This document shows, piece by piece, positions 1-64,000 of a stretch of DNA of 64,000 nt; the stretch's first letter is position 1; every line of letters starts with the position of its first letter. Origin of the DNA: Nocardia goodfellowii (GTDB lineage Bacteria; Actinomycetota; Actinomycetes; Mycobacteriales; Mycobacteriaceae); assembly GCF_017875645.1 (NCBI RefSeq), contig NZ_JAGGMR010000001.1, positions 1,550,001-1,614,000 on the forward strand, read 5' to 3'. Made by a program: the position numbers and the translations under genes. The notes under the pieces are model-generated. The model was not told the DNA's origin. It ran no database searches and worked only from the letters and a program-made list of their open reading frames with translations.

Positions 1-109
1 CATCGACGCAATCGAGGACAAGTTCACTCATGCGGCATCCCATGAACGGGTCATACCACATTTGTGTTGTGGACACCCGGGGATGAATTGCCGGGCAGGA
101 ATTCGGAGG

Positions 110-466
110 TCAGCTGGCGGACGCGAGCAGGTTTCCGAGGAGTTCGTGGCGGTGTCTGTCGCCCCAGGCTTCCAAGGGAAGCAGAGCGACGCGAAGTTCC
201 TGGCCGAGGTCGGTGAGCGAGTACTCCACGCGCGGCGGAACTTCGGGGAAGACCTCGCGGTGCACGATGCCGGCGGATTCGAGCTGACGGAGATTCTCCG
301 CGAGAACCTTCTCGCTGACGCCCTCGAGCAGCCGGCGGATCTGTCCGAAGCGCTGCGGGCCCGTGCCCAGGACCCACATCAGGTGGAGTTTCCATTTGCC
401 GCCGACGACATCGATCGCGACCGTCATGCCGCACACGTCGTGATCCGCGTCACTGCTCGTCGTCAT
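110..466 (-). CDS. HxlR-family transcriptional regulator
   Basis: A 118-residue single-domain winged-helix protein of the HxlR (MarR-like) type. Family hallmarks are visible: the N-terminal DVCGMTVAIDVVGGKWKLHLMW stretch (Cys 12 followed by the GGKWK turn), the helix RFGQIRRLLEGVSEKVLAENLRQLE and the wing ending VEYSLTDLG. HxlR proteins often sense thiol-reactive or aldehyde stress through the N-terminal Cys. The start is supported by GGAGG just upstream. The gene diverges from two oxidoreductase genes, and the intergenic region holds two direct repeats that could be its operator. It most likely controls that oxidoreductase pair and itself; the effector is unknown. Confidence 0.88.
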   Translation of the reverse strand: MTTSSDADHDVCGMTVAIDVVGGKWKLHLMWVLGTGPQRFGQIRRLLEGVSEKVLAENLRQLESAGIVHREVFPEVPPRVEYSLTDLGQELRVALLPLEAWGDRHRHELLGNLLASAS

Positions 467-487
467 TGCGTCCTCCTGAGCTGATTG

Positions 488-520
488 CCTACCTCGAGGT
501 TAGTAGCCCTACCTCGAAGT
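488..520. promoter_or_regulatory. Direct-repeat operator, probably for the HxlR regulator
   Basis: Two copies of CCTACCTCGARGT lie at 488-500 and 508-520, exactly 20 bp apart (about two helical turns), between the divergent HxlR gene and the oxidoreductase pair. The first copy is also the core of an inverted repeat (CTACCTCGAGGTTAG). Same-face direct repeats suit an HxlR dimer, but binding is an inference. Confidence 0.55.
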
Positions 521-593
521 GCGGTCTTGTCGACTCTACCTGCGCGGATAACCATCGATTCCAGCATCCAGCGAACAACCGAAAGGACACACA

Positions 594-1475
594 ATGTCCG
601 AGCAGTCCACCGCCCACTCCGTTTCCGTAGTCGGGCTCGGCCCGATGGGCCAGGCCATGGTCCGGGCTTTCCTGAAAGCCGGCGTCGAGGTGACGGTGTG
701 GAATCGCAGCACCGAAAAAGTCGACGCGATGGTCGAATTGGGCGCCAAGCGAGCGGCGACCGTCGCCGAGGCGCTGGACGCCAATGAGGTGACGGTGCTC
801 AGCCTGACGCACTACGCCGCGATGTACGACGTCCTCGGCCAGGCACTGGATCACCTGCCGGGCAAGGTGATCGCCAACCTCTCCTCCGACTCGCCGGAGA
901 AGGCTCGTGCGGGTGCGGCCTGGGTCCGGTCACACGGCGCCGAGTTCATCTCCGGCGGCGTGATGTCCGCCGGTGACGTGATCGATCATCCCGCGTCCTA
1001 CATCTTCTACAGCGGCCCGAAGGAGGTTTTCGACGCGCACGCCACACTGCTGCGGCCGCTGAGCCCGCAGGAGTACCTCGGCCCCGACGACGGTCTGGCC
1101 CAGGTCTTCTACCAGGCGTTGCTGATCACCTTCCATCCCTGGCTGATCGCCTTCGACCAGGCCCTGGCCACCATCGCGAACGCCGGTCACGACATCGACC
1201 AGTTCCTGCCCTTCGCGCAGCGCTCCAGCGAGGCGTACCCGCACTTCATGGAGGTGTCGGTGCAGGCGGCCAAGGCGGGCGGCTGGGGCGACCTGGCCTC
1301 GTTCAAGATGATGGACGCCGGCGCGCAGCACATCATCGACGCGAGCACGGAAGCCGGCGTCGACCCCGTGTTCTCGAATGCCGCGCAGGCCCTGTGGCGC
1401 CGGGCGGTGGCGGCCACCGAGGCGGCCGGCGAACCCGTGTCCGTCTACCAGCTGCTGGGCGGTCGCAAAGTATGA
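594..1475 (+). CDS. NAD(P)-dependent imine-reductase-like oxidoreductase, copy A
   Basis: A 293-residue member of the 6-phosphogluconate/beta-hydroxyacid dehydrogenase superfamily. The N-terminal Rossmann motif is VVGLGPMGQAM, followed by WNRSTEKV, typical of NADP binding. The helical C-terminal half contains the imine-reductase-like segment LGPDDGLAQVFYQALL, with Tyr where many imine reductases have the catalytic Asp. It lies 128 bp from the HxlR gene on the opposite strand and overlaps the next gene by ATGA. The next gene is a clear paralogue of equal length, so the two probably form an operon and may act as a heterodimer. The physiological imine or carbonyl substrate is unknown. Confidence 0.85.
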   Translation: MSEQSTAHSVSVVGLGPMGQAMVRAFLKAGVEVTVWNRSTEKVDAMVELGAKRAATVAEALDANEVTVLSLTHYAAMYDVLGQALDHLPGKVIANLSSDSPEKARAGAAWVRSHGAEFISGGVMSAGDVIDHPASYIFYSGPKEVFDAHATLLRPLSPQEYLGPDDGLAQVFYQALLITFHPWLIAFDQALATIANAGHDIDQFLPFAQRSSEAYPHFMEVSVQAAKAGGWGDLASFKMMDAGAQHIIDASTEAGVDPVFSNAAQALWRRAVAATEAAGEPVSVYQLLGGRKV

Positions 1476-2353
1476 CGCGGCACCGGCGCGCCGTCACCCT
1501 GATCGGTCTGGGCCCGATGGGTCAGGCCATGGCCGAGGTAATGCTCGCGGCCGGTGTCGAGGTGACCGTCTGGAACCGCACCCCCGACAAGGCCGAAGCC
1601 ATGGTCGAATTCGGGGCGCGCCGGGCCCGGACGGTCGCCGAGGCGCTGAGCGCGTCCGAGGTGGTCGTCCTCAGCCTGACCCACTACGCGGCCATGTACG
1701 ACGTGCTCACCCCCGCGGTGGAGCACCTGCCGGGCAAGGTCATCGTCAATCTGTCCTCGGATGCTCCGGCCGTCACCCGTGCGGCCGGGGCCTGGGTCCG
1801 CTCGCACGGCGCCGAGTTCCTGTGCGGCGGCGTCATGGCCCAGAGCGACGGTCTCACCCTGCCCTCGTCCTACATCTTCTACAGCGGTCCGCGGGAGGTG
1901 TTCGACGAACATCGGGAGTTGCTGCGGCCCTTGGGCTCCCAGGAGTATCTCGGCGCGGACGACGGCCTGGCCCAGCTCTACTACCAGGCGGTGCTGACCG
2001 TCTTCCTGCCGTGGCTGCTCGGCTTCGAACAGGCTCTTGCCACGATCGAAGGCTCCGGCGAAGACATCGCCCGTTTCCTGCCCTACGCCCAGCGGGCACT
2101 GAACGGTGCGGACGACTTCTACGCCGGGATGGCCGCGGCCGCGCGGGCGGGCGGCTGGGGTGACCTGGCCAACCTGCGCATGATGGCGGCGGGTGCGGAG
2201 CATGTCATCGCCACCGGCGCCGCGGCCGGCGTCGACACCGGCCTCACCGAAGCCGCGAACATGTTCTGGCGCAAGGCGATCGCCGCCAGCGAAGCCGCGG
2301 GCCGTGCCGTGCCCACCTACGAACTGATTCGCGGCGCCCGCTCCTCAGGCTGA
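1472..2353 (+). CDS. NAD(P)-dependent imine-reductase-like oxidoreductase, copy B
   Basis: A 293-residue paralogue of the preceding gene, by eye around 60% identical over its whole length. It shares LIGLGPMGQAM, TVWNRTPDKAEAMVEFGA and LSLTHYAAMYDVL. I place the start at ATG 1472 because it overlaps the upstream stop as ATGA, which implies translational coupling, and because the protein then matches copy A. The active-site region (LGADDGLAQLYYQAVL) also has Tyr at the imine-reductase Asp position. Its 3' end overlaps the convergent XRE gene by 9 bp. A recent tandem duplication with divergence is the simplest history. Confidence 0.85.
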   Translation: MTRHRRAVTLIGLGPMGQAMAEVMLAAGVEVTVWNRTPDKAEAMVEFGARRARTVAEALSASEVVVLSLTHYAAMYDVLTPAVEHLPGKVIVNLSSDAPAVTRAAGAWVRSHGAEFLCGGVMAQSDGLTLPSSYIFYSGPREVFDEHRELLRPLGSQEYLGADDGLAQLYYQAVLTVFLPWLLGFEQALATIEGSGEDIARFLPYAQRALNGADDFYAGMAAAARAGGWGDLANLRMMAAGAEHVIATGAAAGVDTGLTEAANMFWRKAIAASEAAGRAVPTYELIRGARSSG

Positions 2354-2587
2354 TTCGGTGGCCGAACCCAGGCGCGGGAAGGGGTCGGTGGAGAAGACGA
2401 CCTCCACCGCTACCTCGAAGTAGGACGCGATACGCAGCGCCAGGTGCAAGCTGGGACTGTATTCGCCGCGCTCCAGATAGCCGATGGTCTGGTAATGCAC
2501 GCCCAGGGCGTCGGCCAGTTCGCGCCGGGAGATCCCGCGTTCGGCCCGCAGCATCGCGATCCGGTTGTAGATGACCTCAGAAGCCAC
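2345..2587 (-). CDS. Small XRE-family (HTH_3) regulator
   Basis: An 80-residue protein that is almost entirely one helix-turn-helix of the lambda-Cro/XRE type: VIYNRIAMLRAERGISRRELADALGVHYQTIGYLERGEYSPSLHLALRIASYFEV, with the recognition helix around VHYQTIGYLERG. The length resembles YozG-type regulators that sit with membrane proteins. I chose GTG 2587, which overlaps the end of the permease gene by 11 bp; an in-frame ATG at 2635 would add 16 residues without similarity to the family. It is the last gene of an ATPase-permease-regulator operon and probably regulates it. Confidence 0.8.
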   Translation of the reverse strand: MASEVIYNRIAMLRAERGISRRELADALGVHYQTIGYLERGEYSPSLHLALRIASYFEVAVEVVFSTDPFPRLGSATESA

Positions 2588-3428
2588 GCTGCATCGCTTT
2601 CTGCCGGCGCTCCGCCACCACGGACCCCGATTCACGGCGGGCCATGCGGCGCAAGACGATCGGGGCGATCAGGAGACCCAGCACCGACCAGATACCAAGG
2701 ACGGCAGCGGTTTCCAGATGCCGCCAGGACTGGCCGATCTCGATGGACACGGCGTCGGCGGGCAGCAGGGCCGAGCGCATGCCGAGGCCGAGCCAATAGA
2801 TCGGGAACACCTGCGCCACACCCTGCAACCAGCCGGGCAAGCCGGTGATCGGATAGAAGATGCCCGAGATCCCGACCAGTCCCATCAGCGGCATGGACAG
2901 GAAGAACATGCCGGTCGCGCTCTCGAAGAAGGAGCCGATGATCGCTCCGGCCGGCAAGACGGCGAGCAGGCCGAGCACGACCACCCAGAGCAGGGTGAGC
3001 CAGCGCCCCAGGCTGTCCAGCGAGATACCGCCGACGATCACCAGGCCGATGCCGAGCACCCCGGCCACCTGGGTGAGCACCATGGCCGCGGTGGCGGCGA
3101 GCTTGCCGATCAGATAGCCGACGGTGCCGTTCGGAATCGCCTTGGCGCGCAACAGGGTTCCGTCTTCGCGGTCCAGCAGCAGGTAGTTGGCGATTCCGTA
3201 GAACCCGTTGAACGCGATCAGCGAGCCCGCCACGCTCGGCAGCGCCAGCGCGCCGAGTTTCAGCCCCGTGGCCTCGAACGACCCGTTCCGCATGAAATAG
3301 AGCGCGATCAGGGTGAGGGCCGGGAAGAAGATCAGGCCGATCAAGTCTTCGACGTTGGTGAACAGGTTCCGCGTCTCGATCGTGGCGCGGCGACCGCCCG
3401 CGCGGACCGCGACCATGGTGGCGTTCAT
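2577..3428 (-). CDS. ABC-2 type transporter permease
   Basis: A 283-residue integral membrane protein with about six hydrophobic segments (for example VEDLIGLIFFPALTLIALYFM, YLIGKLAATAAMVLTQVAGVLGIGLVIVGG and LTLLWVVVLGLLAVLPAGAIIG), matching ABC-2 permeases of the DrrB type. It overlaps the ATPase gene by 4 bp (ATGA), so the two form one exporter, probably a heterotetramer of two ATPases and two permeases. Such systems export drugs or lipids; the substrate cannot be read from sequence. The C terminus is short and basic (RRMARRESGSVVAERRQK). Confidence 0.85.
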   Translation of the reverse strand: MNATMVAVRAGGRRATIETRNLFTNVEDLIGLIFFPALTLIALYFMRNGSFEATGLKLGALALPSVAGSLIAFNGFYGIANYLLLDREDGTLLRAKAIPNGTVGYLIGKLAATAAMVLTQVAGVLGIGLVIVGGISLDSLGRWLTLLWVVVLGLLAVLPAGAIIGSFFESATGMFFLSMPLMGLVGISGIFYPITGLPGWLQGVAQVFPIYWLGLGMRSALLPADAVSIEIGQSWRHLETAAVLGIWSVLGLLIAPIVLRRMARRESGSVVAERRQKAMQRGF

Positions 3429-4354
3429 CGGTTGACCTCCTCCAGGTTATGTACCTCGGTCTCGAATTCGCCGGATTCGAACCGCCGCACCAGTGTCATA
3501 TAGGTGTCCTCGAGCGAGGCACGCCGCACCTCCAATTCGCCGATCGCCGCACCGTGCTGTTTGAACAACTCGTAGACGTACTCGGTCGATTCGGTGGTGG
3601 TGTGCACGAAACGCTGACCGTCGCGGGTCCAGCGGATCTCGGCCGCACCGGCGATGCGGCGGGACAGTTCGTCGGCGGAGCCGTCGGCGATGATGCGCCC
3701 GCCGGCGAGGATCAGAATCTTGTCGGCCAGTTTCTCGGCCTCGTCCAGATCGTGGGTGGTGAGCAGCACGGTGGTCTGCTGGTCGTCGGCGAGGCGGTGG
3801 ATCAGGTCGTGGAATTCCCGGCGGGCCTCGGGGTCGAAGCCGGCGGTGGGCTCGTCGAGGAACAGCACCTCGGGGCGTCCGACGATGCCGATCGCGACAT
3901 CGAGCCGCCGCCGCTGGCCACCGGAAAGCGTCTTGATCTTGGCTCCGGCTTGTTCGGTGAGTCCGACCAGACCCAGGAGTTGATCTGTGTCCCAGGGCCT
4001 TCGGACCTCGCCGGTGCTGTAGGGCAGATAGAACGAGCCGAGGTGGTCGAGAAGTTCGCGCACCCGCCATTTGCCGTGGTCGCGCCATGATTGCAGGACG
4101 ACGCCGACCCGTGCGCGCCATCGTTCGTCGCCGTCGGCGGGGTCGACGCCGAGCACGGAAACCCGCCCGGCCGACCGCATCCGGAAACCTTCCAGGATTT
4201 CGATGGTGGTGGTCTTGCCCGCGCCGTTCGGTCCGAGCAGCACCACCACCTCGCCGCGGCGCGCCTGGAATGTCACTTCGTTCAGAACATCGGTGCTGCC
4301 GTACCGCATGCGCAGCCGTTCGACGTCGAGCGCTACGCCCGCCCCCTCAGCCAT
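3425..4354 (-). CDS. ABC transporter ATP-binding protein (DrrA-like)
   Basis: A 309-residue cytoplasmic ATPase driving the permease encoded downstream. Motifs in order are Walker A GPNGAGKTTT, the Q-loop region VVLQSW, signature LSGGQRRRLD, Walker B VLFLDEPTAGFD and the switch His in LLTTHDLDEAEKLAD. About 90 residues after the switch resemble the DrrA C-terminal regulatory region. Start ATG 4354 follows a GGGAGAG ribosome site, and a good promoter lies upstream at 4390-4418. Order is ATPase, permease, XRE regulator. Self-resistance or lipid export are both possible. Confidence 0.9.
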   Translation of the reverse strand: MAEGAGVALDVERLRMRYGSTDVLNEVTFQARRGEVVVLLGPNGAGKTTTIEILEGFRMRSAGRVSVLGVDPADGDERWRARVGVVLQSWRDHGKWRVRELLDHLGSFYLPYSTGEVRRPWDTDQLLGLVGLTEQAGAKIKTLSGGQRRRLDVAIGIVGRPEVLFLDEPTAGFDPEARREFHDLIHRLADDQQTTVLLTTHDLDEAEKLADKILILAGGRIIADGSADELSRRIAGAAEIRWTRDGQRFVHTTTESTEYVYELFKQHGAAIGELEVRRASLEDTYMTLVRRFESGEFETEVHNLEEVNR

Positions 4355-4387
4355 GGTTCTCTCCCTGTTGCGGGTTGGTGATTTTTC

Positions 4388-4418
4388 GTAGCATAGCTAC
4401 TACATTTCGCAGCCACAA
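4388..4418 (-). promoter_or_regulatory. Promoter of the ABC operon with a palindrome over the -10
   Basis: Reading leftward, TTGTGG (4413-4418) and TATGCT (4390-4395) are separated by 17 bp, a good sigma-70-type promoter 36 bp upstream of the ATPase start. The perfect inverted repeat GTAGC-ATA-GCTAC (4388-4400) covers the -10 box, so a repressor bound there would block transcription. The operon's own XRE protein is the obvious candidate. Confidence 0.55.
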
Positions 4419-4451
4419 TGCACCGTGGCCAGCGTCTCCCGCAGGAAGGGA

Positions 4452-4515
4452 GAGCACTGCTCTTGACTTAATGGCGACCAGCGTGGAACACTGATCGCAA
4501 TAGAGAGCAGTGCTC
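4452..4515 (+). promoter_or_regulatory. Paired GAGCANTGCTC palindromes flanking a -35 box
   Basis: GAGCACTGCTC (4452-4462) and GAGCAGTGCTC (4505-4515) are the same 11-bp palindrome around one variable base. Their centres are 53 bp apart, close to five helical turns. A TTGACT -35 box (4463-4468) abuts the first copy, and the second ends 16 bp before the downstream ATG; the -10 is weak. The layout looks like a repressed promoter, possibly with looping. The motif resembles TetR-family operators, but no TetR gene is adjacent. Confidence 0.6.
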
Positions 4516-4530
4516 ACAATAGGAGTCGAG

Positions 4531-4977
4531 ATGAACGCCAGCACCCGCTACATCGCCCCCGCCGGTTTCGAACCGATGCTGAACCGAATCGTCAACCTGT
4601 TGCCGAAACTCGGTATCAGCGTGCTGAATTCGCGCGAACTCGCGGTGCGCGGCCGCAAGAGCGGGGAATGGCGGACCACCATGGTGAATCTGATGGTGGA
4701 CGCCGACGGCGCGCGCTACCTGGTCGCCCCGCGCGGCCAGACCCAATGGGTGCGGAATCTGCGCGTGGCCGGCGGCGGCGAACTGCGCCTGGGCCGCAAA
4801 ACCGAGACGTTCACCGCGACCGAGGTGCCCGACGCCGACAAGGTGCCGCTGCTGCGGCTCTACCTGAAGCGCTGGGGCTGGGAGGTCGGCAAGTTCTTCG
4901 AGGGCGTCACCAAGGACGCGACGGATGCCGAATTGGCGGCGATCGCCCCGGGATTCCCGGTCTTCCGGGTCAGCTGA
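4531..4977 (+). CDS. Deazaflavin (F420)-dependent nitroreductase-family protein
   Basis: A 148-residue protein of the DUF385/Ddn fold, a split beta-barrel binding cofactor F420 or flavin. The family pattern is clear: [19 protein letters not shown], then [27 protein letters not shown] and the C-terminal [12 protein letters not shown]. Ddn-like enzymes reduce quinones or nitro compounds. I chose ATG 4531 over an in-frame GTG at 4510 because AGGAG lies 5 bp upstream and the GTG falls inside the palindrome at 4505-4515. Expression is probably controlled through the paired palindromes upstream. The end overlaps convergent aroQ by 8 bp. Confidence 0.85.
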
Positions 4978-5419
4978 GCAGCGGCCCGGTGGCGAGGAAT
5001 TCGACGGCCGCCGCGTAGCCCTGAATGCCCATGCCCGCGATCACCGCGGTCGCGATCGGCGACACGAAGGAGTGCTGCCGGAACTCTTCGCGGGCGTGCA
5101 CATTGCTGATGTGCACCTCCACGATCGGGACCTCCGGAATCACCAGGGCGTCCCGCAGGGCGACCGAGGTGTGGGTGAGTCCGCCGGGGTTGATCACGAT
5201 CGCCGATTCCGCGCCGCGGGCCTGATGGATCCGATCGATCAGCGCGCCTTCCGAATTCGATTGGAACGCGACGACCTCGCGCCCGAACCGGGCCGCCGTC
5301 CGCGCGCACAGCGCGACCACGTCATCGAGCGTGGCCGCACCGTACACCTCGGGCTGGCGGGTGCCGAGCATGTTCAGGTTCGGGCCGTTGAGCACCAGGA
5401 TCGGACCGTGGGAAGGCAT
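4970..5419 (-). CDS. aroQ: 3-dehydroquinate dehydratase, type II
   Basis: A 149-residue enzyme of the shikimate pathway that dehydrates 3-dehydroquinate. It has the normal length of the dodecameric type II enzyme and its landmarks: [20 protein letters not shown] (active-site loop with Tyr 25), [33 protein letters not shown] and [20 protein letters not shown] with the catalytic His. It is separated by only 14 bp from an upstream conserved gene on the same strand and may be co-transcribed with it. No other shikimate genes are in the window. Confidence 0.96.
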
Positions 5420-5433
5420 GGGCCAACCCTAGT

Positions 5434-6045
5434 TCAGAGGCCCTGGGGCCCTTCGGCGCGCAGGTCGTCGACTTTGCGCATGGCCGAACGCAGTTCCTCC
5501 AGCCATTCCTCGGCGTGCTTGCCCGCGAGCTTCACCGTCCAGGCCAGCGCGTCGGACCGGGACCGGGCCACACCGGAATCGACGAGCGTGTCGAGCACTT
5601 TGCGTTCCGGCTGGCGCAGCCGCGTCATCACGGGCACCGACATATTGGTGAAGAGGACGCGCTCGCCGTCGACCGAAACGCCCCACGCCACATTGCGCCC
5701 GTAGCGGTGCTGTGCTTCGCCGGCGATCTGCATCCGGGCGGGCCGGGTCGATTCCCGGAACCGGGAGATGGCGCCTTCCTTGGTGGCCTGCGGTACCTCG
5801 TCGGTGGGCGCCTCCGGATCCACCTCGGAATCCTTGCTGAGGGTGGTCTTTTCCACCTTCGGCATCGGCAGCTCGCCGATCACCACGATCTCGTCCCGAT
5901 CGATCTCGATGACGGGCGGCCCGGTGAACCAGTCACTGGGCAAACGACCGGCGAACCAATCCGGGACATCCGCCGGGTCGGGCAGATCGGCCTGCTGCCA
6001 ACCGCCGGGCCTACCGAAACCACGCCCCCGGTGTTCGTGCCGCAT
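5434..6045 (-). CDS. Conserved actinobacterial protein of unknown function
   Basis: A 203-residue protein that I do not recognise as a characterised family. Residues 1-60 are rich in Gly, Pro and Trp (GFGRPGGWQQADLPDP, VPDWFAGRLPSDWF), then comes IEIDRDEIVVIGELPMPK, an acidic linker, and a basic helical C-terminal half (HRYGRNVAWGVSVDGERVLFTN, then RKVLDTLVDSGVARSRSDALAWTVKLAG) whose last part recalls small DNA-binding helices. Start ATG 6045 is preceded by GAAGG. It ends 14 bp from aroQ on the same strand. It is probably cytoplasmic, since no signal or membrane segment is visible. Confidence 0.7.
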   Translation of the reverse strand: MRHEHRGRGFGRPGGWQQADLPDPADVPDWFAGRLPSDWFTGPPVIEIDRDEIVVIGELPMPKVEKTTLSKDSEVDPEAPTDEVPQATKEGAISRFRESTRPARMQIAGEAQHRYGRNVAWGVSVDGERVLFTNMSVPVMTRLRQPERKVLDTLVDSGVARSRSDALAWTVKLAGKHAEEWLEELRSAMRKVDDLRAEGPQGL

Positions 6046-6433
6046 GGGGAGTCACCTTCTTCTGACTGGGCGCTGCCGGAAGCCCTTCAGCGCGGAAGTG
6101 TTTCATTGATTACAACATTACGTCGCAATCGAACGGGCTGGTTCTGCTTCGGGTGAACAGGTTTCGGGGCGGGTACACCAAGGGTGCGGTCGCCCCGGTT
6201 CGATCGAAACGCCGCGGTTCCGCCGAACCGCTAGACTCCCGTTTCGGCCGGTACCGTGGCGGCGCCAGTTATCGCCTTGTGACTGGACACCGTTCATGAT
6301 CGGCCCCGCGAAACCGAGCTGATCGGGCACAATTGGATGCTGAGCGTGGGTAACGTCCGGCAGTCAGCAGGGCGGCGCGGGCAAGTTTCTGTCAGGTACG
6401 GTGATCTTGTTACTGGAGTGACAAGAGTGAAGA
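6046..6433. other. Intergenic region between divergent genes (388 bp)
   Basis: No convincing gene is seen; the short open frames here lack ribosome sites and family features. It contains an AT-richer patch near 6105-6125 (TTGATTACAACATTACG), likely part of a promoter for one of the divergent genes, and an inverted repeat at 6406-6425 just before the penicillin-binding protein gene. Confidence 0.5.
6406..6425. promoter_or_regulatory. Inverted repeat before the penicillin-binding protein gene
   Basis: CTTGTTACT and AGTGACAAG form 9-bp arms with one mismatch around GG, ending 17 bp before ATG 6443. It could be an operator or an RNA hairpin near the ribosome site. No regulator is assigned. Confidence 0.4.
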
Positions 6434-6442
6434 GTGGGCGAC

Positions 6443-8122
6443 ATGGATGTGTGGGGATCCCGCCGCTTTCGCGTCCGCGGCGCATTGGCACTCGCGGGGG
6501 TGGCGGCTGTATTACTGGGCACGGTCTCGTGCGCCGAGGAGCAGACCCCGAACGAACCCGAAGCCGTCGTCGACAAATTCACCGACCTGCTCGACGAGCG
6601 GGATTACGCCAAGGCCGCGCAACTCACGTCCTATCCCACCGCCGCTTCGGCAACGCTGAAGCAAATGTTCGACGGGCTGCAGCCCGGCAAAGCCGACTAC
6701 GAGAAATCCCAGTTCATCAACCTGGGTTCCAGCGAGGGCATTTTCAGCCTGGACGCCAAGTGGAATTTCGGGGAGAAGAAGGACTGGCGATATAGCCTCC
6801 AAGGCACTGTGCGCAAGCTCGCCATCGGCTGGCGGATCTCCTGGGAACCCAGCCTGGTCATGCCGCAACTGCAGAACAACCGCACCGTGAAACTGGTGCG
6901 CACCACGCCGACCCCGGCACCGAAAGTCGTCGATCTGGTCGGCGCGCCGCTCATGCACGAGCAGCCGATCAATGTCATCAAACTGGATCCGGCCAAGATG
7001 CCCGACCCGCCCGCCTCGGCGAAGGCCCTGGCCGAGGCCATCGAACCGGTCGCGCCGCTGATCACCGGCGATTCGCTGCTCCAACAACTCTCGTCCTCGC
7101 AGGGCAAGCCGGTCGTCGCGGTCAACCTGCGCGAACCCGACTTCGAAATTCTGGAACCCCGGATGGCGCCGATCCCCGGGGTGGTGATGGAGAAGCAGCA
7201 GCGCCTCATCTCCTCCGACCGCCGGGTCTGGTCGCCCATGCTGGACGCGCTGCGCAAGGTGCAGCAGGACAACCAGGAACAGCATTCCGGCTGGGGCGTG
7301 CACATTTTCGAGCCGGATGGAAAGTTCGTCACCCAGGTGGCGGGGGAGCAGGGGCCGCCCGGCCCGGATATCCACGCCACCATGGACCAGCGGTTGCAGC
7401 GCGCCGCCGAGGACGCGGTGGTCAGCGTGGGGACGCCCGCGTCCATCGTGGCGATCCAGCCGTCCAGCGGCGCGGTGGTCGCGGTCGCGCAGAACAGCCA
7501 GGCCAGCGCGCACGGGCCGGTCGCGTTCACCGGGCTCTACCCGGTCGGCGGCAATATCGAACTGTTCCGGGCCATCGCCGCGGTGAGCAAGAACAAGGCG
7601 CCGCAGGACATCACGGTGCCCGAGGCGGCCGAGGCGGCGAGCCGGCTGGGCATCGGCATCGACTATCAGGTGCCCGGATTGGACGAGGTGACCGGTCGCC
7701 TGGCCATCGCCGGACGCAGCGCCGAACAGGTGAAACAGGGCGGCGGCTCGGACGCCGTGCTGGCCAGCCCGTTCGGCATGGCGATCGCCGCCGCCGCGAT
7801 CGCGCGCGGTGAGGTGCCCGCACCGATGATCGAAGCCGGCAAGCCCAGCGTCACCGACGCCGAACTCGAACCACTGCACGGGCCCATCGCCGACCGGCTG
7901 CGCACCATGCTGCGCGACGGCGCCGGCGCGCCCGAAATGGCAAGCATGCGTGGGTTTCGCGACGTCAGCGGGTACGCGGCGCGCGCGGGCTCGGACGGCT
8001 GGCTCATCGCCACCATGGGCGACCTGGCCTTCGCCATCCATATCAACAGCGTCGACTCCGGCGATATGACCGCGAAGATGGCCGCCCGCATGCTCCAGTC
8101 GCTGGCCTCGCCCGAGACGTGA
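6443..8122 (+). CDS. Lipoprotein penicillin-binding protein homologue without catalytic motifs
   Basis: A 559-residue homologue of the class B PBP lipoprotein Rv2864c. It has a signal with lipobox-like TVSC (Cys 30), an NTF2-like MecA_N domain (about 35-145), a dimerisation region and a transpeptidase-like domain (about 310-559). The active site is destroyed. Where the family has YPPGSTFK this protein has YPVGGNIE (SxxK lost, residues 369-373). The segment holding SxN is deleted between AVSKNKAPQD and EAASRLGIGIDYQV. The KTG motif reads RAG (7982-7990). The fold framework around these sites is kept (LASPFGMAIAAAAIARG, GDLAFAIH), so a structural or regulatory role is likely. An in-frame GTG at 6434 is an alternative start. 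Confidence 0.82.
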   Translation: MDVWGSRRFRVRGALALAGVAAVLLGTVSCAEEQTPNEPEAVVDKFTDLLDERDYAKAAQLTSYPTAASATLKQMFDGLQPGKADYEKSQFINLGSSEGIFSLDAKWNFGEKKDWRYSLQGTVRKLAIGWRISWEPSLVMPQLQNNRTVKLVRTTPTPAPKVVDLVGAPLMHEQPINVIKLDPAKMPDPPASAKALAEAIEPVAPLITGDSLLQQLSSSQGKPVVAVNLREPDFEILEPRMAPIPGVVMEKQQRLISSDRRVWSPMLDALRKVQQDNQEQHSGWGVHIFEPDGKFVTQVAGEQGPPGPDIHATMDQRLQRAAEDAVVSVGTPASIVAIQPSSGAVVAVAQNSQASAHGPVAFTGLYPVGGNIELFRAIAAVSKNKAPQDITVPEAAEAASRLGIGIDYQVPGLDEVTGRLAIAGRSAEQVKQGGGSDAVLASPFGMAIAAAAIARGEVPAPMIEAGKPSVTDAELEPLHGPIADRLRTMLRDGAGAPEMASMRGFRDVSGYAARAGSDGWLIATMGDLAFAIHINSVDSGDMTAKMAARMLQSLASPET

Positions 8123-8123
8123 G

Positions 8124-8537
8124 TCAGTTCAACGCGCGGACCGCGGCGCGCCAGCCGAGCAGGAACAACGCCAGCACGGTGGCCGCGACGATGACGAAAC
8201 TGAGCGCCGTGCCCTGCCCGCTGACCGCGCGCAACAGCATGCCGCCACCGAGGGTGCCCAGCCAGACCAGGATTCCGGTGGGCCACAGCGCTGTTCCCTC
8301 GAACCGGGCCCCGTCGAGGATTCGGCCCGCCGCCGCGTAGGCGACCGCCCAGCCGAGCGCCAGTCCGATCGCGAAGGGCCACAGCGTTTTCAGCAAGCCG
8401 GTCAGGACCGCCTCGTCGTGGCTGCGCCGCCCGATGACACAGAACAGGATCACCAGCAGTAGATCAACCACCAGCGGCACCAGTTTCTTCACCCGGGTCA
8501 GGGTAGTGCGGCCCGAAAGCGCGCCGACCGGCGCCAC
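8124..8537 (-). CDS. DUF3054 family membrane protein
   Basis: A 137-residue protein with four predicted membrane helices (LVPLVVDLLLVILFCVIG, LWPFAIGLALGWAVAYAAAG, TALWPTGILVWLGTLGGGMLL and ALSFVIVAATVLALFLLGW). The arrangement and the FCVIGRRSHDE motif after helix 1 match DUF3054 proteins of Actinobacteria, whose function is unknown. The true start may be GTG 8492 (VKKLVPLVVD), since the first 15 residues are not hydrophobic and lack family character. It is convergent with the PBP-like gene with no room for a terminator. Confidence 0.75.
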   Translation of the reverse strand: MAPVGALSGRTTLTRVKKLVPLVVDLLLVILFCVIGRRSHDEAVLTGLLKTLWPFAIGLALGWAVAYAAAGRILDGARFEGTALWPTGILVWLGTLGGGMLLRAVSGQGTALSFVIVAATVLALFLLGWRAAVRALN

Positions 8538-8556
8538 CTTTCGTCAGCGGCCGCCA

Positions 8557-9648
8557 CTAGATCCGGCGTTGTTCGAATTCCTTCTCGAACTCGGCGTCCT
8601 CGGCCTGCGGGGTGCGGAACAGGAACGCGAAAACGATCCAGCCGACGATCGCCACCAGAATGAAGCTCACCAGGCGGTAGACGAAGGCGGCGGCGACCGC
8701 CTGCGCGGCGGGCAGGCCCGCGCCCACGGTGAGGCTGTAGATGAGGGTCGCGTCGACATAGACGATGCCGCCGGGCGCGAACGGGATGGAGCCCACCGCT
8801 TTTCCGGCGGTGAACGCGAGCAGCAGCCCGGCCCAGCGCGGGTCGGCGCCGACCGCGTAGCAGGCCGCCCCGAGACAGGCCACGTCGGCGAGCCGGTGCA
8901 TCAGCGCCCATACTCCGACCAGTGCGCCGTCGCGTTTGCGCAGGTCTACCGATTCGAGCTGACCCAATACTTCGCTGACCTTGTCCATGCCCTGATCGGC
9001 CGGGCGTTTGCGCAGCTGGTTCGCGAATCCCAGCAGTCGGCGCAGCGCCGCTTCCAGTCCACCGGGATGTTTCGCGACATAGTTGCCGAGCCAGATCAGC
9101 GCCACCACGCCGGCCAGCGACAGAATCAGTTTGAACGGGCCGATGGTATTGCCGACCAGCAGCGCGCCGCCCACGCCGAGCAGCGCCAAACCCGCGGTGG
9201 CGACGACACCGGAGATCACCAACTGCCAGGAGGCGACGATCGGGCTGGCGCCCCAGCGGCGCGTCTGCCGATAGGTGAAGGCAGTGGAAAAGACCTGTCC
9301 GGCGGGCAAAGTGACCGACATGGCGGTGGCGCCGTAGACGACGGCGACCGAGCGGCGTTGCGAGACCCGCACCCCGCCGGCATTCAGTAGTTGTTTCTGC
9401 AGCCCGCCGAATCCACTCATGGAAACTGCCTGCAAGGCGATACAGAGGGCGAACCAGCCCCAATGGATTTCGCTGAGACTCCGCCACGACTCGTGCAGTC
9501 GTGGCCATAGATAGATGCCTTCGGCGACCAGCACGGCGACCAGCGCGAGCCCCAGCACCCATTTGAGCCGGCGGAATCTGCCCGGTCTCAGGGGTGGAGC
9601 GGGCGGCCCCGGGGCGGGCTCGCCCACTAGTTCACCGTTGGCCGTCAC
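8557..9648 (-). CDS. YbhN/LPG-synthase-like (TIGR00374) membrane protein
   Basis: A 363-residue multispanning protein of the lysylphosphatidylglycerol synthase transmembrane (UPF0104) family. Recognisable features are the first helix KWVLGLALVAVLVAEGIYLW, the QKQLLNAGG and TYRQTRRWGASP stretches, and the C-terminal FAPGGIVYVDATLIYSLTVGAGLPAAQAVAAAFVYRLVSF. Such proteins are thought to act in lipid translocation. No soluble aminoacyl-transferase domain follows, so it is not a complete MprF or LysX. It ends 5 bp from the adenylate cyclase gene on the same strand, suggesting co-transcription. Confidence 0.85.
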   Translation of the reverse strand: MTANGELVGEPAPGPPAPPLRPGRFRRLKWVLGLALVAVLVAEGIYLWPRLHESWRSLSEIHWGWFALCIALQAVSMSGFGGLQKQLLNAGGVRVSQRRSVAVVYGATAMSVTLPAGQVFSTAFTYRQTRRWGASPIVASWQLVISGVVATAGLALLGVGGALLVGNTIGPFKLILSLAGVVALIWLGNYVAKHPGGLEAALRRLLGFANQLRKRPADQGMDKVSEVLGQLESVDLRKRDGALVGVWALMHRLADVACLGAACYAVGADPRWAGLLLAFTAGKAVGSIPFAPGGIVYVDATLIYSLTVGAGLPAAQAVAAAFVYRLVSFILVAIVGWIVFAFLFRTPQAEDAEFEKEFEQRRI

Positions 9649-9652
9649 GCGG

Positions 9653-11206
9653 TCAGCCTAACGAACCCGCCTTTTCGCTGTCTGCATCGACGTGCGACAG
9701 CTCGAGCTCCCGGGGCCAGGCGAGACGCGTTTTCCGGCGCCGGCCGCGGAGCTGCACTTCGTCGCCGGAAACCCAAAAGTCCTGCTCACTCTCGTCGGCG
9801 AAATACAACGCGCTACCGGAAGCGAGCACCCGGCCGGGTTGATCCTTGGCCAGTTCGGTCAGTCGTGAAGCCTCATTGACCGGGTCGCCGATCACCGTGT
9901 ATTCGAAACGATTGGCCGCGCCGATATTTCCGGCGACGGCGAGCCCGGCGGACACGCCGATGCCGATATCCAGGCCGGGGACTTCGCGGAGTGCCTCACG
10001 CAACTCGCGGGCGGCGGCCAGGGCGGCGGTCGGCGCGTCGGGGCGATCCAGCGGCGCGCCGAAAATGGCCAGCGCGGCGTCGCCGACGAACTTGTTGACG
10101 AACCCGTGGTGCCGGTCGATCACGTCGACGACGATCCGGAAGAACTCGTTGAGCAGGCTCACCACCTCGGTGGGCGGGCGCTCGGCGGCGGTCGCGGTCG
10201 AACCGACCATGTCGACGAACAGCACCGCCACGAAGCGGGTCTCGCCCCCGAGTTCGGTGCCGTAATCCAGCGCGCGCTGCGCCACTTCCTCGCCGACATG
10301 CTGGCCGAACAGCTCCTGCAGCTGACGGCGTTTGGCGGCCTCCTCCATCATCCGGTTGAAACCGACCTGCAGCAGGCCGATCTCGGAGCCGTCGAACACC
10401 TCCACCTGAACGTCGCGCGCACCCTCCTGCACCCGGTTGATGGCCTGGCTGAGCTGACGCACCGGGTCGGTGATGCTGGAACCGGTGAGCATGGACAACG
10501 CCAGCGCCTGCATGATCACCACGCCGGAGAGCAGCAGGATGGAGATGGCCAGCGATTGCGCCGAGAACTTCACCTCGGAGGTGATCTGGGTGACGCACAG
10601 CAGCACGATCGCGATCGTCGGCGCGAAAGTGCCCATGCCCCAGGTCATCGCCATCCGGGTGCCGACACCGGGGGTCAGGGTGTGATCGAAGGTGCCCTCG
10701 GTCAGCGCCTGCGCCGCGACCGGGCGCAGAATCCGTTCGCCGAGCATGTAGGTGAAGCCGAACACGATGGTGGCGGCCATGCACAGGGTGACGATCACCG
10801 CACCGGCCAGCTCGGGTGTTTTGGAGATGATCAGGGTGGCCAGCACCGCGCCGAGGATGAGCCACAGCGCCAGGTGCACGATCGATTGCCGCAGCGGCGC
10901 GTGCAGCGCGGCCATCTGTTCCTGGCGGCTCGGTGGTCCGCCGCGCACCTGCCAGCGCATCACCGGGCGCAGCATCAACGCGGACGCGAGCAGGCTGAGC
11001 AGCCCGCCGGTGATGAACACCAGGACGGGCACGAGCAGGCCGGTGCGCCTGGCGCCGGTCGGCTCGCCTTCGGGAACCGGCAGGCCGTACTCGATGAACG
11101 CCCACACCAGCACCGCGCCGAAGGCATTCGCCAGCAGCATCGAGGCCAGGTACAGCGGCCAGCGCGTTCGCATGGTCTGTTTGACCGCTTCCAAGGGCGC
11201 TGACAC
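9653..11206 (-). CDS. Membrane adenylate cyclase with HAMP domain (class III)
   Basis: A 517-residue protein: about six membrane helices in residues 1-245, a HAMP linker (SSITDPVRQLSQAINRVQEGARDVQVEVFDGSEIGLLQVGFNRM), then a class III cyclase domain from about 325. Metal-binding aspartates appear in VLFVDMVGS and KFVGDAALAIFG, the adenine-selecting Lys in VNKFVGD, and the transition-state Asn and Arg in VIGDPVNEASRL, so it should be active. It resembles the Rv1318c-Rv1320c/Rv3645 group. The GTG start diverges from the AI-2E transporter gene across 69 bp. Confidence 0.9.
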   Translation of the reverse strand: MSAPLEAVKQTMRTRWPLYLASMLLANAFGAVLVWAFIEYGLPVPEGEPTGARRTGLLVPVLVFITGGLLSLLASALMLRPVMRWQVRGGPPSRQEQMAALHAPLRQSIVHLALWLILGAVLATLIISKTPELAGAVIVTLCMAATIVFGFTYMLGERILRPVAAQALTEGTFDHTLTPGVGTRMAMTWGMGTFAPTIAIVLLCVTQITSEVKFSAQSLAISILLLSGVVIMQALALSMLTGSSITDPVRQLSQAINRVQEGARDVQVEVFDGSEIGLLQVGFNRMMEEAAKRRQLQELFGQHVGEEVAQRALDYGTELGGETRFVAVLFVDMVGSTATAAERPPTEVVSLLNEFFRIVVDVIDRHHGFVNKFVGDAALAIFGAPLDRPDAPTAALAAARELREALREVPGLDIGIGVSAGLAVAGNIGAANRFEYTVIGDPVNEASRLTELAKDQPGRVLASGSALYFADESEQDFWVSGDEVQLRGRRRKTRLAWPRELELSHVDADSEKAGSLG

Positions 11207-11275
11207 GCCACCAATCTATCGTTTCGATCATGTGGACACCCGCTCGAGTCAGCCGCTCCGATTAGGCTCGGTGCC

Positions 11276-12532
11276 GTGACGGACCAGAAGCAGACTCCGG
11301 CGCCGTCGTCGCGTGCGACCGCCGCGGACGCGGTGCATCCGCTGGTCCGGCAATCGGCGGAATGGGCGTGGCGGTTGCTGGTGATCACCGCGGCGCTCGG
11401 TGTGCTGGCGATGATCGTGCAGCGACTATCGACGGTGGTGATTCCGCTGGCCATCGCCTTGCTCGCGGCGGGTCTGCTGGCGCCGATGGTGGATTGGATG
11501 CATCGGCTGGGCGTGCCGCGCGGGGTGGGGGTCTTCGTCGCGCTGATCGGTTCGCTCGGTGTGGTCGCCGGAATCATGACCTTCGTGGTGGAGCAGTTCG
11601 TCGCGGGCATGCCCAAGCTGACCGCCGAATTCACCCAGAGCATTCACAAGGTGCAGGACTGGCTGATCAACGGGCCGCCGCATCTGAGCAACGAGCAGAT
11701 CCGCAATGCGGGCGACACCATCGTCAAGACGATCCAGTCGAATCAGGACAGTCTCACCAGCGGCGCGTTGACCACCGCCACCGTGATCGGGCACATCCTG
11801 ACCGGCACCTTCCTCACGCTGTTCATCCTGATCTTCTTCCTCTACGGCGGCGAACAGATCTGGGAGTTCGTCACCCGGATCGTGCCGCGGGTGCACCGGG
11901 AACGGGTGCGGGTGGCGGGTCAGCTCGGGTTCGGCACCCTGGTCGGGTTCGTGCGCGCCACCGTGGTGGTGGCCGCGGTCGACGCCATCGGTATCGGCGC
12001 GGGCTTGGCGATCCTCGGGGTGCCGCTGGCGCTGCCGCTGGCCTCGCTGGTGTTCATCAGCGCGTTCGTGCCGATCATCGGCGCGTTCCTGGCCGGGTTC
12101 GTCGCGGTGTTCATCGCCCTGATGACCAAGGGCCTGGTGACCGCGCTGATCGTGCTCGGCATCATCATCGCGGTGATGCAGCTGGAAGGGCATGTGCTGC
12201 AACCACTTCTGCTCGGCCGGGCGGTGAGCATCCATCCGCTCGCGGTGGTGCTGGCCATCACGGCGGGTGTGGTGCTCGGTGGTATCGCGGGCGGTCTGCT
12301 GGCGGTGCCGTTCGTGGCGGTGATGAACACCGCGATTCGATCGTTGCTGGCCGGAAGTCCGGAAGAGGCGTTCCAGGAGTTGAAACCCGAAGTGGGACGG
12401 TTGTATTCGGCCGCGCCCGACCGGCCCGACCCGGACCGGTTCGACGTGGCCGCCACACTCGCCGACGAGGAGCAGCGGGCGGACAGCCCACTGCGGACCG
12501 AGGGTACCGATGGCATGGAACGCGACAGCTGA
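11276..12532 (+). CDS. AI-2E family (UPF0118) transporter
   Basis: A 418-residue membrane protein with the typical seven to eight helices and the family signatures VVIPLAIALLAAGLLAPMVDWMHRLGVPRG near the N terminus and LQPLLLGRAVSIHPLAVVLAITAGVVLGGIAGGLLAVPF near the C terminus. Family members export autoinducers, ions or small molecules; substrates are mostly unknown. M. tuberculosis Rv0205, which lies next to mmpL3, belongs to this family, and here mmpL3 is 9 kb away. Start GTG 11276. The hydrophilic tail overlaps the histidine kinase gene by 23 bp, implying coupling. Confidence 0.88.
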   Translation: MTDQKQTPAPSSRATAADAVHPLVRQSAEWAWRLLVITAALGVLAMIVQRLSTVVIPLAIALLAAGLLAPMVDWMHRLGVPRGVGVFVALIGSLGVVAGIMTFVVEQFVAGMPKLTAEFTQSIHKVQDWLINGPPHLSNEQIRNAGDTIVKTIQSNQDSLTSGALTTATVIGHILTGTFLTLFILIFFLYGGEQIWEFVTRIVPRVHRERVRVAGQLGFGTLVGFVRATVVVAAVDAIGIGAGLAILGVPLALPLASLVFISAFVPIIGAFLAGFVAVFIALMTKGLVTALIVLGIIIAVMQLEGHVLQPLLLGRAVSIHPLAVVLAITAGVVLGGIAGGLLAVPFVAVMNTAIRSLLAGSPEEAFQELKPEVGRLYSAAPDRPDPDRFDVAATLADEEQRADSPLRTEGTDGMERDS

Positions 12533-13712
12533 CCAGACCGGGGGCGCGGCCGACGACGTGGGCGGGCTGAGTCCGAGCGAGGCGGCGACAGCGCCGCTGT
12601 GGCGGGCCGTGCAGGCCTTCCGGCTGGTGACGCTGCTCTATGCGGTCGGGCAGCAGGTCGCGTCCGTGCAGTACTACGACAACCAGCGGCTGAGCTGGGT
12701 GTTCATCGCGCTCATGGCGGTGTGGTCGGGTGCCTCGGCGTTCCTGCTGTCGCACTGGTGGGTGGCGACCGTGGCGCGGGTGCGGCTGTGGGTGGTGCTC
12801 GGCGATCACCTGGTGGTCATCCTGTTGATCGCCGCCACCCGGTTGGTCGCCGACTACGACTGGTACCACGGGCATCAGACCTTGCCGACCACGCTGTGGG
12901 CGGCGAACGCGGTGATCTCGGCGGCGCTGCTGCGCGGGCCGGTGCTCGGAATCGCCTCCGGCGTCCTGATTTCCCTGGTGATCATCACCGTGCGGGATCA
13001 GTGGGGCCAGGATGTGTGGACCGATGCGACGCTGCCGGTGCTGGTATCGGTGGGGCTGGCGCTCGGGCTGGCGGCCAACACCGCGCGACGGGCGCAGGAG
13101 CAGTTGCGGCAGGCGGTGCGGTTGACCGCGGCGGCCGAGGAACGCGAGCGGCTGGCCCGGGAAGTGCACGACGGCGTGTTGCAGGTGCTCAGCTACATCA
13201 AGCGGCGTGGCACCCAAATCGGCGGTCCGACTGAGGAATTGGCGCAGCGGGCCGGTGAGCAGGAGGTGGCGCTGCGGGTGCTGATCTCCGAGCAGGGGGC
13301 CAAGCGCGACGCGGGCGGCGCCGAGGTGGACTTGCGCTCGCTGTTGACGGTGCATGCCACGCCCACGGTGTTCGTGTCGACCCCGGGCGACCCGGTCATG
13401 GTGGGGCGGTGGGCGGCTCGCGAGATCGCCGCGGTGGTCGCCAACGCGCTGTCCAATGTCGAATTGCATGCCGGCCCAGGAGCGAAAGCCTATGTGCTGC
13501 TGGAAGACACCGGTGACGAGTTGATCATCAGCGTGCGTGATGACGGAGTGGGCATACCGCCCGGGCGGCTCGCCGAGGCGGAAGCCGAAGGGCGGATGGG
13601 GGTTTCGCGTTCCATGATCGGGCGGATCGCCACCCTCGACGGCACCGCGGAGCTGCTCACCGCCGACGACGGAACCGAATGGGAATTCCGGATCCCGCGC
13701 GCCGGGCTGTGA
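12510..13712 (+). CDS. MacS-type sensor histidine kinase
   Basis: A 400-residue kinase with an N-terminal membrane region of about five helices (residues 25-185, resembling DUF5931), a short coiled segment RAQEQLRQAVRLTAAAEERERLAREVHDG, the HisKA_3 phosphoacceptor His 220 in REVHDGVLQVLSYIKRRG, and an HATPase domain with N box AAVVANALSNVELHAG and G boxes VRDDGVGIPPG and MGVSRSMIGRI. It phosphorylates the NarL-type regulator encoded 88 bp downstream. The lack of an extracellular domain suggests it senses the membrane itself or the linked transporter. ATG 12510 lies inside the upstream gene. Confidence 0.88.
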   Translation: MAWNATADQTGGAADDVGGLSPSEAATAPLWRAVQAFRLVTLLYAVGQQVASVQYYDNQRLSWVFIALMAVWSGASAFLLSHWWVATVARVRLWVVLGDHLVVILLIAATRLVADYDWYHGHQTLPTTLWAANAVISAALLRGPVLGIASGVLISLVIITVRDQWGQDVWTDATLPVLVSVGLALGLAANTARRAQEQLRQAVRLTAAAEERERLAREVHDGVLQVLSYIKRRGTQIGGPTEELAQRAGEQEVALRVLISEQGAKRDAGGAEVDLRSLLTVHATPTVFVSTPGDPVMVGRWAAREIAAVVANALSNVELHAGPGAKAYVLLEDTGDELIISVRDDGVGIPPGRLAEAEAEGRMGVSRSMIGRIATLDGTAELLTADDGTEWEFRIPRAGL

Positions 13713-13800
13713 GTCCGGGTGCTTCCGTCGCAGGTCGCGGGTCTGGCACGATGAGGGAGGGTCTGGCCCGGTGACCCGCGGCGGGGAACAGGAGACGGCG

Positions 13801-14460
13801 ATGACCGACAGTGCGGCGATCTCGGTGATGGTGGTGGACGACCACCCCATGTGGCGGGACGGTGTCTCGCGCGATCTGACCGAGGCCGGATTCCAGGTGG
13901 CGGCCACCGCCGACGGTGTGGGCGCCGCGACCCGACGGGCCGCGGCGGTGCAGCCCGCGGTCGTGCTGATGGATATGCAGCTCACCGACGGAAACGGGGC
14001 GCAAGCCACCGCCGAGGTGCTGCGGGTGTCGCCGGACAGCCGGGTGCTGGTGCTGTCCGCGTCCGCGGAACGCGACGACGTGCTGGAGGCGATCAAGGCG
14101 GGGGCGTCGGGATATCTGGTGAAGAGCGCGTCGGCGACCGAGCTGATCGACGCGGTGCGCGCCACCGCCGCGGGGCAGCCGGTGTTCACGCCCGGACTGG
14201 CGGGGCTGGTGCTGGGCGAATATCGGCGGATGGCGACCGCGCCGGCCGAACCGGACGAGCCGCATCGGCCCGCGCTCACCGAGCGGGAGACCGAGGTGCT
14301 GCGGATGGTGGCGAAAGGCTTGTCCGCCAAGCAGATCGCGTCCCGGCTCGGGCTGAGTCATCGGACGGTGGAGAACCACGTCCAGGCCACGCTGCGGAAA
14401 CTGCAACTGGCCAATCGGGTGGAGCTGACCAGGTACGCGATCGAGCAAGGGCTGGAGTAG
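13801..14460 (+). CDS. NarL/LuxR-family response regulator
   Basis: A 219-residue regulator with a receiver domain (acidic pair Asp 13/Asp 14, phosphoacceptor Asp 58 in VVLMDMQL, conserved Lys in SGYLVKSAS) and a C-terminal LuxR-type HTH (LTERETEVLRMVAKGLSAKQIASRLGLSHRTVENHVQATLRKL). I chose ATG 13801 over GTG 13771 because AGGAGA lies just upstream and the protein then begins with the standard receiver strand ISVMVVDDH. It is the cognate partner of the kinase before it. Targets are unknown; the AI-2E transporter is an obvious candidate. Confidence 0.92.
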   Translation: MTDSAAISVMVVDDHPMWRDGVSRDLTEAGFQVAATADGVGAATRRAAAVQPAVVLMDMQLTDGNGAQATAEVLRVSPDSRVLVLSASAERDDVLEAIKAGASGYLVKSASATELIDAVRATAAGQPVFTPGLAGLVLGEYRRMATAPAEPDEPHRPALTERETEVLRMVAKGLSAKQIASRLGLSHRTVENHVQATLRKLQLANRVELTRYAIEQGLE

Positions 14461-14542
14461 CGGTTCGGTCATCCCTGAGCGCGGCGCGGGATCCGGGTTT
14501 TCCCGGATGTCCAGCGGCCCGGCTCTCGCTACTCTCGATGTC

Positions 14543-15217
14543 ATGGGTGGCCCGGAAACAGTCAATGGCGCGGGCGGCACGATCGGCGACCGCGACCTGC
14601 GCGTCTCCGACGCCGAACGCGAACACGTCGGTGAGTTGCTGCAACGCGCCGTCGGCCTCGGCATGCTCTCCCTCGGTGAGTTCACCGAACGCATGGACAC
14701 CGCCCTCGCCGCCAGAACCCGCGGCGAACTCAACGCCGTGCTCATCGATCTGCCCGGTGTCCGGCTGATCGGTCAGCCCGCTGCTCAGCCGACCCGTTTC
14801 GTGAACGCGGCACCCTCTTTGCGTAAACCCGGTCCGGTGCCCGCCCACCCGGGCGATGTCATTCGTAGTCGCATGTCCGGGGTCACCCGTAAAGGCCCCT
14901 GGCAGGTTTCACCCACCCTGCGCCTGAACAACTGGTTCTCCGGCACCACCCTCGACTTCACCGAGGCCATCATGTCCACCCAGGTCGTCGAACTCCAGGT
15001 CGACGACTACTTCAGCTCCCTCACCCTCATCGTGCCCGCCGAGGCCACCGTCGACCTCAACCAGCTCGACCTGCTCGGCTCCAGCATCAACAACAAGGTC
15101 CGCACCGGCCCGCCCATCGGGCCCCTGCACCTCGTCGTCCGCGGTCAACTCCGCTTCGGCTCGGTCACCGCCAAGCACCCTTTCATCGCCCACTGGCGCA
15201 AGCTCATGGGCCACTGA
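14543..15217 (+). CDS. DUF1707 domain protein
   Basis: A 224-residue protein with an N-terminal DUF1707 (SHOCT-like) domain, the family signature being LRVSDAEREHVGELLQRAVGLGMLSLGEFTERMDTALAARTRGELNAVLIDLP. A linker follows, then a beta-rich C-terminal domain (RMSGVTRKGPWQVSPTLRLNNWFSGTTLDFTEA, then VDDYFSSLTLIVPAEATVDLN) like the putative adhesin or cell-wall-active repeats often attached to DUF1707. No membrane helix is seen. ATG 14543 fits the domain start better than a start at 14507. Function unknown; placement after the two-component system may be incidental. Confidence 0.8.
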   Translation: MGGPETVNGAGGTIGDRDLRVSDAEREHVGELLQRAVGLGMLSLGEFTERMDTALAARTRGELNAVLIDLPGVRLIGQPAAQPTRFVNAAPSLRKPGPVPAHPGDVIRSRMSGVTRKGPWQVSPTLRLNNWFSGTTLDFTEAIMSTQVVELQVDDYFSSLTLIVPAEATVDLNQLDLLGSSINNKVRTGPPIGPLHLVVRGQLRFGSVTAKHPFIAHWRKLMGH

Positions 15218-15280
15218 GCCTGACCTCCGAGGTTATGGCGCCCATCGGGCGGAGGATGGACACTTACCGATAGGCGAGGG

Positions 15281-16471
15281 TCAGGTGTGTACGCCGAGTC
15301 GGTGCGCGAAGGCGCGGAGGGGGGTGCGGCGGTCGTGGTCGAGAAGTTCGGAGACGATGTGGCGGGGGAGGGCTTGGTATTTGATCCAGTCGGGGCCGCC
15401 TACGCGTTCGGCGTGCAGCAGGGCATCGAGGGCGCGCTTGTGCTGGCCGGTGCGGGCCCAGGCGACGGCGGTGTCGGCGAGGTGGCGGGCGCGGGAGGCT
15501 TGCGGGAGGCCGACGGTGGCGGGCATCTTGTCGGCGGCGTCGAGGGCTTCGGCGTAGCGCTCGGAGGAGACGTTCACGTCGACCGTTTGCATCACCACTT
15601 GGGAAGGGCCGAAATAGGTTTCGTAGTCGCGGCGGTCGGCGCCCAGGCGCAGGGCGACCTCGCTCGCGGCATCGATCAGCGAGAGCGCTTCGGGGACGTT
15701 CTGGGCGCGGCCGGCGGCGGTCGCGCCTTGCAGAACCAGGGAACCATAGGACGAGAGCTGTGCCGGGGTCGCGTCGCCGGTGGGTTCGAGTTCTGCGGCG
15801 GCGCGCAGGGCGACGCGGCGCGACTCGTCGTAGCGGCCCTGCACCAGCAGCTGCCAGGCGACCGAGCCGCGGATGGTGGCCAGCAGCAACGGATCCGCGC
15901 CCTGTTCGGCGGCGGCGAGGGCTTGGCGGATGGCCAGGAACGCAGGGTCGGTCTGACCGAGATGAACCAGGGTGCAGCCGGTTACCCAATACATCCGGGC
16001 CAGTTGCTCGTTCGCGGGCGCGACGGTGCCGTTGCGGGCGGCGTGCGCGGTCGCGCGCAGCTGGGTGAGGCCGGACGGCAGGATGGTGGTGAGTAGTTCA
16101 TAGCGGCCGACCCAGTACGCGCCCCACGCGTAATCCACCGCCCGGGAAGCCTCGTCGAGCGAGATGGCTTGGTCTTCGGGGGGCTCGCCGAGCAGGTCGT
16201 CGACGGGGGTTAGGGCACGGCGGATCGCGACGATGCCCGCGTCCGGGTTGCCCGAGGGCACGCCGTGACGTTTTCCGACCAGATCGGCGATGTCCACATC
16301 CAGTGCGCGGGCCAGCTTTTGCAGGCTGGCGATGGAGGCGGTCTGCCGTCCGCCCTGCTCGAGCTTGCGCACCAGATCGACGCTGACCCCCGCTTGGTCG
16401 GCGAGCTGACGTTGCGTTAGCGCTTTGCCACGGAAACGCCGGATGCGAACGCCGATCGACGAATCGTCCAT
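15281..16471 (-). CDS. XRE-family regulator with TPR-like C-terminal domain
   Basis: A 396-residue regulator. Residues 10-65 form an HTH (IRRFRGKALTQRQLADQAGVSVDLVRKLEQGGRQTASIASLQKLARAL). The remaining 330 residues are helical and TPR-like (LARMYWVTGCTLVHLGQTDPAFLAIRQALAAAEQ, RGSVAWQLLVQGRYDESRRVALRAA, HLADTAVAWARTGQHKRALDALLHAERV). This architecture is abundant in Streptomyces and Nocardia, where it regulates development or secondary metabolism, often with small partner genes. Two small genes diverge from it here (16622 and 16759). No ligand is apparent. Confidence 0.88.
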   Translation of the reverse strand: MDDSSIGVRIRRFRGKALTQRQLADQAGVSVDLVRKLEQGGRQTASIASLQKLARALDVDIADLVGKRHGVPSGNPDAGIVAIRRALTPVDDLLGEPPEDQAISLDEASRAVDYAWGAYWVGRYELLTTILPSGLTQLRATAHAARNGTVAPANEQLARMYWVTGCTLVHLGQTDPAFLAIRQALAAAEQGADPLLLATIRGSVAWQLLVQGRYDESRRVALRAAAELEPTGDATPAQLSSYGSLVLQGATAAGRAQNVPEALSLIDAASEVALRLGADRRDYETYFGPSQVVMQTVDVNVSSERYAEALDAADKMPATVGLPQASRARHLADTAVAWARTGQHKRALDALLHAERVGGPDWIKYQALPRHIVSELLDHDRRTPLRAFAHRLGVHT

Positions 16472-16621
16472 CTATCCAAACCCCTTTGTTACATCCGTGT
16501 TTCAGGATACGACGCTAGGTGATAGCGCTGGGCGAAAGTGGGACATTGCGTACGACTTGTTTTGCCCCGTTCGGAATACCGTTGTGTTTCTGCAACTTTG
16601 AGAAAGCAAAGGGCGGCGGCA

Positions 16622-16753
16622 ATGATAACCATGCCGAACACCACTTCTCGCGCGGATCGCGCGACCGGTGCACACCTCACCTGCCACACCCAACGCCTCC
16701 CCGAACAGTTAGCTTTACCGGAAGGGGCCGCCACCGGATGCGTGGAGGAGTGA
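16622..16753 (+). CDS. Small protein of unknown function (43 aa)
   Basis: A candidate short gene starting MITMPNTTSRADRATGAHL and ending GAATGCVEE, with a G-rich ribosome site (GGGCGGCGG) before ATG 16622; ATG 16631 is also possible. Its stop lies 5 bp before the next gene, whose ribosome site is within its last codons, suggesting coupling. It contains two TTA codons, rare in this genome. No domain is recognised, and it could be a leader peptide rather than a functional protein. Confidence 0.4.
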   Translation: MITMPNTTSRADRATGAHLTCHTQRLPEQLALPEGAATGCVEE

Positions 16754-16758
16754 GCGCC

Positions 16759-17217
16759 ATGTTCGAAAGCTGTCACTCTCCCCACGAAATCGCCCACCTG
16801 CTGCGCCGTCGCTTCGGCCTCCCGGTGCAATTGCTGGCGGGCCGTCCGATGATCACCACCGGCTCCATCCTCGGCGCCCTGGTCATGCCGCCCCACCTGG
16901 GCCGCAGCGTGCTGGAGGCACTGGACCCGGCCTTGCAGACACCGGTGGTCGCCGACCCCGGCGACCGCACCTGGACCTTCCTGGTCGCCCCGCCGACCAC
17001 GGCCAAACCGGTGGACATCGCCGTCCGCCGGCACCTGGCCGCGCACCAGGTCACCGTCGTCCCGAGCGGCCGCTACGTCCTGCTGCCCACCACCGACTCC
17101 AGCTTCGGCTGGCACTGGGCCGCCGAACCGGCCCAGGGCGTACTGCACATGCCACCCCGCTCGGTCGTCATCGATGCCGTGCACCACGTGATCGCGTTAC
17201 CCGCACCCACCCCGTGA
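16759..17217 (+). CDS. Hypothetical protein next to XRE-TPR regulator
   Basis: A 152-residue protein beginning MFESCHSPHEIAHLLRRRFGLPVQLLAG. ATG 16759 is chosen because GGAGGAG (16744-16750) precedes it by 8 bp. It appears globular with alternating strands (RTWTFLVAPPTTAKPVDIAVRRHLAAHQVTVVPSGRYVLLPT) and ends near a WHWAAEP segment. No signal or membrane segment is present. I do not recognise the family. Its position opposite an XRE-TPR regulator suggests it is the regulated or partner gene of that regulator. Confidence 0.65.
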   Translation: MFESCHSPHEIAHLLRRRFGLPVQLLAGRPMITTGSILGALVMPPHLGRSVLEALDPALQTPVVADPGDRTWTFLVAPPTTAKPVDIAVRRHLAAHQVTVVPSGRYVLLPTTDSSFGWHWAAEPAQGVLHMPPRSVVIDAVHHVIALPAPTP

Positions 17218-17220
17218 TTC

Positions 17221-17269
17221 ACCGCGACCGGCCCCTGCCCCCGGGGATCGGATAGGGGCCGGTCGCGGT
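17221..17269. terminator. Hairpin between convergent genes
   Basis: A perfect 16-bp stem (17221-17236 with 17254-17269) around a 17-base loop fills the gap between the convergent hypothetical gene and the Old Yellow Enzyme gene, overlapping the latter's stop by one base. No T-run follows on either side, so termination efficiency is uncertain. Confidence 0.6.
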
Positions 17270-18393
17270 CACGCCGCGGGCGCGGCGACGAGGTCGCCCG
17301 CCGCGGTGGGGTAGTCGGTGTAGCCCTCCGCACCGCCGACATACATCAGGTGGGCTTCTCGAACCTGGTTGAGCGGGGCGCCGGTGCGGAACCGTTGGAC
17401 CAGATCGGGGTTGGCGAGGAAAGAACGTCCGAGGGAGACGAAGTCGGCGCCGGCCGCGAGCAGGCGTTCGGCTGCTCGCTTGCCGCCGTCGGCGGGCAAG
17501 GGCTGGCCCCAACCGAGATTCGGGTTGGCGATCAGACGGCCCGGCCAGATCTCGCGAATCCGCTGGAACACGGTGTCTTCCGGATCGGCGAACACGACGT
17601 GCAGATAGGCGAGATTCCGGTCGGCCAGGGCGCTGACCAGGGCGGGATAGATCGCGGCGGTATCGCCTTCGTCGATGCCGTTGGCGGTGACGGCGGGGGA
17701 GATGCGCACGCCGACCCGCTCCGGTCCGATGGCCGCCGCGACCGCTGTGACGACCTCGACGGTGAATCGGATGCGGTTGGCGACCGTGCCGCCGTACGCA
17801 TCGGTGCGATGGTTGGTGTTCTGTGCCAGGAACTGGTGCAGCAGATAGCCGTTCGCGCTGTGGATTTCCACGCCCGCGAAGCCCGCGTCGAGGGCGTTGC
17901 GGGCGGCGGCGACGAAATCATCGACGGTGGCGTGGATTTCGTCGACCGTGAGTTCGCGCGGTACGACCGCGTCCTGGTGGCCGCTGGGGGTGTGGATCGT
18001 CTCGGGCAGCGGAATCGGTGACGGAGCCACCGGGTGCACGCCGCTGTTGTCGGGGTGTCCGACCCGCCCGCCGTGCTGCAACTGCAGGAACATCCGGCCG
18101 CCCGCGGCGCGCACGGTCGCGGTGACTCGACGCCACCCCGCCACATGCGCTTCGGTGTAGACAGCGGGGATATTCGCATAGGTCTGACCGACCCGGCTGG
18201 GTGTGGCCGCCTCGGCGATGATCAGGCCCGCCGACGCGCGCTGGGCGTAGTAGGTCGCCATCAGCGGTGACGGGACACCGTCGGCGGCAGCGCGATTGCG
18301 TGTCATCGGCGCCATCACCAGGCGGTTCGGAAGTTCCAGGGTGCCGAGGCGGGCCGAGTCGAAAAGCTGTGCGGTGGCTGCTGTGTTCGTCAT
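17269..18393 (-). CDS. Alkene reductase, Old Yellow Enzyme family
   Basis: A 374-residue FMN-dependent enoate reductase of the OYE/NemA group. Family motifs are LPNRLVMAPMTRNRA near the N terminus, the substrate-binding HSANGYLLHQFLAQNTNHRTDAYGG, Arg in VGVRISP, and the phosphate-binding ADFVSLGRSFLANPDLVQR. ATG 18393 begins MTNTAATAQLFDSARLG, the usual start just before the barrel. It diverges from a MerR regulator, an arrangement typical for electrophile-inducible OYE genes, and probably detoxifies unsaturated carbonyl or nitro compounds. Confidence 0.92.
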   Translation of the reverse strand: MTNTAATAQLFDSARLGTLELPNRLVMAPMTRNRAAADGVPSPLMATYYAQRASAGLIIAEAATPSRVGQTYANIPAVYTEAHVAGWRRVTATVRAAGGRMFLQLQHGGRVGHPDNSGVHPVAPSPIPLPETIHTPSGHQDAVVPRELTVDEIHATVDDFVAAARNALDAGFAGVEIHSANGYLLHQFLAQNTNHRTDAYGGTVANRIRFTVEVVTAVAAAIGPERVGVRISPAVTANGIDEGDTAAIYPALVSALADRNLAYLHVVFADPEDTVFQRIREIWPGRLIANPNLGWGQPLPADGGKRAAERLLAAGADFVSLGRSFLANPDLVQRFRTGAPLNQVREAHLMYVGGAEGYTDYPTAAGDLVAAPAA

Positions 18394-18415
18394 ACCGGTA
18401 CGGTAAAACCTGACA

Positions 18416-18431
18416 TTGATGTGAGAATCAA
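18416..18431. promoter_or_regulatory. Inverted repeat in the OYE/MerR divergent promoter
   Basis: TTGA and TCAA arms separated by 8 bp (18416-18431) lie in the 65-bp region between the OYE gene and the MerR gene. Leftward, TTGATT followed after a long spacer by TACCGT resembles the stretched promoters that MerR proteins untwist. The match is short and weak. Confidence 0.4.
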
Positions 18432-18458
18432 GTCCGAAATCGAAATGCGAGGTCGCGG

Positions 18459-18830
18459 ATGCGAATCGGGGAACTGGCACAGCGCACCGGGGTCAGCGAG
18501 CGTTCGCTGCGGTACTACGAGCAGCAGGGGCTGCTCGCGGCCGACCGCACGTCCGGCGGGCACCGAGACTATCCCGAACGCGCCGTGGACCGCGTCATCC
18601 ACATCCAGGAACTGTTCGCGGCCGGACTCAACAGCAAGAAGATCGCGCAGCTGCTGCCGTGCATGCGCGATTCCGACGGCGGCGCCAACGAATACGCGAC
18701 CCCAGAACTGGTGACCGCACTGACGATCGAGCGCGATCGAATCAACCGCACCATCACCGATCTGCTCCGCTCCCGCGAAGTCCTCGACGAAGTGATCGAT
18801 CGCGCCGCCGGACGCTTCACACCTGCGTAA
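18459..18830 (+). CDS. MerR-family transcriptional regulator
   Basis: A 123-residue regulator with the classic N-terminal winged helix MRIGELAQRTGVSERSLRYYEQQGLLAADRTSGGHRDYPERAVDRV and a C-terminal dimerisation helix (ALTIERDRINRTITDLLRSREVLDEVI). A single Cys (Cys 68, LLPCMRD) lies after the DNA-binding part; it could sense electrophiles but is not in a metal-binding CxxC pattern. It probably activates the divergent OYE gene. The segment NSKKIAQLLPCMRDSDGGA matches the MerR subfamily found with oxidoreductases. Confidence 0.9.
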   Translation: MRIGELAQRTGVSERSLRYYEQQGLLAADRTSGGHRDYPERAVDRVIHIQELFAAGLNSKKIAQLLPCMRDSDGGANEYATPELVTALTIERDRINRTITDLLRSREVLDEVIDRAAGRFTPA

Positions 18831-18904
18831 ATCGCGTATAACCCGCCTCAGCCGCGGGTGTTTCTACTCATGTGCCGGCCCCCGCCGAAGCCGACCATCG
18901 AACC

Positions 18905-21082
18905 ATGACTACAGCCATCGATCCGGTGCTGCTCACGCGACTCTCCGGCGAGTTCACCGCCCTCGGCGCGCAAATGGGCGAACTCGGCCGCGACCTCGAG
19001 GTGCTGCGCACCCAAGTAGCCACGGAAGTGGCCGCGAGCCAAGCCGTTTCGACCGAACACCCCCAACCCTCCACCAGCCCGACCGCACCCACCCAAGACC
19101 CAGCGCACCCGCAGGCAAGAACCCAACCCCCAGACGACAGGCAGCAGCCAACGGATCGTGTCCAGCAGTCGTCAGGTGCTCTGCTCGGCCAAGAAGCATC
19201 GATGGCAGCCGCGCAGCCCGCGGAGGCGAGGTCGCAGGCGTGGATTCCGCAGCCGCAGCAGCCGCAGACGGCTCAGTCGCCGCTGACGGGTCCGTCGACT
19301 CAGACGGGGCAGACGTTCGGGTCGACACCATCCCCGCAGGGTGGTGGCGGGCAGGGGGCTGTCTATGGTGGGCGGCCGTCGCAGGGGGCCGGGTTCGGTT
19401 GGGCTGTGCCGCAACAGCCGGGTTGGGCTGCGGTGCCCCCGCGGGGTGGGCCGCCGCGGCCGCCGGTGCGTAAGCCGGTGGGGACTCCGTGGTGGCAGCG
19501 GGAAGGGGTGATCAGCCGGGTGCTGGCGGTGGCCGGTGTCGGTGTGACGCTGGTCGGTGTGGTGATGCTGCTGGTGTTGGCGGCGCAGGCCGGGATCTTC
19601 GGTCCGGTGCCGCGAGTTGTCGCGGGCGCGTTGTTCTCGGCGACCCTGGTCGGTGTCGGCATGCGGGTGTTCGGGCGCGCCGGTGGGCGCGTCGGCGGTA
19701 TCGCATTGGCGGCCACCGGGTTCGCGGGCGCTTACTTGGATGTCGTGGCGGTGACTTCGACTTATGAGTGGCTGCCGCGAGGGGGCGGTCTGGCGTTGGC
19801 GCTGGCGATCGCTGCCGGTGGGGTGGCGCTGGCATTGCGGTGGAACGCGCAGGCGTTGGCCGTGCTGGTGGTGGCGGGGGCGGCATTGCTCGCGCCGGTG
19901 GTGACGTCGGAATTGGTGCTGCTCAGCTTCCTCATCGTGCTCCAGTTGGCCGGCGTACCAGTGCAATTGGTGAAGGACTGGCCGGCGCTGCATATCGTCC
20001 GCACCATGCCCGCGGTGCTGGTGACGCTGCTGTACGTCATGATCGCCGGCTTCGATTCCGCGCAGCGGGACCGCGTGCACTGGGTGCTCGCCGCGGCGAT
20101 CGCCGTCGCACTGATCGGTCTGGCCGGTGCGCTTCTGGTGGGACGCAAGCGTCCTCAAGACCTCACTGCCACAGTCGCTTTCGCGATCTCGACCATTCCG
20201 CTGCTGGCGGCCGTGGCCCTGTTCGACCGCCTGCCGAGCATGCTCATCGCCGGTACCACTGCCGCGGTGCTGACAACTGTCGCCACGCTCGCGATGCTGC
20301 CGAAACTTCGTACGGTGACGCGTATTCCGGCACACACCGGAATCGCCGCCGCGGTCACGGGCGCCTTCGCGCTGCTAGAAGTCTGTGTCCAGGCAACCCA
20401 GGTGCAGACCGCCCCGATCGCCTTGTTCTTGGTCGCCATCGGCTACCTCGGTGTCGCCGGCCGGCAGCGCAATCGCGTCGCCGCGGGTATCGGCGGGGTC
20501 TTCGCCGTACTGGGCGCGCTCACCTTCGTCGACCGGGTCAACCCGAAAACCTTGGCCACACAACGGCTCGCGGAGAAATATTTGGATCTCCCGACAGCCT
20601 TGGCGGCGGTGCTCGGACTGGCCGCGCTCGCGGTGGCGGTGTGGGGCTTGCGCCGGGCACCGGCCTCGAGCAAGGACGACACCGGGCAGTCGATGCTGTG
20701 GATCGCCGCGAGCGCCGCCGGTCTCTACGCGGTCACCGCGGCGACGGTCTCGATCGGTGTGGCCACCGGCGCCACCGACGGTTTCGTCATCGGTCACAGC
20801 GCCGCGACCATTCTCTGGATGGTCGCCGCGACGACGGCCCTGCTCTACGGACTGCGCAATCTCGCTCGCGCGAGGGCGGTAGCGAAGGTCGCGCTGGGAT
20901 CGGGTCTGCTCGTCACCGCGGCCGCGCTGGCCAAACTGTTCCTGTTCGACCTCGCCACCCTCGACGGCCTCATCCGGGTTGCCGCCTTCTTGGTGGTCGG
21001 CGTGCTGCTCCTGCTGGCGGGCACCCGATACGCCCGCGCTTTCGCCGAGGCCGGTACCCGCGACGACGCTCGATCATCCTGA
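18905..21082 (+). CDS. Large DUF2339 membrane protein
   Basis: A 725-residue protein. Residues 1-60 form an amphipathic, coiled-coil-like start (LTRLSGEFTALGAQMGELGRDLEVLRTQVATEVAAS). About 130 residues rich in Gln, Pro, Ser and Gly follow, then WWQREGVISRVLAVAGVGVTLVGVVMLL and some 16-18 membrane helices, as in DUF2339 proteins. The C-terminal segment KVALGSGLLVTAAALAKLFLFDLATLDGLIRVAAFLVVGVLLLLAGTRYAR is the most conserved part of the family. Function is unknown, possibly envelope related. GTG 18872 would add 11 residues; neither start has a good ribosome site. A strong shared terminator follows. Confidence 0.82.
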   Translation: MTTAIDPVLLTRLSGEFTALGAQMGELGRDLEVLRTQVATEVAASQAVSTEHPQPSTSPTAPTQDPAHPQARTQPPDDRQQPTDRVQQSSGALLGQEASMAAAQPAEARSQAWIPQPQQPQTAQSPLTGPSTQTGQTFGSTPSPQGGGGQGAVYGGRPSQGAGFGWAVPQQPGWAAVPPRGGPPRPPVRKPVGTPWWQREGVISRVLAVAGVGVTLVGVVMLLVLAAQAGIFGPVPRVVAGALFSATLVGVGMRVFGRAGGRVGGIALAATGFAGAYLDVVAVTSTYEWLPRGGGLALALAIAAGGVALALRWNAQALAVLVVAGAALLAPVVTSELVLLSFLIVLQLAGVPVQLVKDWPALHIVRTMPAVLVTLLYVMIAGFDSAQRDRVHWVLAAAIAVALIGLAGALLVGRKRPQDLTATVAFAISTIPLLAAVALFDRLPSMLIAGTTAAVLTTVATLAMLPKLRTVTRIPAHTGIAAAVTGAFALLEVCVQATQVQTAPIALFLVAIGYLGVAGRQRNRVAAGIGGVFAVLGALTFVDRVNPKTLATQRLAEKYLDLPTALAAVLGLAALAVAVWGLRRAPASSKDDTGQSMLWIAASAAGLYAVTAATVSIGVATGATDGFVIGHSAATILWMVAATTALLYGLRNLARARAVAKVALGSGLLVTAAALAKLFLFDLATLDGLIRVAAFLVVGVLLLLAGTRYARAFAEAGTRDDARSS

Positions 21083-21092
21083 CCTGCAACGA

Positions 21093-21122
21093 AAAAGGCC
21101 CGTCCAGCTGGACGGGCCTTTT
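21093..21122. terminator. Bidirectional intrinsic terminator
   Basis: A perfect 30-bp palindrome with outer AAAA/TTTT and a GC-rich core (centre AGCT at 21107/21108) lies between the DUF2339 gene and convergent mmpL3. It gives a strong hairpin followed by T-runs in both directions. Confidence 0.88.
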
Positions 21123-21132
21123 CTTGTGCGAC

Positions 21133-23877
21133 TTACTCTTCCTCGCGGCGGCGGAGCAGTTCGTTCACGCTCACCGTGCGCCCGTCCCCACCGGCATGGC
21201 GGCCCGGCTCGGTATCGGCGATCCGCCGGCGCGACGAACGCAACTCGGCCATCCAGTTCTCGATGCTGCTGCGATTGTCGTCCGGAGGCGGGTCGGCAGC
21301 GGGCTCGGATGCGGCATGGTGCGTGGGCCGGTGCTCCTCCGGCTCAGGCGTGAACGGCTCCGTATTCGCCGGTTCCGGCACGGGCGGCACCGTCCGCGAC
21401 ACCTCCGGAGTCGGCACCGGAGGCGCCACGCGCGGCCGGGTCGGGTCCGGAGCGGGCGGCATCGGCGCGGGCGGCCGGGGCGGTTCGCCCTGCTGAGTCT
21501 TGGGCGGCAGAATCCGCGGCCGACGCGGCGGCGGGGCCGGCGGCACCTTGTCCAAGCGCTGGGTCGGGGCTTCCGCCTCGATTTCCGCGACCGTGCGCGG
21601 GCGGCGCGGGGACTTCGGCGGGCGCTGACCGTCCTCCAGGACCGGCATCACCATGGTGACGGGATCGGTGACCGGGGTGGTTTTCACCAGGTCGACGAGC
21701 TCGCCGCCGCCGGGACGCTCATCATCGAGGATCGGTTCACCGAGCCCGACCTTCTGCTGAATCTTCTTCATCCACTTCGGCGCCCACCAGCAGTCGTCGC
21801 CGAGCAGCTTCATGGTCGCGGGCACCAGCAGCATGCGCAGAATCGTGGCGTCGATCAACAGCGCCGCCACCATGCCGTAGGCCAGGTACTTCATCATCAC
21901 CAGGTCGGAGAACGCGAACGCGCCGACCACCACGAGCAGGATCAGCGCCGCGGCGGTGATGATGCGTCCGGTCTGCGCGGTGCCGATGCGGACCGCTTCG
22001 GTGGTGGACGCGCCCTGTGCGCGCGCCTCCACCATGCGCGACAACAGGAACACCTCGTAGTCGACCGAGAGGCCGTACACCACCGCGATGATCAGCACCA
22101 GGATCGGTGACATGATCGGCTGCGGGGTGAAATTCAGCAGACCGGCGCCGTGACCGTCGATGAAGATCCAGGTCAGGATGCCGAGCGTGGAGCCGAGGCC
22201 GAGCGCGCTCATCAGCGCGGCCTTGATCGGCAGCACCAGCGAACCGAAGGTCAGGAACATCAGCAGCATGGTGACCAGCAGCACCAGGCCGATCATCATC
22301 GGCATGCGGTCGACCAGCGCCTCGATACTGTCCCGGGTTATCGCGGGCGTGCCGCCGACATACATCTGCACGTCGTCGGGCAGGGACAGCTCACGCAGGT
22401 AGTCGATGGTCGGGTCGTAATTCTCCGAGTCGGCCAGGGTCGCGGTGGTGCGGTACACGTTCGGATCGCTCTGGGAACGCGAGGGCACCTCGAACTGACC
22501 GGCGAGACCGGGTGCGGCGTTGGCTTCCTTCCACACCTTGCCGACGTTGCTGCTGTTCGGGGAGACGAAGATCAGCATGATCGGGTCGGTCTTGCGCAGC
22601 GGGAAGATCTCGTCGAAGTGCTGTTGCGCGAGCCGGGTCGTATTGTCCGGCGGCAGATAGCGTTCGTTGATACCGCCGAACGCCAAGTTCTTCACCGGGA
22701 TGATCAGCAGCAGCAGAATGATGGTGATCGGGACCGCGATCTTCAGCGGATGCTGCATCACCCAGCGGGTCTGCCGCCCCCAGAAGCCGTTCTCCACTTC
22801 TTCGGCGGTCTTGGTCTTGCGCATGAACTTGAGCCCCAGCCAGTCCACCCGCTTGCCGAGCACGGCGAGCATCGCGGGCAGGATGGTGATCGAAGTCAGC
22901 GCGGCCAGGGTCACCGTGGCGATGGAGCCGTAGGCGATCGACTTCAGGAAGCCCTGCGGGAACAGCAGCAGGCCCGCGAGGCTGGCCACGATCATGGTGG
23001 CGGAGAAGACGACGGTGCGTCCAGCGGTCATGACGGTCCGGCGGACCGCGGCTTTGGTGTCGTAGCCCTCGGCGAGTTCTTCGCGGAACCGGCTGACGAT
23101 GAACAGGCCGTAGTCGATGGCCAGACCGAGACCGATCATCGAGACGATGTTCCCGACGAAGTTGTTCACCTCGGTGAATTTGGTCAGGAACATGATGATG
23201 CCGTTGGCGCCGAGGATGGTCAGGCCGCCGATGATCAGCGGGAGCGCCGCGGCGACGATGCCGCCGAAGATGAAGAACAGCAACAGCGCGACCGCCGGGA
23301 AGGCGATGACCTCCATGCGTTTGGAGTCGTGCGCGATGGTGTCGTTCAGCGTGCCCGCGACCGCCTGCAGGCCGGCGACCTCGGTGTCGATACCCGCAAT
23401 GCCGAACTTGTCCTTGACCACCCGGTAGTTGCGCACCATGTCGGTGTCGTTGTCACCGACGATCGCGATGGACGCGAAGGTGTACTTCTTGTCCTTGGAC
23501 CCGAACAGCGAGGGCTGGGCCGGACCGGTTTCGGTCTGCCAGTAGGCGCCGTTGATCTTGGCGATCTGACCCGGGTAGTCCTTCGGCAGCGAATTGAGGC
23601 TGGTGAGGACCTTCTGCTTGAACTCGGGGTCGTCGATCGTCTTGCCGGCCGGGGCGGCGTAGAGCACCAGCACGTCGCTGTTGTGATCACGCCCGTAGGA
23701 GGCGTCCGCCAGCCGTGCCGCGTGGGTCGACTCCGAGGTCGGATCGTCGAACCCGCTGGAGACGAGATGGTCGGCCACGCCGAGGCCGTAGAAGCCCAAC
23801 GAGAGCAGGGCGGCCGCGACCAGCCCGATGACGGAATAGCGCAGCCGGTAGACCAGATCGCCCCAGCGTGTGAACAC
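21133..23877 (-). CDS. mmpL3: MmpL3-type trehalose monomycolate transporter (RND superfamily)
   Basis: A 914-residue inner-membrane exporter. It starts VFTRWGDLVYRLRYSVIGLVAAALLSLGFYG, has two periplasmic porter domains and twelve membrane helices, and carries the proton-relay Asp-Tyr pairs in LAIDYGLFIVSRFREEL and LSVDYEVFLLSRMVEAR. A Pro-rich cytoplasmic tail of about 190 residues ends with repeated charged segments, as in mycobacterial MmpL3. GTG 23877 shares its G with the TAG stop of the NYN gene and is preceded by AAGGAG. Gene order with the NYN gene, trmB and pckG matches Rv0206c-Rv0211, which is the best evidence for orthology. It exports mycolate precursors for the outer membrane and should be essential. 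Confidence 0.93.
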   Translation of the reverse strand: MFTRWGDLVYRLRYSVIGLVAAALLSLGFYGLGVADHLVSSGFDDPTSESTHAARLADASYGRDHNSDVLVLYAAPAGKTIDDPEFKQKVLTSLNSLPKDYPGQIAKINGAYWQTETGPAQPSLFGSKDKKYTFASIAIVGDNDTDMVRNYRVVKDKFGIAGIDTEVAGLQAVAGTLNDTIAHDSKRMEVIAFPAVALLLFFIFGGIVAAALPLIIGGLTILGANGIIMFLTKFTEVNNFVGNIVSMIGLGLAIDYGLFIVSRFREELAEGYDTKAAVRRTVMTAGRTVVFSATMIVASLAGLLLFPQGFLKSIAYGSIATVTLAALTSITILPAMLAVLGKRVDWLGLKFMRKTKTAEEVENGFWGRQTRWVMQHPLKIAVPITIILLLLIIPVKNLAFGGINERYLPPDNTTRLAQQHFDEIFPLRKTDPIMLIFVSPNSSNVGKVWKEANAAPGLAGQFEVPSRSQSDPNVYRTTATLADSENYDPTIDYLRELSLPDDVQMYVGGTPAITRDSIEALVDRMPMMIGLVLLVTMLLMFLTFGSLVLPIKAALMSALGLGSTLGILTWIFIDGHGAGLLNFTPQPIMSPILVLIIAVVYGLSVDYEVFLLSRMVEARAQGASTTEAVRIGTAQTGRIITAAALILLVVVGAFAFSDLVMMKYLAYGMVAALLIDATILRMLLVPATMKLLGDDCWWAPKWMKKIQQKVGLGEPILDDERPGGGELVDLVKTTPVTDPVTMVMPVLEDGQRPPKSPRRPRTVAEIEAEAPTQRLDKVPPAPPPRRPRILPPKTQQGEPPRPPAPMPPAPDPTRPRVAPPVPTPEVSRTVPPVPEPANTEPFTPEPEEHRPTHHAASEPAADPPPDDNRSSIENWMAELRSSRRRIADTEPGRHAGGDGRTVSVNELLRRREEE

Positions 23878-24602
23878 TAAGCGACTCCTTGAGCGGGGCG
23901 AGAGGTGAGCAGTGCGGACAACGGCCGGAACGGCTGCAGCCAAGCACCCTCGTCGGGCAGCGACTCGAGGCTGACCCGTGGCAATGGTTCACGGAACACA
24001 CCCGGGATGTCCTCGAGATCGATGAACTCGAGGGTATCCGATGTGACGGCCCAACTCGCGTGCTCGCGGAACCCCAATACTTGTACGGGGATGCCGTGTG
24101 CGGCAAGTTTTTCCAGGGGTTCGCGGAAGGCCTGGCCGTCCGCGGACGCGACCATGATGCCGGCCAGTCCGGCGCCGCGGCTGCGTAGTTCGATGTGGGC
24201 CAGCATGTCCGCGTCGACATCGGAGTCCTCGTCGACTTTCGGCTTGGCGAAAACCGCGTAGCCGACATTGCGCAGCGCCTCCACCCACGGCCGCACCACA
24301 TCGGCGGTGCCGGGCGCGATATTGGTGAAGACGGTGGCTTCCGGTTCCACCCGGGTCTGGCTGCCGACGGACAGTTCGGCGGTGCGGGCGAGCAGCCAGC
24401 GGCCCAGCGCGTCGAAACGCGGGCGGTAGGCGGCGGTCGGTCTGCCGCCGAGGATGGCGCCGAGGCCCATGTCCAGATTCGGCGCGTCCCAGACGAGCAG
24501 GACCCGGCGCACGTCCGGTGTCGAGACGCTCAACACTTCGGGGCCCTGCACCTCCCCGGCAACATCGGTGACCTCGGAGGCCAACTCACTGGCGATCATC
24601 AT
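23877..24602 (-). CDS. NYN-domain protein (Rv0207c orthologue)
   Basis: A 241-residue protein with a NYN/PIN-like nuclease fold: VRRVLLVWDAPNLDMGLGAILGG (catalytic Asp in WDAPN), then NVGYAVFAKPKVDEDSDVDADMLAHIEL and GIMVASADGQAFREPLEKLAAHGIPVQVLGF, giving the acidic cluster expected for metal-dependent RNA cleavage. The C-terminal third (TSDTLEFIDLEDIPGVFREPLPRV) is specific to this family. The start (ATG 24602 or 24599) overlaps the trmB stop as ATGA, and the stop overlaps the mmpL3 GTG, so trmB-NYN-mmpL3 is one coupled unit. A role in regulating envelope transcripts is speculative. Confidence 0.85.
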   Translation of the reverse strand: MMIASELASEVTDVAGEVQGPEVLSVSTPDVRRVLLVWDAPNLDMGLGAILGGRPTAAYRPRFDALGRWLLARTAELSVGSQTRVEPEATVFTNIAPGTADVVRPWVEALRNVGYAVFAKPKVDEDSDVDADMLAHIELRSRGAGLAGIMVASADGQAFREPLEKLAAHGIPVQVLGFREHASWAVTSDTLEFIDLEDIPGVFREPLPRVSLESLPDEGAWLQPFRPLSALLTSRPAQGVA

Positions 24603-25414
24603 TCGATCTTGCCCCATATGAACTCGGTGATGGCGCTTCCGGCGCGTTGTGCCTTGCCTTCGAATTTCGTGACGGGGCGGTCGAACCCGATCGGCGCGGT
24701 GTCGCGATGCTCGGCGCTGACGCCGCCGGTAGCCTCGTTCAAGCCGGTGAGCTGCGGTTCTCCGGCTCCCACCGCGGCGATCCACTCCGCGTAATCGGCA
24801 TGGTCGGTAGCGACGTGCAACACACCTCCGGGCCGCAGGCGGCTGGCGATGAGCGACAGGGTGGCGGGCTGCAGCAGTCGGCGTTTGTGGTGGCGCGCCT
24901 TGGGCCACGGGTCCGGAAAGAAGACGCGCACACCGGTAAGCGAATTCTCGGCAATCATATTTTCCAGCACGTCGACGGCATCGCCGCGCAGCAACCGGAT
25001 ATTGCCGATGTCCTCGCGTTCGATGCGCTGCACGAGCTGGGCCAGGCCTGGCTGGTACACCTCGATGCCGATGAGGTTCAGGTGCGGTTCGGCCTGGGCC
25101 ATCTCGGCGGTGGCCGTGCCGGTGCCGCAACCGATCTCGATGACCAGCGGTGCGGAGCGGCCGAACCAGGCGTCGGCGTCGAGCGGTTCGTCACCGACCG
25201 GGCGGCCGATCCGGGGCCACATGCGGTCCCAGGACGCTTGCTGATTCGGGGTCAGCGCGCCGCGGCGGGAGCGGAAACTGGTGACCCGCGGGTAGAGGCG
25301 GGAGCCGGTGGTGGAGCGTCGTCCGGCTTCGAGGGGGACCGCGGCTGTGGACGGCCCCGGAACCGACTCGTCAGTATGGTTAACGGCGTCGTTCACGCGT
25401 CCATTGTCCAGCAT
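24599..25414 (-). CDS. trmB: tRNA (guanine-N7-)-methyltransferase
   Basis: A 271-residue SAM-dependent enzyme that makes m7G46 in tRNA. Conserved blocks are LVIEIGCGTGTATAEMAQAEPHLNLIGIEVYQPGLAQLV (SAM site), NIRLLRGDAVDVLENM, VRVFFPDPWPKARHHKRRLLQPA (signature PDPWPKxRHxKRRL) and HVATDHADYAEWI. The N-terminal 45 residues are hydrophilic and variable, and GTG 25396 is a possible alternative start. It is the first gene of the unit trmB-NYN-mmpL3, as in mycobacteria. Confidence 0.95.
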   Translation of the reverse strand: MLDNGRVNDAVNHTDESVPGPSTAAVPLEAGRRSTTGSRLYPRVTSFRSRRGALTPNQQASWDRMWPRIGRPVGDEPLDADAWFGRSAPLVIEIGCGTGTATAEMAQAEPHLNLIGIEVYQPGLAQLVQRIEREDIGNIRLLRGDAVDVLENMIAENSLTGVRVFFPDPWPKARHHKRRLLQPATLSLIASRLRPGGVLHVATDHADYAEWIAAVGAGEPQLTGLNEATGGVSAEHRDTAPIGFDRPVTKFEGKAQRAGSAITEFIWGKIE

Positions 25415-25466
25415 CGTGTCAGGGGGACGCTAAGCGAACCCCGGGGAGCGCCTCGAGCGGCGTAAT

Positions 25467-26930
25467 TCAGGCCGCGCGTTCTCGCTGTAGCCGCGGGGCG
25501 GACGGGGTCTCCGAGCGCAGCGGCTGCCCCAGCACCACGCGTGCCGCGGTGGACGCCATCTCCAGCAGGCCACGTATTCCGGCGGGGGAGGCGAGGACCG
25601 ACCAGACGGTGGTATCGGTGTTGGCGGTCGCGGGCGCCCCGGCCAGCCGGTCGGCCAGCCAGCCGAGGGTGATCGGGGTATGCAGCACCAGCATGGAGAA
25701 GTGCTCGCTGAGCCGGTCGCGCACATAGGTGACGTGCGCGCCGCCGTCGCGATAGCGCGTCACCTGGCCATCGACGCCGTCCATGTGGATGATCTGGTCG
25801 TGCACCGGTTGCACCACCAGCAGCGGACAGGCCGGGGTCGAGTTGCCCAGGCGCAGATCGTCGAACATGGTCTTGAACTCCGGGCTGTCGAGCATCTGCT
25901 CCAGCGGCTCGCCGGTGAGGAAGTCGCCGAGCCGCTGATTGGCGAGCCCGACGATCGAGCCGACCGGGGTGGAGTTCTCCGCATGCGTGACGAACTTCTG
26001 CCCTTCCGCGGTGAGCCCTTCACGGACCACGGCGCCGAGGGCGGGGTAGAGCTTGTGCAGGGCGGCGATGACGACGGCGGGCAACCCGGCGTACGCGGTT
26101 CCGTTGAGCCGCAGGAAAACCTGGCCGGGGTCGCCGACCGGCGCGCCGAGCACCGCGCCGACGAGATTGAGCTCCGGCGCGTAGGTCGGCGCCATCTCGA
26201 CCAGCCACGAACTGGCCATCCCGCCGCCGGAGTAACCCCAGGCCGCGACCTGAGTGCCCGAATGCAGGCCGAGCGGCGCGAAACTCAGTGCGGCGCGCAC
26301 GCCGTCGAGTGCGCGGTAGCCGGGTTCGCGGGGCGCGCCGAAATTGCCGTGCGGCCCTTCGTGATCGGCGATGGATACCGCCCAGCCGCGGCGCAGCGCG
26401 TTGGCGACCAGCAGCCATTCGAACTGGGTGACCGCGCCGATCGCCCGCGCGCCGCGGCGCAAAGCGTAAGAGGGCGCGCATTTTTCGGTGACCGCGTCCA
26501 TCGCGGTCTGGAACGCGAGCAGCGGGCGTTCCTCCGCCGGGTCCGTGCCCGCGGGCAGCAGGACCGTGGTGACGGCGGCCTCCGGCGTGCCGTGCATATC
26601 GGTGCTGCGGTAGAGCAGTTGCCAGGCCGAAACCTGCTGCGGCACCACACCGAACAGCGCGAGCTCGATCTTGCGGCTGCGCAGCACGGTACCGGCGGGC
26701 CGGTTCGCGAAGCCCTTGGGCGGCCGGTGGAACGGGTCCGCGCTGGGCAGGGGCGGCGTCTTGCTCGTCAGCAGCTGGGCCGAATTCAGCAGGATCTGGG
26801 CGGAGTTCACCAAGATCTGCGCCGAGTTCAGCACCACCTGGGCGGCGTTGCCGCGCGCGGGCTCCGCGCTGATCCGATGCCGGCGCATGCGCTTCGGCGC
26901 GGTCTGGGTAATGGCGTCGCTGCTCATCAC
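25467..26930 (-). CDS. Secretory-lipase (LIP) family alpha/beta hydrolase
   Basis: A 487-residue hydrolase of the PF03583 type, which in Actinobacteria includes triacylglycerol lipases and esterases. The nucleophile elbow is GYSGGG (AAWGYSGGGMASSWLVEMAPTYAPELNLVGAVLGAPVG), the acid is in VQPVHDQIIHMDGVDGQV and the His in RLSEHFSMLVL. There is no classical signal peptide. Instead residues 27-54 form a perfect 7-residue repeat array (LNSAQIL type), after a basic start KRMRRHRI. The gene and its divergent SDR neighbour are inserted between trmB and the GTPase pair relative to mycobacteria. Confidence 0.85.
   Translation of the reverse strand: MMSSDAITQTAPKRMRRHRISAEPARGNAAQVVLNSAQILVNSAQILLNSAQLLTSKTPPLPSADPFHRPPKGFANRPAGTVLRSRKIELALFGVVPQQVSAWQLLYRSTDMHGTPEAAVTTVLLPAGTDPAEERPLLAFQTAMDAVTEKCAPSYALRRGARAIGAVTQFEWLLVANALRRGWAVSIADHEGPHGNFGAPREPGYRALDGVRAALSFAPLGLHSGTQVAAWGYSGGGMASSWLVEMAPTYAPELNLVGAVLGAPVGDPGQVFLRLNGTAYAGLPAVVIAALHKLYPALGAVVREGLTAEGQKFVTHAENSTPVGSIVGLANQRLGDFLTGEPLEQMLDSPEFKTMFDDLRLGNSTPACPLLVVQPVHDQIIHMDGVDGQVTRYRDGGAHVTYVRDRLSEHFSMLVLHTPITLGWLADRLAGAPATANTDTTVWSVLASPAGIRGLLEMASTAARVVLGQPLRSETPSAPRLQRERAA
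26769..26852 (-). repeat. Four tandem 21-bp units encoding a heptad repeat in the lipase
   Basis: Residues 27-54 of the lipase read GNAAQVV, LNSAQIL, VNSAQIL and LNSAQLL: four 7-residue units with Asn, Ala and Gln at fixed positions. The DNA units are 21 bp each but have diverged at synonymous sites, so the array is old and maintained by protein selection. It predicts an amphipathic helix with an Asn/Gln face. Confidence 0.8.
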
Positions 26931-27065
26931 GACCTCCCCGCCCGCCCGGGTGGACGGACTCTGTGTATATATCGGACCAGCTTCGATGGGTGTTCCGCAG
27001 ATCGCGCCGAAAAGTGCATATTGTTCGAAATCGGCTGGTACGCACCGTTACTCATGCTGATCTTC

Positions 27066-27094
27066 TTGCAGAGTATGGGAGTGCGGTGTATCTG
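27066..27094 (+). promoter_or_regulatory. Candidate promoter of the SDR gene
   Basis: TTGCAG (27066-27071) and TATCTG (27089-27094) are separated by 17 bp, 44 bp before the SDR start. A leftward promoter for the lipase may use the TATATA run near 26965-26972, but no clear -35 was found for it. Confidence 0.45.
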
Positions 27095-27138
27095 TGAACC
27101 CTGGTTATAGGACGCGCGGGCGGCACTAGACTGCGCCC

Positions 27139-27921
27139 ATGAACTCACCGACGGTGTTCATCACCGGTGCGGCCGCGGGCATCGGCCGGGCCACGGCTCT
27201 GCTTTTCGCTGCGCAGGGCTATCAGGTCGGCGCGTACGACATCGACGAAATCGGCCTCTCCCGCCTGGCCGCGGCCATCACCGAGGCCGGTGGCGCGGTG
27301 CGGACCGGCGTGCTGGATGTGACGAACGCCACGCAGTGGGCCGAGTGCCTCGCCGAATTCCACGGCGCGACCGGCCGGCTCGACATCTTGATCAACAACG
27401 CGGGCATCCTGCGCTCCGGCGCCTTCGAGGACATCGAACCCGCCGTGCACCGCGCCGTCATCGAGGTCAACGTCGTCGGCGTCATCAACGGCACGCATGC
27501 CGCGTTCCCGTTTCTACGGGACACCCCGGGCGCGCAGGTAGTGAATCTCTGTTCGGCCTCGGCGATCTACGGCCAGCCCGAACTCAGCAGCTACGGCGCC
27601 TCCAAGTCCGCGGTCAAGAGCCTCACGGAGGCCCTGGATCTGGAATGGGAACGCCACGATATCCGGGTGCTCGCGATCTGGCCGCTGTTCGTCGCCACCG
27701 CCATGGTGGACGGCGTGCGGACCGGTACCACGCAATCCCTCGGCGTTCATCTGACCGCCGAAGACGTGGCGGCCGGCATCTGGGCGGCCGTCAGCACACG
27801 CGGCCGGCTGCCGAAGGTGCACTACGAGATCGGCGCCCAGGCCAAACTGCTGGCCGCGGCGGGCAAGTACGCCCCGAACTGGGCCACCCGCACGGTCAAC
27901 AAATACCTGGCCAAACGCTGA
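27139..27921 (+). CDS. Short-chain dehydrogenase/reductase (SDR)
   Basis: A 260-residue classical SDR: cofactor motif VFITGAAAGIGRATALLFAAQG with Asp in AYDIDE, which favours NAD(H); NNAG in LDILINNAGILRSG; catalytic Ser in NLCSASAIYG; and YGASK with Tyr and Lys. The C-terminal region (RLPKVHYEIGAQAKLLAAAGKYAPNWATRTVNKYLAKR) resembles actinobacterial SDRs acting on lipophilic substrates. It diverges from the lipase gene across 208 bp. The link to lipid turnover is inferred from that neighbour. Confidence 0.88.
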   Translation: MNSPTVFITGAAAGIGRATALLFAAQGYQVGAYDIDEIGLSRLAAAITEAGGAVRTGVLDVTNATQWAECLAEFHGATGRLDILINNAGILRSGAFEDIEPAVHRAVIEVNVVGVINGTHAAFPFLRDTPGAQVVNLCSASAIYGQPELSSYGASKSAVKSLTEALDLEWERHDIRVLAIWPLFVATAMVDGVRTGTTQSLGVHLTAEDVAAGIWAAVSTRGRLPKVHYEIGAQAKLLAAAGKYAPNWATRTVNKYLAKR

Positions 27922-27983
27922 ACCAAGCGCGTGCGCCGGCCCTGCGTCTGACAGAATTGCGCAGCGAGAAGGGGGATGGAGCC

Positions 27984-29120
27984 TTGCCGACAGCGACCGA
28001 ATTCAATGGGCAACCGCGCGAGCGCGGAGTGCCGACACGGGAACAGGATCAGCTCGATCAGCTGCTTGTCCACTTGCAGGCGTCTGGGGCGGATCCCCAG
28101 ATCGGGTACCACGCCGGCGTCGCGGTGAATTCCTGGCGCCGGCCGCCGCGGATCCAGGTCACCGGCCGGGCACACGCGGGCCGGACGACGGTGCTGCACG
28201 CGCTGGCGCTGATGTCGGCCGCGGAGACCGGACCGGTGGACGAGCCGGGGCAACCCGATCCGGTGATCGACGCCGATCTCGTCGTCTACGTGCTGTCCGG
28301 TTCACCGTTGCCCGCCGATCGCCGGATTCTGGACGCGTTGCCGCCGGAGCGCACCGTCGTCGTGCTGAACAAGGCCGACGCCATCGGCACCCGCTGGGCC
28401 GACGCCGTCTTCGCCGCCGACCAGTACAGCCGGGAGCTGGGGATCGTGGTGCTGCCGGTGGTCGCCTCGCTGGCCGTGCGCACCCGCGCCGGTGCGGTGT
28501 CCGATCCGGAGCTGGCCACGCTGCGCCGGCTGGCCGAATCCGGGGATCCCACGTTGACGCTGTCCTCGGATCTGTTCACCTCGCCGGCCCTGGGCCCGGA
28601 TGTGGCCGAGCGCGAACAACTTCTGGAGCGCTGGGATTTCTACGGCATCACCTGCGCGCTGAGCGCGCTGCGCCGCGCACCCGAACTGTCCGGGCACCAG
28701 ATCCTGCAGATCTTGCACGCGGTCAGCGGCATCGACCCGCTGCATCGCCTGCTCCATCGCCGGTACGAGCAGGTCACCGCGTTGCGCGGGGGCGAGATGC
28801 TCGACGAACTGGCGCGCCTCGCGGCCCGCGCGGTCCCCGGCGTGCACGGCCGGGCGCGCGATTTGATCGAGGGCTACCTGGACAGCGACGACGCGATGTG
28901 GACCGCGCTGTGCGCGGGTGTGGCCAACCCGTCCGTCGCCCATCTCGCCGCCGGTTACCCCTCGCCCGCGCCCGCCGACGCCGACGACGCGTTGCACCGG
29001 GCCGCGCGTTGGCGCGCGGTCGTCTCCAGCGACATGTCCCCGGCTGCCCGGCGCGCGGCGTTGCGCGCGCACAACGGCTACGTCCGGCTATGGGAGCGAA
29101 TGAGCAGTGCCGGACTCTGA
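27984..29120 (+). CDS. GTPase-like protein with altered P-loop (Rv0209 orthologue)
   Basis: A 378-residue soluble protein. The nucleotide region reads IQVTGRAHAGRTTVLHAL, a P-loop with Arg in place of the invariant Lys. It is followed by VIDADLVVYVLSGSPLPADRRIL and the intact guanine motif NKAD (VVVLNKADAIGTRW). The rest is helical. The likely start is TTG 27984 behind GGGGGATGGA; no ATG or GTG fits. It overlaps the next gene by 14 bp. The pair lies between trmB/mmpL3 and pckG as Rv0209-Rv0210 do, so function in the envelope is suspected but unproven. Confidence 0.75.
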   Translation: MPTATEFNGQPRERGVPTREQDQLDQLLVHLQASGADPQIGYHAGVAVNSWRRPPRIQVTGRAHAGRTTVLHALALMSAAETGPVDEPGQPDPVIDADLVVYVLSGSPLPADRRILDALPPERTVVVLNKADAIGTRWADAVFAADQYSRELGIVVLPVVASLAVRTRAGAVSDPELATLRRLAESGDPTLTLSSDLFTSPALGPDVAEREQLLERWDFYGITCALSALRRAPELSGHQILQILHAVSGIDPLHRLLHRRYEQVTALRGGEMLDELARLAARAVPGVHGRARDLIEGYLDSDDAMWTALCAGVANPSVAHLAAGYPSPAPADADDALHRAARWRAVVSSDMSPAARRAALRAHNGYVRLWERMSSAGL

Positions 29121-30663
29121 GCAACCGGATTCGGCGCGGCGGGCGAGGAGGCCCGCTGTGTCCCCGGTTGATTCGCCGACCGAGACCTTGCCCGCCGAGG
29201 TGGAGAAGGTGGTCGCGCGCTGGAACCCGCAGGGCGCGGCACTGCTGAAGGCGATGCGGTCCGGCGGCGGTGCGGCGACGGTGACTCTGATCGGTCCGGA
29301 CGACGCCAACACCACGCTGCTGCGCACCGAGTTGGCGCGGTTCGAACCGCGGGTCGACCTCACCGACCCGATGCCCGACTCCGGCGCGGCGGTGGAGAGC
29401 ACCTCGCCCGCGGGTATGGCCCCGAACACGGTCGTGCTGGTCCTGCTCGACGCGGGCAACACCCTCGGCACCGGCACGCTCGAGCTCTTGCGCCGCCTGC
29501 GGGCCGACGACATCCGAATCCTGCTCGCCATGAACGCCATCCACGCCTACGGCGACTGGCGTTCGGTGCGGCAGCACAATCAGGAACTGCTCGCCGCCCA
29601 CGGTTACGGCGAACTGGACATCCTGCCGGTCTCGGCGAAACTCGCCGCCGCCGCCCGCGCCACCGACGACGCCAGCCTGCTGGACCGCTCGGGCCTCACC
29701 GCCCTGCACGCCGAACTGACCGCCGCGGCCACCGGCGCTCCGGGTGACGGCCGGTTCGCGGCGGTCACCACCCGTGTTCTCACCGATACGCGGCAACGCA
29801 TCGTGGGCCAGGTCGAGAAGCTGCGCGCCGCCACCGAGGTGGACCGCTGGCGCGTGGAACGCGCGACGCTGCTCGCCGGCCGGGACGGCGGTCGCGCCGG
29901 GGTGATGGCCGCGTTGCGCGGTCAGTTGCATCTGGCTCGGGTCGATCTGATGACCGAGGTCGGTTCGCAGATCCGCTCCCTGCATGTCGCCGCGCGCGCC
30001 GAGCTCGACCGACTCCGCCCGAAGGAGCTGGACGCCTACCCGGACCGTCTGCAACAGTCGGTGACCGAACTGACCGGCGCCCTGGACCAGCAGATCGACC
30101 GCCGGCTGTCCGCGCTCGTCGATCGTCTGGAGGGCACCGCCGGATTGCGGCATCTACGCCGCGATCCGGCCCCGCGGGTCGGTCCGGATCCCGAGCCTCG
30201 GCATCGAGGTGTCGAAGATCACTTGATGGTCGCCCTGGGTGCCTCGGCCGGTGTCGGTCTCGGTCGCCTGCTGGTGGCTCCGCTGGCTTTGGTGCCGGCT
30301 CTGGATTTCGCCAGCATTCCGGTGACGCTGCTGCTCGGCGGCCTGGTCGCGTGGTGGGTGGTGCGGGCGCGCCGGCAAGTCGCCGACCGCGCTCATGTCC
30401 GGCAGTGGATGGCCGACGCCCTGGTCAACGTCAAGGCTCAGCTCGAACAACGGGTCGCCACGGCACTGGTGGAATCGGAAACCGAGCTGGCCGACCAGGT
30501 GGTACGCGCCAGCGCCGCGCGCATCCTCGAAACCGACCGCCGGGTGGCCGAATTGGAGGCCAGAATCCGCCGTGCGGGCGCGGAACAGCCCGGGCAACTC
30601 GCCGCGTGCAAACGGGACGTGGACACGCTGGATCAGCATCTTCGCCCTGTTGATCCGGCCTAA
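29107..30663 (+). CDS. GTPase-like membrane-associated protein (Rv0210 orthologue)
   Basis: A 518-residue partner of the preceding gene. The N-terminal domain has a degenerate P-loop (VTLIGPDDANTTLLRTEL, with no Lys) and VLVLLDAGNTLGTG. The middle is helical and basic (TRQRIVGQVEKLRAATEVDRWRVERATLLAGRDGG). There are one or two membrane helices near 370-415 (LMVALGASAGVGLGRLLVAPLALVPALDF, IPVTLLLGGLVAWWVVRARRQ), and a coiled-coil tail. This layout recalls bacterial dynamin-like or YcjX-type stress GTPases that remodel membranes, here with weakened nucleotide sites. GTG 29107 overlaps the upstream stop by 14 bp. Confidence 0.72.
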   Translation: MPDSEQPDSARRARRPAVSPVDSPTETLPAEVEKVVARWNPQGAALLKAMRSGGGAATVTLIGPDDANTTLLRTELARFEPRVDLTDPMPDSGAAVESTSPAGMAPNTVVLVLLDAGNTLGTGTLELLRRLRADDIRILLAMNAIHAYGDWRSVRQHNQELLAAHGYGELDILPVSAKLAAAARATDDASLLDRSGLTALHAELTAAATGAPGDGRFAAVTTRVLTDTRQRIVGQVEKLRAATEVDRWRVERATLLAGRDGGRAGVMAALRGQLHLARVDLMTEVGSQIRSLHVAARAELDRLRPKELDAYPDRLQQSVTELTGALDQQIDRRLSALVDRLEGTAGLRHLRRDPAPRVGPDPEPRHRGVEDHLMVALGASAGVGLGRLLVAPLALVPALDFASIPVTLLLGGLVAWWVVRARRQVADRAHVRQWMADALVNVKAQLEQRVATALVESETELADQVVRASAARILETDRRVAELEARIRRAGAEQPGQLAACKRDVDTLDQHLRPVDPA

Positions 30664-30935
30664 GAGTGGGTAATAAGACAGCACCCGATTCCGTACTGGT
30701 CGTCATACCGCGTTAACCTCTAAGCAGGAACCTGGGCGTCCGCTTCGTCCTTGTACGCCGCTCAGCCGGGGCGCGCTTTACGACTGGTCGTAGCGGGAGC
30801 CTTCACCGCCAATGGTGGCGCTTGGTGTGTTCGCGCTGGTCACAGGCCCGCCGTAGCGACTGCTCGCAGGTCGCTGGAAACGGTCGGCCAGGGCGGGCGT
30901 CTACACCTCGAGCCGCCCATCTCAGGAGAGTTTTC

Positions 30936-32759
30936 ATGACCTCAGCGACCATTCCTGGTCTGTCCGACGGAAACGCGCCCACCGCGCACCGCGAACTGCT
31001 CGCCTGGGTACAGGAAGTCGCAGAGCTCACCCAGCCGGAGCGGGTGGTCTGGGCGGACGGTTCCGACGCGGAGTGGGATCGACTAACCGCTCAACTCGTC
31101 GAAGCGGGCACCTTCAAGAAGCTCGACGAGAAGAAGCCGAACTCGTTCCTGGCGCTCTCCGATCCCTCCGATGTGGCGCGTGTCGAATCCCGCACCTACA
31201 TCTGTTCCAAGTCCGAAGCCGACGCCGGCCCGACCAACAACTGGGTCGATCCCGCCGAGATGCGCGCCACCATGACCGAGCTGTATCGCGGCTCGATGAA
31301 GGGCCGCACTTTATATGTGGTGCCGTTCTGCATGGGCCCGCTCGGCGCCGAGGATCCCAAGTTGGGCGTCGAACTCACCGACTCCGAGTACGTCGTGGTG
31401 TCGATGCGCGTGATGACCCGCATGGGCGCCGCCGCGCTGGAGAAGCTGGGCACCGACAAGCCGTTCGTGAAGTGCCTGCATTCGGTGGGCGCGCCGCTGG
31501 CCGAGGGTCAGGCCGATGTGCCGTGGCCATGCAACGACACCAAGTACATCACCCACTTCCCCGAGGACCGCGAGATCTGGTCCTACGGTTCCGGTTACGG
31601 CGGCAACGCACTGCTCGGCAAGAAGTGCTACTCGCTGCGTATCGCCTCGGCGATGGCGCACGACGAGGGCTGGCTGGCCGAGCACATGCTCATCCTCAAG
31701 CTCATCTCCCCGGAGAACAAGGCCTACTACATCGCCGCGGCGTTCCCGTCGGCCTGCGGTAAGACCAACCTCGCGATGCTCCAGCCGACGGTTCCCGGCT
31801 GGCGCGCGGAGACCCTGGGCGACGACATCGCCTGGATGCGGTTCGGCGCGGACGGCCGCCTGTACGCGGTGAACCCGGAGTTCGGTTTCTTCGGCGTGGC
31901 GCCCGGCACCAACCACAGCTCCAACCCGAACGCGATGGCCACCATCGACGCGGGCAACACCGTCTACACCAATGTCGCGATGACCGACGACGGCGATGTC
32001 TGGTGGGAGGGCCTGGAGGGCGAGCCCGATCACCTGATCGACTGGAAGGGCAACGACTGGTACCGGCGGGACACCGAAACCCTCGCCGCGCACCCGAACT
32101 CGCGGTACTGCACGCCGATGTCGCAATGCCCGACGCTGGCGCCGGAGTGGGACGACCCGCAGGGTGTGCCGATCTCGGCGATCCTGTTCGGCGGTCGCCG
32201 CAAGACCACCATCCCGCTGGTGACCGAGTCCTTCGACTGGGAGCACGGCGTGTTCATGGGCGCCACCATGTCCTCGGAGCAGACCGCCGCGGCCGAAGGC
32301 AAGGTCGGCACCGTGCGTCGCGATCCGATGGCGATGCTGCCGTTCCTCGGCTACCACGTCGGTGACTACATGAACCACTGGATCACTCTCGGCAAGAACG
32401 CGGACGCGAACAAGCTGCCGAAGATCTTCTACGTCAACTGGTTCCGCCGGGGCGACGACGGCCGCTTCCTGTGGCCCGGGTTCGGCGAGAACTCCCGCGT
32501 GCTGGAGTGGATCGTCGGCCGCATCGAGGGTTCGTCCGGCGCCGAATCCACCGCCATCGGCCATGTGCCGCACGCCGCCGACATGGATCTGGAAGGCCTG
32601 GACGTGGACGCCGCCGACGTCGACGAGGCGCTCGCGGTGAATGTCGAGGAGTGGCGCAAGGAGATCCCGATGATCGAGGAGTGGTTCGAGTTCGTCGGCG
32701 ACAAGCTGCCGTCCGGCGTGCGCGACCAGTTCGAGGCGCTGAAGCAACGCCTCGGCTGA
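30936..32759 (+). CDS. pckG: Phosphoenolpyruvate carboxykinase (GTP)
   Basis: A 607-residue GTP-dependent PEPCK converting oxaloacetate to PEP in gluconeogenesis, essential for growth on lipids in mycobacteria. Signature regions are [25 protein letters not shown], the P-loop with catalytic Cys [16 protein letters not shown], the metal site [23 protein letters not shown], and [29 protein letters not shown] 30936 has AGGAGAG upstream. A strong terminator follows at 32778. The 272-bp upstream gap holds no visible gene. Confidence 0.97.
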
Positions 32760-32777
32760 CCCGCGCCTGAAACGCCG

Positions 32778-32811
32778 ACCGCCCGCACCGTTTCCGAACG
32801 GTGCGGGCGGT
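32778..32811 (+). terminator. Intrinsic terminator of pckG
   Basis: A perfect 15-bp GC-rich stem (32778-32792 with 32797-32811), a 4-base loop TCCG and a following TCTCTTT run, 19 bp after the pckG stop. Confidence 0.88.
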
Positions 32812-32997
32812 TCTCTTTGCCGGACAAGGGCTTTGTCGGCGGGTCCTACCTGCCGATCCCGGCCGAATGCCCGTTGTGCGAGGTTTGCCAGAAGCTGTCT
32901 TATGCTGGCGTCGATCCGTCAATGACGCCTGTCCAGTCCGGATGCTGACAGATAGCTATCGGCCTGAACTGCTTCCTATCGAGAGGTGGTTTCCCGC

Positions 32998-33189
32998 ATG
33001 ACCGATCTGGAGTCCGGCGGACCGCGGACCCCGATGGTGACAGATTCGGAGCTGACCGGCGTGAGCACGCCGCTGCGCCGGGCCGCGGGACGGCTGGAGG
33101 CGGTGCTGCCGCCCGGCTGGCGGGTGGAGGTGGTCGACCCGCAGACCCCGGACGGTCAGCCCGCCTTACGCGTGGTGATGCCGGATTAG
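32998..33189 (+). CDS. Small conserved protein (63 aa)
   Basis: A short soluble protein, MTDLESGGPRTPMVTDSEL at the N terminus and LEAVLPPGWRVEVVDPQTPDGQPALRVVMPD at the C terminus, suggesting a small beta-hairpin unit. ATG 32998 lies 9 bp after GGTGG and gives a natural end overlapping the convergent aldehyde dehydrogenase gene by 4 bp. No family is recognised. Good codon usage and a free upstream region behind the pckG terminator support a real gene. Confidence 0.55.
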   Translation: MTDLESGGPRTPMVTDSELTGVSTPLRRAAGRLEAVLPPGWRVEVVDPQTPDGQPALRVVMPD

Positions 33190-34631
33190 CCGGTCCAGCC
33201 GAGCGGCATCAGCAGCGACTTCTGCTCGCAGAACGCGTCGATGCCCTCCGGGCCGTTCTCGCGGCCGAGGCCGGAGTTCTTGTAGCCGCCGAACGGCGAA
33301 CTCGGGTCGAAGGCGTACCAGTTGATCGCGTAGGTGCCGGTGCGCACCTTGGCCGCGATCTCCGCGCCGTGCTCGATATCGCTGGTCCACACCGAACCGG
33401 CCAGGCCGTACTGCGATTCGTTGGCGATCGCGATGGCCTCCTCCTCGGTGTCGTACCGGATCACCGCGAGGACCGGTCCGAAGATCTCCTCCTGCGCGAT
33501 GGTGGACTTGTTGTCCACATCGGCGAAGATCGTCGGCTCGACGAACCAGCCGCGGTCGACGCCCTCGGGCCGGCCGCCGCCGAGCACCAGGCGCGCGCCC
33601 TCTTCCTTGCCCTTGGCGATGTAGCCCTCGACGCGCTCGCGCTGCGCCTCCGAGATCAGCGGGCCCAGTTGCACACTCGGGTCGGTGGGATCGCCGACCT
33701 TCATGGTCCGTACGTGCTCGACGAGCGCGTTGAGGATCTCGTCGTAGCGGCTGCGCGGTGCGAGGATGCGGGTCTGGGCGACGCAACCCTGACCGGAGTT
33801 CATCAGCCCGGAGAAGGCGAGTTGCGGGATGGCGGAAGCCAGGTCCGCGTCCTCCAGGATGATCGCTGCGGACTTGCCGCCGAGTTCCAGTGAGACCGTC
33901 TTGAGTTGTCCGGTAGCGATAGCTCCGATTTTGCGACCGACCGCGGTGCTGCCGGTGAAGCTCACCTTGTCGACGCCGGGATGCGAGACCAGGTACTCGG
34001 CCACCTCGGCCTCGGCGGGCAGCACCGAGAGCACGCCCTCGGGCAGCCCGGCGTCGGTGAAGATGTCGGCGATCATGTTGGCGGTCAACGGAGTCAGCGG
34101 CGCGGGCTTGAGCACCACGGTGCAGCCCGCGAGCAGCGCCGGGGCGAGCTTGTTGACGGCGAGGAACAGCGGCACGTTCCAGGCGGTGACCGCCGCGACG
34201 ACGCCGCGCGGTTCCCGCGAGACCCGGGTGGTGCCGAACATGCCGGTGCGGGTCTCGCTCCACGGGAACGACTTCGCCAATCCGGCGTAGGTGTCCAGGG
34301 CCGCGGTTGCCGGAATCTGGTTGAGCATCATGGCGAACATTTGCGGTGCGCCCATTTCCGCGGTCAGGGCGGCGACCAGGTCGGCGGAGCGTTCCTCGAT
34401 CAGGCGGGCGGCGCGGGTGAGAACCTGTGCGCGCTCCTCGGGCGGGGTCTGGGGCCACGGCCCGGAATCGAAGGCCTGCCGGGCAGCGGCGACCGCGGCG
34501 TCGACGTCGGCGCGTTCGACCACCGGGACGCTGCCCACCGGCTCGACCGTGGCCGGCGAGAGGACCTGGAGGCGCTCGGAACTGGTTGGCGCGGTCCAAC
34601 GGCCGCCGATGAACAAGCTGTCGTAATGCAT
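33186..34631 (-). CDS. Aldehyde dehydrogenase (Rv0223c-like)
   Basis: A 481-residue NAD(P)-dependent aldehyde dehydrogenase. Motifs are TAWNVPLFLAVNKLAPALLAGCTVVLKPA, the cofactor loop FTGSTAVGRKIG, catalytic Glu in LELGGKSAAIIL and catalytic Cys in NSGQGCVAQTRIL, then EEIFGPVLAVIRYD. Gene order with the following methyltransferase and glycosyltransferase matches Rv0223c-Rv0225. Two AACnnGTT sites upstream suggest KstR-type control, so the substrate may derive from sterol or long-chain catabolism; this is inference. Confidence 0.93.
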   Translation of the reverse strand: MHYDSLFIGGRWTAPTSSERLQVLSPATVEPVGSVPVVERADVDAAVAAARQAFDSGPWPQTPPEERAQVLTRAARLIEERSADLVAALTAEMGAPQMFAMMLNQIPATAALDTYAGLAKSFPWSETRTGMFGTTRVSREPRGVVAAVTAWNVPLFLAVNKLAPALLAGCTVVLKPAPLTPLTANMIADIFTDAGLPEGVLSVLPAEAEVAEYLVSHPGVDKVSFTGSTAVGRKIGAIATGQLKTVSLELGGKSAAIILEDADLASAIPQLAFSGLMNSGQGCVAQTRILAPRSRYDEILNALVEHVRTMKVGDPTDPSVQLGPLISEAQRERVEGYIAKGKEEGARLVLGGGRPEGVDRGWFVEPTIFADVDNKSTIAQEEIFGPVLAVIRYDTEEEAIAIANESQYGLAGSVWTSDIEHGAEIAAKVRTGTYAINWYAFDPSSPFGGYKNSGLGRENGPEGIDAFCEQKSLLMPLGWTG

Positions 34632-34634
34632 GGG

Positions 34635-34679
34635 AACACGTTACAGTTTTGCGGCCCGCTTGTCTGTAACATGTTTCAG
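34635..34679 (-). promoter_or_regulatory. KstR-like operator sites before the aldehyde dehydrogenase gene
   Basis: The 16-bp palindrome CTGTAACATGTTTCAG (34664-34679) fits the pattern TnnAACnnGTTnnA recalled for KstR, the TetR-family repressor of cholesterol catabolism. A second, partial match has the core AACACGTT (34635-34642), 4 bp upstream of the ATG. Core centres are 33 bp apart, about three helical turns. Confidence 0.5.
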
Positions 34680-34835
34680 TTTTCCGGCACGCCGTAGTCC
34701 TGAGCTGCGTGAATTCCAACCTGTCGGTTCGCTTCTCGGAGAACGCACTATTGCGTTCTGTTGCTGGAGGGAGGATGCTGATAGCTACTGATCAGCTCGC
34801 TCGATTCTCGGAACCGAATGCAGGGGAGACGAGTT

Positions 34836-35141
34836 ATGGCGGTGCAAGTAGTCGGACGCTCGGTAATGACCAGCGACCAGACTCGACATCAAGCTAGAAG
34901 CGTGGGCAGCGGCGGGTGGGTGGTGTCCTTCCTACCGGGTCGCACGCTGACAATCGAGCAGGCCACGGCCGCAATGCAAGCGGCGGAGGTGATCGCGTAC
35001 GTCAGGTCGCTGGCTGATCAGGTCGGCCTCACGACATTGGAGGCGGTCGGCCTCGCGATGCAGGAATCCCCTTGGAACGAAACGGTTCCCGATAGCACCT
35101 GTGCCAGGCGCAGCTGGCGTCGCGGCTGGCTGGAGAAGTAG
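34836..35141 (+). CDS. Small conserved protein of unknown function (101 aa)
   Basis: Begins MAVQVVGRSVMTSDQTRHQ and contains GSGGWVVSFLPGRTLTIEQATAAMQAAEVIAYVRSLADQVGLTTLEAVGLAM, apparently a strand followed by two helices, with a Trp-rich basic tail (RRSWRRGWLEK). ATG 34836 follows GGGGAGACG; the in-frame ATG at 34818 lacks a ribosome site. No signal or membrane helix is seen. It ends 3 bp before the convergent methyltransferase gene. I believe such proteins occur in related genera but know no function. Confidence 0.6.
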   Translation: MAVQVVGRSVMTSDQTRHQARSVGSGGWVVSFLPGRTLTIEQATAAMQAAEVIAYVRSLADQVGLTTLEAVGLAMQESPWNETVPDSTCARRSWRRGWLEK

Positions 35142-35143
35142 AG

Positions 35144-35950
35144 CTATTTCGTCGCCACCACGACAAGATTGCTCACCAATAACTCCCTGATCAGCGGGAT
35201 TCGCACCAACCACCAAGCCCAGCTCGGGTGGTAACGCGGAAACAATGCCCGCACGTCAGCGGATGTGGCCGACGCCCAACGCAATCCATCGGCCGCACCC
35301 ACGGCGAACAGGGATGTCCCGAAACGATTCTTCGGCTCCCGGCCATGCATCCTCCGGTACCGCCTGGCCGCGTACTCCCCACCGAGGTAATGCCAGGGAC
35401 CGGTCTCATGACCACCGAACGGGCCGTGCCACACCGTGTACGACAACACGATCAGGCCGCCGGGCTTCGTCACCCGCACCATCTCGTCGGCCATCAACCA
35501 CGGATCCGGCACGTGCTCAGCCACATTCGACGAAAAGCAGATGTCTACGGCGTCGTTCCGGAACGGCAAGGCCATTCCGGAACCACGCACCGCACCCGCC
35601 ACCGACAGTCCGGCGGCATGCATCTCCGACGGATCCGGTTCCACGGGGATATATCTGGCGCCGGTGCGCGCGAACTCGTCGGCGAAGTATCCGGGTCCGC
35701 CTCCGACGTCGAGAACCGTCGCGCCCGCGAGGTCCCGGCCCGTGATGTCCTGATAGAAATCCGCGATCATCGCGGCGCTGTCCGCGGCGATACCGCCGTA
35801 GAACACGGCCGGATCGGACTGCTCGAACCGGAAACTGCTGAGCAACCGCCACGATCGGCGCAGCGTCGCGCGCCGCGCGAACCGCGACGACGGACGCCAC
35901 CCTGGCAGCGGTCCCGTCACTTCGGCAGGCGTGATGTCAGCTCTCGGCAC
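35144..35950 (-). CDS. SAM-dependent methyltransferase (Rv0224c orthologue)
   Basis: A 268-residue class I methyltransferase. Motif I is VLDVGGGPGYFADEFARTGARYIPVEPD; post-I and motif II are GMALPFRNDAVDICFSSNVAEHVPDPWLMADEMVRVTKPGGLIVLSYTVWHGP. The N-terminal FARRATLRRSWRLLSSFRFEQSDPAVFYGGIAADSAAMI matches Rv0224c. GTG 35950 is chosen because upstream in-frame sequence loses protein character and runs into another small gene. It is divergent from a glycosyltransferase gene, as Rv0224c is from Rv0225, pointing to a shared lipid or glycan product. Confidence 0.88.
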   Translation of the reverse strand: MPRADITPAEVTGPLPGWRPSSRFARRATLRRSWRLLSSFRFEQSDPAVFYGGIAADSAAMIADFYQDITGRDLAGATVLDVGGGPGYFADEFARTGARYIPVEPDPSEMHAAGLSVAGAVRGSGMALPFRNDAVDICFSSNVAEHVPDPWLMADEMVRVTKPGGLIVLSYTVWHGPFGGHETGPWHYLGGEYAARRYRRMHGREPKNRFGTSLFAVGAADGLRWASATSADVRALFPRYHPSWAWWLVRIPLIRELLVSNLVVVATK

Positions 35951-36018
35951 GACGGCGAGTCTCGCATAACCGGCGTACCCCGCCCTCGCCCAGTACCCGG
36001 GCCCGGCGCGGCGACGAG

Positions 36019-36051
36019 GCGGGCCCGGCCGGTGCGCACCGCCGGGCCCGC
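36019..36051 (-). terminator. Terminator of the 48-residue peptide gene
   Basis: An 11-bp perfect GC stem (36019-36029 with 36041-36051), whose loop itself contains the palindrome GGTGCGCACC, lies 7 bp after the stop of the peptide gene. There is no T-run, so factor-independent termination is plausible but not certain. Confidence 0.5.
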
Positions 36052-36057
36052 GGATCG

Positions 36058-36204
36058 TCAGCCGATGCCGCTGGAGGCGCCGCTGCCGGTCGAGGTCGAC
36101 GAGGCGATGAGGGCGAGGATCATGCCGAGCAGGCCGTCCAGATCGCCGCCCGCGCCGCTGCCGGTTCCGGTGTTGTTGCCGGTTCTCGTTCGTATCGCTT
36201 TCAT
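36058..36204 (-). CDS. Small peptide with hydrophobic core (48 aa)
   Basis: The peptide begins MKAIRTRTGNNTGTGSGAGG, has a hydrophobic middle DLDGLLGMILALIASS and ends STGSGASSGIG. ATG 36204 is preceded by GAGGAGGA, the best ribosome site in this region. A promoter (36272-36300) with leader hairpin lies upstream and a hairpin terminator downstream, making a complete unit between divergent Rv0224c- and Rv0225-like genes. The Gly/Ser/Thr flanks around about 16 apolar residues suggest a membrane-inserting or exported peptide; small mycolata porin-like or surface peptides are a possible comparison. No homologue is recognised. Confidence 0.6.
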   Translation of the reverse strand: MKAIRTRTGNNTGTGSGAGGDLDGLLGMILALIASSTSTGSGASSGIG

Positions 36205-36244
36205 GTGTCCTCCTCATCGATGCCGAGTGCGGTACCCGACCACG

Positions 36245-36300
36245 CCCGCCGGATTCGGCGGGTGGCGGGAGGTTATCGAAGACAAGGTGTGAAATGTCAG
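36245..36300 (-). promoter_or_regulatory. Promoter and leader hairpin of the 48-residue peptide gene
   Basis: Reading leftward, CTGACA (36295-36300) and GATAAC (36272-36277) are 17 bp apart. The transcript leader before the ribosome site contains CCCGCCG-GATT-CGGCGGG (36245-36262 including one unpaired edge base), a stable 7-bp hairpin. Confidence 0.5.
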
Positions 36301-36460
36301 CGTTTCAATGAATTGGCGATGGCGTAATAGCGCCACTGTTTTCGGCGACTGGGCAGGTGGGAGGGTTGCGGCGAGGATGCGGCGCGTTATGGTGTAGCGC
36401 GATATCGTGTTCCGGGCCGTCAGTGCGGTCCGCACCCTGACGACCGAGAGAAGCTCCACC

Positions 36461-37636
36461 GTGCGCGAAGTCCTCCTGCTCTGCTGGCGTGACACAGGGC
36501 ACCCGCAGGGCGGCGGCAGTGAGCGGTACCTCGAGCAGGTCGGCGCGCAGCTCGCGGCGCGCGGCGTGCGGGTCACGCTGCGGACCGCCCGCTACCCGGG
36601 TGCGGCCAAACGGGAACGGATCGACGGCATCGAGATCAGCCGGGCGGGCGGGCGATACACCGTCTATCCGCGCGCGCTCGCCGCGATCGCGCTCGGCAGA
36701 CTCGGATTCGGCCCCCTGCGCGGTGTGCGGCCGGACGCCGTCATCGACACCCAGAACGGCATCCCCTTCTTCGCCGCCGTCGCCGCCGACGCGCCCTCCG
36801 TCGTACTCGTGCACCACGGGCACCGCGAGCAGTGGCCGGTGGCCGGCCGGCTGGTCGGACGGATCGGCTGGTGGATCGAATCCCGGCTGTCCCCGCGCGT
36901 GCACCGCGACAACCAATACCTCACGGTTTCGCTGCCGTCGGCCGAGGAACTCGCCACCCTCGGCGTGCAGCGCGAACGCATCGCGGTGGTCCGCAACGGC
37001 GCCGAACCGGTGCCCGCCGGCGCACCCACGGGCGCCGCGCAGACCCGCGCCGCGCAACCGCGCGTCGTGGTGCTTTCCCGGCTGGTGCCGCACAAGCAGA
37101 TCGAAGACGCGCTCCAAGCCGTCGCCCAGCTGCGCGACCGCGTCCCCGGCCTGCACCTCGACGTCATCGGCGGCGGTTGGTGGGCCGAGAACCTGCAAGC
37201 CGACGCGGACGCCCTCGGCATCGCCGACGCCGTCACCTTCCACGGCCACGTCGACGAACTCCGCAAACACGAACTCCTCGCCCAGGCGTGGGTGCACGTG
37301 CTGCCCTCCCGCAAGGAAGGCTGGGGCCTGGCCGTCATCGAAGCGGCACAGCACGGCGTCCCCACGGTGGGCTACCGCAGCTCCCGCGGGCTGACCGACT
37401 CCATCGTCGACGGTGTCACCGGTCTACTGGTCGACGACGTCAACCATCTCACCGAAGCCGTCGGCGAACTGCTCGAGGACGCCGAAGCCCGCACCGTGAT
37501 GGGCGAGAAAGCCCGCGCCCGCGCCCGCGAATTCTCCTGGGAGCTAACCGGAAACGGCGTGTACGAGGTGCTGGCCGCCGCCGCCCGCGGCGAGCATGTC
37601 TCCGGATTGGTCGCCGCACCCGCACGCCAGCTCTGA
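36461..37636 (+). CDS. GT4-family glycosyltransferase (Rv0225 orthologue)
   Basis: A 391-residue retaining glycosyltransferase of the GT-B fold. The N-terminal donor/acceptor region is VREVLLLCWRDTGHPQGGGSERYLEQVGAQLAARG. The C-terminal domain has VVVLSRLVPHKQIEDALQAVAQL and the EX7E-type motif in SRKEGWGLAVIEAAQHGVPTVGYRSSRGLTDSI. GTG 36461 has GAGAG upstream and aligns with the fold start; GTG 36407 would add 18 unlikely residues. It pairs divergently with the methyltransferase gene as in mycobacteria. It probably glycosylates a lipid or surface glycan; donor and acceptor are unknown. Confidence 0.88.
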   Translation: MREVLLLCWRDTGHPQGGGSERYLEQVGAQLAARGVRVTLRTARYPGAAKRERIDGIEISRAGGRYTVYPRALAAIALGRLGFGPLRGVRPDAVIDTQNGIPFFAAVAADAPSVVLVHHGHREQWPVAGRLVGRIGWWIESRLSPRVHRDNQYLTVSLPSAEELATLGVQRERIAVVRNGAEPVPAGAPTGAAQTRAAQPRVVVLSRLVPHKQIEDALQAVAQLRDRVPGLHLDVIGGGWWAENLQADADALGIADAVTFHGHVDELRKHELLAQAWVHVLPSRKEGWGLAVIEAAQHGVPTVGYRSSRGLTDSIVDGVTGLLVDDVNHLTEAVGELLEDAEARTVMGEKARARAREFSWELTGNGVYEVLAAAARGEHVSGLVAAPARQL

Positions 37637-37657
37637 AACGCTTGCACGCCAAGCGAT

Positions 37658-38041
37658 TCAGCTGCGGTCCACCACCCGCGCGATCAGTCCGTCACGGAAC
37701 TCGAATTCCGAGCGGCCGGTAAGTTCGATGACGGATCCAGCGGCAGGGCCGTCCGGCACATCGGCGGCGAACCGGCCCCGGTAGGCGATCTCGACCACGG
37801 TGACCGGGCCTTCCGTACGCGTCGACAGTACGCGCTGTTCCCGTTCGTCGAACAGCGCTGCGGCGTGCTCGGCCAGGCTCCGGAACTCGGCCACACCGTC
37901 GGCCGAAGCTGTCAGCTCAGCACCTGAGTAGTTCTCGAACCGCACATCCGGGGCCAAGAGCGCCATCAGGCCATCGATATCGAACGCGTTGTACGCCGCG
38001 ATATAGCGGTCGATCAACGCCTGCTCGTCCGTCTCGCCCAT
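37658..38041 (-). CDS. SnoaL/NTF2-like protein
   Basis: A 127-residue alpha+beta barrel protein: TDEQALIDRYIAAYNAFDIDGLMALLAPDVRFENYSGAELTASADGVAEFRSLAEHAAALF, followed by strands ending SEFEFRDGLIARVVDRS. Length and pattern match SnoaL-like domains, which may be isomerases, hydrolases or ligand binders. It is convergent with the glycosyltransferase gene and precedes the large membrane-protein gene on the other side. It has no clear partner. Confidence 0.82.
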   Translation of the reverse strand: MGETDEQALIDRYIAAYNAFDIDGLMALLAPDVRFENYSGAELTASADGVAEFRSLAEHAAALFDEREQRVLSTRTEGPVTVVEIAYRGRFAADVPDGPAAGSVIELTGRSEFEFRDGLIARVVDRS

Positions 38042-38093
38042 CCTCGAAGTATCTCAGCCCCGAAACCTTCCGTCGCCTCCTTTTCTTGGGTGT

Positions 38094-40226
38094 TCAGCGG
38101 TCCCCTCCGCTGATTTCGCTCTGATTTCGCCTGGCTAGACCGGCCGCCAAGCCAACGAAAAGCATTCCAGCCCAGAGGATGTGCGCGGCACCGGCAAGCA
38201 AACGTTGTGTCCCTTCGGCTTCGGTGACGCGCGTCCCCGGTACTCGATACAACGCGAGCTCGCTGTCGACGTAAACCGGGTCCAGTTGGGCGATGGTGTT
38301 CTTCGATTCGCCGAGCGGGCCCGGCGTGGTGCGCTCGACCAGCACCCAGCCGACGCCCAATGCGGCCAGCTGCTCCGCCGAACCGCCCTGTAGCAGTAGG
38401 GTTTCCGCCTGCTGGGCCCGCTTTCCTTCGCCGGAGACGACCGCGCCGCGCACCGGCAGCTCACCGGTCTGGAGTACATCGTTGGGCAGCATTCGTGGAG
38501 CGGGATCGAGGACCGGGGCCTTTCCGCTATACGGGAACTTCCGGAACATTCCACCGGGCAGTACGGCTACGTCCCCAGGTCCGTCGACTTTTTCGGCCAC
38601 GTGCTGCCAGCTGTGTGGATAGTGCACCGGGCGCAACGCGCCCCCGACGCCCCACGCCAGATCGGCGAGCGGGAGAATGAGCAGTGCGATGAAAACCGTT
38701 GCGATCAAGGCGGTTCCGGATGGGGACTGCGTCAGTGCGCGATCCGTTGGGTTCCCTCCGTTCGAGCCTTGATCTTTTGATACCGCGCTCGTATGTCTCG
38801 ACTCTTCGGAGTCCTCGATTCGGCTTGTTGTCCCCAAGGGCTTGGGGATGTCTGTGGACAATTTCCCCAGTCGAGATTTCTTAGCTTCGTCTCGCTGGGC
38901 CTCCGGCTCTTTCTCGAATCGGCTCGATTCGGCGCTGCTGCCTATGATTTCGTCACCGTCGGCCGTCCTATCGGACAACCGGCGAGCAAACGCGTGACAG
39001 CCCGCAGCGGCGCACAGTGCATAGCCCGGCACAGCCAAGGCGACGTATTTCTGGGTATCACGCAGCAGGCCTGCTCCCGGCACCTGAACCACGAGCCATT
39101 CCATGACCTCGCGACCGCACCCCGTGGCCGCCAGTGCGGGCAGCAGCACCGCGCCAACTGCGAGTAGCAGTAGCGCCCTGCGGATCCGAACGCGGCTCGC
39201 ATCCTGAAAGTGGCCAGGTCGGGGTTTATCGGAGTGCCCGAAGCGCGGTTGCGAGCACCGTCCGCTCCCAGGCCTCGAAGACGTTCCCATGCGGCCGTCG
39301 GCGACCGCGCGAACGCCGGTGGCCACGATCGCGAGCAGGACAATGGTGCCGACGAGAGCCAGAAGTGTTGTGCGCGAACCCGGTACGGCGTCGGCATTCC
39401 AAATGCCACCGAGCCCGGCCAGGCTGCCGAGGGTGGCCAGCCCCGGTTCGGCGCGAGCGGCGAACGCGGCGATACCGACCGGGTCCGAGGGTTCGGCACC
39501 TGCTCCGGAGAGCACGGTCGCCACCAGCCAGGGCGCGCTGGCCAGTGCCAGCAACAGCAGGGTTCCTGGGATCTGGGCCCGCCGGACCGTGACGAGCGCG
39601 GTCAGCCCCGCCAGCAGCGCGCCCGTCGGCGTCAACCCCGCCGCCGCGAAGCAGGCGGCCAGCGCACCCCATGCACCGGCAGATCCTGTTGCACCCCACC
39701 ACCTTCGGGCATCTTCTGCGACCGACGAGCCACCCGGATCGGAACCGCTCGGCGGAGGCTGACTCGCACATCGAAGCCGATAGGCCGCCAGCGCGGTCCA
39801 CGGCAAAGCCGCGTATCCGGCCAGCAAACTCCAGTGTCCTTGCAGCAGACGTTCGGCGACATACGGATTCCACAACGCGACAGTCGTGGCAACCAGCTGC
39901 GGCCCGACGCCGACACGCAGTAGCTCCCGCACCAGCACCGCCGCCCCATAACCAGCGGCCCACAACGCGAGCACCAGAATCGCCTTCACCAACACGCCGC
40001 CATCCACAATCGGCGACAACACCGCGAGCACCGCATCCTGCGGCACCGCCCGCGGCGCGGCATCCCCCAACCCGAGCGCCGCATCGGTCACAAACGACCG
40101 CGGCGTACTCACCGCATCCCGCAACAGCAAATACCCTGGCCCGAGCAGCGGCCCGACCACAAGCAGCGTCAACCCCGCGCTATACGCAGCCGGAACCAAC
40201 TTCCGCCACTTCCCCGAGTCACCCAC
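38094..40226 (-). CDS. Large polytopic membrane protein (Rv0226c-like)
   Basis: A 710-residue protein with about a dozen membrane helices (WRKLVPAAYSAGLTLLVVGPLLG, LVATTVALWNPYVAERLLQGHWSLLAGYAALPWTALAAY, and others), resembling Rv0226c and GT-C-like proteins. It carries long hydrophilic insertions (SQPPPSGSDPGG; about 30 residues near RPGSGRCSQPRFGHSD; about 90 residues from SDRTADGDEIIGSS to ALTQSPSG) that Rv0226c, as I recall its shorter length (about 576 aa), lacks. Their codons are less GC-biased than the flanks. GTG 40226 (VGDSGKWRK) is the likely start; ATG 40370 would add a Cys/Arg-rich leader of doubtful reality. Confidence 0.72.
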   Translation of the reverse strand: MGDSGKWRKLVPAAYSAGLTLLVVGPLLGPGYLLLRDAVSTPRSFVTDAALGLGDAAPRAVPQDAVLAVLSPIVDGGVLVKAILVLALWAAGYGAAVLVRELLRVGVGPQLVATTVALWNPYVAERLLQGHWSLLAGYAALPWTALAAYRLRCASQPPPSGSDPGGSSVAEDARRWWGATGSAGAWGALAACFAAAGLTPTGALLAGLTALVTVRRAQIPGTLLLLALASAPWLVATVLSGAGAEPSDPVGIAAFAARAEPGLATLGSLAGLGGIWNADAVPGSRTTLLALVGTIVLLAIVATGVRAVADGRMGTSSRPGSGRCSQPRFGHSDKPRPGHFQDASRVRIRRALLLLAVGAVLLPALAATGCGREVMEWLVVQVPGAGLLRDTQKYVALAVPGYALCAAAGCHAFARRLSDRTADGDEIIGSSAESSRFEKEPEAQRDEAKKSRLGKLSTDIPKPLGTTSRIEDSEESRHTSAVSKDQGSNGGNPTDRALTQSPSGTALIATVFIALLILPLADLAWGVGGALRPVHYPHSWQHVAEKVDGPGDVAVLPGGMFRKFPYSGKAPVLDPAPRMLPNDVLQTGELPVRGAVVSGEGKRAQQAETLLLQGGSAEQLAALGVGWVLVERTTPGPLGESKNTIAQLDPVYVDSELALYRVPGTRVTEAEGTQRLLAGAAHILWAGMLFVGLAAGLARRNQSEISGGDR

Positions 40227-40572
40227 GGCTCGCCACCCTACGTGCCCCCGCCCCCCACCAGCCTCCCCACCGCGACAGGACCACACCCACCCCAGCACCG
40301 ATCCGCAGTGCCGAACCGCCGAGAACCACCGGGCGCGCGAGCTGCTCGAGGCGCGAGTTCTGAACATCACCTCATCCGAACAGCGCGCTGATCCGCGCTA
40401 CCGCATGGAGTCGCCATGGTGCGCCGTACCCGCAGTTAAAAGCACTATTTCGCGTTGCGCCGGGGCCTGCGCGTGACGCGCCGCGATCGGCACTGTTCCC
40501 GAGGGCTGATGCGGGCTCTGCTTTCCCAGTTGCCCAGGCGGCTTGATCGTCCGAGGCGGGGTGAACGGGACC
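40227..40572. other. Intergenic region (346 bp)
   Basis: Lies between the starts and stops of two leftward genes. I see no convincing gene: open frames here are C-rich without ribosome sites. A short palindromic GC stretch near 40468-40482 may be a weak hairpin behind the nucleotide-kinase-like gene. Confidence 0.4.
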
Positions 40573-41160
40573 CTAGGGCCGCGGTTCGGTGGGCGCGGCC
40601 GCGGGGTCGAGGCCGGTCAGGAACTTTTCGGCCGCGCGGTGGGAGCCGAGACGGATGAAATCGATGTGCTGGTAGGCGGGGTCGGCTCGGGCGGCTTCGT
40701 AGCGGGTGCGGTTGCGGGCGTGGGTGGTCCAGGACCACATGATCACCGAGCGTTCCGGGTCGCGGGAGAGCATGTCTCGGAAACGTTCGCGGTTGCCGTT
40801 CCACAGTTCGCGGCGGGTCAGGGCGCGGATGACGGTCCGCTGGATGATTTGCCGCAGGACCAGTGGGCGGGGCAGATCGAACCAGAGCACCGTGTCGGCG
40901 TGCTGCCATACGAGGTCGCCCAGTTTGCCGTTGTAGTTGCCGTCGACGACCCACGCGTCCCGGGTGACCTGCGCGGTGACCGCGGCCCGGAACTCGTCCG
41001 TGGGCAGGGGAGTCCAGTTCGGCTGGTGGTGGATGGCATCGAGTTCGATGTGGGGAATCCCCAGCCGCTGGGAGATCGCGCGCGCCAGCGTACTTTTGCC
41101 CGAGCCCGACGTTCCCACGACGGAGATACGGCGCTTCGGAGTCACCAGCGCATTATTCAC
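40573..41160 (-). CDS. P-loop kinase, adenylate-kinase/FlaR-like
   Basis: A 195-residue cytoplasmic P-loop protein of the FlaR/topology-modulation type. Walker A is ISVVGTSGSGKSTLARAISQRLG, followed by HIELDAIHHQPNWTPLPTDEFRAAV, DAWVVDGNYNGKLGDLVWQHADTVLWFDLPRPLVLRQIIQR and the lid-like RRELWNGNRE. Family members are annotated as DNA topology modulators or small-molecule kinases, without firm biochemistry. The start could be GTG 41160 or GTG 41145. No functional link to its neighbours is evident. Confidence 0.8.
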   Translation of the reverse strand: MNNALVTPKRRISVVGTSGSGKSTLARAISQRLGIPHIELDAIHHQPNWTPLPTDEFRAAVTAQVTRDAWVVDGNYNGKLGDLVWQHADTVLWFDLPRPLVLRQIIQRTVIRALTRRELWNGNRERFRDMLSRDPERSVIMWSWTTHARNRTRYEAARADPAYQHIDFIRLGSHRAAEKFLTGLDPAAAPTEPRP

Positions 41161-41189
41161 TCGGGCCTTCGTTCGGCGCGATCGGATTT

Positions 41190-41750
41190 TCAGGCCACGG
41201 CCTCCAGAAGCACGCCGCGCGCGGTGACGTCCCCTGCCTGCCACGGGGCCGTGACATAACCGAGGGCAGCAGCCGGGCGCTGATCCCGCGGGGTGCGGTT
41301 GACCCGCACGGTGAGCGGGCGGTCGGGCGCGGTCGCCACTTCGACGGTCGGGTCGATGGCGTCGCTCGCGTTCTGCGCCTGCGCTTGCGCCTTTCCGGTG
41401 AGCAGCGCCGCCGCCTGCTCCAGCAGCACCTCATCGGCCGCACCGTCGTAGATCCAGCGTGTGCCCAGCACACCGTGTTCCGAGGTGCCGATCAAAGCGG
41501 CCTCCGCTCCCGCGACCGGCTCGCCCCGGTAGGTCATCGGTACGTGGTACGCCGCGACCGGGTCCGCCGTCTCGTCGATCACGATCATGAACTCGATACC
41601 GACCTCGCCCGCGGGATCATCGAGGCGGAACCCGCCGGCTTTCCGCAGCACCGGTGCGCCGGCACCGTGATACCACCGCTGCTGCGGCAGCCAGTGCGCC
41701 AGCAGTTCCAGCTTGGTCGGTTCCATCGTGGTGTTGTGTACGACAGCCAT
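41190..41750 (-). CDS. Stand-alone maltokinase N-terminal cap-like protein
   Basis: A 186-residue protein that resembles only the N-terminal cap of maltokinase/Pep2 (Mak_N_cap), with LLAHWLPQQRWYHGAGAPVLRKAGGFRLDDPAGEVGIEFMIV and YHVPMTYRGEPVAGAEAALIGTSEHGVLGTRWIYDGAADEVLLEQAAALLTG. The kinase domain is absent, and downstream sequence encodes an unrelated protein. ATG 41750 is supported by MAVVHNTTMEPTKLE; an internal ATG (residue 9) also fits. Such orphan caps occur in Actinobacteria, function unknown; they may bind a glycan or modulate a kinase in trans. Confidence 0.78.
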   Translation of the reverse strand: MAVVHNTTMEPTKLELLAHWLPQQRWYHGAGAPVLRKAGGFRLDDPAGEVGIEFMIVIDETADPVAAYHVPMTYRGEPVAGAEAALIGTSEHGVLGTRWIYDGAADEVLLEQAAALLTGKAQAQAQNASDAIDPTVEVATAPDRPLTVRVNRTPRDQRPAAALGYVTAPWQAGDVTARGVLLEAVA

Positions 41751-41849
41751 GCCCTGACCCTAGGCACTCCCGCGCCGGTCGGCCGCCCGAAGCGACCGCA
41801 CGGTGGGCCGGAGTTTCGGGGTTGCGGCGGTGAGGTGCGACGATGGGGT

Positions 41850-43100
41850 GTGCCTGCCGTTCGTCGTCTACCCGTGGTCGCGGATTTGACGTTGGTGACA
41901 GCCGGGGCGATGACGGCGAATGTCGCGGGCTATCTGTTGCAGGTGCTGGCCAGCCGCTGGCTGGGAGTGTCCGGGTTCAGCGAGTTCGCGAGCCTGCTGG
42001 CGGTGCAACTCCTGTGCGCGGTCCCGGCGCTGGCGTTGCAGAACGTGGTCGCCCGGGAACTGGTGCGCGGTGCGAGTGTGCCCGCCCTGCGGCGGTTGCA
42101 GTGGCGGTGTGCGGTGATCGTGGCGGTGCTCGCGGCATTGCTGGTGCCGCTGGTGACGGTCGCGCTGGAGGTGAATGTACTCGCCTGTGCCGCCGCTCTC
42201 GGCGCCGCGCCCGCCTTGGTGCTGCTGTCCGGTGAGCAGGGAATTCTCCAGGGCAGCAATAGATTCCGGCAACTCGCCCAGGTCCTCGGATTCGCCGGGA
42301 TCGCCCGCGTCGCCCCCGCGCTGGCGGCGCTGATCCTCGGCGGCGGCACCGCTGCCGCCCTGTGCGCCGCCGCCCTCGGCTTGACGGCAGCGGCGGGATT
42401 CGCGCGCTACGTCGCCGGCAGCCGAGCACCCATGGTCGACGTGACCGCACGGCCGTTGCCCCTTGGATCGGCGGAGCCGCCGCAAGAAGGGGCAGCGCCA
42501 ACCCCCCGCGTAGGCGTTCTCCCGGTGCTGCGGGCCGCGCAGGTGCAGGCGGCACTGATGGCTCTGTCGTCGGCCGACCTGATCGTGGTGCGGATGGTTC
42601 TCGGCGATACCGACGACGCCAGCCGATACGCGCTCGGTACCGTCGCCGCGAAGATCGCGTTCTGGTTGCCGCAAGCGGTGGGTGTGGTTCTCTATCCCCG
42701 GATGGCGCAGCCGACGCATTCGGCGCGCGCCATCCGGGACGCGCTGGCGGTGCTTTCCGGGATCGGTATCGTCGCCGTCCTCGGTGCGGCGGTCGCGGCT
42801 CCGCTGGCTCCGCTGTTCGCGGGTGCGGACTATGCCCCGATTCAGGGCCTGCTGTGGTTGTTCGCGCTGCACGGCGCGATCCTGGCGGTATTGCAAGGGG
42901 CGGTGCTGTCGGCGATCGCTGTGGATCGCACCGCGCTGGCGGCGCTGGCGTGGATCGGCCTGGCGGTCGAGGTCACCCTGGCGCTGGTTTTCGCGCATTC
43001 GGTGCCGTCGCTGATCACCATTTGCGTGTGCGTCGCGGCCGCCACCACGACGCTGGTCGCCGCGACGGTCCTGCGTACCGCGGACACCCCGGCGGGTTGA
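41850..43100 (+). CDS. Polysaccharide/lipid flippase-like membrane protein (MATE/Wzx superfamily)
   Basis: A 416-residue protein with about 12 hydrophobic helices starting LTLVTAGAMTANVAGYLLQVLASRWLGVSGFSEFASLLAVQLL, typical of Wzx-like oligosaccharide flippases. The second half starts LPVLRAAQVQAALMALSSADLIVVRMVLGDTDDASRYALGTVAAKIAFWLPQAVGVVLYPRM. GTG 41850 (VPAVRRLPVVADL) is the probable start. It diverges from the maltokinase-cap gene. It may export a lipid-linked surface glycan; no cognate polymerase is in the window. Confidence 0.78.
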   Translation: MPAVRRLPVVADLTLVTAGAMTANVAGYLLQVLASRWLGVSGFSEFASLLAVQLLCAVPALALQNVVARELVRGASVPALRRLQWRCAVIVAVLAALLVPLVTVALEVNVLACAAALGAAPALVLLSGEQGILQGSNRFRQLAQVLGFAGIARVAPALAALILGGGTAAALCAAALGLTAAAGFARYVAGSRAPMVDVTARPLPLGSAEPPQEGAAPTPRVGVLPVLRAAQVQAALMALSSADLIVVRMVLGDTDDASRYALGTVAAKIAFWLPQAVGVVLYPRMAQPTHSARAIRDALAVLSGIGIVAVLGAAVAAPLAPLFAGADYAPIQGLLWLFALHGAILAVLQGAVLSAIAVDRTALAALAWIGLAVEVTLALVFAHSVPSLITICVCVAAATTTLVAATVLRTADTPAG

Positions 43101-43147
43101 GCGCGCGGCGCCACTGTGTTTGCGCCGCAGACCTTTACGATCCTCGG

Positions 43148-43501
43148 ATGATCACCGCTGTGCACACCCTCGTCTACGCGGACGATCCCGATGCCGCCCG
43201 CGCCTTCTTCCGTGACGTACTGCGCTGGCCGCATGTGGATGCCCACGACGGCTGGCTGATTTTCAAGACCGGTCCGAGCGAACTAGGGGTGCATCCGGCC
43301 GAAATGGACGCGACGCACCACGAGATCTCGCTGCTCTGCGACGACATCGCGGCCACGGTGGACGAACTCGCCGAGCGCGGAGCGAAATTCGACGGCGGGG
43401 TGGTGGATCGCGGTTTCGGGTTGTGCGTCACGATGCGCATTCCGGGTTCAGGATCGATGCTGCTGTATCAGCCCCGGCATCCGGTGGCCTACCCGAAATA
43501 G
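43148..43501 (+). CDS. VOC/glyoxalase-superfamily protein
   Basis: A 117-residue single vicinal-oxygen-chelate module: MITAVHTLVYADDPDAARAFFRDVLRWPHVDAHDGWLIFKTGPSELGVHP at the N terminus and HHEISLLCDDIAATVDELAERGAKFDGGVVDRGFGLCVTMRIPGSGSMLLYQPRHP at the C terminus. Metal ligands would come from His 6, His 49 or 57 and a C-terminal acid, and the last is unclear. Roles range from glyoxalase to antibiotic binding. ATG 43148 follows the flippase gene by 47 bp. Confidence 0.85.
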   Translation: MITAVHTLVYADDPDAARAFFRDVLRWPHVDAHDGWLIFKTGPSELGVHPAEMDATHHEISLLCDDIAATVDELAERGAKFDGGVVDRGFGLCVTMRIPGSGSMLLYQPRHPVAYPK

Positions 43502-43519
43502 TCGGCCCCGCAAGGTCGT

Positions 43520-44455
43520 TCAGATCAGTGCGGCCGCGGCTTCCGCACACCCCCAGGCCACGGTGACGCCCGCGCCACCGTGGCCGTAGTTGTGCACGAG
43601 CAACGCGCCGTCGAGCTGTTCCCGCTCGACGCGTACGACGGGCCGCGAAGGGCGCAGTCCCACACGGTGTTCCAGGATCCGGGCGTCGGCGAGAGCGGGC
43701 TGGATGCGGGCGCAACGGGCGACGATGGCGCGTGCCGTGGCCGGATTCGGGATCAGATCCCAGGAGCCGGGTTGTGCGGTGCCACCCAGGATCACATAGC
43801 CCGGGCGCGGCAGCAGATAGGTCAGATCGGCCCCGGCGGCGGCGAACCATTCGGTGAGCCCGGGGTTTTCGACCACCACGATCTGCCCGCGCACGGGCCG
43901 TACCGAGGTGTCCGGCACCAGGGTGCGCGCGCCGAGGCCGGTGCAGTTCACGATCACCGGGGCCGCCCGGGTCGCGGCTCCGAAGCCGGCGACCGCGCGC
44001 TCCTCGAGCACGCCGCCCGCCGCCGCCAGTCGCCGCGTCAGGTAGTCCAGGTGCACCCGCATATCCAGCAGCGGGACGGTCGCCCGCAGCCCCTGGGTGA
44101 ATCCCTCGGGGAGTTCGGCGGCGGTCGCCTCCCGCGCCCCGTCCAGTGCGCCGGTCCAGACCGGCATGAAGTCGAGCGGTGTATCGGCGTGCACGCCGGT
44201 GACCAGCCGAACGCCGGTGGCGGGCGCGTCGGCCAGCTTCTCGTACTCCCGTAGCGACCGGACCGCCCACGGGCCCACCAACTCGGCCGGTTCGACGTGA
44301 TACGGCCAGATCAGCGCACCCGCCACCGCCGAAGTGGTCCAGGGGGCAAGCTCTTTCGCCCACACCCGCACCCGAGCACCCCGCTCGGCGAGGACGATCG
44401 CGGTGGTCAGTCCGGCGACCCCACCACCCAGCACCACCACATCCGCGTCGCTCAT
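43520..44455 (-). CDS. D-amino-acid oxidase-like FAD enzyme
   Basis: A 311-residue FAD-dependent oxidoreductase of the DAO family. The dinucleotide motif is VVVLGGGVAGLTTAIVLAERGARVRVWA; TSAVAGALIWPYHVEP follows, then NCTGLGARTLVPDTSVRPVRGQIVVV and the C-terminal LRPSRPVVRVEREQ and VHNYGHGGAGVTVAWGCA, which hold the substrate Arg and FAD-binding Gly-rich loop. It most likely oxidises D-amino acids to keto acids, ammonia and peroxide. It is convergent with the VOC gene, and the length is about 10 residues under typical DAO. Confidence 0.93.
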   Translation of the reverse strand: MSDADVVVLGGGVAGLTTAIVLAERGARVRVWAKELAPWTTSAVAGALIWPYHVEPAELVGPWAVRSLREYEKLADAPATGVRLVTGVHADTPLDFMPVWTGALDGAREATAAELPEGFTQGLRATVPLLDMRVHLDYLTRRLAAAGGVLEERAVAGFGAATRAAPVIVNCTGLGARTLVPDTSVRPVRGQIVVVENPGLTEWFAAAGADLTYLLPRPGYVILGGTAQPGSWDLIPNPATARAIVARCARIQPALADARILEHRVGLRPSRPVVRVEREQLDGALLVHNYGHGGAGVTVAWGCAEAAAALI

Positions 44456-44500
44456 ACCGGCACATTAATCCGGTGCCGCGTCGCTTAGAAGCATTGTGCG

Positions 44501-44544
44501 CAAAAAGAATTCGGCCCCCCGGTGCACACCGGGGGGCCGAATTC
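44501..44544 (-). terminator. Strong intrinsic terminator after the DUF3068 gene
   Basis: An 18-bp perfect stem (44507-44524 with 44527-44544) around CA, followed leftward by a TTTTT run (44502-44506). It lies 16 bp beyond the stop of the leftward DUF3068 gene. Confidence 0.9.
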
Positions 44545-44559
44545 GAGGTTCTGACGAGG

Positions 44560-45672
44560 TCAGAGTTTACGCGTGTCGATCACCTGGGTGGGTGAATCGT
44601 CGCCACGCACCGGGCCACCCGGCGCGAGGCGGTTGCCGCGACCGGCCGGTGCCGAGCCGCCGCGGATGCCGATGAGCACGCCGACGATCAGCAGGATGGC
44701 GCCGAGCACGCCGAACACGATCGGCAGGACCCGGCCGTAGAGGGCCAGCTTGTCGATGTTCTCCTTGGCGACCGAGATCTGCGACTCGATGGTGGGCTCG
44801 TCGAAGACGATGTTGCCCTTGAGCGCGGTCACCTCGGGCTTGTCGGCGGTGCGGGAGTAGTACAGGTGGATCTGCTCGCCACCCTTGATCACCGTGCCGG
44901 TCTCCGGCTCCACCCACAGGTCACGGGTGTTGGTGTAGTACCGGGTCATGGTGACCGGGCCGTCACCCTCGACGCCCCACTTGGCGGCGGGCAGTTCCAG
45001 CCGGTTGGTCGGCGCCTTGACGACGTCCCACATGCTGGTGGCCGGGATGGTCTGGGTGAAGTGGTAGACCTTCATGTTGTTGATCTCGGTCTCTTCGACG
45101 AAGTTGATGTCGAAGGTCTTCCGCGCGTTGAGATCGAAGTACGGGTAGGTCTTCTTCTCGGTGCCGAGCGGGAAGCGGTACTGCAGACCGACGTGCTGCA
45201 CCGGCTCCGCGACGCTCTTCATCTCCTTGTCGACCGTGACCGCGATGGAGCCGTTGGGCTCCTTGGCGACCGGCTCACCGGTCTTGCGGTCGATGGTGAC
45301 CCGGTCGACGGTCGCGGTGAGCAGGCCGGTGTCGCCCTGCTTGTCGATGCGACGCAGCGTCTGACCGGCCTGGACCGTCATCTCGGTGGCGTCGGACGGC
45401 TCCTCGACGGTGACGAAGCGCTGCGAGACCAGCGGCACGTTGCTGTCGACCTTGGCCGAACCCTCGGGCGCGGTGAGCGACTTGGAGTCGAGCACCAGGC
45501 TTTCGGATCCGGGGGCATTCTTGGCGATGGTCGTGATCTCGAGGTCGAGCGGAGTCTTCGCCAGTTTGCCGACGGTGTAAGCCGGGATCATCAGCGCTAA
45601 CACGATCATGAACGCGCCGAGACCCACGAGCAGGCAGGCCACCGTCCTTCTGGTTCCGGCACTCAGTGCCAT
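44560..45672 (-). CDS. DUF3068 membrane-anchored protein (Rv0227c orthologue)
   Basis: A 370-residue protein: N-terminal membrane helix (TVACLLVGLGAFMIVLALMIPAY), an extracytoplasmic beta-rich domain of about 270 residues with the DUF3068 signature (VQHVGLQYRFPLGTEKKTYPYFDLNARKTFDINFVEETEINNMKVYHFTQTIPA), a second helix (VLPIVFGVLGAILLIVGVLIGIRGG) and a short cytoplasmic tail. ATG 45672 has GAGGAG upstream. Homologues are described as porin PorA-associated or as membrane proteins tied to mycolic-acid envelopes; function is open. It diverges from the acyltransferase gene as Rv0227c does from Rv0228. Confidence 0.9.
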   Translation of the reverse strand: MALSAGTRRTVACLLVGLGAFMIVLALMIPAYTVGKLAKTPLDLEITTIAKNAPGSESLVLDSKSLTAPEGSAKVDSNVPLVSQRFVTVEEPSDATEMTVQAGQTLRRIDKQGDTGLLTATVDRVTIDRKTGEPVAKEPNGSIAVTVDKEMKSVAEPVQHVGLQYRFPLGTEKKTYPYFDLNARKTFDINFVEETEINNMKVYHFTQTIPATSMWDVVKAPTNRLELPAAKWGVEGDGPVTMTRYYTNTRDLWVEPETGTVIKGGEQIHLYYSRTADKPEVTALKGNIVFDEPTIESQISVAKENIDKLALYGRVLPIVFGVLGAILLIVGVLIGIRGGSAPAGRGNRLAPGGPVRGDDSPTQVIDTRKL

Positions 45673-45875
45673 GCAAACACTCCTCGTCTTAGAACACACA
45701 GGTCGTTCCGCGTACTGCGGGCAGCCCGCGGCACTCGTGAGCCCCGACACTAACAGGGACGAGAGGTAACATGCCCTGCCGAGTCCGGTTTCCGACCAAA
45801 ATCGCGCTGAGTGTAGCGCGAAAAGTGAAACGACGGGTTCTCACCTGGGGAATCGATAGGGCAGACTGGAGCGCG

Positions 45876-47066
45876 ATGACCGCCACCACCCCTGTGTCCG
45901 CCACCACGACACCCACCGCAGTCCGATCGCGCGGGTTCGTCCCCGCACTCGAAGGCATGCGCGGCCTGGCGGCCCTCGGTGTGTTGGTCACGCACGTGGC
46001 ATTCCAAACCGGATCGTCCTCGATGCCGGTCCTCGGCCGGGTGTGGGAACGCTTCGACATGGCCGTCGCGGTGTTCTTCGCGCTCTCCGGATTCCTGCTG
46101 TGGCGTCCGCACGCGGCGGCCGCGCGCGGACTCGGCACCGCACCGACGGTCGGCTACTACTTCCGGCATCGCGCCGCTCGAATACTGCCCGCCTACTGGG
46201 CCGTGGTGGTCGCCGTGTTGTTGCTGCTGCCGAGTGCGGCCGATACCGCGGGCTGGCGAGTCTGGTTCTCCAATCTCGCGCTACTGCAGGTCTTCATTCC
46301 GCTGACCCTGACCGACGGCCTGACCCAGATGTGGAGCCTGTCGGTGGAGGTGGCCTTCTATCTGGTGCTGCCGCTGCTCGCGTTCAGCGTGGTGTGGCTG
46401 CGCGGCGCCGCGGCCCGGTGGCGGGTCCCGGTATTGGTAGCGCTCGCGGTGATCTGCCTGAGCTGGAACTTCATCCCGGTCCCGACACCGGACGCGATCC
46501 ATGCCGACAATTGGCTGCCCGCCTATCTGCCGTGGTTCGCGGCGGGCATGGTGCTGGCCGAACTGGTCGACATCCGGCGGACGGCGGGCCCGGCGCGCTG
46601 GGTGCGCGTCCTCGGCAACCAGCCGCTGATGTGGACGATCGCGCTGGCGGCCTTCCTGTTCTCCGCCACCGACCTCGGCGGTCCGGCCGGCCTGACCCGC
46701 GCCGAGCCCTGGCAGTACGCGGCGAAGATGGCGCTCGGCCTGATCATCGGGTTCACGTTGCTCGCGCCGCTCGTACTCGGCGACCGCCGCCACCGTTGGC
46801 TGGAATCCAGGCTCGCCGCCACCATCGGCCGCTGGTCCTACGGCATCTTCCTATGGCATCTCGCGGTGCTGTCCATTGTCTTTCCGGTTTTCGGCATCCT
46901 GCCGTTCCGCGGGGACTTCCTCTGGGTGCTGTGCTTGACCATCGCCCTCACCATCCCGGTCGCGGCGGCCAGCTACGCGTTGATCGAGGATCCCGCCCGC
47001 CGCTTCGCCCGCAGCCGCGACCGTGCGAAAGCCGCTGCGCGCGACGCGGACTCGCCGACCGCGTAG
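45876..47066 (+). CDS. Acyltransferase 3 family membrane protein (Rv0228 orthologue)
   Basis: A 396-residue OafA/acyltransferase-3 protein with about ten helices: FVPALEGMRGLAALGVLVTHVAFQT (contains the conserved H), VAVFFALSGFLLWRPH, YYFRHRAARILPAYWAVVVAVLLLL, MWSLSVEVAFYLVLPLLAF and YGIFLWHLAVLSIVF. These enzymes transfer acyl groups from the cytoplasm onto extracytoplasmic sugars or lipids. ATG 45876 is taken because the preceding in-frame residues are basic and atypical. It likely decorates an envelope glycolipid, together with the adjacent DUF3068 protein. Confidence 0.9.
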   Translation: MTATTPVSATTTPTAVRSRGFVPALEGMRGLAALGVLVTHVAFQTGSSSMPVLGRVWERFDMAVAVFFALSGFLLWRPHAAAARGLGTAPTVGYYFRHRAARILPAYWAVVVAVLLLLPSAADTAGWRVWFSNLALLQVFIPLTLTDGLTQMWSLSVEVAFYLVLPLLAFSVVWLRGAAARWRVPVLVALAVICLSWNFIPVPTPDAIHADNWLPAYLPWFAAGMVLAELVDIRRTAGPARWVRVLGNQPLMWTIALAAFLFSATDLGGPAGLTRAEPWQYAAKMALGLIIGFTLLAPLVLGDRRHRWLESRLAATIGRWSYGIFLWHLAVLSIVFPVFGILPFRGDFLWVLCLTIALTIPVAAASYALIEDPARRFARSRDRAKAAARDADSPTA

Positions 47067-47166
47067 TCCCGACCGCCGACGGTATGCCGATCAACGTAAC
47101 TGCCTGCGAGTAGGACGATTTCGCCTAGACCCGCAGTGCGCGATTCGCGGCACGGAAGCGGTGCCG

Positions 47167-50100
47167 CTACCGGTCGCGGGGCGCGAGAGCGGCGATGCCG
47201 ACAGCGATTACAGCGATCAGCGCGGGCAATTGGACCCAGAGCGATCCGCCCATGTAACCGCCCTGGGCGCGCCAAGGGCCGGTGGACAGCGCGGCGACGG
47301 AAATGGTCGTGCCGATTCCCGCCACTGCCGGAAGGTATTTCGTGGTGGCCTGCGGGGCGAACCGGGCGGCGGCGACACCGGCCGCGGTGAGGACAGCGCC
47401 GACCGGTCCGGCGATCACGGTCGCGACCGCGCCGAGGCCGACTGCGCCGAGCAGTCGATTTCCCCAAGTCGCGGCAGTGGTGGACGCAGCCTGCTCGGGA
47501 GCCGTCACCGCGGCGGGGCTGGTCCGTGATCGAAGTCCGAGCAGCGCGGAGAAGCGTCGACGTCGCGGAATCGCCAGCAGGGCAAGGGGAATCAGCAGCA
47601 GCAGACCGCCGAAGATGCCGAGTCGGTACCAGCGGTCGTCAGGGAAGGAGACGGTGACCTCGCCTGCGTTCGGGGGAAGTATCCAGCCCTGTTGCCAGCC
47701 GTTCACCACGATCGGGGTCAGCTCACGACCATCCGCGGTGGCCGCCCAGCCGACATTGGTGCTCAGCGGGAGGACGAGCAGTCGATCCTGGGTGGGGCGG
47801 GGGCTCGGCTCGAAATCGGTGCGAGACAGCCGAATCCGGTCGACGGAGAAAAGTTCGGTCGGCCCGACCTGAACGTCCGCGCGGCCGGTCGACAGGGGAA
47901 GTTCCCCGGAGGAAATCTCTAGCGCCGCGTCGTCGCAGACCCGAGCGGCCACCGGCGCGCCGGACAGCAACTCCGCCGCGGTCGCGGTGACCGAGGTGCG
48001 CACGAGCTGCCCGTCGATATTGATGGTCGGGCCGAGCGCGCACGGAATGGTGAGCTGCCGGTCGGCGGGTGCCGGAGCCGGATAGCCGGGGCCGAGCACT
48101 TCGACTTCGGCCAGGCCCGGCGGCTGCGTGATGGCGAAACCGAGCGCGGTCTTGTCCAGCACCGGCTGCCAGGACTGAATGGTGATCTCGATCCGGTCCG
48201 TCACCTGCGGGTGCAGCGAGATCCGCGACGCCGCGCCCGGTTCGGCGTCGGTGTTCAGTGCACGCACCTGCGGACCGTTGCCCAGGTTCACCGCGACCGA
48301 GGTGGGCGCGGCGGGCAGACCGCCGAGGGACGGGGTGAGATCCAGGCCGGTGACCAACGCCGGTTCGGGCAGTTCGATGGTGAGTGTCGGTTTCGGGCCG
48401 GTGAATTCGCGGATCGAGTCCTCCGGCGCGGTCCAGCTGGTGCGGACGTCACCGTCGGTCGCGGCGAACGCGGAACCGCGCAGATCGCCGACATCGGCCT
48501 GGCCGCGCGCGATCGGCCGGTTCGGGTCGGTGAGCAGCGCCGCCAACGCCGGGCCCTGCCGGGTGCGCACGGTCAGGTCCGGGGCGACGCGCATCGGTTC
48601 CGGAACCTGCAGTGTGCGTTCGAAAGTCCCCGGCTCCTCCGCCGCCAGCGCGAGCGCCTTGCTGCAGCGCACACGGTCGGGGGCGTCGAAACACGCACTG
48701 CGCCCGGGGAATTCCTGGCCCAGATCCCAGGCCAGCACGGGTGTGCCGGTGGCGAGGGGCGGCAGTACGGTCCGGTGCCGGATATCCACCGGCACCGGTG
48801 TCTCGCGGACGCTGTAATCGTCGAGTTCGAGCTCGCTGATGCCGAATTGCCCGCCGCCGGTGTCGTTCTCGGTGCGGATCGCGGTGATGGTGAGCCAGGT
48901 GGTGCGGCCGGCGGGCAGCGAGATCGACAGCGGGGCACCCGGTTCGGTGACGCGTGCGGACACGCTGCCGTTGTCGGTGCGCACCTCCACCCATTTCACC
49001 GGCGTGCCGATGGCGGCGGGGCTGGTGGTCAGGCTGAGCAGTCCGGCCGACTTGATCGGCGTCTCCAGATCGAGCCGAAGCCATTGCCCCACCGCGCTGT
49101 CGATGCCGCTGCTGATCCAGGAGGTGGCCGGATCGCCGTCCACCACGGCGGCGGTGGAGCTGCCCGGTGCGGCGCCACCGAGCTGGGTCGCGTCGGCGGC
49201 GGAGCTGGACGCGGTGATGGTCGCGCCGGACCATTCGCCGCGCACGAGTTCCGCGCCCGGCACCGGATAGTCGGGCACCAGGTTGTGCGTGCGACGTGGG
49301 TCGGTCGGCGCGCGCAACGCCGAGTTGTGGTTGTCGACCTTGCCGAAGTCGGTTTCCCGGTCCATCGGGCTGTCGGTGACGGTGAGCGGTCCGAGGGGCA
49401 GACCGGCGCGGGTCGCGTCGGCCGCGAGAAGGCTCGGCACGCCGGTGTTTCCGGACCGGCGCAGTCGCTCCAGTACTTCCGGGCCGCCCTGCACGGTCGG
49501 AACTTCGCCCAGTCCCACGGTGTAGGCGCCGGGGAACGAATTCGGCGCACCGGTTCCGCTGCGTACCCGAGTGGGCGTCCCCGGCGGGTCCACCTCCACC
49601 CGGTAGATCTCGATCGCCGGATACGCGGGCCGCAGATCGCCATCGGCCACCAGTCCGTCGGCGATCACGGAAATCTGGATGGGTGAACCGAATTCGGCCA
49701 CCTTGGTCAGGCCGGGCGAGCCTTCGATCGCCCGATGGGCCAGCAACGGCCGGGTCGACCGCGAGGTCTCGGGGTCGAGATCATTGCGCAGCACCAGGAC
49801 TCCGATGCCCTGATCGGCCAGCGTTGCCGCCAGCCCGGCCGAGGGCCGCCCGTCGGCGATCAGCCGCTGGACGGAGTCCATCGCGCGGATGGTCCCCGGC
49901 GGGTTCAGCGGGACCGAATCCCGGATGGCCCACGGCGTGCTCGCCAGCGCCTGCAACGGTTCGTCGCGGGTGAGACCCCACACCTGGCTGCCGAACGGCG
50001 CACCGGGCACCACCAGCGCGCGAGTGTCGGAAGCGTTGCGGGAGAGCCAGTCCGCGGTCTGCTGCCAGTAGGCGGGCACCTGGTCGTAGGCGCCGCGCGG

Positions 50101-51447
50101 CGCCAGCTTCCCGGTCCAGGCCAGCGAGGTGGACAAGGCCAGCGCGGTCAGGACGAGCGCCGCGACGGCGACCCGGCGGTCCCGCTCGGGATGGGCGAAA
50201 GCGCTGCGCCACACCGGCATCGGCACCGACGCGGGCAGCGGAATCCGGGCCAGCAGATGCGCCAGGCCCAGCACCAGCGGCAAGCGGATCAGCGGCTCCA
50301 GCTTGTGCACGTTCCGCAGCGGCGCACCCGCCGAATCCAGGAAGACCCGCACCGATTCCGCGAACGGCCCGCTCAGTTCCCCGACGTAGCCCGCGCAGAT
50401 ACCGGCCAGCCCGACCAGCAGGATCAGCGTGAGCCGACCGCGACAGGGCATGGTCTTCAGCGCCAGGCCCGCCAGGCCCGCGGCCGCGATCAGCCCGGTG
50501 GCCAGCACGGCGGCGGGTTGGGTGACGAGCACCGCGCCCGCGATCCGCTCCGGCGAGACGAACGGTGTCCAGCTGTCGGTGCCGCGCAGCACCTCACCGA
50601 GCGACGCCCACTGCGTCGTCACCCCGGACGATTCGATGTAGTCCAGAAATGGCGGCGACACCTTGCCGAGCAGCAACAGCGGCACCGCCCACCAGAACAC
50701 CGCCAGCACCAGCAGCGGCACCCAGGCCAGCGTGAACCGCCACCAGCGCCGATCCGGCCGATAGGAACCCCACCACAGCAGCGCGGGCAGGAACGCGGCG
50801 ACGGTGGCGACGGCGTTGACCGAACCCATCAATGCCAGCGCCAGCGCACTACCGGCCGGGCTGCGCGCACCGCCGAGCTTGCGGTTCCGGTAGGCCGTGC
50901 CGAGGGCGGCCGGGGCCAGCAGCACCCACGGCGCCAGCACCATCGGCAAGGTCTCGGAGGAAATCGAACCGAGCGTGGTGAGCACGCGGGGCGAGAACGC
51001 GAACGCGATCGCCGCGATCACCCGCGACCCGCGACTGCCGATCCCGAGGGTCTCGCACAGCCGGACGATGCCCCAGAACCCGGCGAGCAGCAGCAGCGCC
51101 CACCAGATTCGCTGGGTCACCCAGGCGGGCAGGCCGAGCGCGTGCCCGGCCGAGAAGAACGCGCCGTGCGGAAAGAAATAGCCGTAGGCCTGGTTCTGCA
51201 CCTGACCCATCGGTGCCTGGCTGCTCCAGAGATGAGCGGCGCGCGCCAGAAACCCGAACGGATTCTGCGCCAAGTCGTACTTGGTGTCGGCCACCGTCGT
51301 TCCGGGCGCCTGCCAGAAGGCCAGGAGGAAGGCGGCGAGCACGGTCCCGGCGAGCCAGCGTTTGCCCAGCGGCGCGGCGTCGGGCGTACCCGTCGCCGCG
51401 CTCTCGGTTCCGATCGAATCGGAGAGTGGCGCGGAAGTCACTGGCAT
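47167..51447 (-). CDS. aftD: Arabinofuranosyltransferase AftD (DUF3367)
   Basis: A 1426-residue GT-C glycosyltransferase, matching Rv0236c in size and order. The catalytic N-terminal half has about ten helices after TVLAAFLLAFWQAPGTTVADTKYDLAQNPFGFL, which carries the acidic loop typical of GT-C enzymes. The extracytoplasmic part contains carbohydrate-binding-like beta domains with repeated GLDLTPSLGG / WISSGIDSAVGQWLRLDLETP segments (galactose-binding-like), and helices close the C terminus (YRLGIFGGLLLLIPLALLAIPRRRR and two more). It adds arabinose to arabinogalactan/lipoarabinomannan from decaprenyl donors and is essential in mycobacteria. Confidence 0.94.
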   Translation of the reverse strand: MPVTSAPLSDSIGTESAATGTPDAAPLGKRWLAGTVLAAFLLAFWQAPGTTVADTKYDLAQNPFGFLARAAHLWSSQAPMGQVQNQAYGYFFPHGAFFSAGHALGLPAWVTQRIWWALLLLAGFWGIVRLCETLGIGSRGSRVIAAIAFAFSPRVLTTLGSISSETLPMVLAPWVLLAPAALGTAYRNRKLGGARSPAGSALALALMGSVNAVATVAAFLPALLWWGSYRPDRRWWRFTLAWVPLLVLAVFWWAVPLLLLGKVSPPFLDYIESSGVTTQWASLGEVLRGTDSWTPFVSPERIAGAVLVTQPAAVLATGLIAAAGLAGLALKTMPCRGRLTLILLVGLAGICAGYVGELSGPFAESVRVFLDSAGAPLRNVHKLEPLIRLPLVLGLAHLLARIPLPASVPMPVWRSAFAHPERDRRVAVAALVLTALALSTSLAWTGKLAPRGAYDQVPAYWQQTADWLSRNASDTRALVVPGAPFGSQVWGLTRDEPLQALASTPWAIRDSVPLNPPGTIRAMDSVQRLIADGRPSAGLAATLADQGIGVLVLRNDLDPETSRSTRPLLAHRAIEGSPGLTKVAEFGSPIQISVIADGLVADGDLRPAYPAIEIYRVEVDPPGTPTRVRSGTGAPNSFPGAYTVGLGEVPTVQGGPEVLERLRRSGNTGVPSLLAADATRAGLPLGPLTVTDSPMDRETDFGKVDNHNSALRAPTDPRRTHNLVPDYPVPGAELVRGEWSGATITASSSAADATQLGGAAPGSSTAAVVDGDPATSWISSGIDSAVGQWLRLDLETPIKSAGLLSLTTSPAAIGTPVKWVEVRTDNGSVSARVTEPGAPLSISLPAGRTTWLTITAIRTENDTGGGQFGISELELDDYSVRETPVPVDIRHRTVLPPLATGTPVLAWDLGQEFPGRSACFDAPDRVRCSKALALAAEEPGTFERTLQVPEPMRVAPDLTVRTRQGPALAALLTDPNRPIARGQADVGDLRGSAFAATDGDVRTSWTAPEDSIREFTGPKPTLTIELPEPALVTGLDLTPSLGGLPAAPTSVAVNLGNGPQVRALNTDAEPGAASRISLHPQVTDRIEITIQSWQPVLDKTALGFAITQPPGLAEVEVLGPGYPAPAPADRQLTIPCALGPTINIDGQLVRTSVTATAAELLSGAPVAARVCDDAALEISSGELPLSTGRADVQVGPTELFSVDRIRLSRTDFEPSPRPTQDRLLVLPLSTNVGWAATADGRELTPIVVNGWQQGWILPPNAGEVTVSFPDDRWYRLGIFGGLLLLIPLALLAIPRRRRFSALLGLRSRTSPAAVTAPEQAASTTAATWGNRLLGAVGLGAVATVIAGPVGAVLTAAGVAAARFAPQATTKYLPAVAGIGTTISVAALSTGPWRAQGGYMGGSLWVQLPALIAVIAVGIAALAPRDR

Positions 51448-51566
51448 ACGAGGTCAGGCCCGGGGCGGCGGCGCGGTGCGCGCACGTCTGCCCCCGGGCC
51501 TGCCGGGTCAGCTACTGGCATGCGCGAGTGGGGCAATGCGCGAGCATGCCGAAACGGAGCAGGGGG

Positions 51567-51734
51567 TCAGCGGGCGCCGTACTCGACGTTGTTGAGCAGG
51601 GAGGAGTCCGGGTCGCCCTTGTCGAGCTCGGGCCGGGTGTTCTGCTGCACTGCGGCGGTGATCGCGAACACCGCGAGCAGGCCCAAAACGGCGCCGCCGA
51701 CCGCACTCGCAATCCCGGGAACAGCAAACTTCAT
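51567..51734 (-). CDS. DUF2613 small membrane protein (Rv0236A orthologue)
   Basis: A 55-residue protein: one N-terminal helix (FAVPGIASAVGGAVLGLLAVFAITAAVQ) and a short polar tail containing DPDSSLLNNVEYGAR, the conserved end of DUF2613. ATG 51734 fixes this start; longer frames add unrelated residues. It sits directly upstream of aftD on the same strand, as Rv0236A does, and may assist AftD or be secreted. Its size makes it easy to miss. Confidence 0.88.
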   Translation of the reverse strand: MKFAVPGIASAVGGAVLGLLAVFAITAAVQQNTRPELDKGDPDSSLLNNVEYGAR

Positions 51735-51884
51735 CGCGGCACTCCAATACATTGATGCAGGCACATTCCGGAGCAACTTAGCAGTAGTCCAGGTCACTTC
51801 CTACCCTCAGCCCGTCGATTCGCGGTTCGACCAGGGGAAAGGCCCGGAATGAGCCGAAACTTGCGCGCAGCGGCACGCGGGTCG

Positions 51885-52991
51885 CTAGGCCGAGAGGTCG
51901 GTTGGCGGCAGCGCGCACTGTAAGCCGCCCAACAGCGTGCGCAATTTGGCCGTGGTCTCCTCGAGTTCGGCGCGCGGGTCCGACGCCGCGACGATGCCGC
52001 CGCCCGCGAAGGCGCGCACCGAGCGGCCGTCGGCGGACAGTTCGGCGCTGCGGATGGCGACGACCCACTCGCCGTCCCCGTCGCTGTCGCACCAGCCGAC
52101 CGCGCCGCCGTAGAACCCGCGGTCTTCCTCGGTCTCGGTGATGGCTTCGAGGGCGAGGTGCGTCGGAGTGCCGCAGACGGCGGGTGTGGGGTGCAGCATG
52201 ACCGCCAAATCCAGGGCGGAGATGGCGGGGTCGCGCAAGGTGCCGGTGATGGGAGTGGCCAGGTGCCAGACCTCGTGGGTGTGCACCAGCTCCGGACCGG
52301 CGGGGATGCGCAGGCTCGCGCAGAGCGGGGCGAGGATGTCGCGAATCCACTCGATGACGAACGCGTGCTCGTCGCGATTCTTACTGCTGGACAACAACTC
52401 CTGGGCCCGCGCGGCATCGGCTTCCGGATCGGCCGAGCGGGGCATGGTGCCCGCGAGCGGCCGCAGTGTCACGGTGCTGCCGTGCCGGGCGACCAGCACT
52501 TCCGGCGTCGCGCCGAGCAGCGTCGCACCGGTGCGGCCCGCCGGCGTCAGATCGACCGCGAACACATTCGCGTGCGGATGCCTGGTGAGCAGATGGGCCG
52601 CCACCGTTTCCGGATCCAGGGCGCTATCGGCTTCGGCGAGAACGGATCTCGCCGCGACCACCTTGCGTAACGGTTGGCCGGGGTCGTTCAACTGCTCGAC
52701 CAGTTTCGCGACCCGCGCGATATGTTCTGCCGGACTGGGCATTTCGGTGACCACCCGCACCGGAGCCAGTTCCGGCAGCGCGGCAGGCCGCCACGGCCCC
52801 GCGGTGTGCTCCGCGTGCTCGGGCACCGTCAGCGCGGCCGGCCGGCGCGGATCGAACGGCAGCGCTCCGACGATCAGATCGGCCGAATGATCCCGCAGCG
52901 CGGCCGCCGCGGCCGCCACCTCGTCGAAGGTGCCGCGACTGCCCGACGTGCGCAGCACACCGCCGGGCTGGGCTAGCAGGAATCCGTCCAT
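51885..52991 (-). CDS. Isochorismate synthase
   Basis: A 368-residue chorismate-binding enzyme, EntC/MenF/DhbC type. Landmarks: RKVVAARSVLAEAD, LLGATPEVLVARHGSTVTLRPLAGTMPR, SSSKNRDEHAFVIEWIRDIL, HPTPAVCGTP and EEDRGFYGGAVGWCDSDGDGEWVVAIRSAEL, with catalytic Glu/Lys present. It converts chorismate to isochorismate for menaquinone or salicylate siderophores. No other menaquinone or siderophore genes are near, so which pathway it serves cannot be told. Length fits the single-domain class. Confidence 0.92.
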   Translation of the reverse strand: MDGFLLAQPGGVLRTSGSRGTFDEVAAAAAALRDHSADLIVGALPFDPRRPAALTVPEHAEHTAGPWRPAALPELAPVRVVTEMPSPAEHIARVAKLVEQLNDPGQPLRKVVAARSVLAEADSALDPETVAAHLLTRHPHANVFAVDLTPAGRTGATLLGATPEVLVARHGSTVTLRPLAGTMPRSADPEADAARAQELLSSSKNRDEHAFVIEWIRDILAPLCASLRIPAGPELVHTHEVWHLATPITGTLRDPAISALDLAVMLHPTPAVCGTPTHLALEAITETEEDRGFYGGAVGWCDSDGDGEWVVAIRSAELSADGRSVRAFAGGGIVAASDPRAELEETTAKLRTLLGGLQCALPPTDLSA

Positions 52992-53069
52992 GGTCCTTCG
53001 ACCCTAACCCCGCTGCCCGGCAACGAGCCCGCTCCAGCGACGTACGTCTCAGCGTGACGGTCGCGACGG

Positions 53070-53549
53070 CTACTTGGCGGGTTCCCGGCCGGGCGGAACC
53101 ATCAGCACCGGCCGGTGGCAGTGTTTCAGCACCGCGTCCGCGACGCTGCTGTGCAGCAGCGCCCGCACGCCGGTCGCCCCGCGTGTCCCGGCCACGATGA
53201 TGTCGACATCGAGTTCGTCCGCGCATTCCACGATCGTGTTCCAGATCGTCGTACTGCACTCGGCCGTGCGCGCCTCCGCGTTCAACCCGGCGAGCTTCGC
53301 CAGCCGCACACCCTCGGTGTTGATGTTGCGCGCGTCGACGTAAACGATGTCCTCGATCTCCTCGTCGGGCATCCATTCGGGCTGCATCACCCCGGACAAC
53401 CCCGACAGCTTGGCGGCTTGGCGGACCATCGGCTCCCAGGCCGTGAGGACCACCGCGCGGTCGGCCGAGAGAAATCGCCCGGCGTATTCGATGGCGCGCT
53501 TGGCATTTTCGGATCCGTCGTACGCGATGAGCATCAGATCGCAGGGCAC
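53070..53549 (-). CDS. Universal stress protein family protein
   Basis: A 159-residue UspA-like protein: first strand and Asp in CDLMLIAYDGSENAKRAIEYAGRFL, and the nucleotide loop IIVAGTRGATGVRALLHSSVADAVLKHCHRPVLMVPPG. The ATP motif is G-2x-G-9x-G(S/T) in the family, but here the third Gly is Ser (GATGVRALLHSS), so nucleotide binding may be weaker. GTG 53549 behind GGGAGG is the best start. It diverges from lpqI with 130 bp between. Confidence 0.88.
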   Translation of the reverse strand: MPCDLMLIAYDGSENAKRAIEYAGRFLSADRAVVLTAWEPMVRQAAKLSGLSGVMQPEWMPDEEIEDIVYVDARNINTEGVRLAKLAGLNAEARTAECSTTIWNTIVECADELDVDIIVAGTRGATGVRALLHSSVADAVLKHCHRPVLMVPPGREPAK

Positions 53550-53679
53550 GGCGACCTCCCGGTGCGGGGTTCGGCTACCTCCCAAGGTTACTCCCGACAC
53601 GCCCACCGCGGGCGTCGGCGCGCGGCCGCCACGCACCCGGGGATGCCCGGCGCGGCCCCGCGCACTAGCGTGAAACCTC

Positions 53680-54834
53680 ATGCGGAAGACGCCTCTCGTC
53701 CTGCTCGCGGTTCTCGCCTCGGTCGTCACCGGCTGTTCCGGCGGAGACTCGTCGAGTTCCGGTTCGCCGACCTCCGACGCGCCGGCCCCGTCCGCGCCAC
53801 CCTCGGCGACCACCGTGCAACGCGACTGCAACGCCGTCTACCTCGCGCAGTTCACGCCGCGGCAGAAGCTGGCGCAGCTGCTGACCGTCGGCGTCAGCAG
53901 CGCGGCCGACGCGGAGCAGGTGGTGCGCTCCGAACAGGTCGGCGGCATCTTCGTCGGCAGTTTCACCGAGAAGGCGTTCCTCGCCACCGGCCAGGCCGAG
54001 CAGGTCAAGGCTGCCGCGAAGGTCCCGTTGATGGTGACCATCGACGAGGAGGGCGGCCGCGTCTCCCGGGTCAAGGATCTGATCGGCCCCGCGCCGTCGG
54101 CCCGCGCCACCGCCGAGACCATGACCTCGGAGGAGTTCTACCAGGCCACGCTGGTCCGGGCGCGCAAGCTCAAGGATCTCGGCATCACCGTCGACTTCGC
54201 GCCCGATGTCGATGTGAGCAGCGAGCCGGACGACGCCGTGATCGGCGACCGTTCGTTCTCCGACGACCCGCAGGTCGTCACCGACTACGCGCGCGCCTAC
54301 ATCCGGGCCATGAACGAGGTCGGGCTGGGTTCGGTCATGAAGCATTTCCCCGGCCACGGCAGCGGCTCCGGCGACTCGCATCACGGTTCGGTGCGCACTC
54401 CGCCGCTGGCCGAGCTGATCGCCTCCGATCTGGCGCCCTACCGCGAGCTCGGGGATTCCGGCGCCGCGGTCATGGTCGGCCATCTCGACGTGCCCGGCCT
54501 GACCACCCCGGATGTGCCCGCCAGCATCAGCCCGGAGACGATGGCGCTGTTGCGCAACGGCGTCGGCTACGGTGCGGCACCCTTCGACGGCGTCATCTTC
54601 ACCGACGATCTGAGCGGTATGAAAGCCATTACCGCGCGGTTGGATATCGCGAGCGCGGTGCAGGCGGCGCTGGTCGCCGGTGCGGACAACGCCCTGTGGA
54701 TCAACACCACCGCGGTGTCGCAGGTGCTCGATCAGCTGGAGCAAGCGGTGACGAGCGGGACGCTGCCGAGCGCTCAGGTCGACGCGTCGGTGCTGCGGAT
54801 GGCGAAGTACAAGGGCATCTCAACGCAGTGTTAA
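53680..54834 (+). CDS. lpqI: Lipoprotein beta-N-acetylglucosaminidase LpqI (GH3)
   Basis: A 384-residue GH3 enzyme with signal peptide and lipobox VVTGC (Cys 19), then a Ser/Pro linker and the barrel. Diagnostic elements are the GH3 NagZ motif KHFPGHGSGSGDSHH (His as general acid) and the nucleophile region VIFTDDLSGMKAI. LpqI recycles muropeptides from the wall. Order lpqI then TetR matches Rv0237-Rv0238. The protein ends in an unusual Cys (STQC). A hairpin at 54843 follows. Confidence 0.94.
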   Translation: MRKTPLVLLAVLASVVTGCSGGDSSSSGSPTSDAPAPSAPPSATTVQRDCNAVYLAQFTPRQKLAQLLTVGVSSAADAEQVVRSEQVGGIFVGSFTEKAFLATGQAEQVKAAAKVPLMVTIDEEGGRVSRVKDLIGPAPSARATAETMTSEEFYQATLVRARKLKDLGITVDFAPDVDVSSEPDDAVIGDRSFSDDPQVVTDYARAYIRAMNEVGLGSVMKHFPGHGSGSGDSHHGSVRTPPLAELIASDLAPYRELGDSGAAVMVGHLDVPGLTTPDVPASISPETMALLRNGVGYGAAPFDGVIFTDDLSGMKAITARLDIASAVQAALVAGADNALWINTTAVSQVLDQLEQAVTSGTLPSAQVDASVLRMAKYKGISTQC

Positions 54835-54842
54835 GGCTGTCT

Positions 54843-54862
54843 CGGCCCGGTGCGCCGGGCCG
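54843..54862 (+). terminator. Hairpin after lpqI
   Basis: CGGCCCGG and CCGGGCCG form an 8-bp stem with a TGCG loop 8 bp past the lpqI stop. There is no T-run, so it is a candidate terminator only. Confidence 0.5.
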
Positions 54863-54927
54863 TAGGATCGCTGTCTAGCCCGGCTCTCAGATAAGACAGG
54901 CGATCGGTGAGCAAATCGTGCCCACCG

Positions 54928-54947
54928 AACTTACCTTGGAGTAATAT
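54928..54947 (+). promoter_or_regulatory. Operator-like site in the TetR gene promoter
   Basis: The region contains ACTTAC, four bases, then GAGTAAT (54929-54945), a degenerate copy of the palindrome at 59196-59219. It overlaps a TAATAT -10 box (54942-54947), whose weak -35 is about 17 bp upstream. This fits autorepression by the TetR protein encoded 31 bp later. Confidence 0.55.
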
Positions 54948-54978
54948 AGGGGCTTCACCTTGCGGTAGGAGACAGTGG

Positions 54979-55578
54979 ATGGCGGGCGGAACGAAGCGAC
55001 TTCCCCGGGCGGTTCGTGAGCAACAAATGCTCGACGCCGCCGTCGAGGTGTTCTCGCGCAAAGGCTTCCACGACACGTCGATGGACGCGATCGCCGCCGA
55101 GGCGAAAATCTCCAAACCGATGCTCTACCTGTACTACGGCTCCAAGGACGAACTGTTTCGCGCCTGCATCCAGCGCGAGGGCCTGCGCTTCATCGAATCG
55201 GTGGCCCCCGCGGGCAACCCGCTGCTGTCCCCGCACGAGCAGGTCCGCACCGCACTGGAGGGCTTCCTCGGTTTCGTCGACGCCAACCGCCGCTCCTGGC
55301 AGGTCCTCTACCGGCAGGCGATCGGCCAGCAAGCCTTCGCCTCGGAAATCGAGAACGCCCGCGAGCGCGTCATCGAACTCACCGCGAAACTGCTGGAGTC
55401 CAGCGCTAAGCACGCCGAGCCGGGCACCAACTTCGATGTGGTCGCGGTAGCGGTGATCGGGGCGGGAGAGGCGATCGCCGACCGCGTCGCCAGCGGCCGC
55501 ATCGAGGTGGAAGAAGCCGTCAACCTGCTCGACGATCTCGCCTGGAGCGGTCTCAAGGGCCGCAAAAAGGCCGAATAG
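54979..55578 (+). CDS. TetR-family regulator (Rv0238 orthologue)
   Basis: A 199-residue regulator with the TetR HTH RAVREQQMLDAAVEVFSRKGFHDTSMDAIAAEAKISKPMLYLYYGSKDELFRACI, and a helical ligand domain of about 140 residues (RSWQVLYRQAIGQQAFASEIENARERVIELTAKLL). ATG 54979 follows GGAGA. It sits between lpqI and a set of acyl-chain genes; matching palindromes in its own promoter and between fabG4 and fadA2 suggest it represses itself and that cluster, probably sensing an acyl-CoA. The ligand is inferred. Confidence 0.9.
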   Translation: MAGGTKRLPRAVREQQMLDAAVEVFSRKGFHDTSMDAIAAEAKISKPMLYLYYGSKDELFRACIQREGLRFIESVAPAGNPLLSPHEQVRTALEGFLGFVDANRRSWQVLYRQAIGQQAFASEIENARERVIELTAKLLESSAKHAEPGTNFDVVAVAVIGAGEAIADRVASGRIEVEEAVNLLDDLAWSGLKGRKKAE

Positions 55579-55693
55579 CCGAGTATCTCCGGCCGAATTC
55601 GCCCGGCCCGATTGCGATGTCGTTAACGCCCTGCAAAGGTGCTGAGATCAACTGGCACGGACCGGTCGCGTGGACCGGGGATTACGGGGCGGA

Positions 55694-56872
55694 ATGTTCG
55701 GGATGTTGAGGCCGTGTTCGCACGGCGCGGCGAAGTATGGGATCGATCCCGCGCAGTGGCGCGCGCACATGTGCGGCTTGTGTCTCGGCTTGCGGGACGG
55801 GCAGGGTCAATTGGCTCGCACCGCGACCAATACCGACGCGATCGTGCTCAGCGTGCTGACCGAGGCGCAGTCGAGCGGACCCGTGCGGCGCACGACCGCT
55901 GGTCGCTGCGCGCTACGCGGGATGCAGCGCGCCGAGGTAGCCGCGACGGACGCGCCGGGTGTACTGCTGGCGTCGACGGCGTCACTGCTGTTGGGCTCGG
56001 CCAAGATTCGCGATCACGTCGAGGATCGGGACGGCTCGGTGCTCACCCGGCGTCCGATGGCGAAGGTGTCCACCCGCTGGGCCGATGGTGCCAGAGCGCA
56101 AGCCGGACGTATCGGGCTCGACGTCGAACCGCTTGTGGCAGCGATCAATTCGCAGTCGGAACTGGAACGCAACGCATCCGCGTTGTCCCTCGATGACCTG
56201 ACCGTCCCTACCCAGACTTGCGCCGCCGAATTCTTCGCGCACACCGCGGTTCTGGCCGGAGCGCCCGGCAATATCGACCCGATGCGCGAGGCGGGCAGGC
56301 ATTTCGGTCGTATCGCGCACCTCGCGGACGCCATCGAGGACTTCGACGCCGACTCGGCGCACGGCCGCTTCAACCCGCTCGCCGCCACGGGCACCGCCCT
56401 GCCCGAAGCCTATGACCTACTCCGCCAATCGGATTCGGACCTGCGCCGTGCCGTAGCGGCGGCTCGGCTGGCCGATGCCCCGACGGTCCGCTGGATCCTG
56501 CTCGACCCGCTGACCGCGCTGCTCCGCCGCCTCAGCACAGGTGTGGGCGCAACGATCGCCCACACCTGCGCATCGGCCGACCGTCCGCACGCCGAGCGCC
56601 GCGGCACCCGCCGCCGGGACCGTCCGCACGCCCCGTTCCGCCCACCGCACCGCAGACCCGGCCTCGGCGAATCCCTCGCCCTCGTCCTCGGTTCGTACTG
56701 CACCGGCTACGCCCTCTGCGCCGACCACCGCAATCCCTGCACCGGCGAACAGAAACCGGCGTGGTGGAAAGAGCACTGCGGCAGCTGCTGCGACTGCGCC
56801 GAAGGCTGCTCCTCCTGCGGCGAATGCTGCAGTTGCGGCGGCTGCTGCGACGGATGCGGTTGCGACTGTTAG
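55694..56872 (+). CDS. DUF5685 protein with cysteine-rich tail
   Basis: A 392-residue protein. The start MFGMLRPCSHGAAKYGIDPAQWRAHMCGLCLGLRDGQGQLARTATNTDAIVLSVLTEA is the DUF5685 signature with conserved Cys 8 and the CGLC motif. The core is all-helical. After GLGESLALVLGSYCTGYALCADHRNPC comes a tail from about residue 361 (WWKEHCGSCCDCAEGC...) with 14 Cys in its last 31 residues, spaced as CC, CxC and CxxC. The tail suggests metal binding, as in metallothioneins, or disulphide crosslinking. Family function is unknown. ATG 55694 follows GGGGCGG. Confidence 0.82.
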   Translation: MFGMLRPCSHGAAKYGIDPAQWRAHMCGLCLGLRDGQGQLARTATNTDAIVLSVLTEAQSSGPVRRTTAGRCALRGMQRAEVAATDAPGVLLASTASLLLGSAKIRDHVEDRDGSVLTRRPMAKVSTRWADGARAQAGRIGLDVEPLVAAINSQSELERNASALSLDDLTVPTQTCAAEFFAHTAVLAGAPGNIDPMREAGRHFGRIAHLADAIEDFDADSAHGRFNPLAATGTALPEAYDLLRQSDSDLRRAVAAARLADAPTVRWILLDPLTALLRRLSTGVGATIAHTCASADRPHAERRGTRRRDRPHAPFRPPHRRPGLGESLALVLGSYCTGYALCADHRNPCTGEQKPAWWKEHCGSCCDCAEGCSSCGECCSCGGCCDGCGCDC

Positions 56873-56892
56873 CGCGGTCTTCTACGACCTGC

Positions 56893-57762
56893 TCAGCGCA
56901 GCGTGGCCGTCAGGTGCGGGTAACCCTTCTTCGGATGCCGCATCGCCAGATCCCAGCCACCCTCGACCTGATCGGCGTACACGTTCACCGTGGACGGCAG
57001 GAAGATCGGCTTACCGAACTTCACCGCGTAGTCGGCCTTGTCCGGCACCCGGCCCTCGATATTGGCGAGGATGTTGGCCGCCGACCACATGCCGTGCGCG
57101 ATCGGCTTCGGGAAGCCGAAAGCCTTGGCGCCCAACGCGGAGGTGTGGATCGGGTTGTGGTCACCCGAGGCGGCCGCGTACCGGCTGATGATCTTCTGAT
57201 CGACCCGGAACTGCCGCATCGGCGGCGGCGGAACCTCTTCCGGCTTCGGTTCGGGCTTGGGCCCGCCCGAGAGCGAGGTGCGCTGCTGGTGCAGGAACGT
57301 GGTGACCTGCCGCCACACCAGCTCACGACCGACGTTCACCTCGGTGATGGCGTCGACCAGCAGCCCCTTCGGGTGCTCGCGCAAATTCTCGATGTGGGTT
57401 TCGAAGTCCAGCGGCTCGGCCACCGAGATCTCGCGGGTGCGCTCGATCAGGTTCTCCGCGTGCACCGCGCCGACCGCGACGAACGGGAAGTCGCGGGCCA
57501 CCACCAGTTGCATGGCCAGCGGGAAGCTGAGCACGAACGGGTAGGTCAGCGGCAGCGCGTCACCGAACCGCAACCCGGTGGCCCGGCAGTAGGCGGCCAG
57601 GTGATCGGGGTCGACCTTGAAACCCTCCAGCCGCACCACCCGATCGGGCAACTGGGACCCACGCGCCGAAAGCAGCGGCACCGGAACTGCGCCCAGCGCA
57701 GCCTTCATGAAAAGGCCGCTGTTCTTGGGCGGTTCGGTGAGCGTGATCGTCTGCGTCATCAT
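56893..57762 (-). CDS. htdX: 3-hydroxyacyl-thioester dehydratase HtdX (Rv0241c orthologue)
   Basis: A 289-residue double-hotdog protein. The N-terminal hotdog ([52 protein letters not shown]) lacks catalytic residues. The C-terminal one carries the MaoC hydratase signature [33 protein letters not shown]. HtdX-type proteins dehydrate 3-hydroxyacyl-CoA/ACP. It starts MMTQTITL at 57762 with the first ATG overlapping the fabG4 stop (ATGA), so it is co-translated with fabG4, as in mycobacteria. Confidence 0.92.
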
Positions 57763-59117
57763 GCTCCGATCAGGGACTGACCGCAGACGCGAACCACGTT
57801 GCCGCTCACCGCGTTCGACGCCGGGCTGGCGAAGTAGGCGATGGTCTCGGCCACGTCGACGGTCTGGCCACCCTGCAGCAGCGAGCTCATCAGGCGACCG
57901 GCCTCGCGGGTGCCCAGCGGGATGGCGGCTGTCATGGCGGTCTCGATGAAGCCCGGGGCCACGGCGTTGATGGTGATGCCCTTCTCGGCCAGCTTCGGCG
58001 CTTCGGCATCGACCATGCCGATGACACCGGCCTTGGAGGCGCCGTAGTTGGTCTGGCCGCGGTTGCCCGCGATGCCGGCGATGGAGGACACGTCGATGAC
58101 GCGGCCGCCTTCCTTGAGCGCGCCCCGCGCCACCAGGCCCTCGGTGATCCGGTGCGGCGCGGCCAGATTCACGTTGATGACCGAGTTCCAGCGGCCCTCG
58201 TCCATGTTGGCGAGCAGCTTGTCGCGGGTGATGCCGGCGTTGTGCACGATGATGTCGATGCCGCCGAACCGCTCGGTGCAGAACTCGGCGAGCTTCTCGG
58301 CGGCGTCGGGGGAGGTGACGTCGAGCGCGAGCGCGGTGCCGCCGACCTTGTTCGCGGTGTCGGACAAGGCATCACCGGCGGCCGGGATATCCGCGACGAC
58401 AACGGTGGCGCCATCGCGGGCGAAGACCTCGGCGATGGTCGCGCCGATGCCGCGGGCCGCGCCGGTGACCACGGCGACCTTGCCGGCCAGCGGCTTGTCC
58501 CAGCTGGCCGGGGCCACCGAGTCGGCGGAACCGACCCGGATGACCTGGCCGTCGACGAAGGCCGACTTGGCCGAAAGCAGGAAGCGCAGCGTCGATTCCA
58601 GGCCGGTGGCGCTCGCCGAGGCCTCGGGCGAGAGGTACACCAGCTGTGCGGTCGAACCACGCAGCAGCTCCTTGGCGACCGAGCGGGTGAAGCCCTCGAG
58701 GGCGCGCTGGGCGATCTGTTCGTCGACGCTGGCGGTGAGCTCCGGCGTGGTGCCGATGACGACGACGCGGCCCGACGGGGTGAGGCTGCGCATGGCCGGC
58801 TGGAAGAACTCGAACAGTTGTGACAGGTCTTCGATGGACCCGATGCCGGTCGCGTCGAACACCAGCGCGCCGTACTTGGTGCCCTGGCTCAGGGAGTCGG
58901 CGAAGGTGTAGTCGGACAACAGGTTTCGCACCGGCTCGGCGACCCGGCCCTTACCGCCGATCAGCACCGGCCCGCTCAGCGGCGGTTCGCCCGCCCGGTA
59001 GCGGCGCAGGTTCTCCGGCTGGGGCAGCCCGAGCTTGCTGGCCAGGAACTGCCCGGGCGCGGAGTGTACGAACGATCCGTAGAGGTTGGGAGCACCCTTG
59101 CTCTTGCTGGCTGCCAC
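57759..59117 (-). CDS. fabG4: High-molecular-weight 3-ketoacyl reductase FabG4 (Rv0242c orthologue)
   Basis: A 452-residue two-domain SDR. The N-terminal domain (about 1-200; [41 protein letters not shown]) has a flavodoxin-like fold. The C-terminal domain is a full ketoreductase: [20 protein letters not shown], Asp in VVVADIP (prefers NADH), [15 protein letters not shown], Ser in VSSIAG and YGASK. It reduces 3-ketoacyl-CoA. GTG 59117 is preceded by AGGTAGGA. It is transcribed away from fadA2 under a shared palindrome at 59196. Confidence 0.93.
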
Positions 59118-59195
59118 TGTTCCTACCTTTTCTGTCGTGTGTTGTCTCGTTGCCCCGGCGGGAATCGCGCATGTCACGGGGTACGGTGTCGACAA

Positions 59196-59219
59196 TAAAC
59201 TTACTCCAGAGTAAGTTTA
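59196..59219. promoter_or_regulatory. 24-bp palindromic operator between fabG4 and fadA2
   Basis: Two perfect 11-bp arms (TAAACTTACTC and its reverse complement) around CA, 79 bp from the fabG4 start and 63 bp from the fadA2 start. It is a textbook TetR operator able to control both divergent genes. A degenerate copy is in the promoter of the TetR gene at 54979. Confidence 0.8.
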
Positions 59220-59281
59220 ATGTAAACCAACACCGGCGGGGCGCTTTATCCCCGACATCCGACGAGACCGTGGAGACTCGA

Positions 59282-60595
59282 GTGACTAGCAAAGCCCGTT
59301 CGGCGAAAAAGCCCGCGAAGCAGCCGAAGTCTGTTGCCATCGTGGGCGGCAATCGGATTCCGTTCGCGCGCAGCGACAAGGCCTACGCGCACGCGTCCAA
59401 CCAGGATATGTTCACCGCGGCGCTGGACGGTCTGGTGAGCCGGTTCAACCTGCAGGGCGAGCGCCTCGGCATGGTCGTCGGCGGCGCCGTGCTCAAGCGC
59501 GTCGGCGAACACGGCATGATTCGCGAGAGCGTGCTCGGCTCCAAGCTGAGCCCCTACACCCCGGCCCACGATCTGCAGCTCGCCTGCGGCACCGGTCTGC
59601 AGGCCATCGTCACCGTCGGCGACGCGATCGCCGCGGGCCGGATCGACGCGGGCGTCGGCGGCGGCACCGACACCACCTCGGATGCCCCGATCGGCGTCAG
59701 CGACACCATGCGCGAGTGGATGCTCGACGCCAACCGCGCCAAGACCAACAAGGACCGCCTCAAGCTGGTCGGCCAGCTGCGTCCGTCCATGGTCGGCATC
59801 GAGATCCCGCGCAACGCCGAGCCGCGCACCGGTCTGTCGATGGGTGAGCACGCCGCCATCACCGCCAAGGAGTTCGGTGTCGCCCGCGAGGCCCAGGACG
59901 AACTGGCCTATCTGTCGCACAAGAACATGGCAGCCGCCTACGACCGTGGTTTCTTCGACGACCTGATCACGCCGTTCCTCGGCCTGACCCGCGACGACAA
60001 CCTGCGTCCCGGCTCCACCATCGAGAAGCTCTCGACCTTGAAGCCCGTCTTCGGCGTCAAGGCGGGCGACGCCACCATGACCGCCGGTAACTCCACTCCG
60101 CTCACCGACGGCGCGTCCGCGGTGCTGCTGTCCAGCGACGAGTGGGCCGCCGAACGCAAGCTGCCGACCCTGGCCTACCTGGTCGACTCCGAGGTCGCCG
60201 CCGTCGACTACATCCACGGTCCCGACGGCCTGCTGATGGCCCCCACCTACGCGGTCCCGCGCATGCTCGCCCGCAACGGCCTGACCTTGCAGGATTTCGA
60301 CTACTACGAGATCCACGAGGCCTTCGCCTCGGTCGTGCTCGCCACCCTGCAGGCCTGGGAATCCGACCAGTACTGCAAGGAGCGCCTCGGCCTGGACAGC
60401 GCCCTCGGCTCCATCGACCGTTCGAAGCTCAACGTCAACGGCTCCTCGCTCGCCGCCGGCCACCCCTTCGCCGCCACCGGCGGCCGCATCGTCGCCTCCA
60501 CCGCGAAGATGCTGGCGGAAAAGGGCTCCGGCCGCGCCCTGATCTCCATCTGCGCCGCCGGCGGCCAGGGCGTCGTCGCGATCCTGGAGCGCTGA
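59282..60595 (+). CDS. fadA2: Acetyl-CoA acyltransferase FadA2 (Rv0243 orthologue)
   Basis: A 437-residue thiolase. The nucleophile Cys is in LQLACGTGLQAI, the His in NVNGSSLAAGHPFAATGGR and the second Cys in ISICAAGGQG. It starts VTSKARSAKKPAKQPKSVAIVGGNRIPFARSD at GTG 59282 behind GGAG, with a Lys-rich N-terminal extension like that of FadA2. It cleaves or condenses acyl-CoAs. The divergent htdX-fabG4 genes supply the dehydration and reduction steps, suggesting a coherent degradation or elongation module. Confidence 0.93.
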   Translation: MTSKARSAKKPAKQPKSVAIVGGNRIPFARSDKAYAHASNQDMFTAALDGLVSRFNLQGERLGMVVGGAVLKRVGEHGMIRESVLGSKLSPYTPAHDLQLACGTGLQAIVTVGDAIAAGRIDAGVGGGTDTTSDAPIGVSDTMREWMLDANRAKTNKDRLKLVGQLRPSMVGIEIPRNAEPRTGLSMGEHAAITAKEFGVAREAQDELAYLSHKNMAAAYDRGFFDDLITPFLGLTRDDNLRPGSTIEKLSTLKPVFGVKAGDATMTAGNSTPLTDGASAVLLSSDEWAAERKLPTLAYLVDSEVAAVDYIHGPDGLLMAPTYAVPRMLARNGLTLQDFDYYEIHEAFASVVLATLQAWESDQYCKERLGLDSALGSIDRSKLNVNGSSLAAGHPFAATGGRIVASTAKMLAEKGSGRALISICAAGGQGVVAILER

Positions 60596-60626
60596 AAGCC
60601 CCTGCCCTGAGCGGGATTACGAACCG

Positions 60627-60660
60627 CGCCCCGGAAAATCAGTTCCGGGGCGCGTTTTCG
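60627..60660 (+). terminator. Intrinsic terminator of fadA2
   Basis: A 12-bp perfect GC stem (60627-60638 with 60645-60656), a 6-base loop and a TTTT run (60657-60660). The 3' end of the HipA fragment on the other strand lies immediately beyond. Confidence 0.88.
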
Positions 60661-60668
60661 TTCGTTGC

Positions 60669-60899
60669 TCAACTCTGCTCGATTTCATCCCGACGCCAAC
60701 GCAATTCGCGTTGCACCCGAGTAGCGGCGATCCCCCGAAGGGCAATTGGTCGCGATTGGCTCTTCATCGGCCGCCGATACTCAGGCAGATAACGGAATTC
60801 TGTACTTCCGTCGGGGTTTCGTAGAAGTATCGCGGCCAGGCGGCCGGCTTTGTAGACATCGGCGCGGCCGATATGCCGGAAGTCCTCGAAGCTGGTCAC
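60669..60899 (-). CDS. HipA N-subdomain fragment / HipS-like protein
   Basis: A 76-residue protein. Residues 1-44 (VTSFEDFRHIGRADVYKAGRLAAILLRNPDGSTEFRYLPEYRRP) match the first subdomain of HipA toxins, whose usual length is about 400-440 residues. The remaining 32 residues (MKSQSRPIALRGIAATRVQ...) are not recognisable HipA. No kinase domain follows: the fadA2 terminator lies 9 bp downstream. GTG 60899 overlaps the hipB stop as GTGA. Either a truncated hipA relic, or a HipS-like antitoxin as in HipBST systems that has lost its HipT kinase. Confidence 0.72.
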   Translation of the reverse strand: MTSFEDFRHIGRADVYKAGRLAAILLRNPDGSTEFRYLPEYRRPMKSQSRPIALRGIAATRVQRELRWRRDEIEQS

Positions 60900-61096
60900 A
60901 GGGAGACGCCCAGCCGTAGGCCGACGACATCTGCCACGGTAGCCACGGTAGCGATGCTTGTGGTTCCGGTGCCGTGTTCGATGTCCCGGACCGTCCGAGT
61001 GGACGTTCCAGCGAGCTCCGCGAGTTGCTCCTGGGTGAGGCGATGGCGGCGTCGTTCAGCTCGGATCGCCTGTCCGATGTCGATTAGCTCTGTCAC
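60896..61096 (-). CDS. hipB: HipB-like XRE antitoxin/repressor
   Basis: A 66-residue HTH protein: IDIGQAIRAERRRHRLTQEQLAELAGTSTRTVRDIEHGTGTTSIATVATVADVVGLRLGVSL, with the XRE helix pair LTQEQLAELAGTSTRTVRDIEHG and the typical HipB dimer strand at the end. GTG 61096 has GGAGG five bases upstream. HipB proteins bind operators upstream of their own operon and neutralise HipA. Four perfectly phased palindromes upstream are its probable operators, and a TAGAAT -10 candidate (61148-61153) lies between the first two. Confidence 0.85.
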   Translation of the reverse strand: MTELIDIGQAIRAERRRHRLTQEQLAELAGTSTRTVRDIEHGTGTTSIATVATVADVVGLRLGVSL

Positions 61097-61110
61097 CCGG
61101 CCTCCGATAA

Positions 61111-61309
61111 CGGCGAGATCCTGCCGATTGCGGTAATACTGCTTCCGATTCTAGGTGTTCGTAGCTTAAATCGGCAGAATATTGCCGTTCGCGGCTAGAT
61201 GGACGAGTCATCGGCTGGGCGAGCAGAGAGAGCGGCAGCATTCTGCCGAATTCTGCTCATACTTGCGAGAATGGGATCCGCATTCCTGTCAACCGGCAAG
61301 ATTCTGCCG
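61111..61309. promoter_or_regulatory. Array of four 16-bp palindromes with exact 61-bp period
   Basis: CGGCGAGATCCTGCCG (61111-61126), CGGCAGAATATTGCCG (61172-61187), CGGCAGCATTCTGCCG (61233-61248) and CGGCAAGATTCTGCCG (61294-61309) share the form CGGC-N8-GCCG with an AT-rich centre. Their starts are exactly 61 bp apart, while the 45-bp spacers are unrelated, so this is not a simple tandem repeat. The nearest copy is 15 bp before hipB, the farthest 9 bp after the stop of the EphD-like gene. The most likely binder is HipB. Confidence 0.85.
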
Positions 61310-61317
61310 ATTTAGTT

Positions 61318-63072
61318 TCAGCGGACCAGGCGGGTGCGCTCGGTGACGAAGCGGACGAGGCCGGGGGCGAAGCGCCAGAGGTAGTACTGGGCGCGGGATT
61401 CGGGGGTTACGGGGACGATCTTCTTGTTCTTCTGGACGGCGCGGACGATCTGGGCGGCGACCTTGTCCGGGGTGTAGCCGCGCATGCGGTAGAGCCGGTC
61501 GTAGCGCTCCCGCATGCGGGCCTCCTGCGCGGGGGAGACGCCCGCCATGCGGGTGGTGCGCACGATATTGGTGTGCACGATGCCGGGGCAGATGGTGCTG
61601 ACGCCGATACCGGCGGCCGCCAGTTCGGTACGCAGGCAGTCGGAGAACATGAAAACCGCTGCCTTGCTGGTGGAGTACGCGGTGAAGCCCTGCTGCGGGG
61701 TGTAGGCGGCCATGCTGGCGAGGTTGACGATGTGTCCGCCCAGGCCGCGATCGGCCATCGCCCCGGCGAAGGCGCGGCAGCCGTTGACGACCCCGCTCAG
61801 GTTGACGTCGAGGACACGCTGGAAATCCTCGGCGGAGGTGTCCAGGAACCGGCCCGCCTGGCCGATGCCCGCGTTGTTGATCAGGACATCGGGCACGCCG
61901 TGCACGGCCAGCACCTCGTCCGCGTGCCGGGCGACCGCCGCCGCGTCGGAGACGTCCAGCCGGTAGGCGTGGCCCATGCCGCCCGCCCCGGCGATCAATC
62001 CGACCGTGTCCTCGGCGGCCGCCATATCGATATCGGAGACCACGATCTCCGCACCGTCCCGCGCGAAAGCCAACGCTGTTTCCCGGCCGATTCCGCTGCC
62101 GCCGCCGGTGATCACGACCAGTTGATCCTCGAAAGGCCTGCGGTGCGCACCCATGCGCGCGCGCCGCAGACTGCGGGCCGGTGGCGCGCCGGCGGTGGCG
62201 TCGATCAGTTCGACGGTCGCGGACGCGAGCAGCTCCGGATGCGAGAACGGCAGCCAGTGGCCGCCTTTCACCACCCGCAGCCAGACTTCCTCGGCCCACC
62301 GATCCTCGTCGGAGTACGCGGACTGCCGCACCGCGGGGTCGCGGGTGCCGATGATGATCTGTACCGGAACTTCGGTGCGGGCGTCCCGCGCGCGCAGCGG
62401 ATTCGCGAACCACGTCGCGCGATAGATGCGTAACCCGTTGACCATGTCCTGCTTGAAGGTCGGCGCGAGGTGAATTTTGTCCGGCCGCGCGCCCTCGCTG
62501 TTGGAAAGGATGGCCCGCCAGCGTTCTTCGCTCATGGTCGTGCGAATCGCCGCGTGCGGCAACGCGGGCAGCGCGAGGATGGTCGAGTAGGCGAACGAGC
62601 CGAGTTGAGCGAGCGGCAGCGCGATATTGCGCGGGGTCGGGCGAGCGAGCCGGCTGCGCGCCCACTGCGCGGTGTGCGCCAGGCTCGGCCCGGACACCGA
62701 GGTGAACGACGCGACCAAACGGCGGGCATCCGGACGGCACACGATTTCCCACATCGCGACACTGCCCCAATCGTGCGCGAGGACGTGCACCGGCTCGTCC
62801 GGGCTCAACTCCTCGATCACCGCGACGTAGTCCTGCGCCAGCTTCTCCACGGAAATATCCAGGGAGCCAGGAGGATTGGTGGACGCACCGTGGCCGCGGT
62901 TGTCCACGCTCAACACCCGGAACCGGTCCAGGAACTCCGGCGCGACGTTGTCCCACAGGTGATGGGTGTCCGGCCAGCCGTGCAACAACAGCAGGGTCGG
63001 CCCGTCCGGCGTCCCCTGCTCGTATACGGCGATGTCTACCGCACCGTTGCGCACCAGGTGTTGGACCACCAT
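61318..63072 (-). CDS. ephD: EphD-like fusion: alpha/beta hydrolase plus short-chain dehydrogenase
   Basis: A 584-residue two-domain enzyme. Residues 1-285 are an epoxide-hydrolase-like alpha/beta hydrolase (LLLHGWPDTHHLWDNVAPEFLDRFRVLSVDNRGHG, nucleophile Asp in LAHDWGSVAMW, His in VKGGHWLPFSHPELL). Residues 305-584 are an SDR (LVVITGGGSGIGRETALAFARDG, NNAGIGQAGRF, Ser in LASMAAYTP, YSTSK). The domain order and length match M. tuberculosis EphD, which acts on mycolate-related epoxides. ATG 63072 is chosen because the upstream in-frame sequence is Arg-rich noise. The gene stops 9 bp from the last HipB-type palindrome. Confidence 0.9.
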   Translation of the reverse strand: MVVQHLVRNGAVDIAVYEQGTPDGPTLLLLHGWPDTHHLWDNVAPEFLDRFRVLSVDNRGHGASTNPPGSLDISVEKLAQDYVAVIEELSPDEPVHVLAHDWGSVAMWEIVCRPDARRLVASFTSVSGPSLAHTAQWARSRLARPTPRNIALPLAQLGSFAYSTILALPALPHAAIRTTMSEERWRAILSNSEGARPDKIHLAPTFKQDMVNGLRIYRATWFANPLRARDARTEVPVQIIIGTRDPAVRQSAYSDEDRWAEEVWLRVVKGGHWLPFSHPELLASATVELIDATAGAPPARSLRRARMGAHRRPFEDQLVVITGGGSGIGRETALAFARDGAEIVVSDIDMAAAEDTVGLIAGAGGMGHAYRLDVSDAAAVARHADEVLAVHGVPDVLINNAGIGQAGRFLDTSAEDFQRVLDVNLSGVVNGCRAFAGAMADRGLGGHIVNLASMAAYTPQQGFTAYSTSKAAVFMFSDCLRTELAAAGIGVSTICPGIVHTNIVRTTRMAGVSPAQEARMRERYDRLYRMRGYTPDKVAAQIVRAVQKNKKIVPVTPESRAQYYLWRFAPGLVRFVTERTRLVR

Positions 63073-63189
63073 CGACCTCACCCCACATCCGGACCGCCGT
63101 TGGTCCTCGGACTTACGTCTCCGGCACCATTCTGTTCCAGTCGTGATCGACCCGAAACCCCACAGAAGCGGTGTCCTCGCGTCACAACC

Positions 63190-63215
63190 GGGCCCGGCGC
63201 CGAATTGCCGGGCCC
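63190..63215 (-). terminator. Hairpin after gnd
   Basis: GGGCCCGGC and GCCGGGCCC form a 9-bp stem with an 8-base loop 18 bp beyond the gnd stop. No T-run follows. Confidence 0.42.
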
Positions 63216-63233
63216 CGGTACAGGATTGAAGCG

Positions 63234-64000
63234 CTACCTGCCGGGCAGCTCGTTGTGCCCGCCGAACGCTTTGCGCATCGCCGAGAGCGCCTTGTCCGCG
63301 TAGAGCGCTTCCCCGCGCGAGGAGAACCGCTGGAACAGCGCCGCCGCCAGCACCGGCGCGGGTACCCCGGTGTCGACCGCCGCGTCGAGCGTCCAGCGGC
63401 CCTCCCCGGAATCGGACACGCGTCCGCTGAACGTTTCCAGGGTGGGATCCGCGTACAGCGCGCTCGCCGTGAGATCCAGCAACCAGGAGGCGACCACCGA
63501 CCCGCGCCGCCACACCTCGGTCACCTCGGGAATGTCGATGTCGTACATGTAGTGCTCGGGGTGGTCGAGCGGTGTCTCCTCGGCGGAGAACTCACCGTTG
63601 TGCTCGGCCCCGATATTGGCTTTGTGCAGGATATTGAGGCCCTCCGCGTAGGCCGCCATGGCCCCGTACTCGATGCCGTTGTGCACCATTTTCACGAAGT
63701 GTCCCGCACCGGCGGGCCCGCAGTGCAGATATCCCTGCTCGGACGTCGAGGGCTCACCCTGGCGGCCCGGTGTCCGCTCCGCCGCCTCGACTCCCGGCGC
63801 GATCGACTTCAGCAGCGGGTCAAGGTATTTCACCTGTTCGGACTCGCCGCCGATCATCAGGCAGAACCCGCGCTCCAAACCGAAGACGCCACCGGATGTT
63901 CCGATGTCGATGTAGTGGATCCCCTTCGGCCGCAGGTCTTTCGCGCGCGTGATGTCCTCGTGGTAGCGGCTGTTACCGCCGTCGATGATGATGTCGCCCG
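63234..64000 (-). CDS. gnd: 6-phosphogluconate dehydrogenase, YqeC type, partial
   Basis: The C-terminal 255 residues of a decarboxylating 6-phosphogluconate dehydrogenase; the 5' part, including the NADP-binding motif, lies beyond the window edge. Visible segments are [51 protein letters not shown], the catalytic [31 protein letters not shown] (Lys and His) and the C-terminal [48 protein letters not shown]. The shorter C-terminal half is the hallmark of the bacterial/archaeal short form (Rv1122 gnd2 type). It yields NADPH and ribulose 5-phosphate. Confidence 0.93.

Follow-up and report, generated by a model that had tools for sequence, protein, structure and literature searches.

A 64 000 nt stretch of the Nocardia goodfellowii genome (contig NZ_JAGGMR010000001.1, positions 1,550,001 to 1,614,000; here called the window) contains what is probably a decayed hipBA operon. 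The kinase gene has been internally deleted, while hipB, its predicted promoter and an upstream array of palindromes that HipB would be expected to bind have been kept. Neighbouring palindromes in the array are separated by 5.5 helical turns. Spacing by approximately half-integer numbers of turns is found in related operons of many bacteria, which suggests a shared ruler.

The array consists of four CGGC-N8-GCCG palindromes that start at positions 61111, 61172, 61233 and 61294 of the window, at intervals of exactly 61/61/61 bp, as an earlier reading made from the sequence alone (here the sequence-only reading) had reported. Numbered outwards from hipB and not assigned to a strand, these operator-like sites are O1 (61111..61126, CGGCGAGATCCTGCCG), O2 (61172..61187, CGGCAGAATATTGCCG), O3 (61233..61248, CGGCAGCATTCTGCCG) and O4 (61294..61309, CGGCAAGATTCTGCCG), with PWM scores of 23.3, 31.7, 27.0 and 29.6 bits, respectively. 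The bare CGGC-N8-GCCG motif is present in the window at chance level (15 copies, 13.6 expected), and the signal is therefore the spacing and not the motif itself. The fuller operator consensus, approximately WTCGGCARNATNYTGCCGAW, and the 61 bp spacing are both non-random. The sequence-only reading took 61 bp to be 5.8 turns, a figure that rests on 10.5 bp per turn. However, negatively supercoiled bacterial DNA is described as having approximately 11 bp per turn (PMC8501960), and an in vivo helical repeat of 10.9–11.0 is given elsewhere (PMC1831498). With an in vivo repeat of approximately 11 bp, 61 bp is 5.5 turns (5.55 at 11.0 bp per turn), and neighbouring sites lie on opposite faces of the DNA. 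The end of O4 is 8 bp before the stop of an ORF for an EphD-like alpha/beta hydrolase-SDR protein (61318–63513, minus strand), placing the outermost palindrome directly behind that gene, as had been noted. A HipB regulon elsewhere in the genome was considered and rejected, as a genome-wide scan returned just 12 single sites, four of which are the array.

The hipB gene (60896..61096, minus strand) has an open frame and encodes a 66 aa TIGR03070-like protein, a predicted HTH antitoxin and autorepressor. It matches TIGR03070 (couple_hipB) with an E value of 8.5e-18 and 64.1 bits, which is under the 71.65 bit cut-off, and HTH_3 at 5.7e-10. It is 66–81% identical to hipB of relatives in which hipA is intact. 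GGAGG (61101..61105, minus strand) is the likely ribosome-binding site. Further upstream, a promoter of the form CTGCCG-N18-TAGAAT is predicted on the minus strand (61177–61148), with the −35 hexamer (61172..61177) within O2, formed by its hipB-proximal arm, and the −10 hexamer (61148..61153) after an 18 bp spacer. These positions were derived from 52 relatives in which the proximal spacing is 60 bp, and the assignment of the O2 arm as a −35 is based on column conservation among them. In these 52 loci, the right arm of O2 is TTGCCG, which is followed by 17 bp and then by columns that fit TAnnnT (A 0.69, T 0.73, with the first T below the listing threshold). The first T of TTGCCG has a frequency of 0.86 in O2 versus 0.53 in O1. 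If transcription starts approximately 7 bp past the −10, O1 would be at about +16 to +31, in the predicted initially transcribed region. Overall, hipB, the promoter and the array look intact in the window.

As had been described, hipB is followed, with a GTGA overlap, by an ORF of 76 aa (60669..60899, minus strand). Its match to Couple_hipA is weak (E 0.14, 13.2 bits, under the 22.5 bit cut-off), and the sequence-only reading had assigned it to the first subdomain of HipA only. That assignment did not hold, as both ends of HipA are matched. Residues 1–41 align to the start of HipA (alignment score 134), covering approximately 41 of the roughly 100 residues of the subdomain, and the last ~20 residues align to the C-terminal end (score 48 with the HipA of G147; best score in 500 shuffles, 38). 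This tail match falls within the last ~30 HipA residues in 19/19 intact relatives. In those 19 Nocardia loci, hipB is followed by an unsplit, intact HipA of 391–398 aa, some of them at the same chromosomal site as the locus in the window. Because both HipA ends are on one ORF, the deletion was internal and in frame. Judged by these alignments, the 76 aa ORF is a HipA kinase of ~397 aa minus ~330 middle codons, retaining codons 1 to ~41 and ~20 C-terminal codons. No kinase gene follows it, and HipA_C (PF07804) was not found anywhere in the 7.98 Mb genome. The PF07804 search used on this genome was positive in 4/14 control genomes; among 14 Nocardia genomes in which PF07804 was sought, five had it and nine, this one included, did not. 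Thus, with an HTH antitoxin gene in first place and palindromic operator-like sites upstream of it, but no full-length HipA kinase in second place, the locus is a remnant of the hipBA family and not a working member.

The sequence-only reading had offered two interpretations of the ORF. One was a solitary antitoxin module of HipB and HipS, which we considered as a hipBST derivative that would act on a distant HipT. A small HipA-N-like ORF coupled to hipB by a translational overlap is what such a module would contain. HipS is described as a protein of ~103 aa corresponding to the N-terminal portion absent from HipT (PMC6581861), whereas the ORF here has ~41 subdomain residues and terminates with the C-terminal tail of HipA. 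The HipS residues said to enter the kinase site, Glu63 and Trp65 (PMC10627512), are beyond the part retained. There is also no HipT kinase gene at the locus, a profile search for a distant hipT returned none in the genome, which has no detectable HipA_C, and HipA is unsplit in the 19 relatives. We therefore rejected this interpretation, which is very improbable. The other interpretation, a truncation that kept an elaborate autoregulatory region, agrees with the internally deleted hipA and the retained array.

Further stages of decay are represented in other Nocardia genomes. Near the same thiolase and/or gnd neighbours, we found the locus in four states: intact, with an internal deletion, reduced to its operators, and empty. 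Intact hipBA is beside thiolase and/or gnd in L002, L005 and L016, and beside thiolase alone in L006 and L020. In L001 (the window locus), L003, L008, L022, L030 and L042, hipB is accompanied by a broken hipA or by none. L035 and L041, and L048, which adjoins the EphD gene, have operators and no hipB, while L024 has neither an operator site nor hipB. A further 16 hipB loci have neither thiolase nor gnd within flanks of ~1.5 kb, so hipBA is found at other chromosomal places too. Operator pairs spaced by 60–61 bp were seen in L034 (G045), L036 (G047), L035 (G046), L041 (G071) and L048 (G118), and hipB was not found in these loci of ~3 kb. Those adjoining the thiolase or EphD gene (L035, L041 and L048) resemble what would remain after the loss of hipBA. 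The EphD-like gene sits between the hipB array and gnd in the window. In several relatives gnd is directly beside the array and the EphD-like gene is absent, and the gene is thus variably present at this site.

A decayed operon is compatible with HipB being under selection here, either as a regulator on its own or as an anti-addiction gene, and not just awaiting loss, a reading that we regard as possible but less likely than not. In the loci that lack hipA, hipB is open (it is altered in L028), and dN/dS is 0.04–0.19 between pairs of these genes (L001, L003, L008 and L030), though with synonymous changes close to saturation. Both hipB and the array have been kept in six loci that have no intact adjacent hipA. 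However, if the loss was recent in each lineage, these dN/dS values reflect the time before it. Complete loss is also tolerated, as the operators-only and empty sites attest, and the genome contains no second strong cluster of sites, only the eight further single ones, five of which were inspected and found to be lower-scoring and inside open frames of at least 100 aa.

The spacing of the operators is conserved. When 150 Nocardia genomes were searched for two operators separated by 42–48 bp (spacing 58–64 bp), the pattern was found in 26, always at 59–62 bp, though one of the 26 (G140) is probably a chance match; the reversed pattern was found in 0/150. A strict pattern gave three matches among 397 genomes of the order, all of them in Nocardia and none outside it. 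The motif drifts in other genera, and a motif-free search was therefore needed. We examined actinobacterial hipBA loci from 17 genera, taking the best 80 of 274 by HipA alignment (two are from one genome). With the Nocardia PWM and chaining that admitted only 58–63 bp, 73 of these best 80 of 274 loci had at least two chained sites, at most three being counted, and 66 had three. The 139 spacings in the chains from these best 80 of 274 were 60 bp (97), 61 bp (39), 59 bp (2) and 62 bp (1). Four sites were found in the window locus, G147 and G128. In a search blind to both motif and spacing, 59–62 or 118–123 bp was the best spacing in 72 of the same best 80 of 274, versus 4/77 control regions located 600 bp further upstream. 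Among the loci that lack a PWM chain, L108 and L123 have spacings of 61 bp, L124 of 122 bp, L131 of 119 bp and L117 of 72 bp; an array was sought in L087 and L132, and none was seen. Operator sequence drifts while the spacing holds, as in L099 (CGGAAGGATTCTTCCG) and L123 (CCGAAGAATTCTTCGG). Loss of the spacing in relatives that keep hipB had been named in advance as evidence against the sequence-only reading, and the contrary was observed. Arrays of 60–62 bp are associated with an ADVYK-type HipA, being present in 3/3 such loci versus 5/68 others (null ≤2); four of those five have similar HipA starts, L189 being the exception. Of the loci with weaker significance, L250, L284 and L230 fit this link, but L179 (75 bp) and L241 (no clear array) depart from it.

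To survey other hipBA families, the motif-free finder was applied to 83 further upstream regions, comprising E. coli K-12, 13 plasmid loci and 69 loci from genomes of the actinobacterial phylum. L180 was too short and was left out, as were phages (two records) and viral contigs, in which P0001 gave 11 E. coli-like hipA loci and A1 none. After peaks near 27, 38, 50 and 60 bp had appeared, the prediction was fixed that spacings of 33–75 bp would be within 2 bp of 38, 49, 60 or 71 bp. The first held-out set, 60 unused loci, yielded 23 arrays at null ≤1/30, 20 of which have a spacing of 20–80 bp. These fall into 16 HipA clusters (45%), 12 with a spacing of 33–75 bp, and 10/12 were on the ladder (P = 0.009; 23/26 per spacing), the exceptions being L245 and L291. 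Most were on the 38–39 bp rung and two loci were on the 60 bp rung; short spacings were 26–27 bp, save two of 24 bp (L286) and 14 bp repeats (L264). The second held-out set comprised 14 plasmid loci, 12 of which are from Proteobacteria, again with the prediction fixed beforehand. It yielded 10 arrays, seven with spacings of 33–75 bp, of which six were on the ladder by median (P = 0.04; 12/15 per spacing), L332 at 52 bp being off it; this set is partly dependent, as L325 is in the 60 bp clade and L334 and L335 resemble L152 and L157. It includes a group at 49–50 bp from Sinorhizobium, Cereibacter, Leisingera, Acetobacter and Vibrio plasmids. Combined, the two sets gave 16/19 on the ladder (P = 0.0006, with the chance rate assumed to be 5/11), but all of these P values are optimistic, as the period of 11 bp and the half-turn phase were recognized post hoc and the members of a rung are partly related.

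We pooled all 145 spacings of 20–75 bp from 73 loci at null ≤1/30, weighted per locus; L175, L183, L264, L287 and L299 have no spacing in that range and were left out. In windows around 28, 38, 49, 60 and 71 bp, which were set afterwards, 132/145 spacings were found and 13/145 were outside. Rung means of 27.3, 38.5, 49.4 and 60.75 bp, divided by 2.5, 3.5, 4.5 and 5.5 turns, give 10.93, 10.99, 10.97 and 11.05 bp per turn. At 11.0 bp per turn, the mean phase was 0.50 for all spacings (R 0.73) and 0.52 for those of at least 33 bp (R 0.71), and at 10.5 bp per turn R was 0.65 and 0.67, respectively, a modest preference for 11.0. The step estimated from locus medians was 11.06 bp (bootstrap 10.8–11.3). 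A Rayleigh test on the 39 loci at 33 bp or more gave P = 4e-10, though it ignores relatedness and two of the medians are artefacts (L154, 27/54; L291, 41/75). An earlier one, on 40 clusters with doubled spacings (54, 77 and 78 bp) mixed in, had a broad best period of ~12 bp. Spacings off the ladder occur in 9/73 loci, namely L154 (54 bp, twice 27), L217 and L219 (41–42 bp), L245 (33 bp), L286 (24 bp), L291 (41 and 75 bp), L327 (67 bp), L332 (52 bp) and L333 (55 bp). The 30 bp arrays of L162, L228 and L235 only just fall within a rung, and L101 (70 and 61 bp), L117 (72 bp) and L201 (72, 62 and 60 bp) include the 6.5-turn rung. On balance, we favour the generalization that HipB arrays across bacteria place neighbours at half-integer turns (2.5–6.5, of ~11 bp), with complexes zig-zagging on opposite faces and the HipA subfamily picking the rung.

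HipB or HipA/HipB complexes are described as binding operators and autoregulating (PMC7029023, PMC6581861), and the N-terminal subdomain of HipA as taking part in dimerization during DNA binding (PMC6581861). In the explanation that we prefer, a HipB dimer would sit on each palindrome, and hipB would be repressed by covering of the −35 at O2 and the transcript start at O1. In relatives with an intact HipA, each HipB2HipA2 complex would touch the one on the next operator, presumably via the N-terminal subdomain of HipA, and such contact would set the operator phase at n + 1/2 turns of ~11 bp, so that neighbouring complexes are on opposite DNA faces. HipA subfamilies would differ in the number of full turns between, this one using the 5.5-turn rung of 60–61 bp. 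Complexes 60 bp apart are ~200 Å apart along straight DNA, and direct HipA contact would thus require the DNA to bend. With just HipB left in this genome, the array can serve only autorepression, and HipB may act alone as an autorepressor that possibly also neutralizes an incoming relative of the toxin. Exact 61/61/61 spacing without HipA fits a recent loss, though HipB might also require the phase by itself.

The spacing might instead be set by the position of RNA polymerase alone, with O2 over the −35, O1 over the transcript start and the operators otherwise independent. The fit of the O2 arm to a −35 with a −10 after 17–18 bp accords with this, but the period extends beyond the promoter, to O3–O2 and, in the window, also O4–O3. 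The O3–O2 distance (60 bp in 44, 61 in 21 and 59 in one locus) is about as fixed as the O2–O1 distance (60 bp in 52, 61 in 13 and 62 in one locus), yet the interval between O3 and O2, the sites aside, contains no column above threshold in the 52 loci and two weak ones in the 13 loci of the 61 bp class. The period is therefore not explained by promoter layout alone, and other families are on other rungs with a similar phase. We consider this explanation unlikely. Tandem duplication of a ~61 bp unit would also produce an even period, as a relic of copying. However, adjacent spacers are as unrelated as the sequence-only reading had found them (27.9% identical, versus 28.0% for spacers from different loci), which contradicts a tandem-repeat origin. 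Spacings of 60 and 61 bp also interchange, and the spacing outlives divergence of the operators, as in L123, leaving duplication with next to no probability. Contact between neighbouring complexes, as set out above, remains our preferred explanation.

Like the window, E. coli K-12 hipBA has several palindromes upstream of hipB, at spacings of 28/39/28 bp, or ~2.5/3.5/2.5 turns at 11 bp, and hence in the same phase. It differs in its motif (TATCC-N8-GGATA), its tighter, mixed spacing and the presence of HipA. The Legionella pneumophila HipBST system is described as having three 18 nt operators with 53 bp gaps, evenly spaced and kept across Legionella species (PMC10653801). That is ~71 bp from centre to centre, or 6.5 turns, a longer rung than in the window, with another motif and a split HipS/HipT. 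For Caulobacter hipBA1 and hipBA2, identical inverted repeats are described as forming a series, with intervals compatible with the higher-order complex of E. coli (PMC7029023), though the HipA system differs from that of the window. The closest counterparts are the ADVYK-type hipBA operons of Nocardia, Arthrobacter, Agromyces and other actinobacteria, which have a homologous HipB and a 60/61 bp array and, in several Nocardia, the same neighbours. Unlike the window locus, they keep the ~397 aa kinase, and three chained sites, not four, are their usual complement (66 of the best 80 of 274). In the accessible text of the CC-licensed literature on hipBA and hipBST operators, even or regular spacing is remarked on only for Legionella and Caulobacter. 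The half-turn operator ladder is proposed here; an earlier statement on phase may exist for the E. coli promoter.

HipBA assembly on promoters bears on the holding and release of the toxin, which has been linked to persistence. If true, a half-turn rule shared by all families would make the layout of any hipBA operon predictable, where so far single promoters have been described, and would suggest that contact between neighbouring complexes is general. It would also be a simple route to HipB operators that needs only the sequence. As the window illustrates, loss of the toxin gene need not take the array and the antitoxin gene with it.

Several other arrangements were seen. Among the loci from the actinobacterial phylum, L217, L218, L219 and L164 have spacings of the 42/31/42 or 42/41 type (those of L218 and L164 at weak significance), ~3–4 bp off the half-turn phase, and are possibly another geometry. 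In L007 (G036), an intact Nocardia hipBA is flanked by two-operator 61 bp arrays, one upstream of hipB and the other immediately downstream of hipA (350–426 and 1866–1942). Finally, the hipBA operons of IncA and IncHI2A plasmids (L152/L334 and L157/L335) have four-operator arrays with spacings of 27 and 27–28 bp, respectively.
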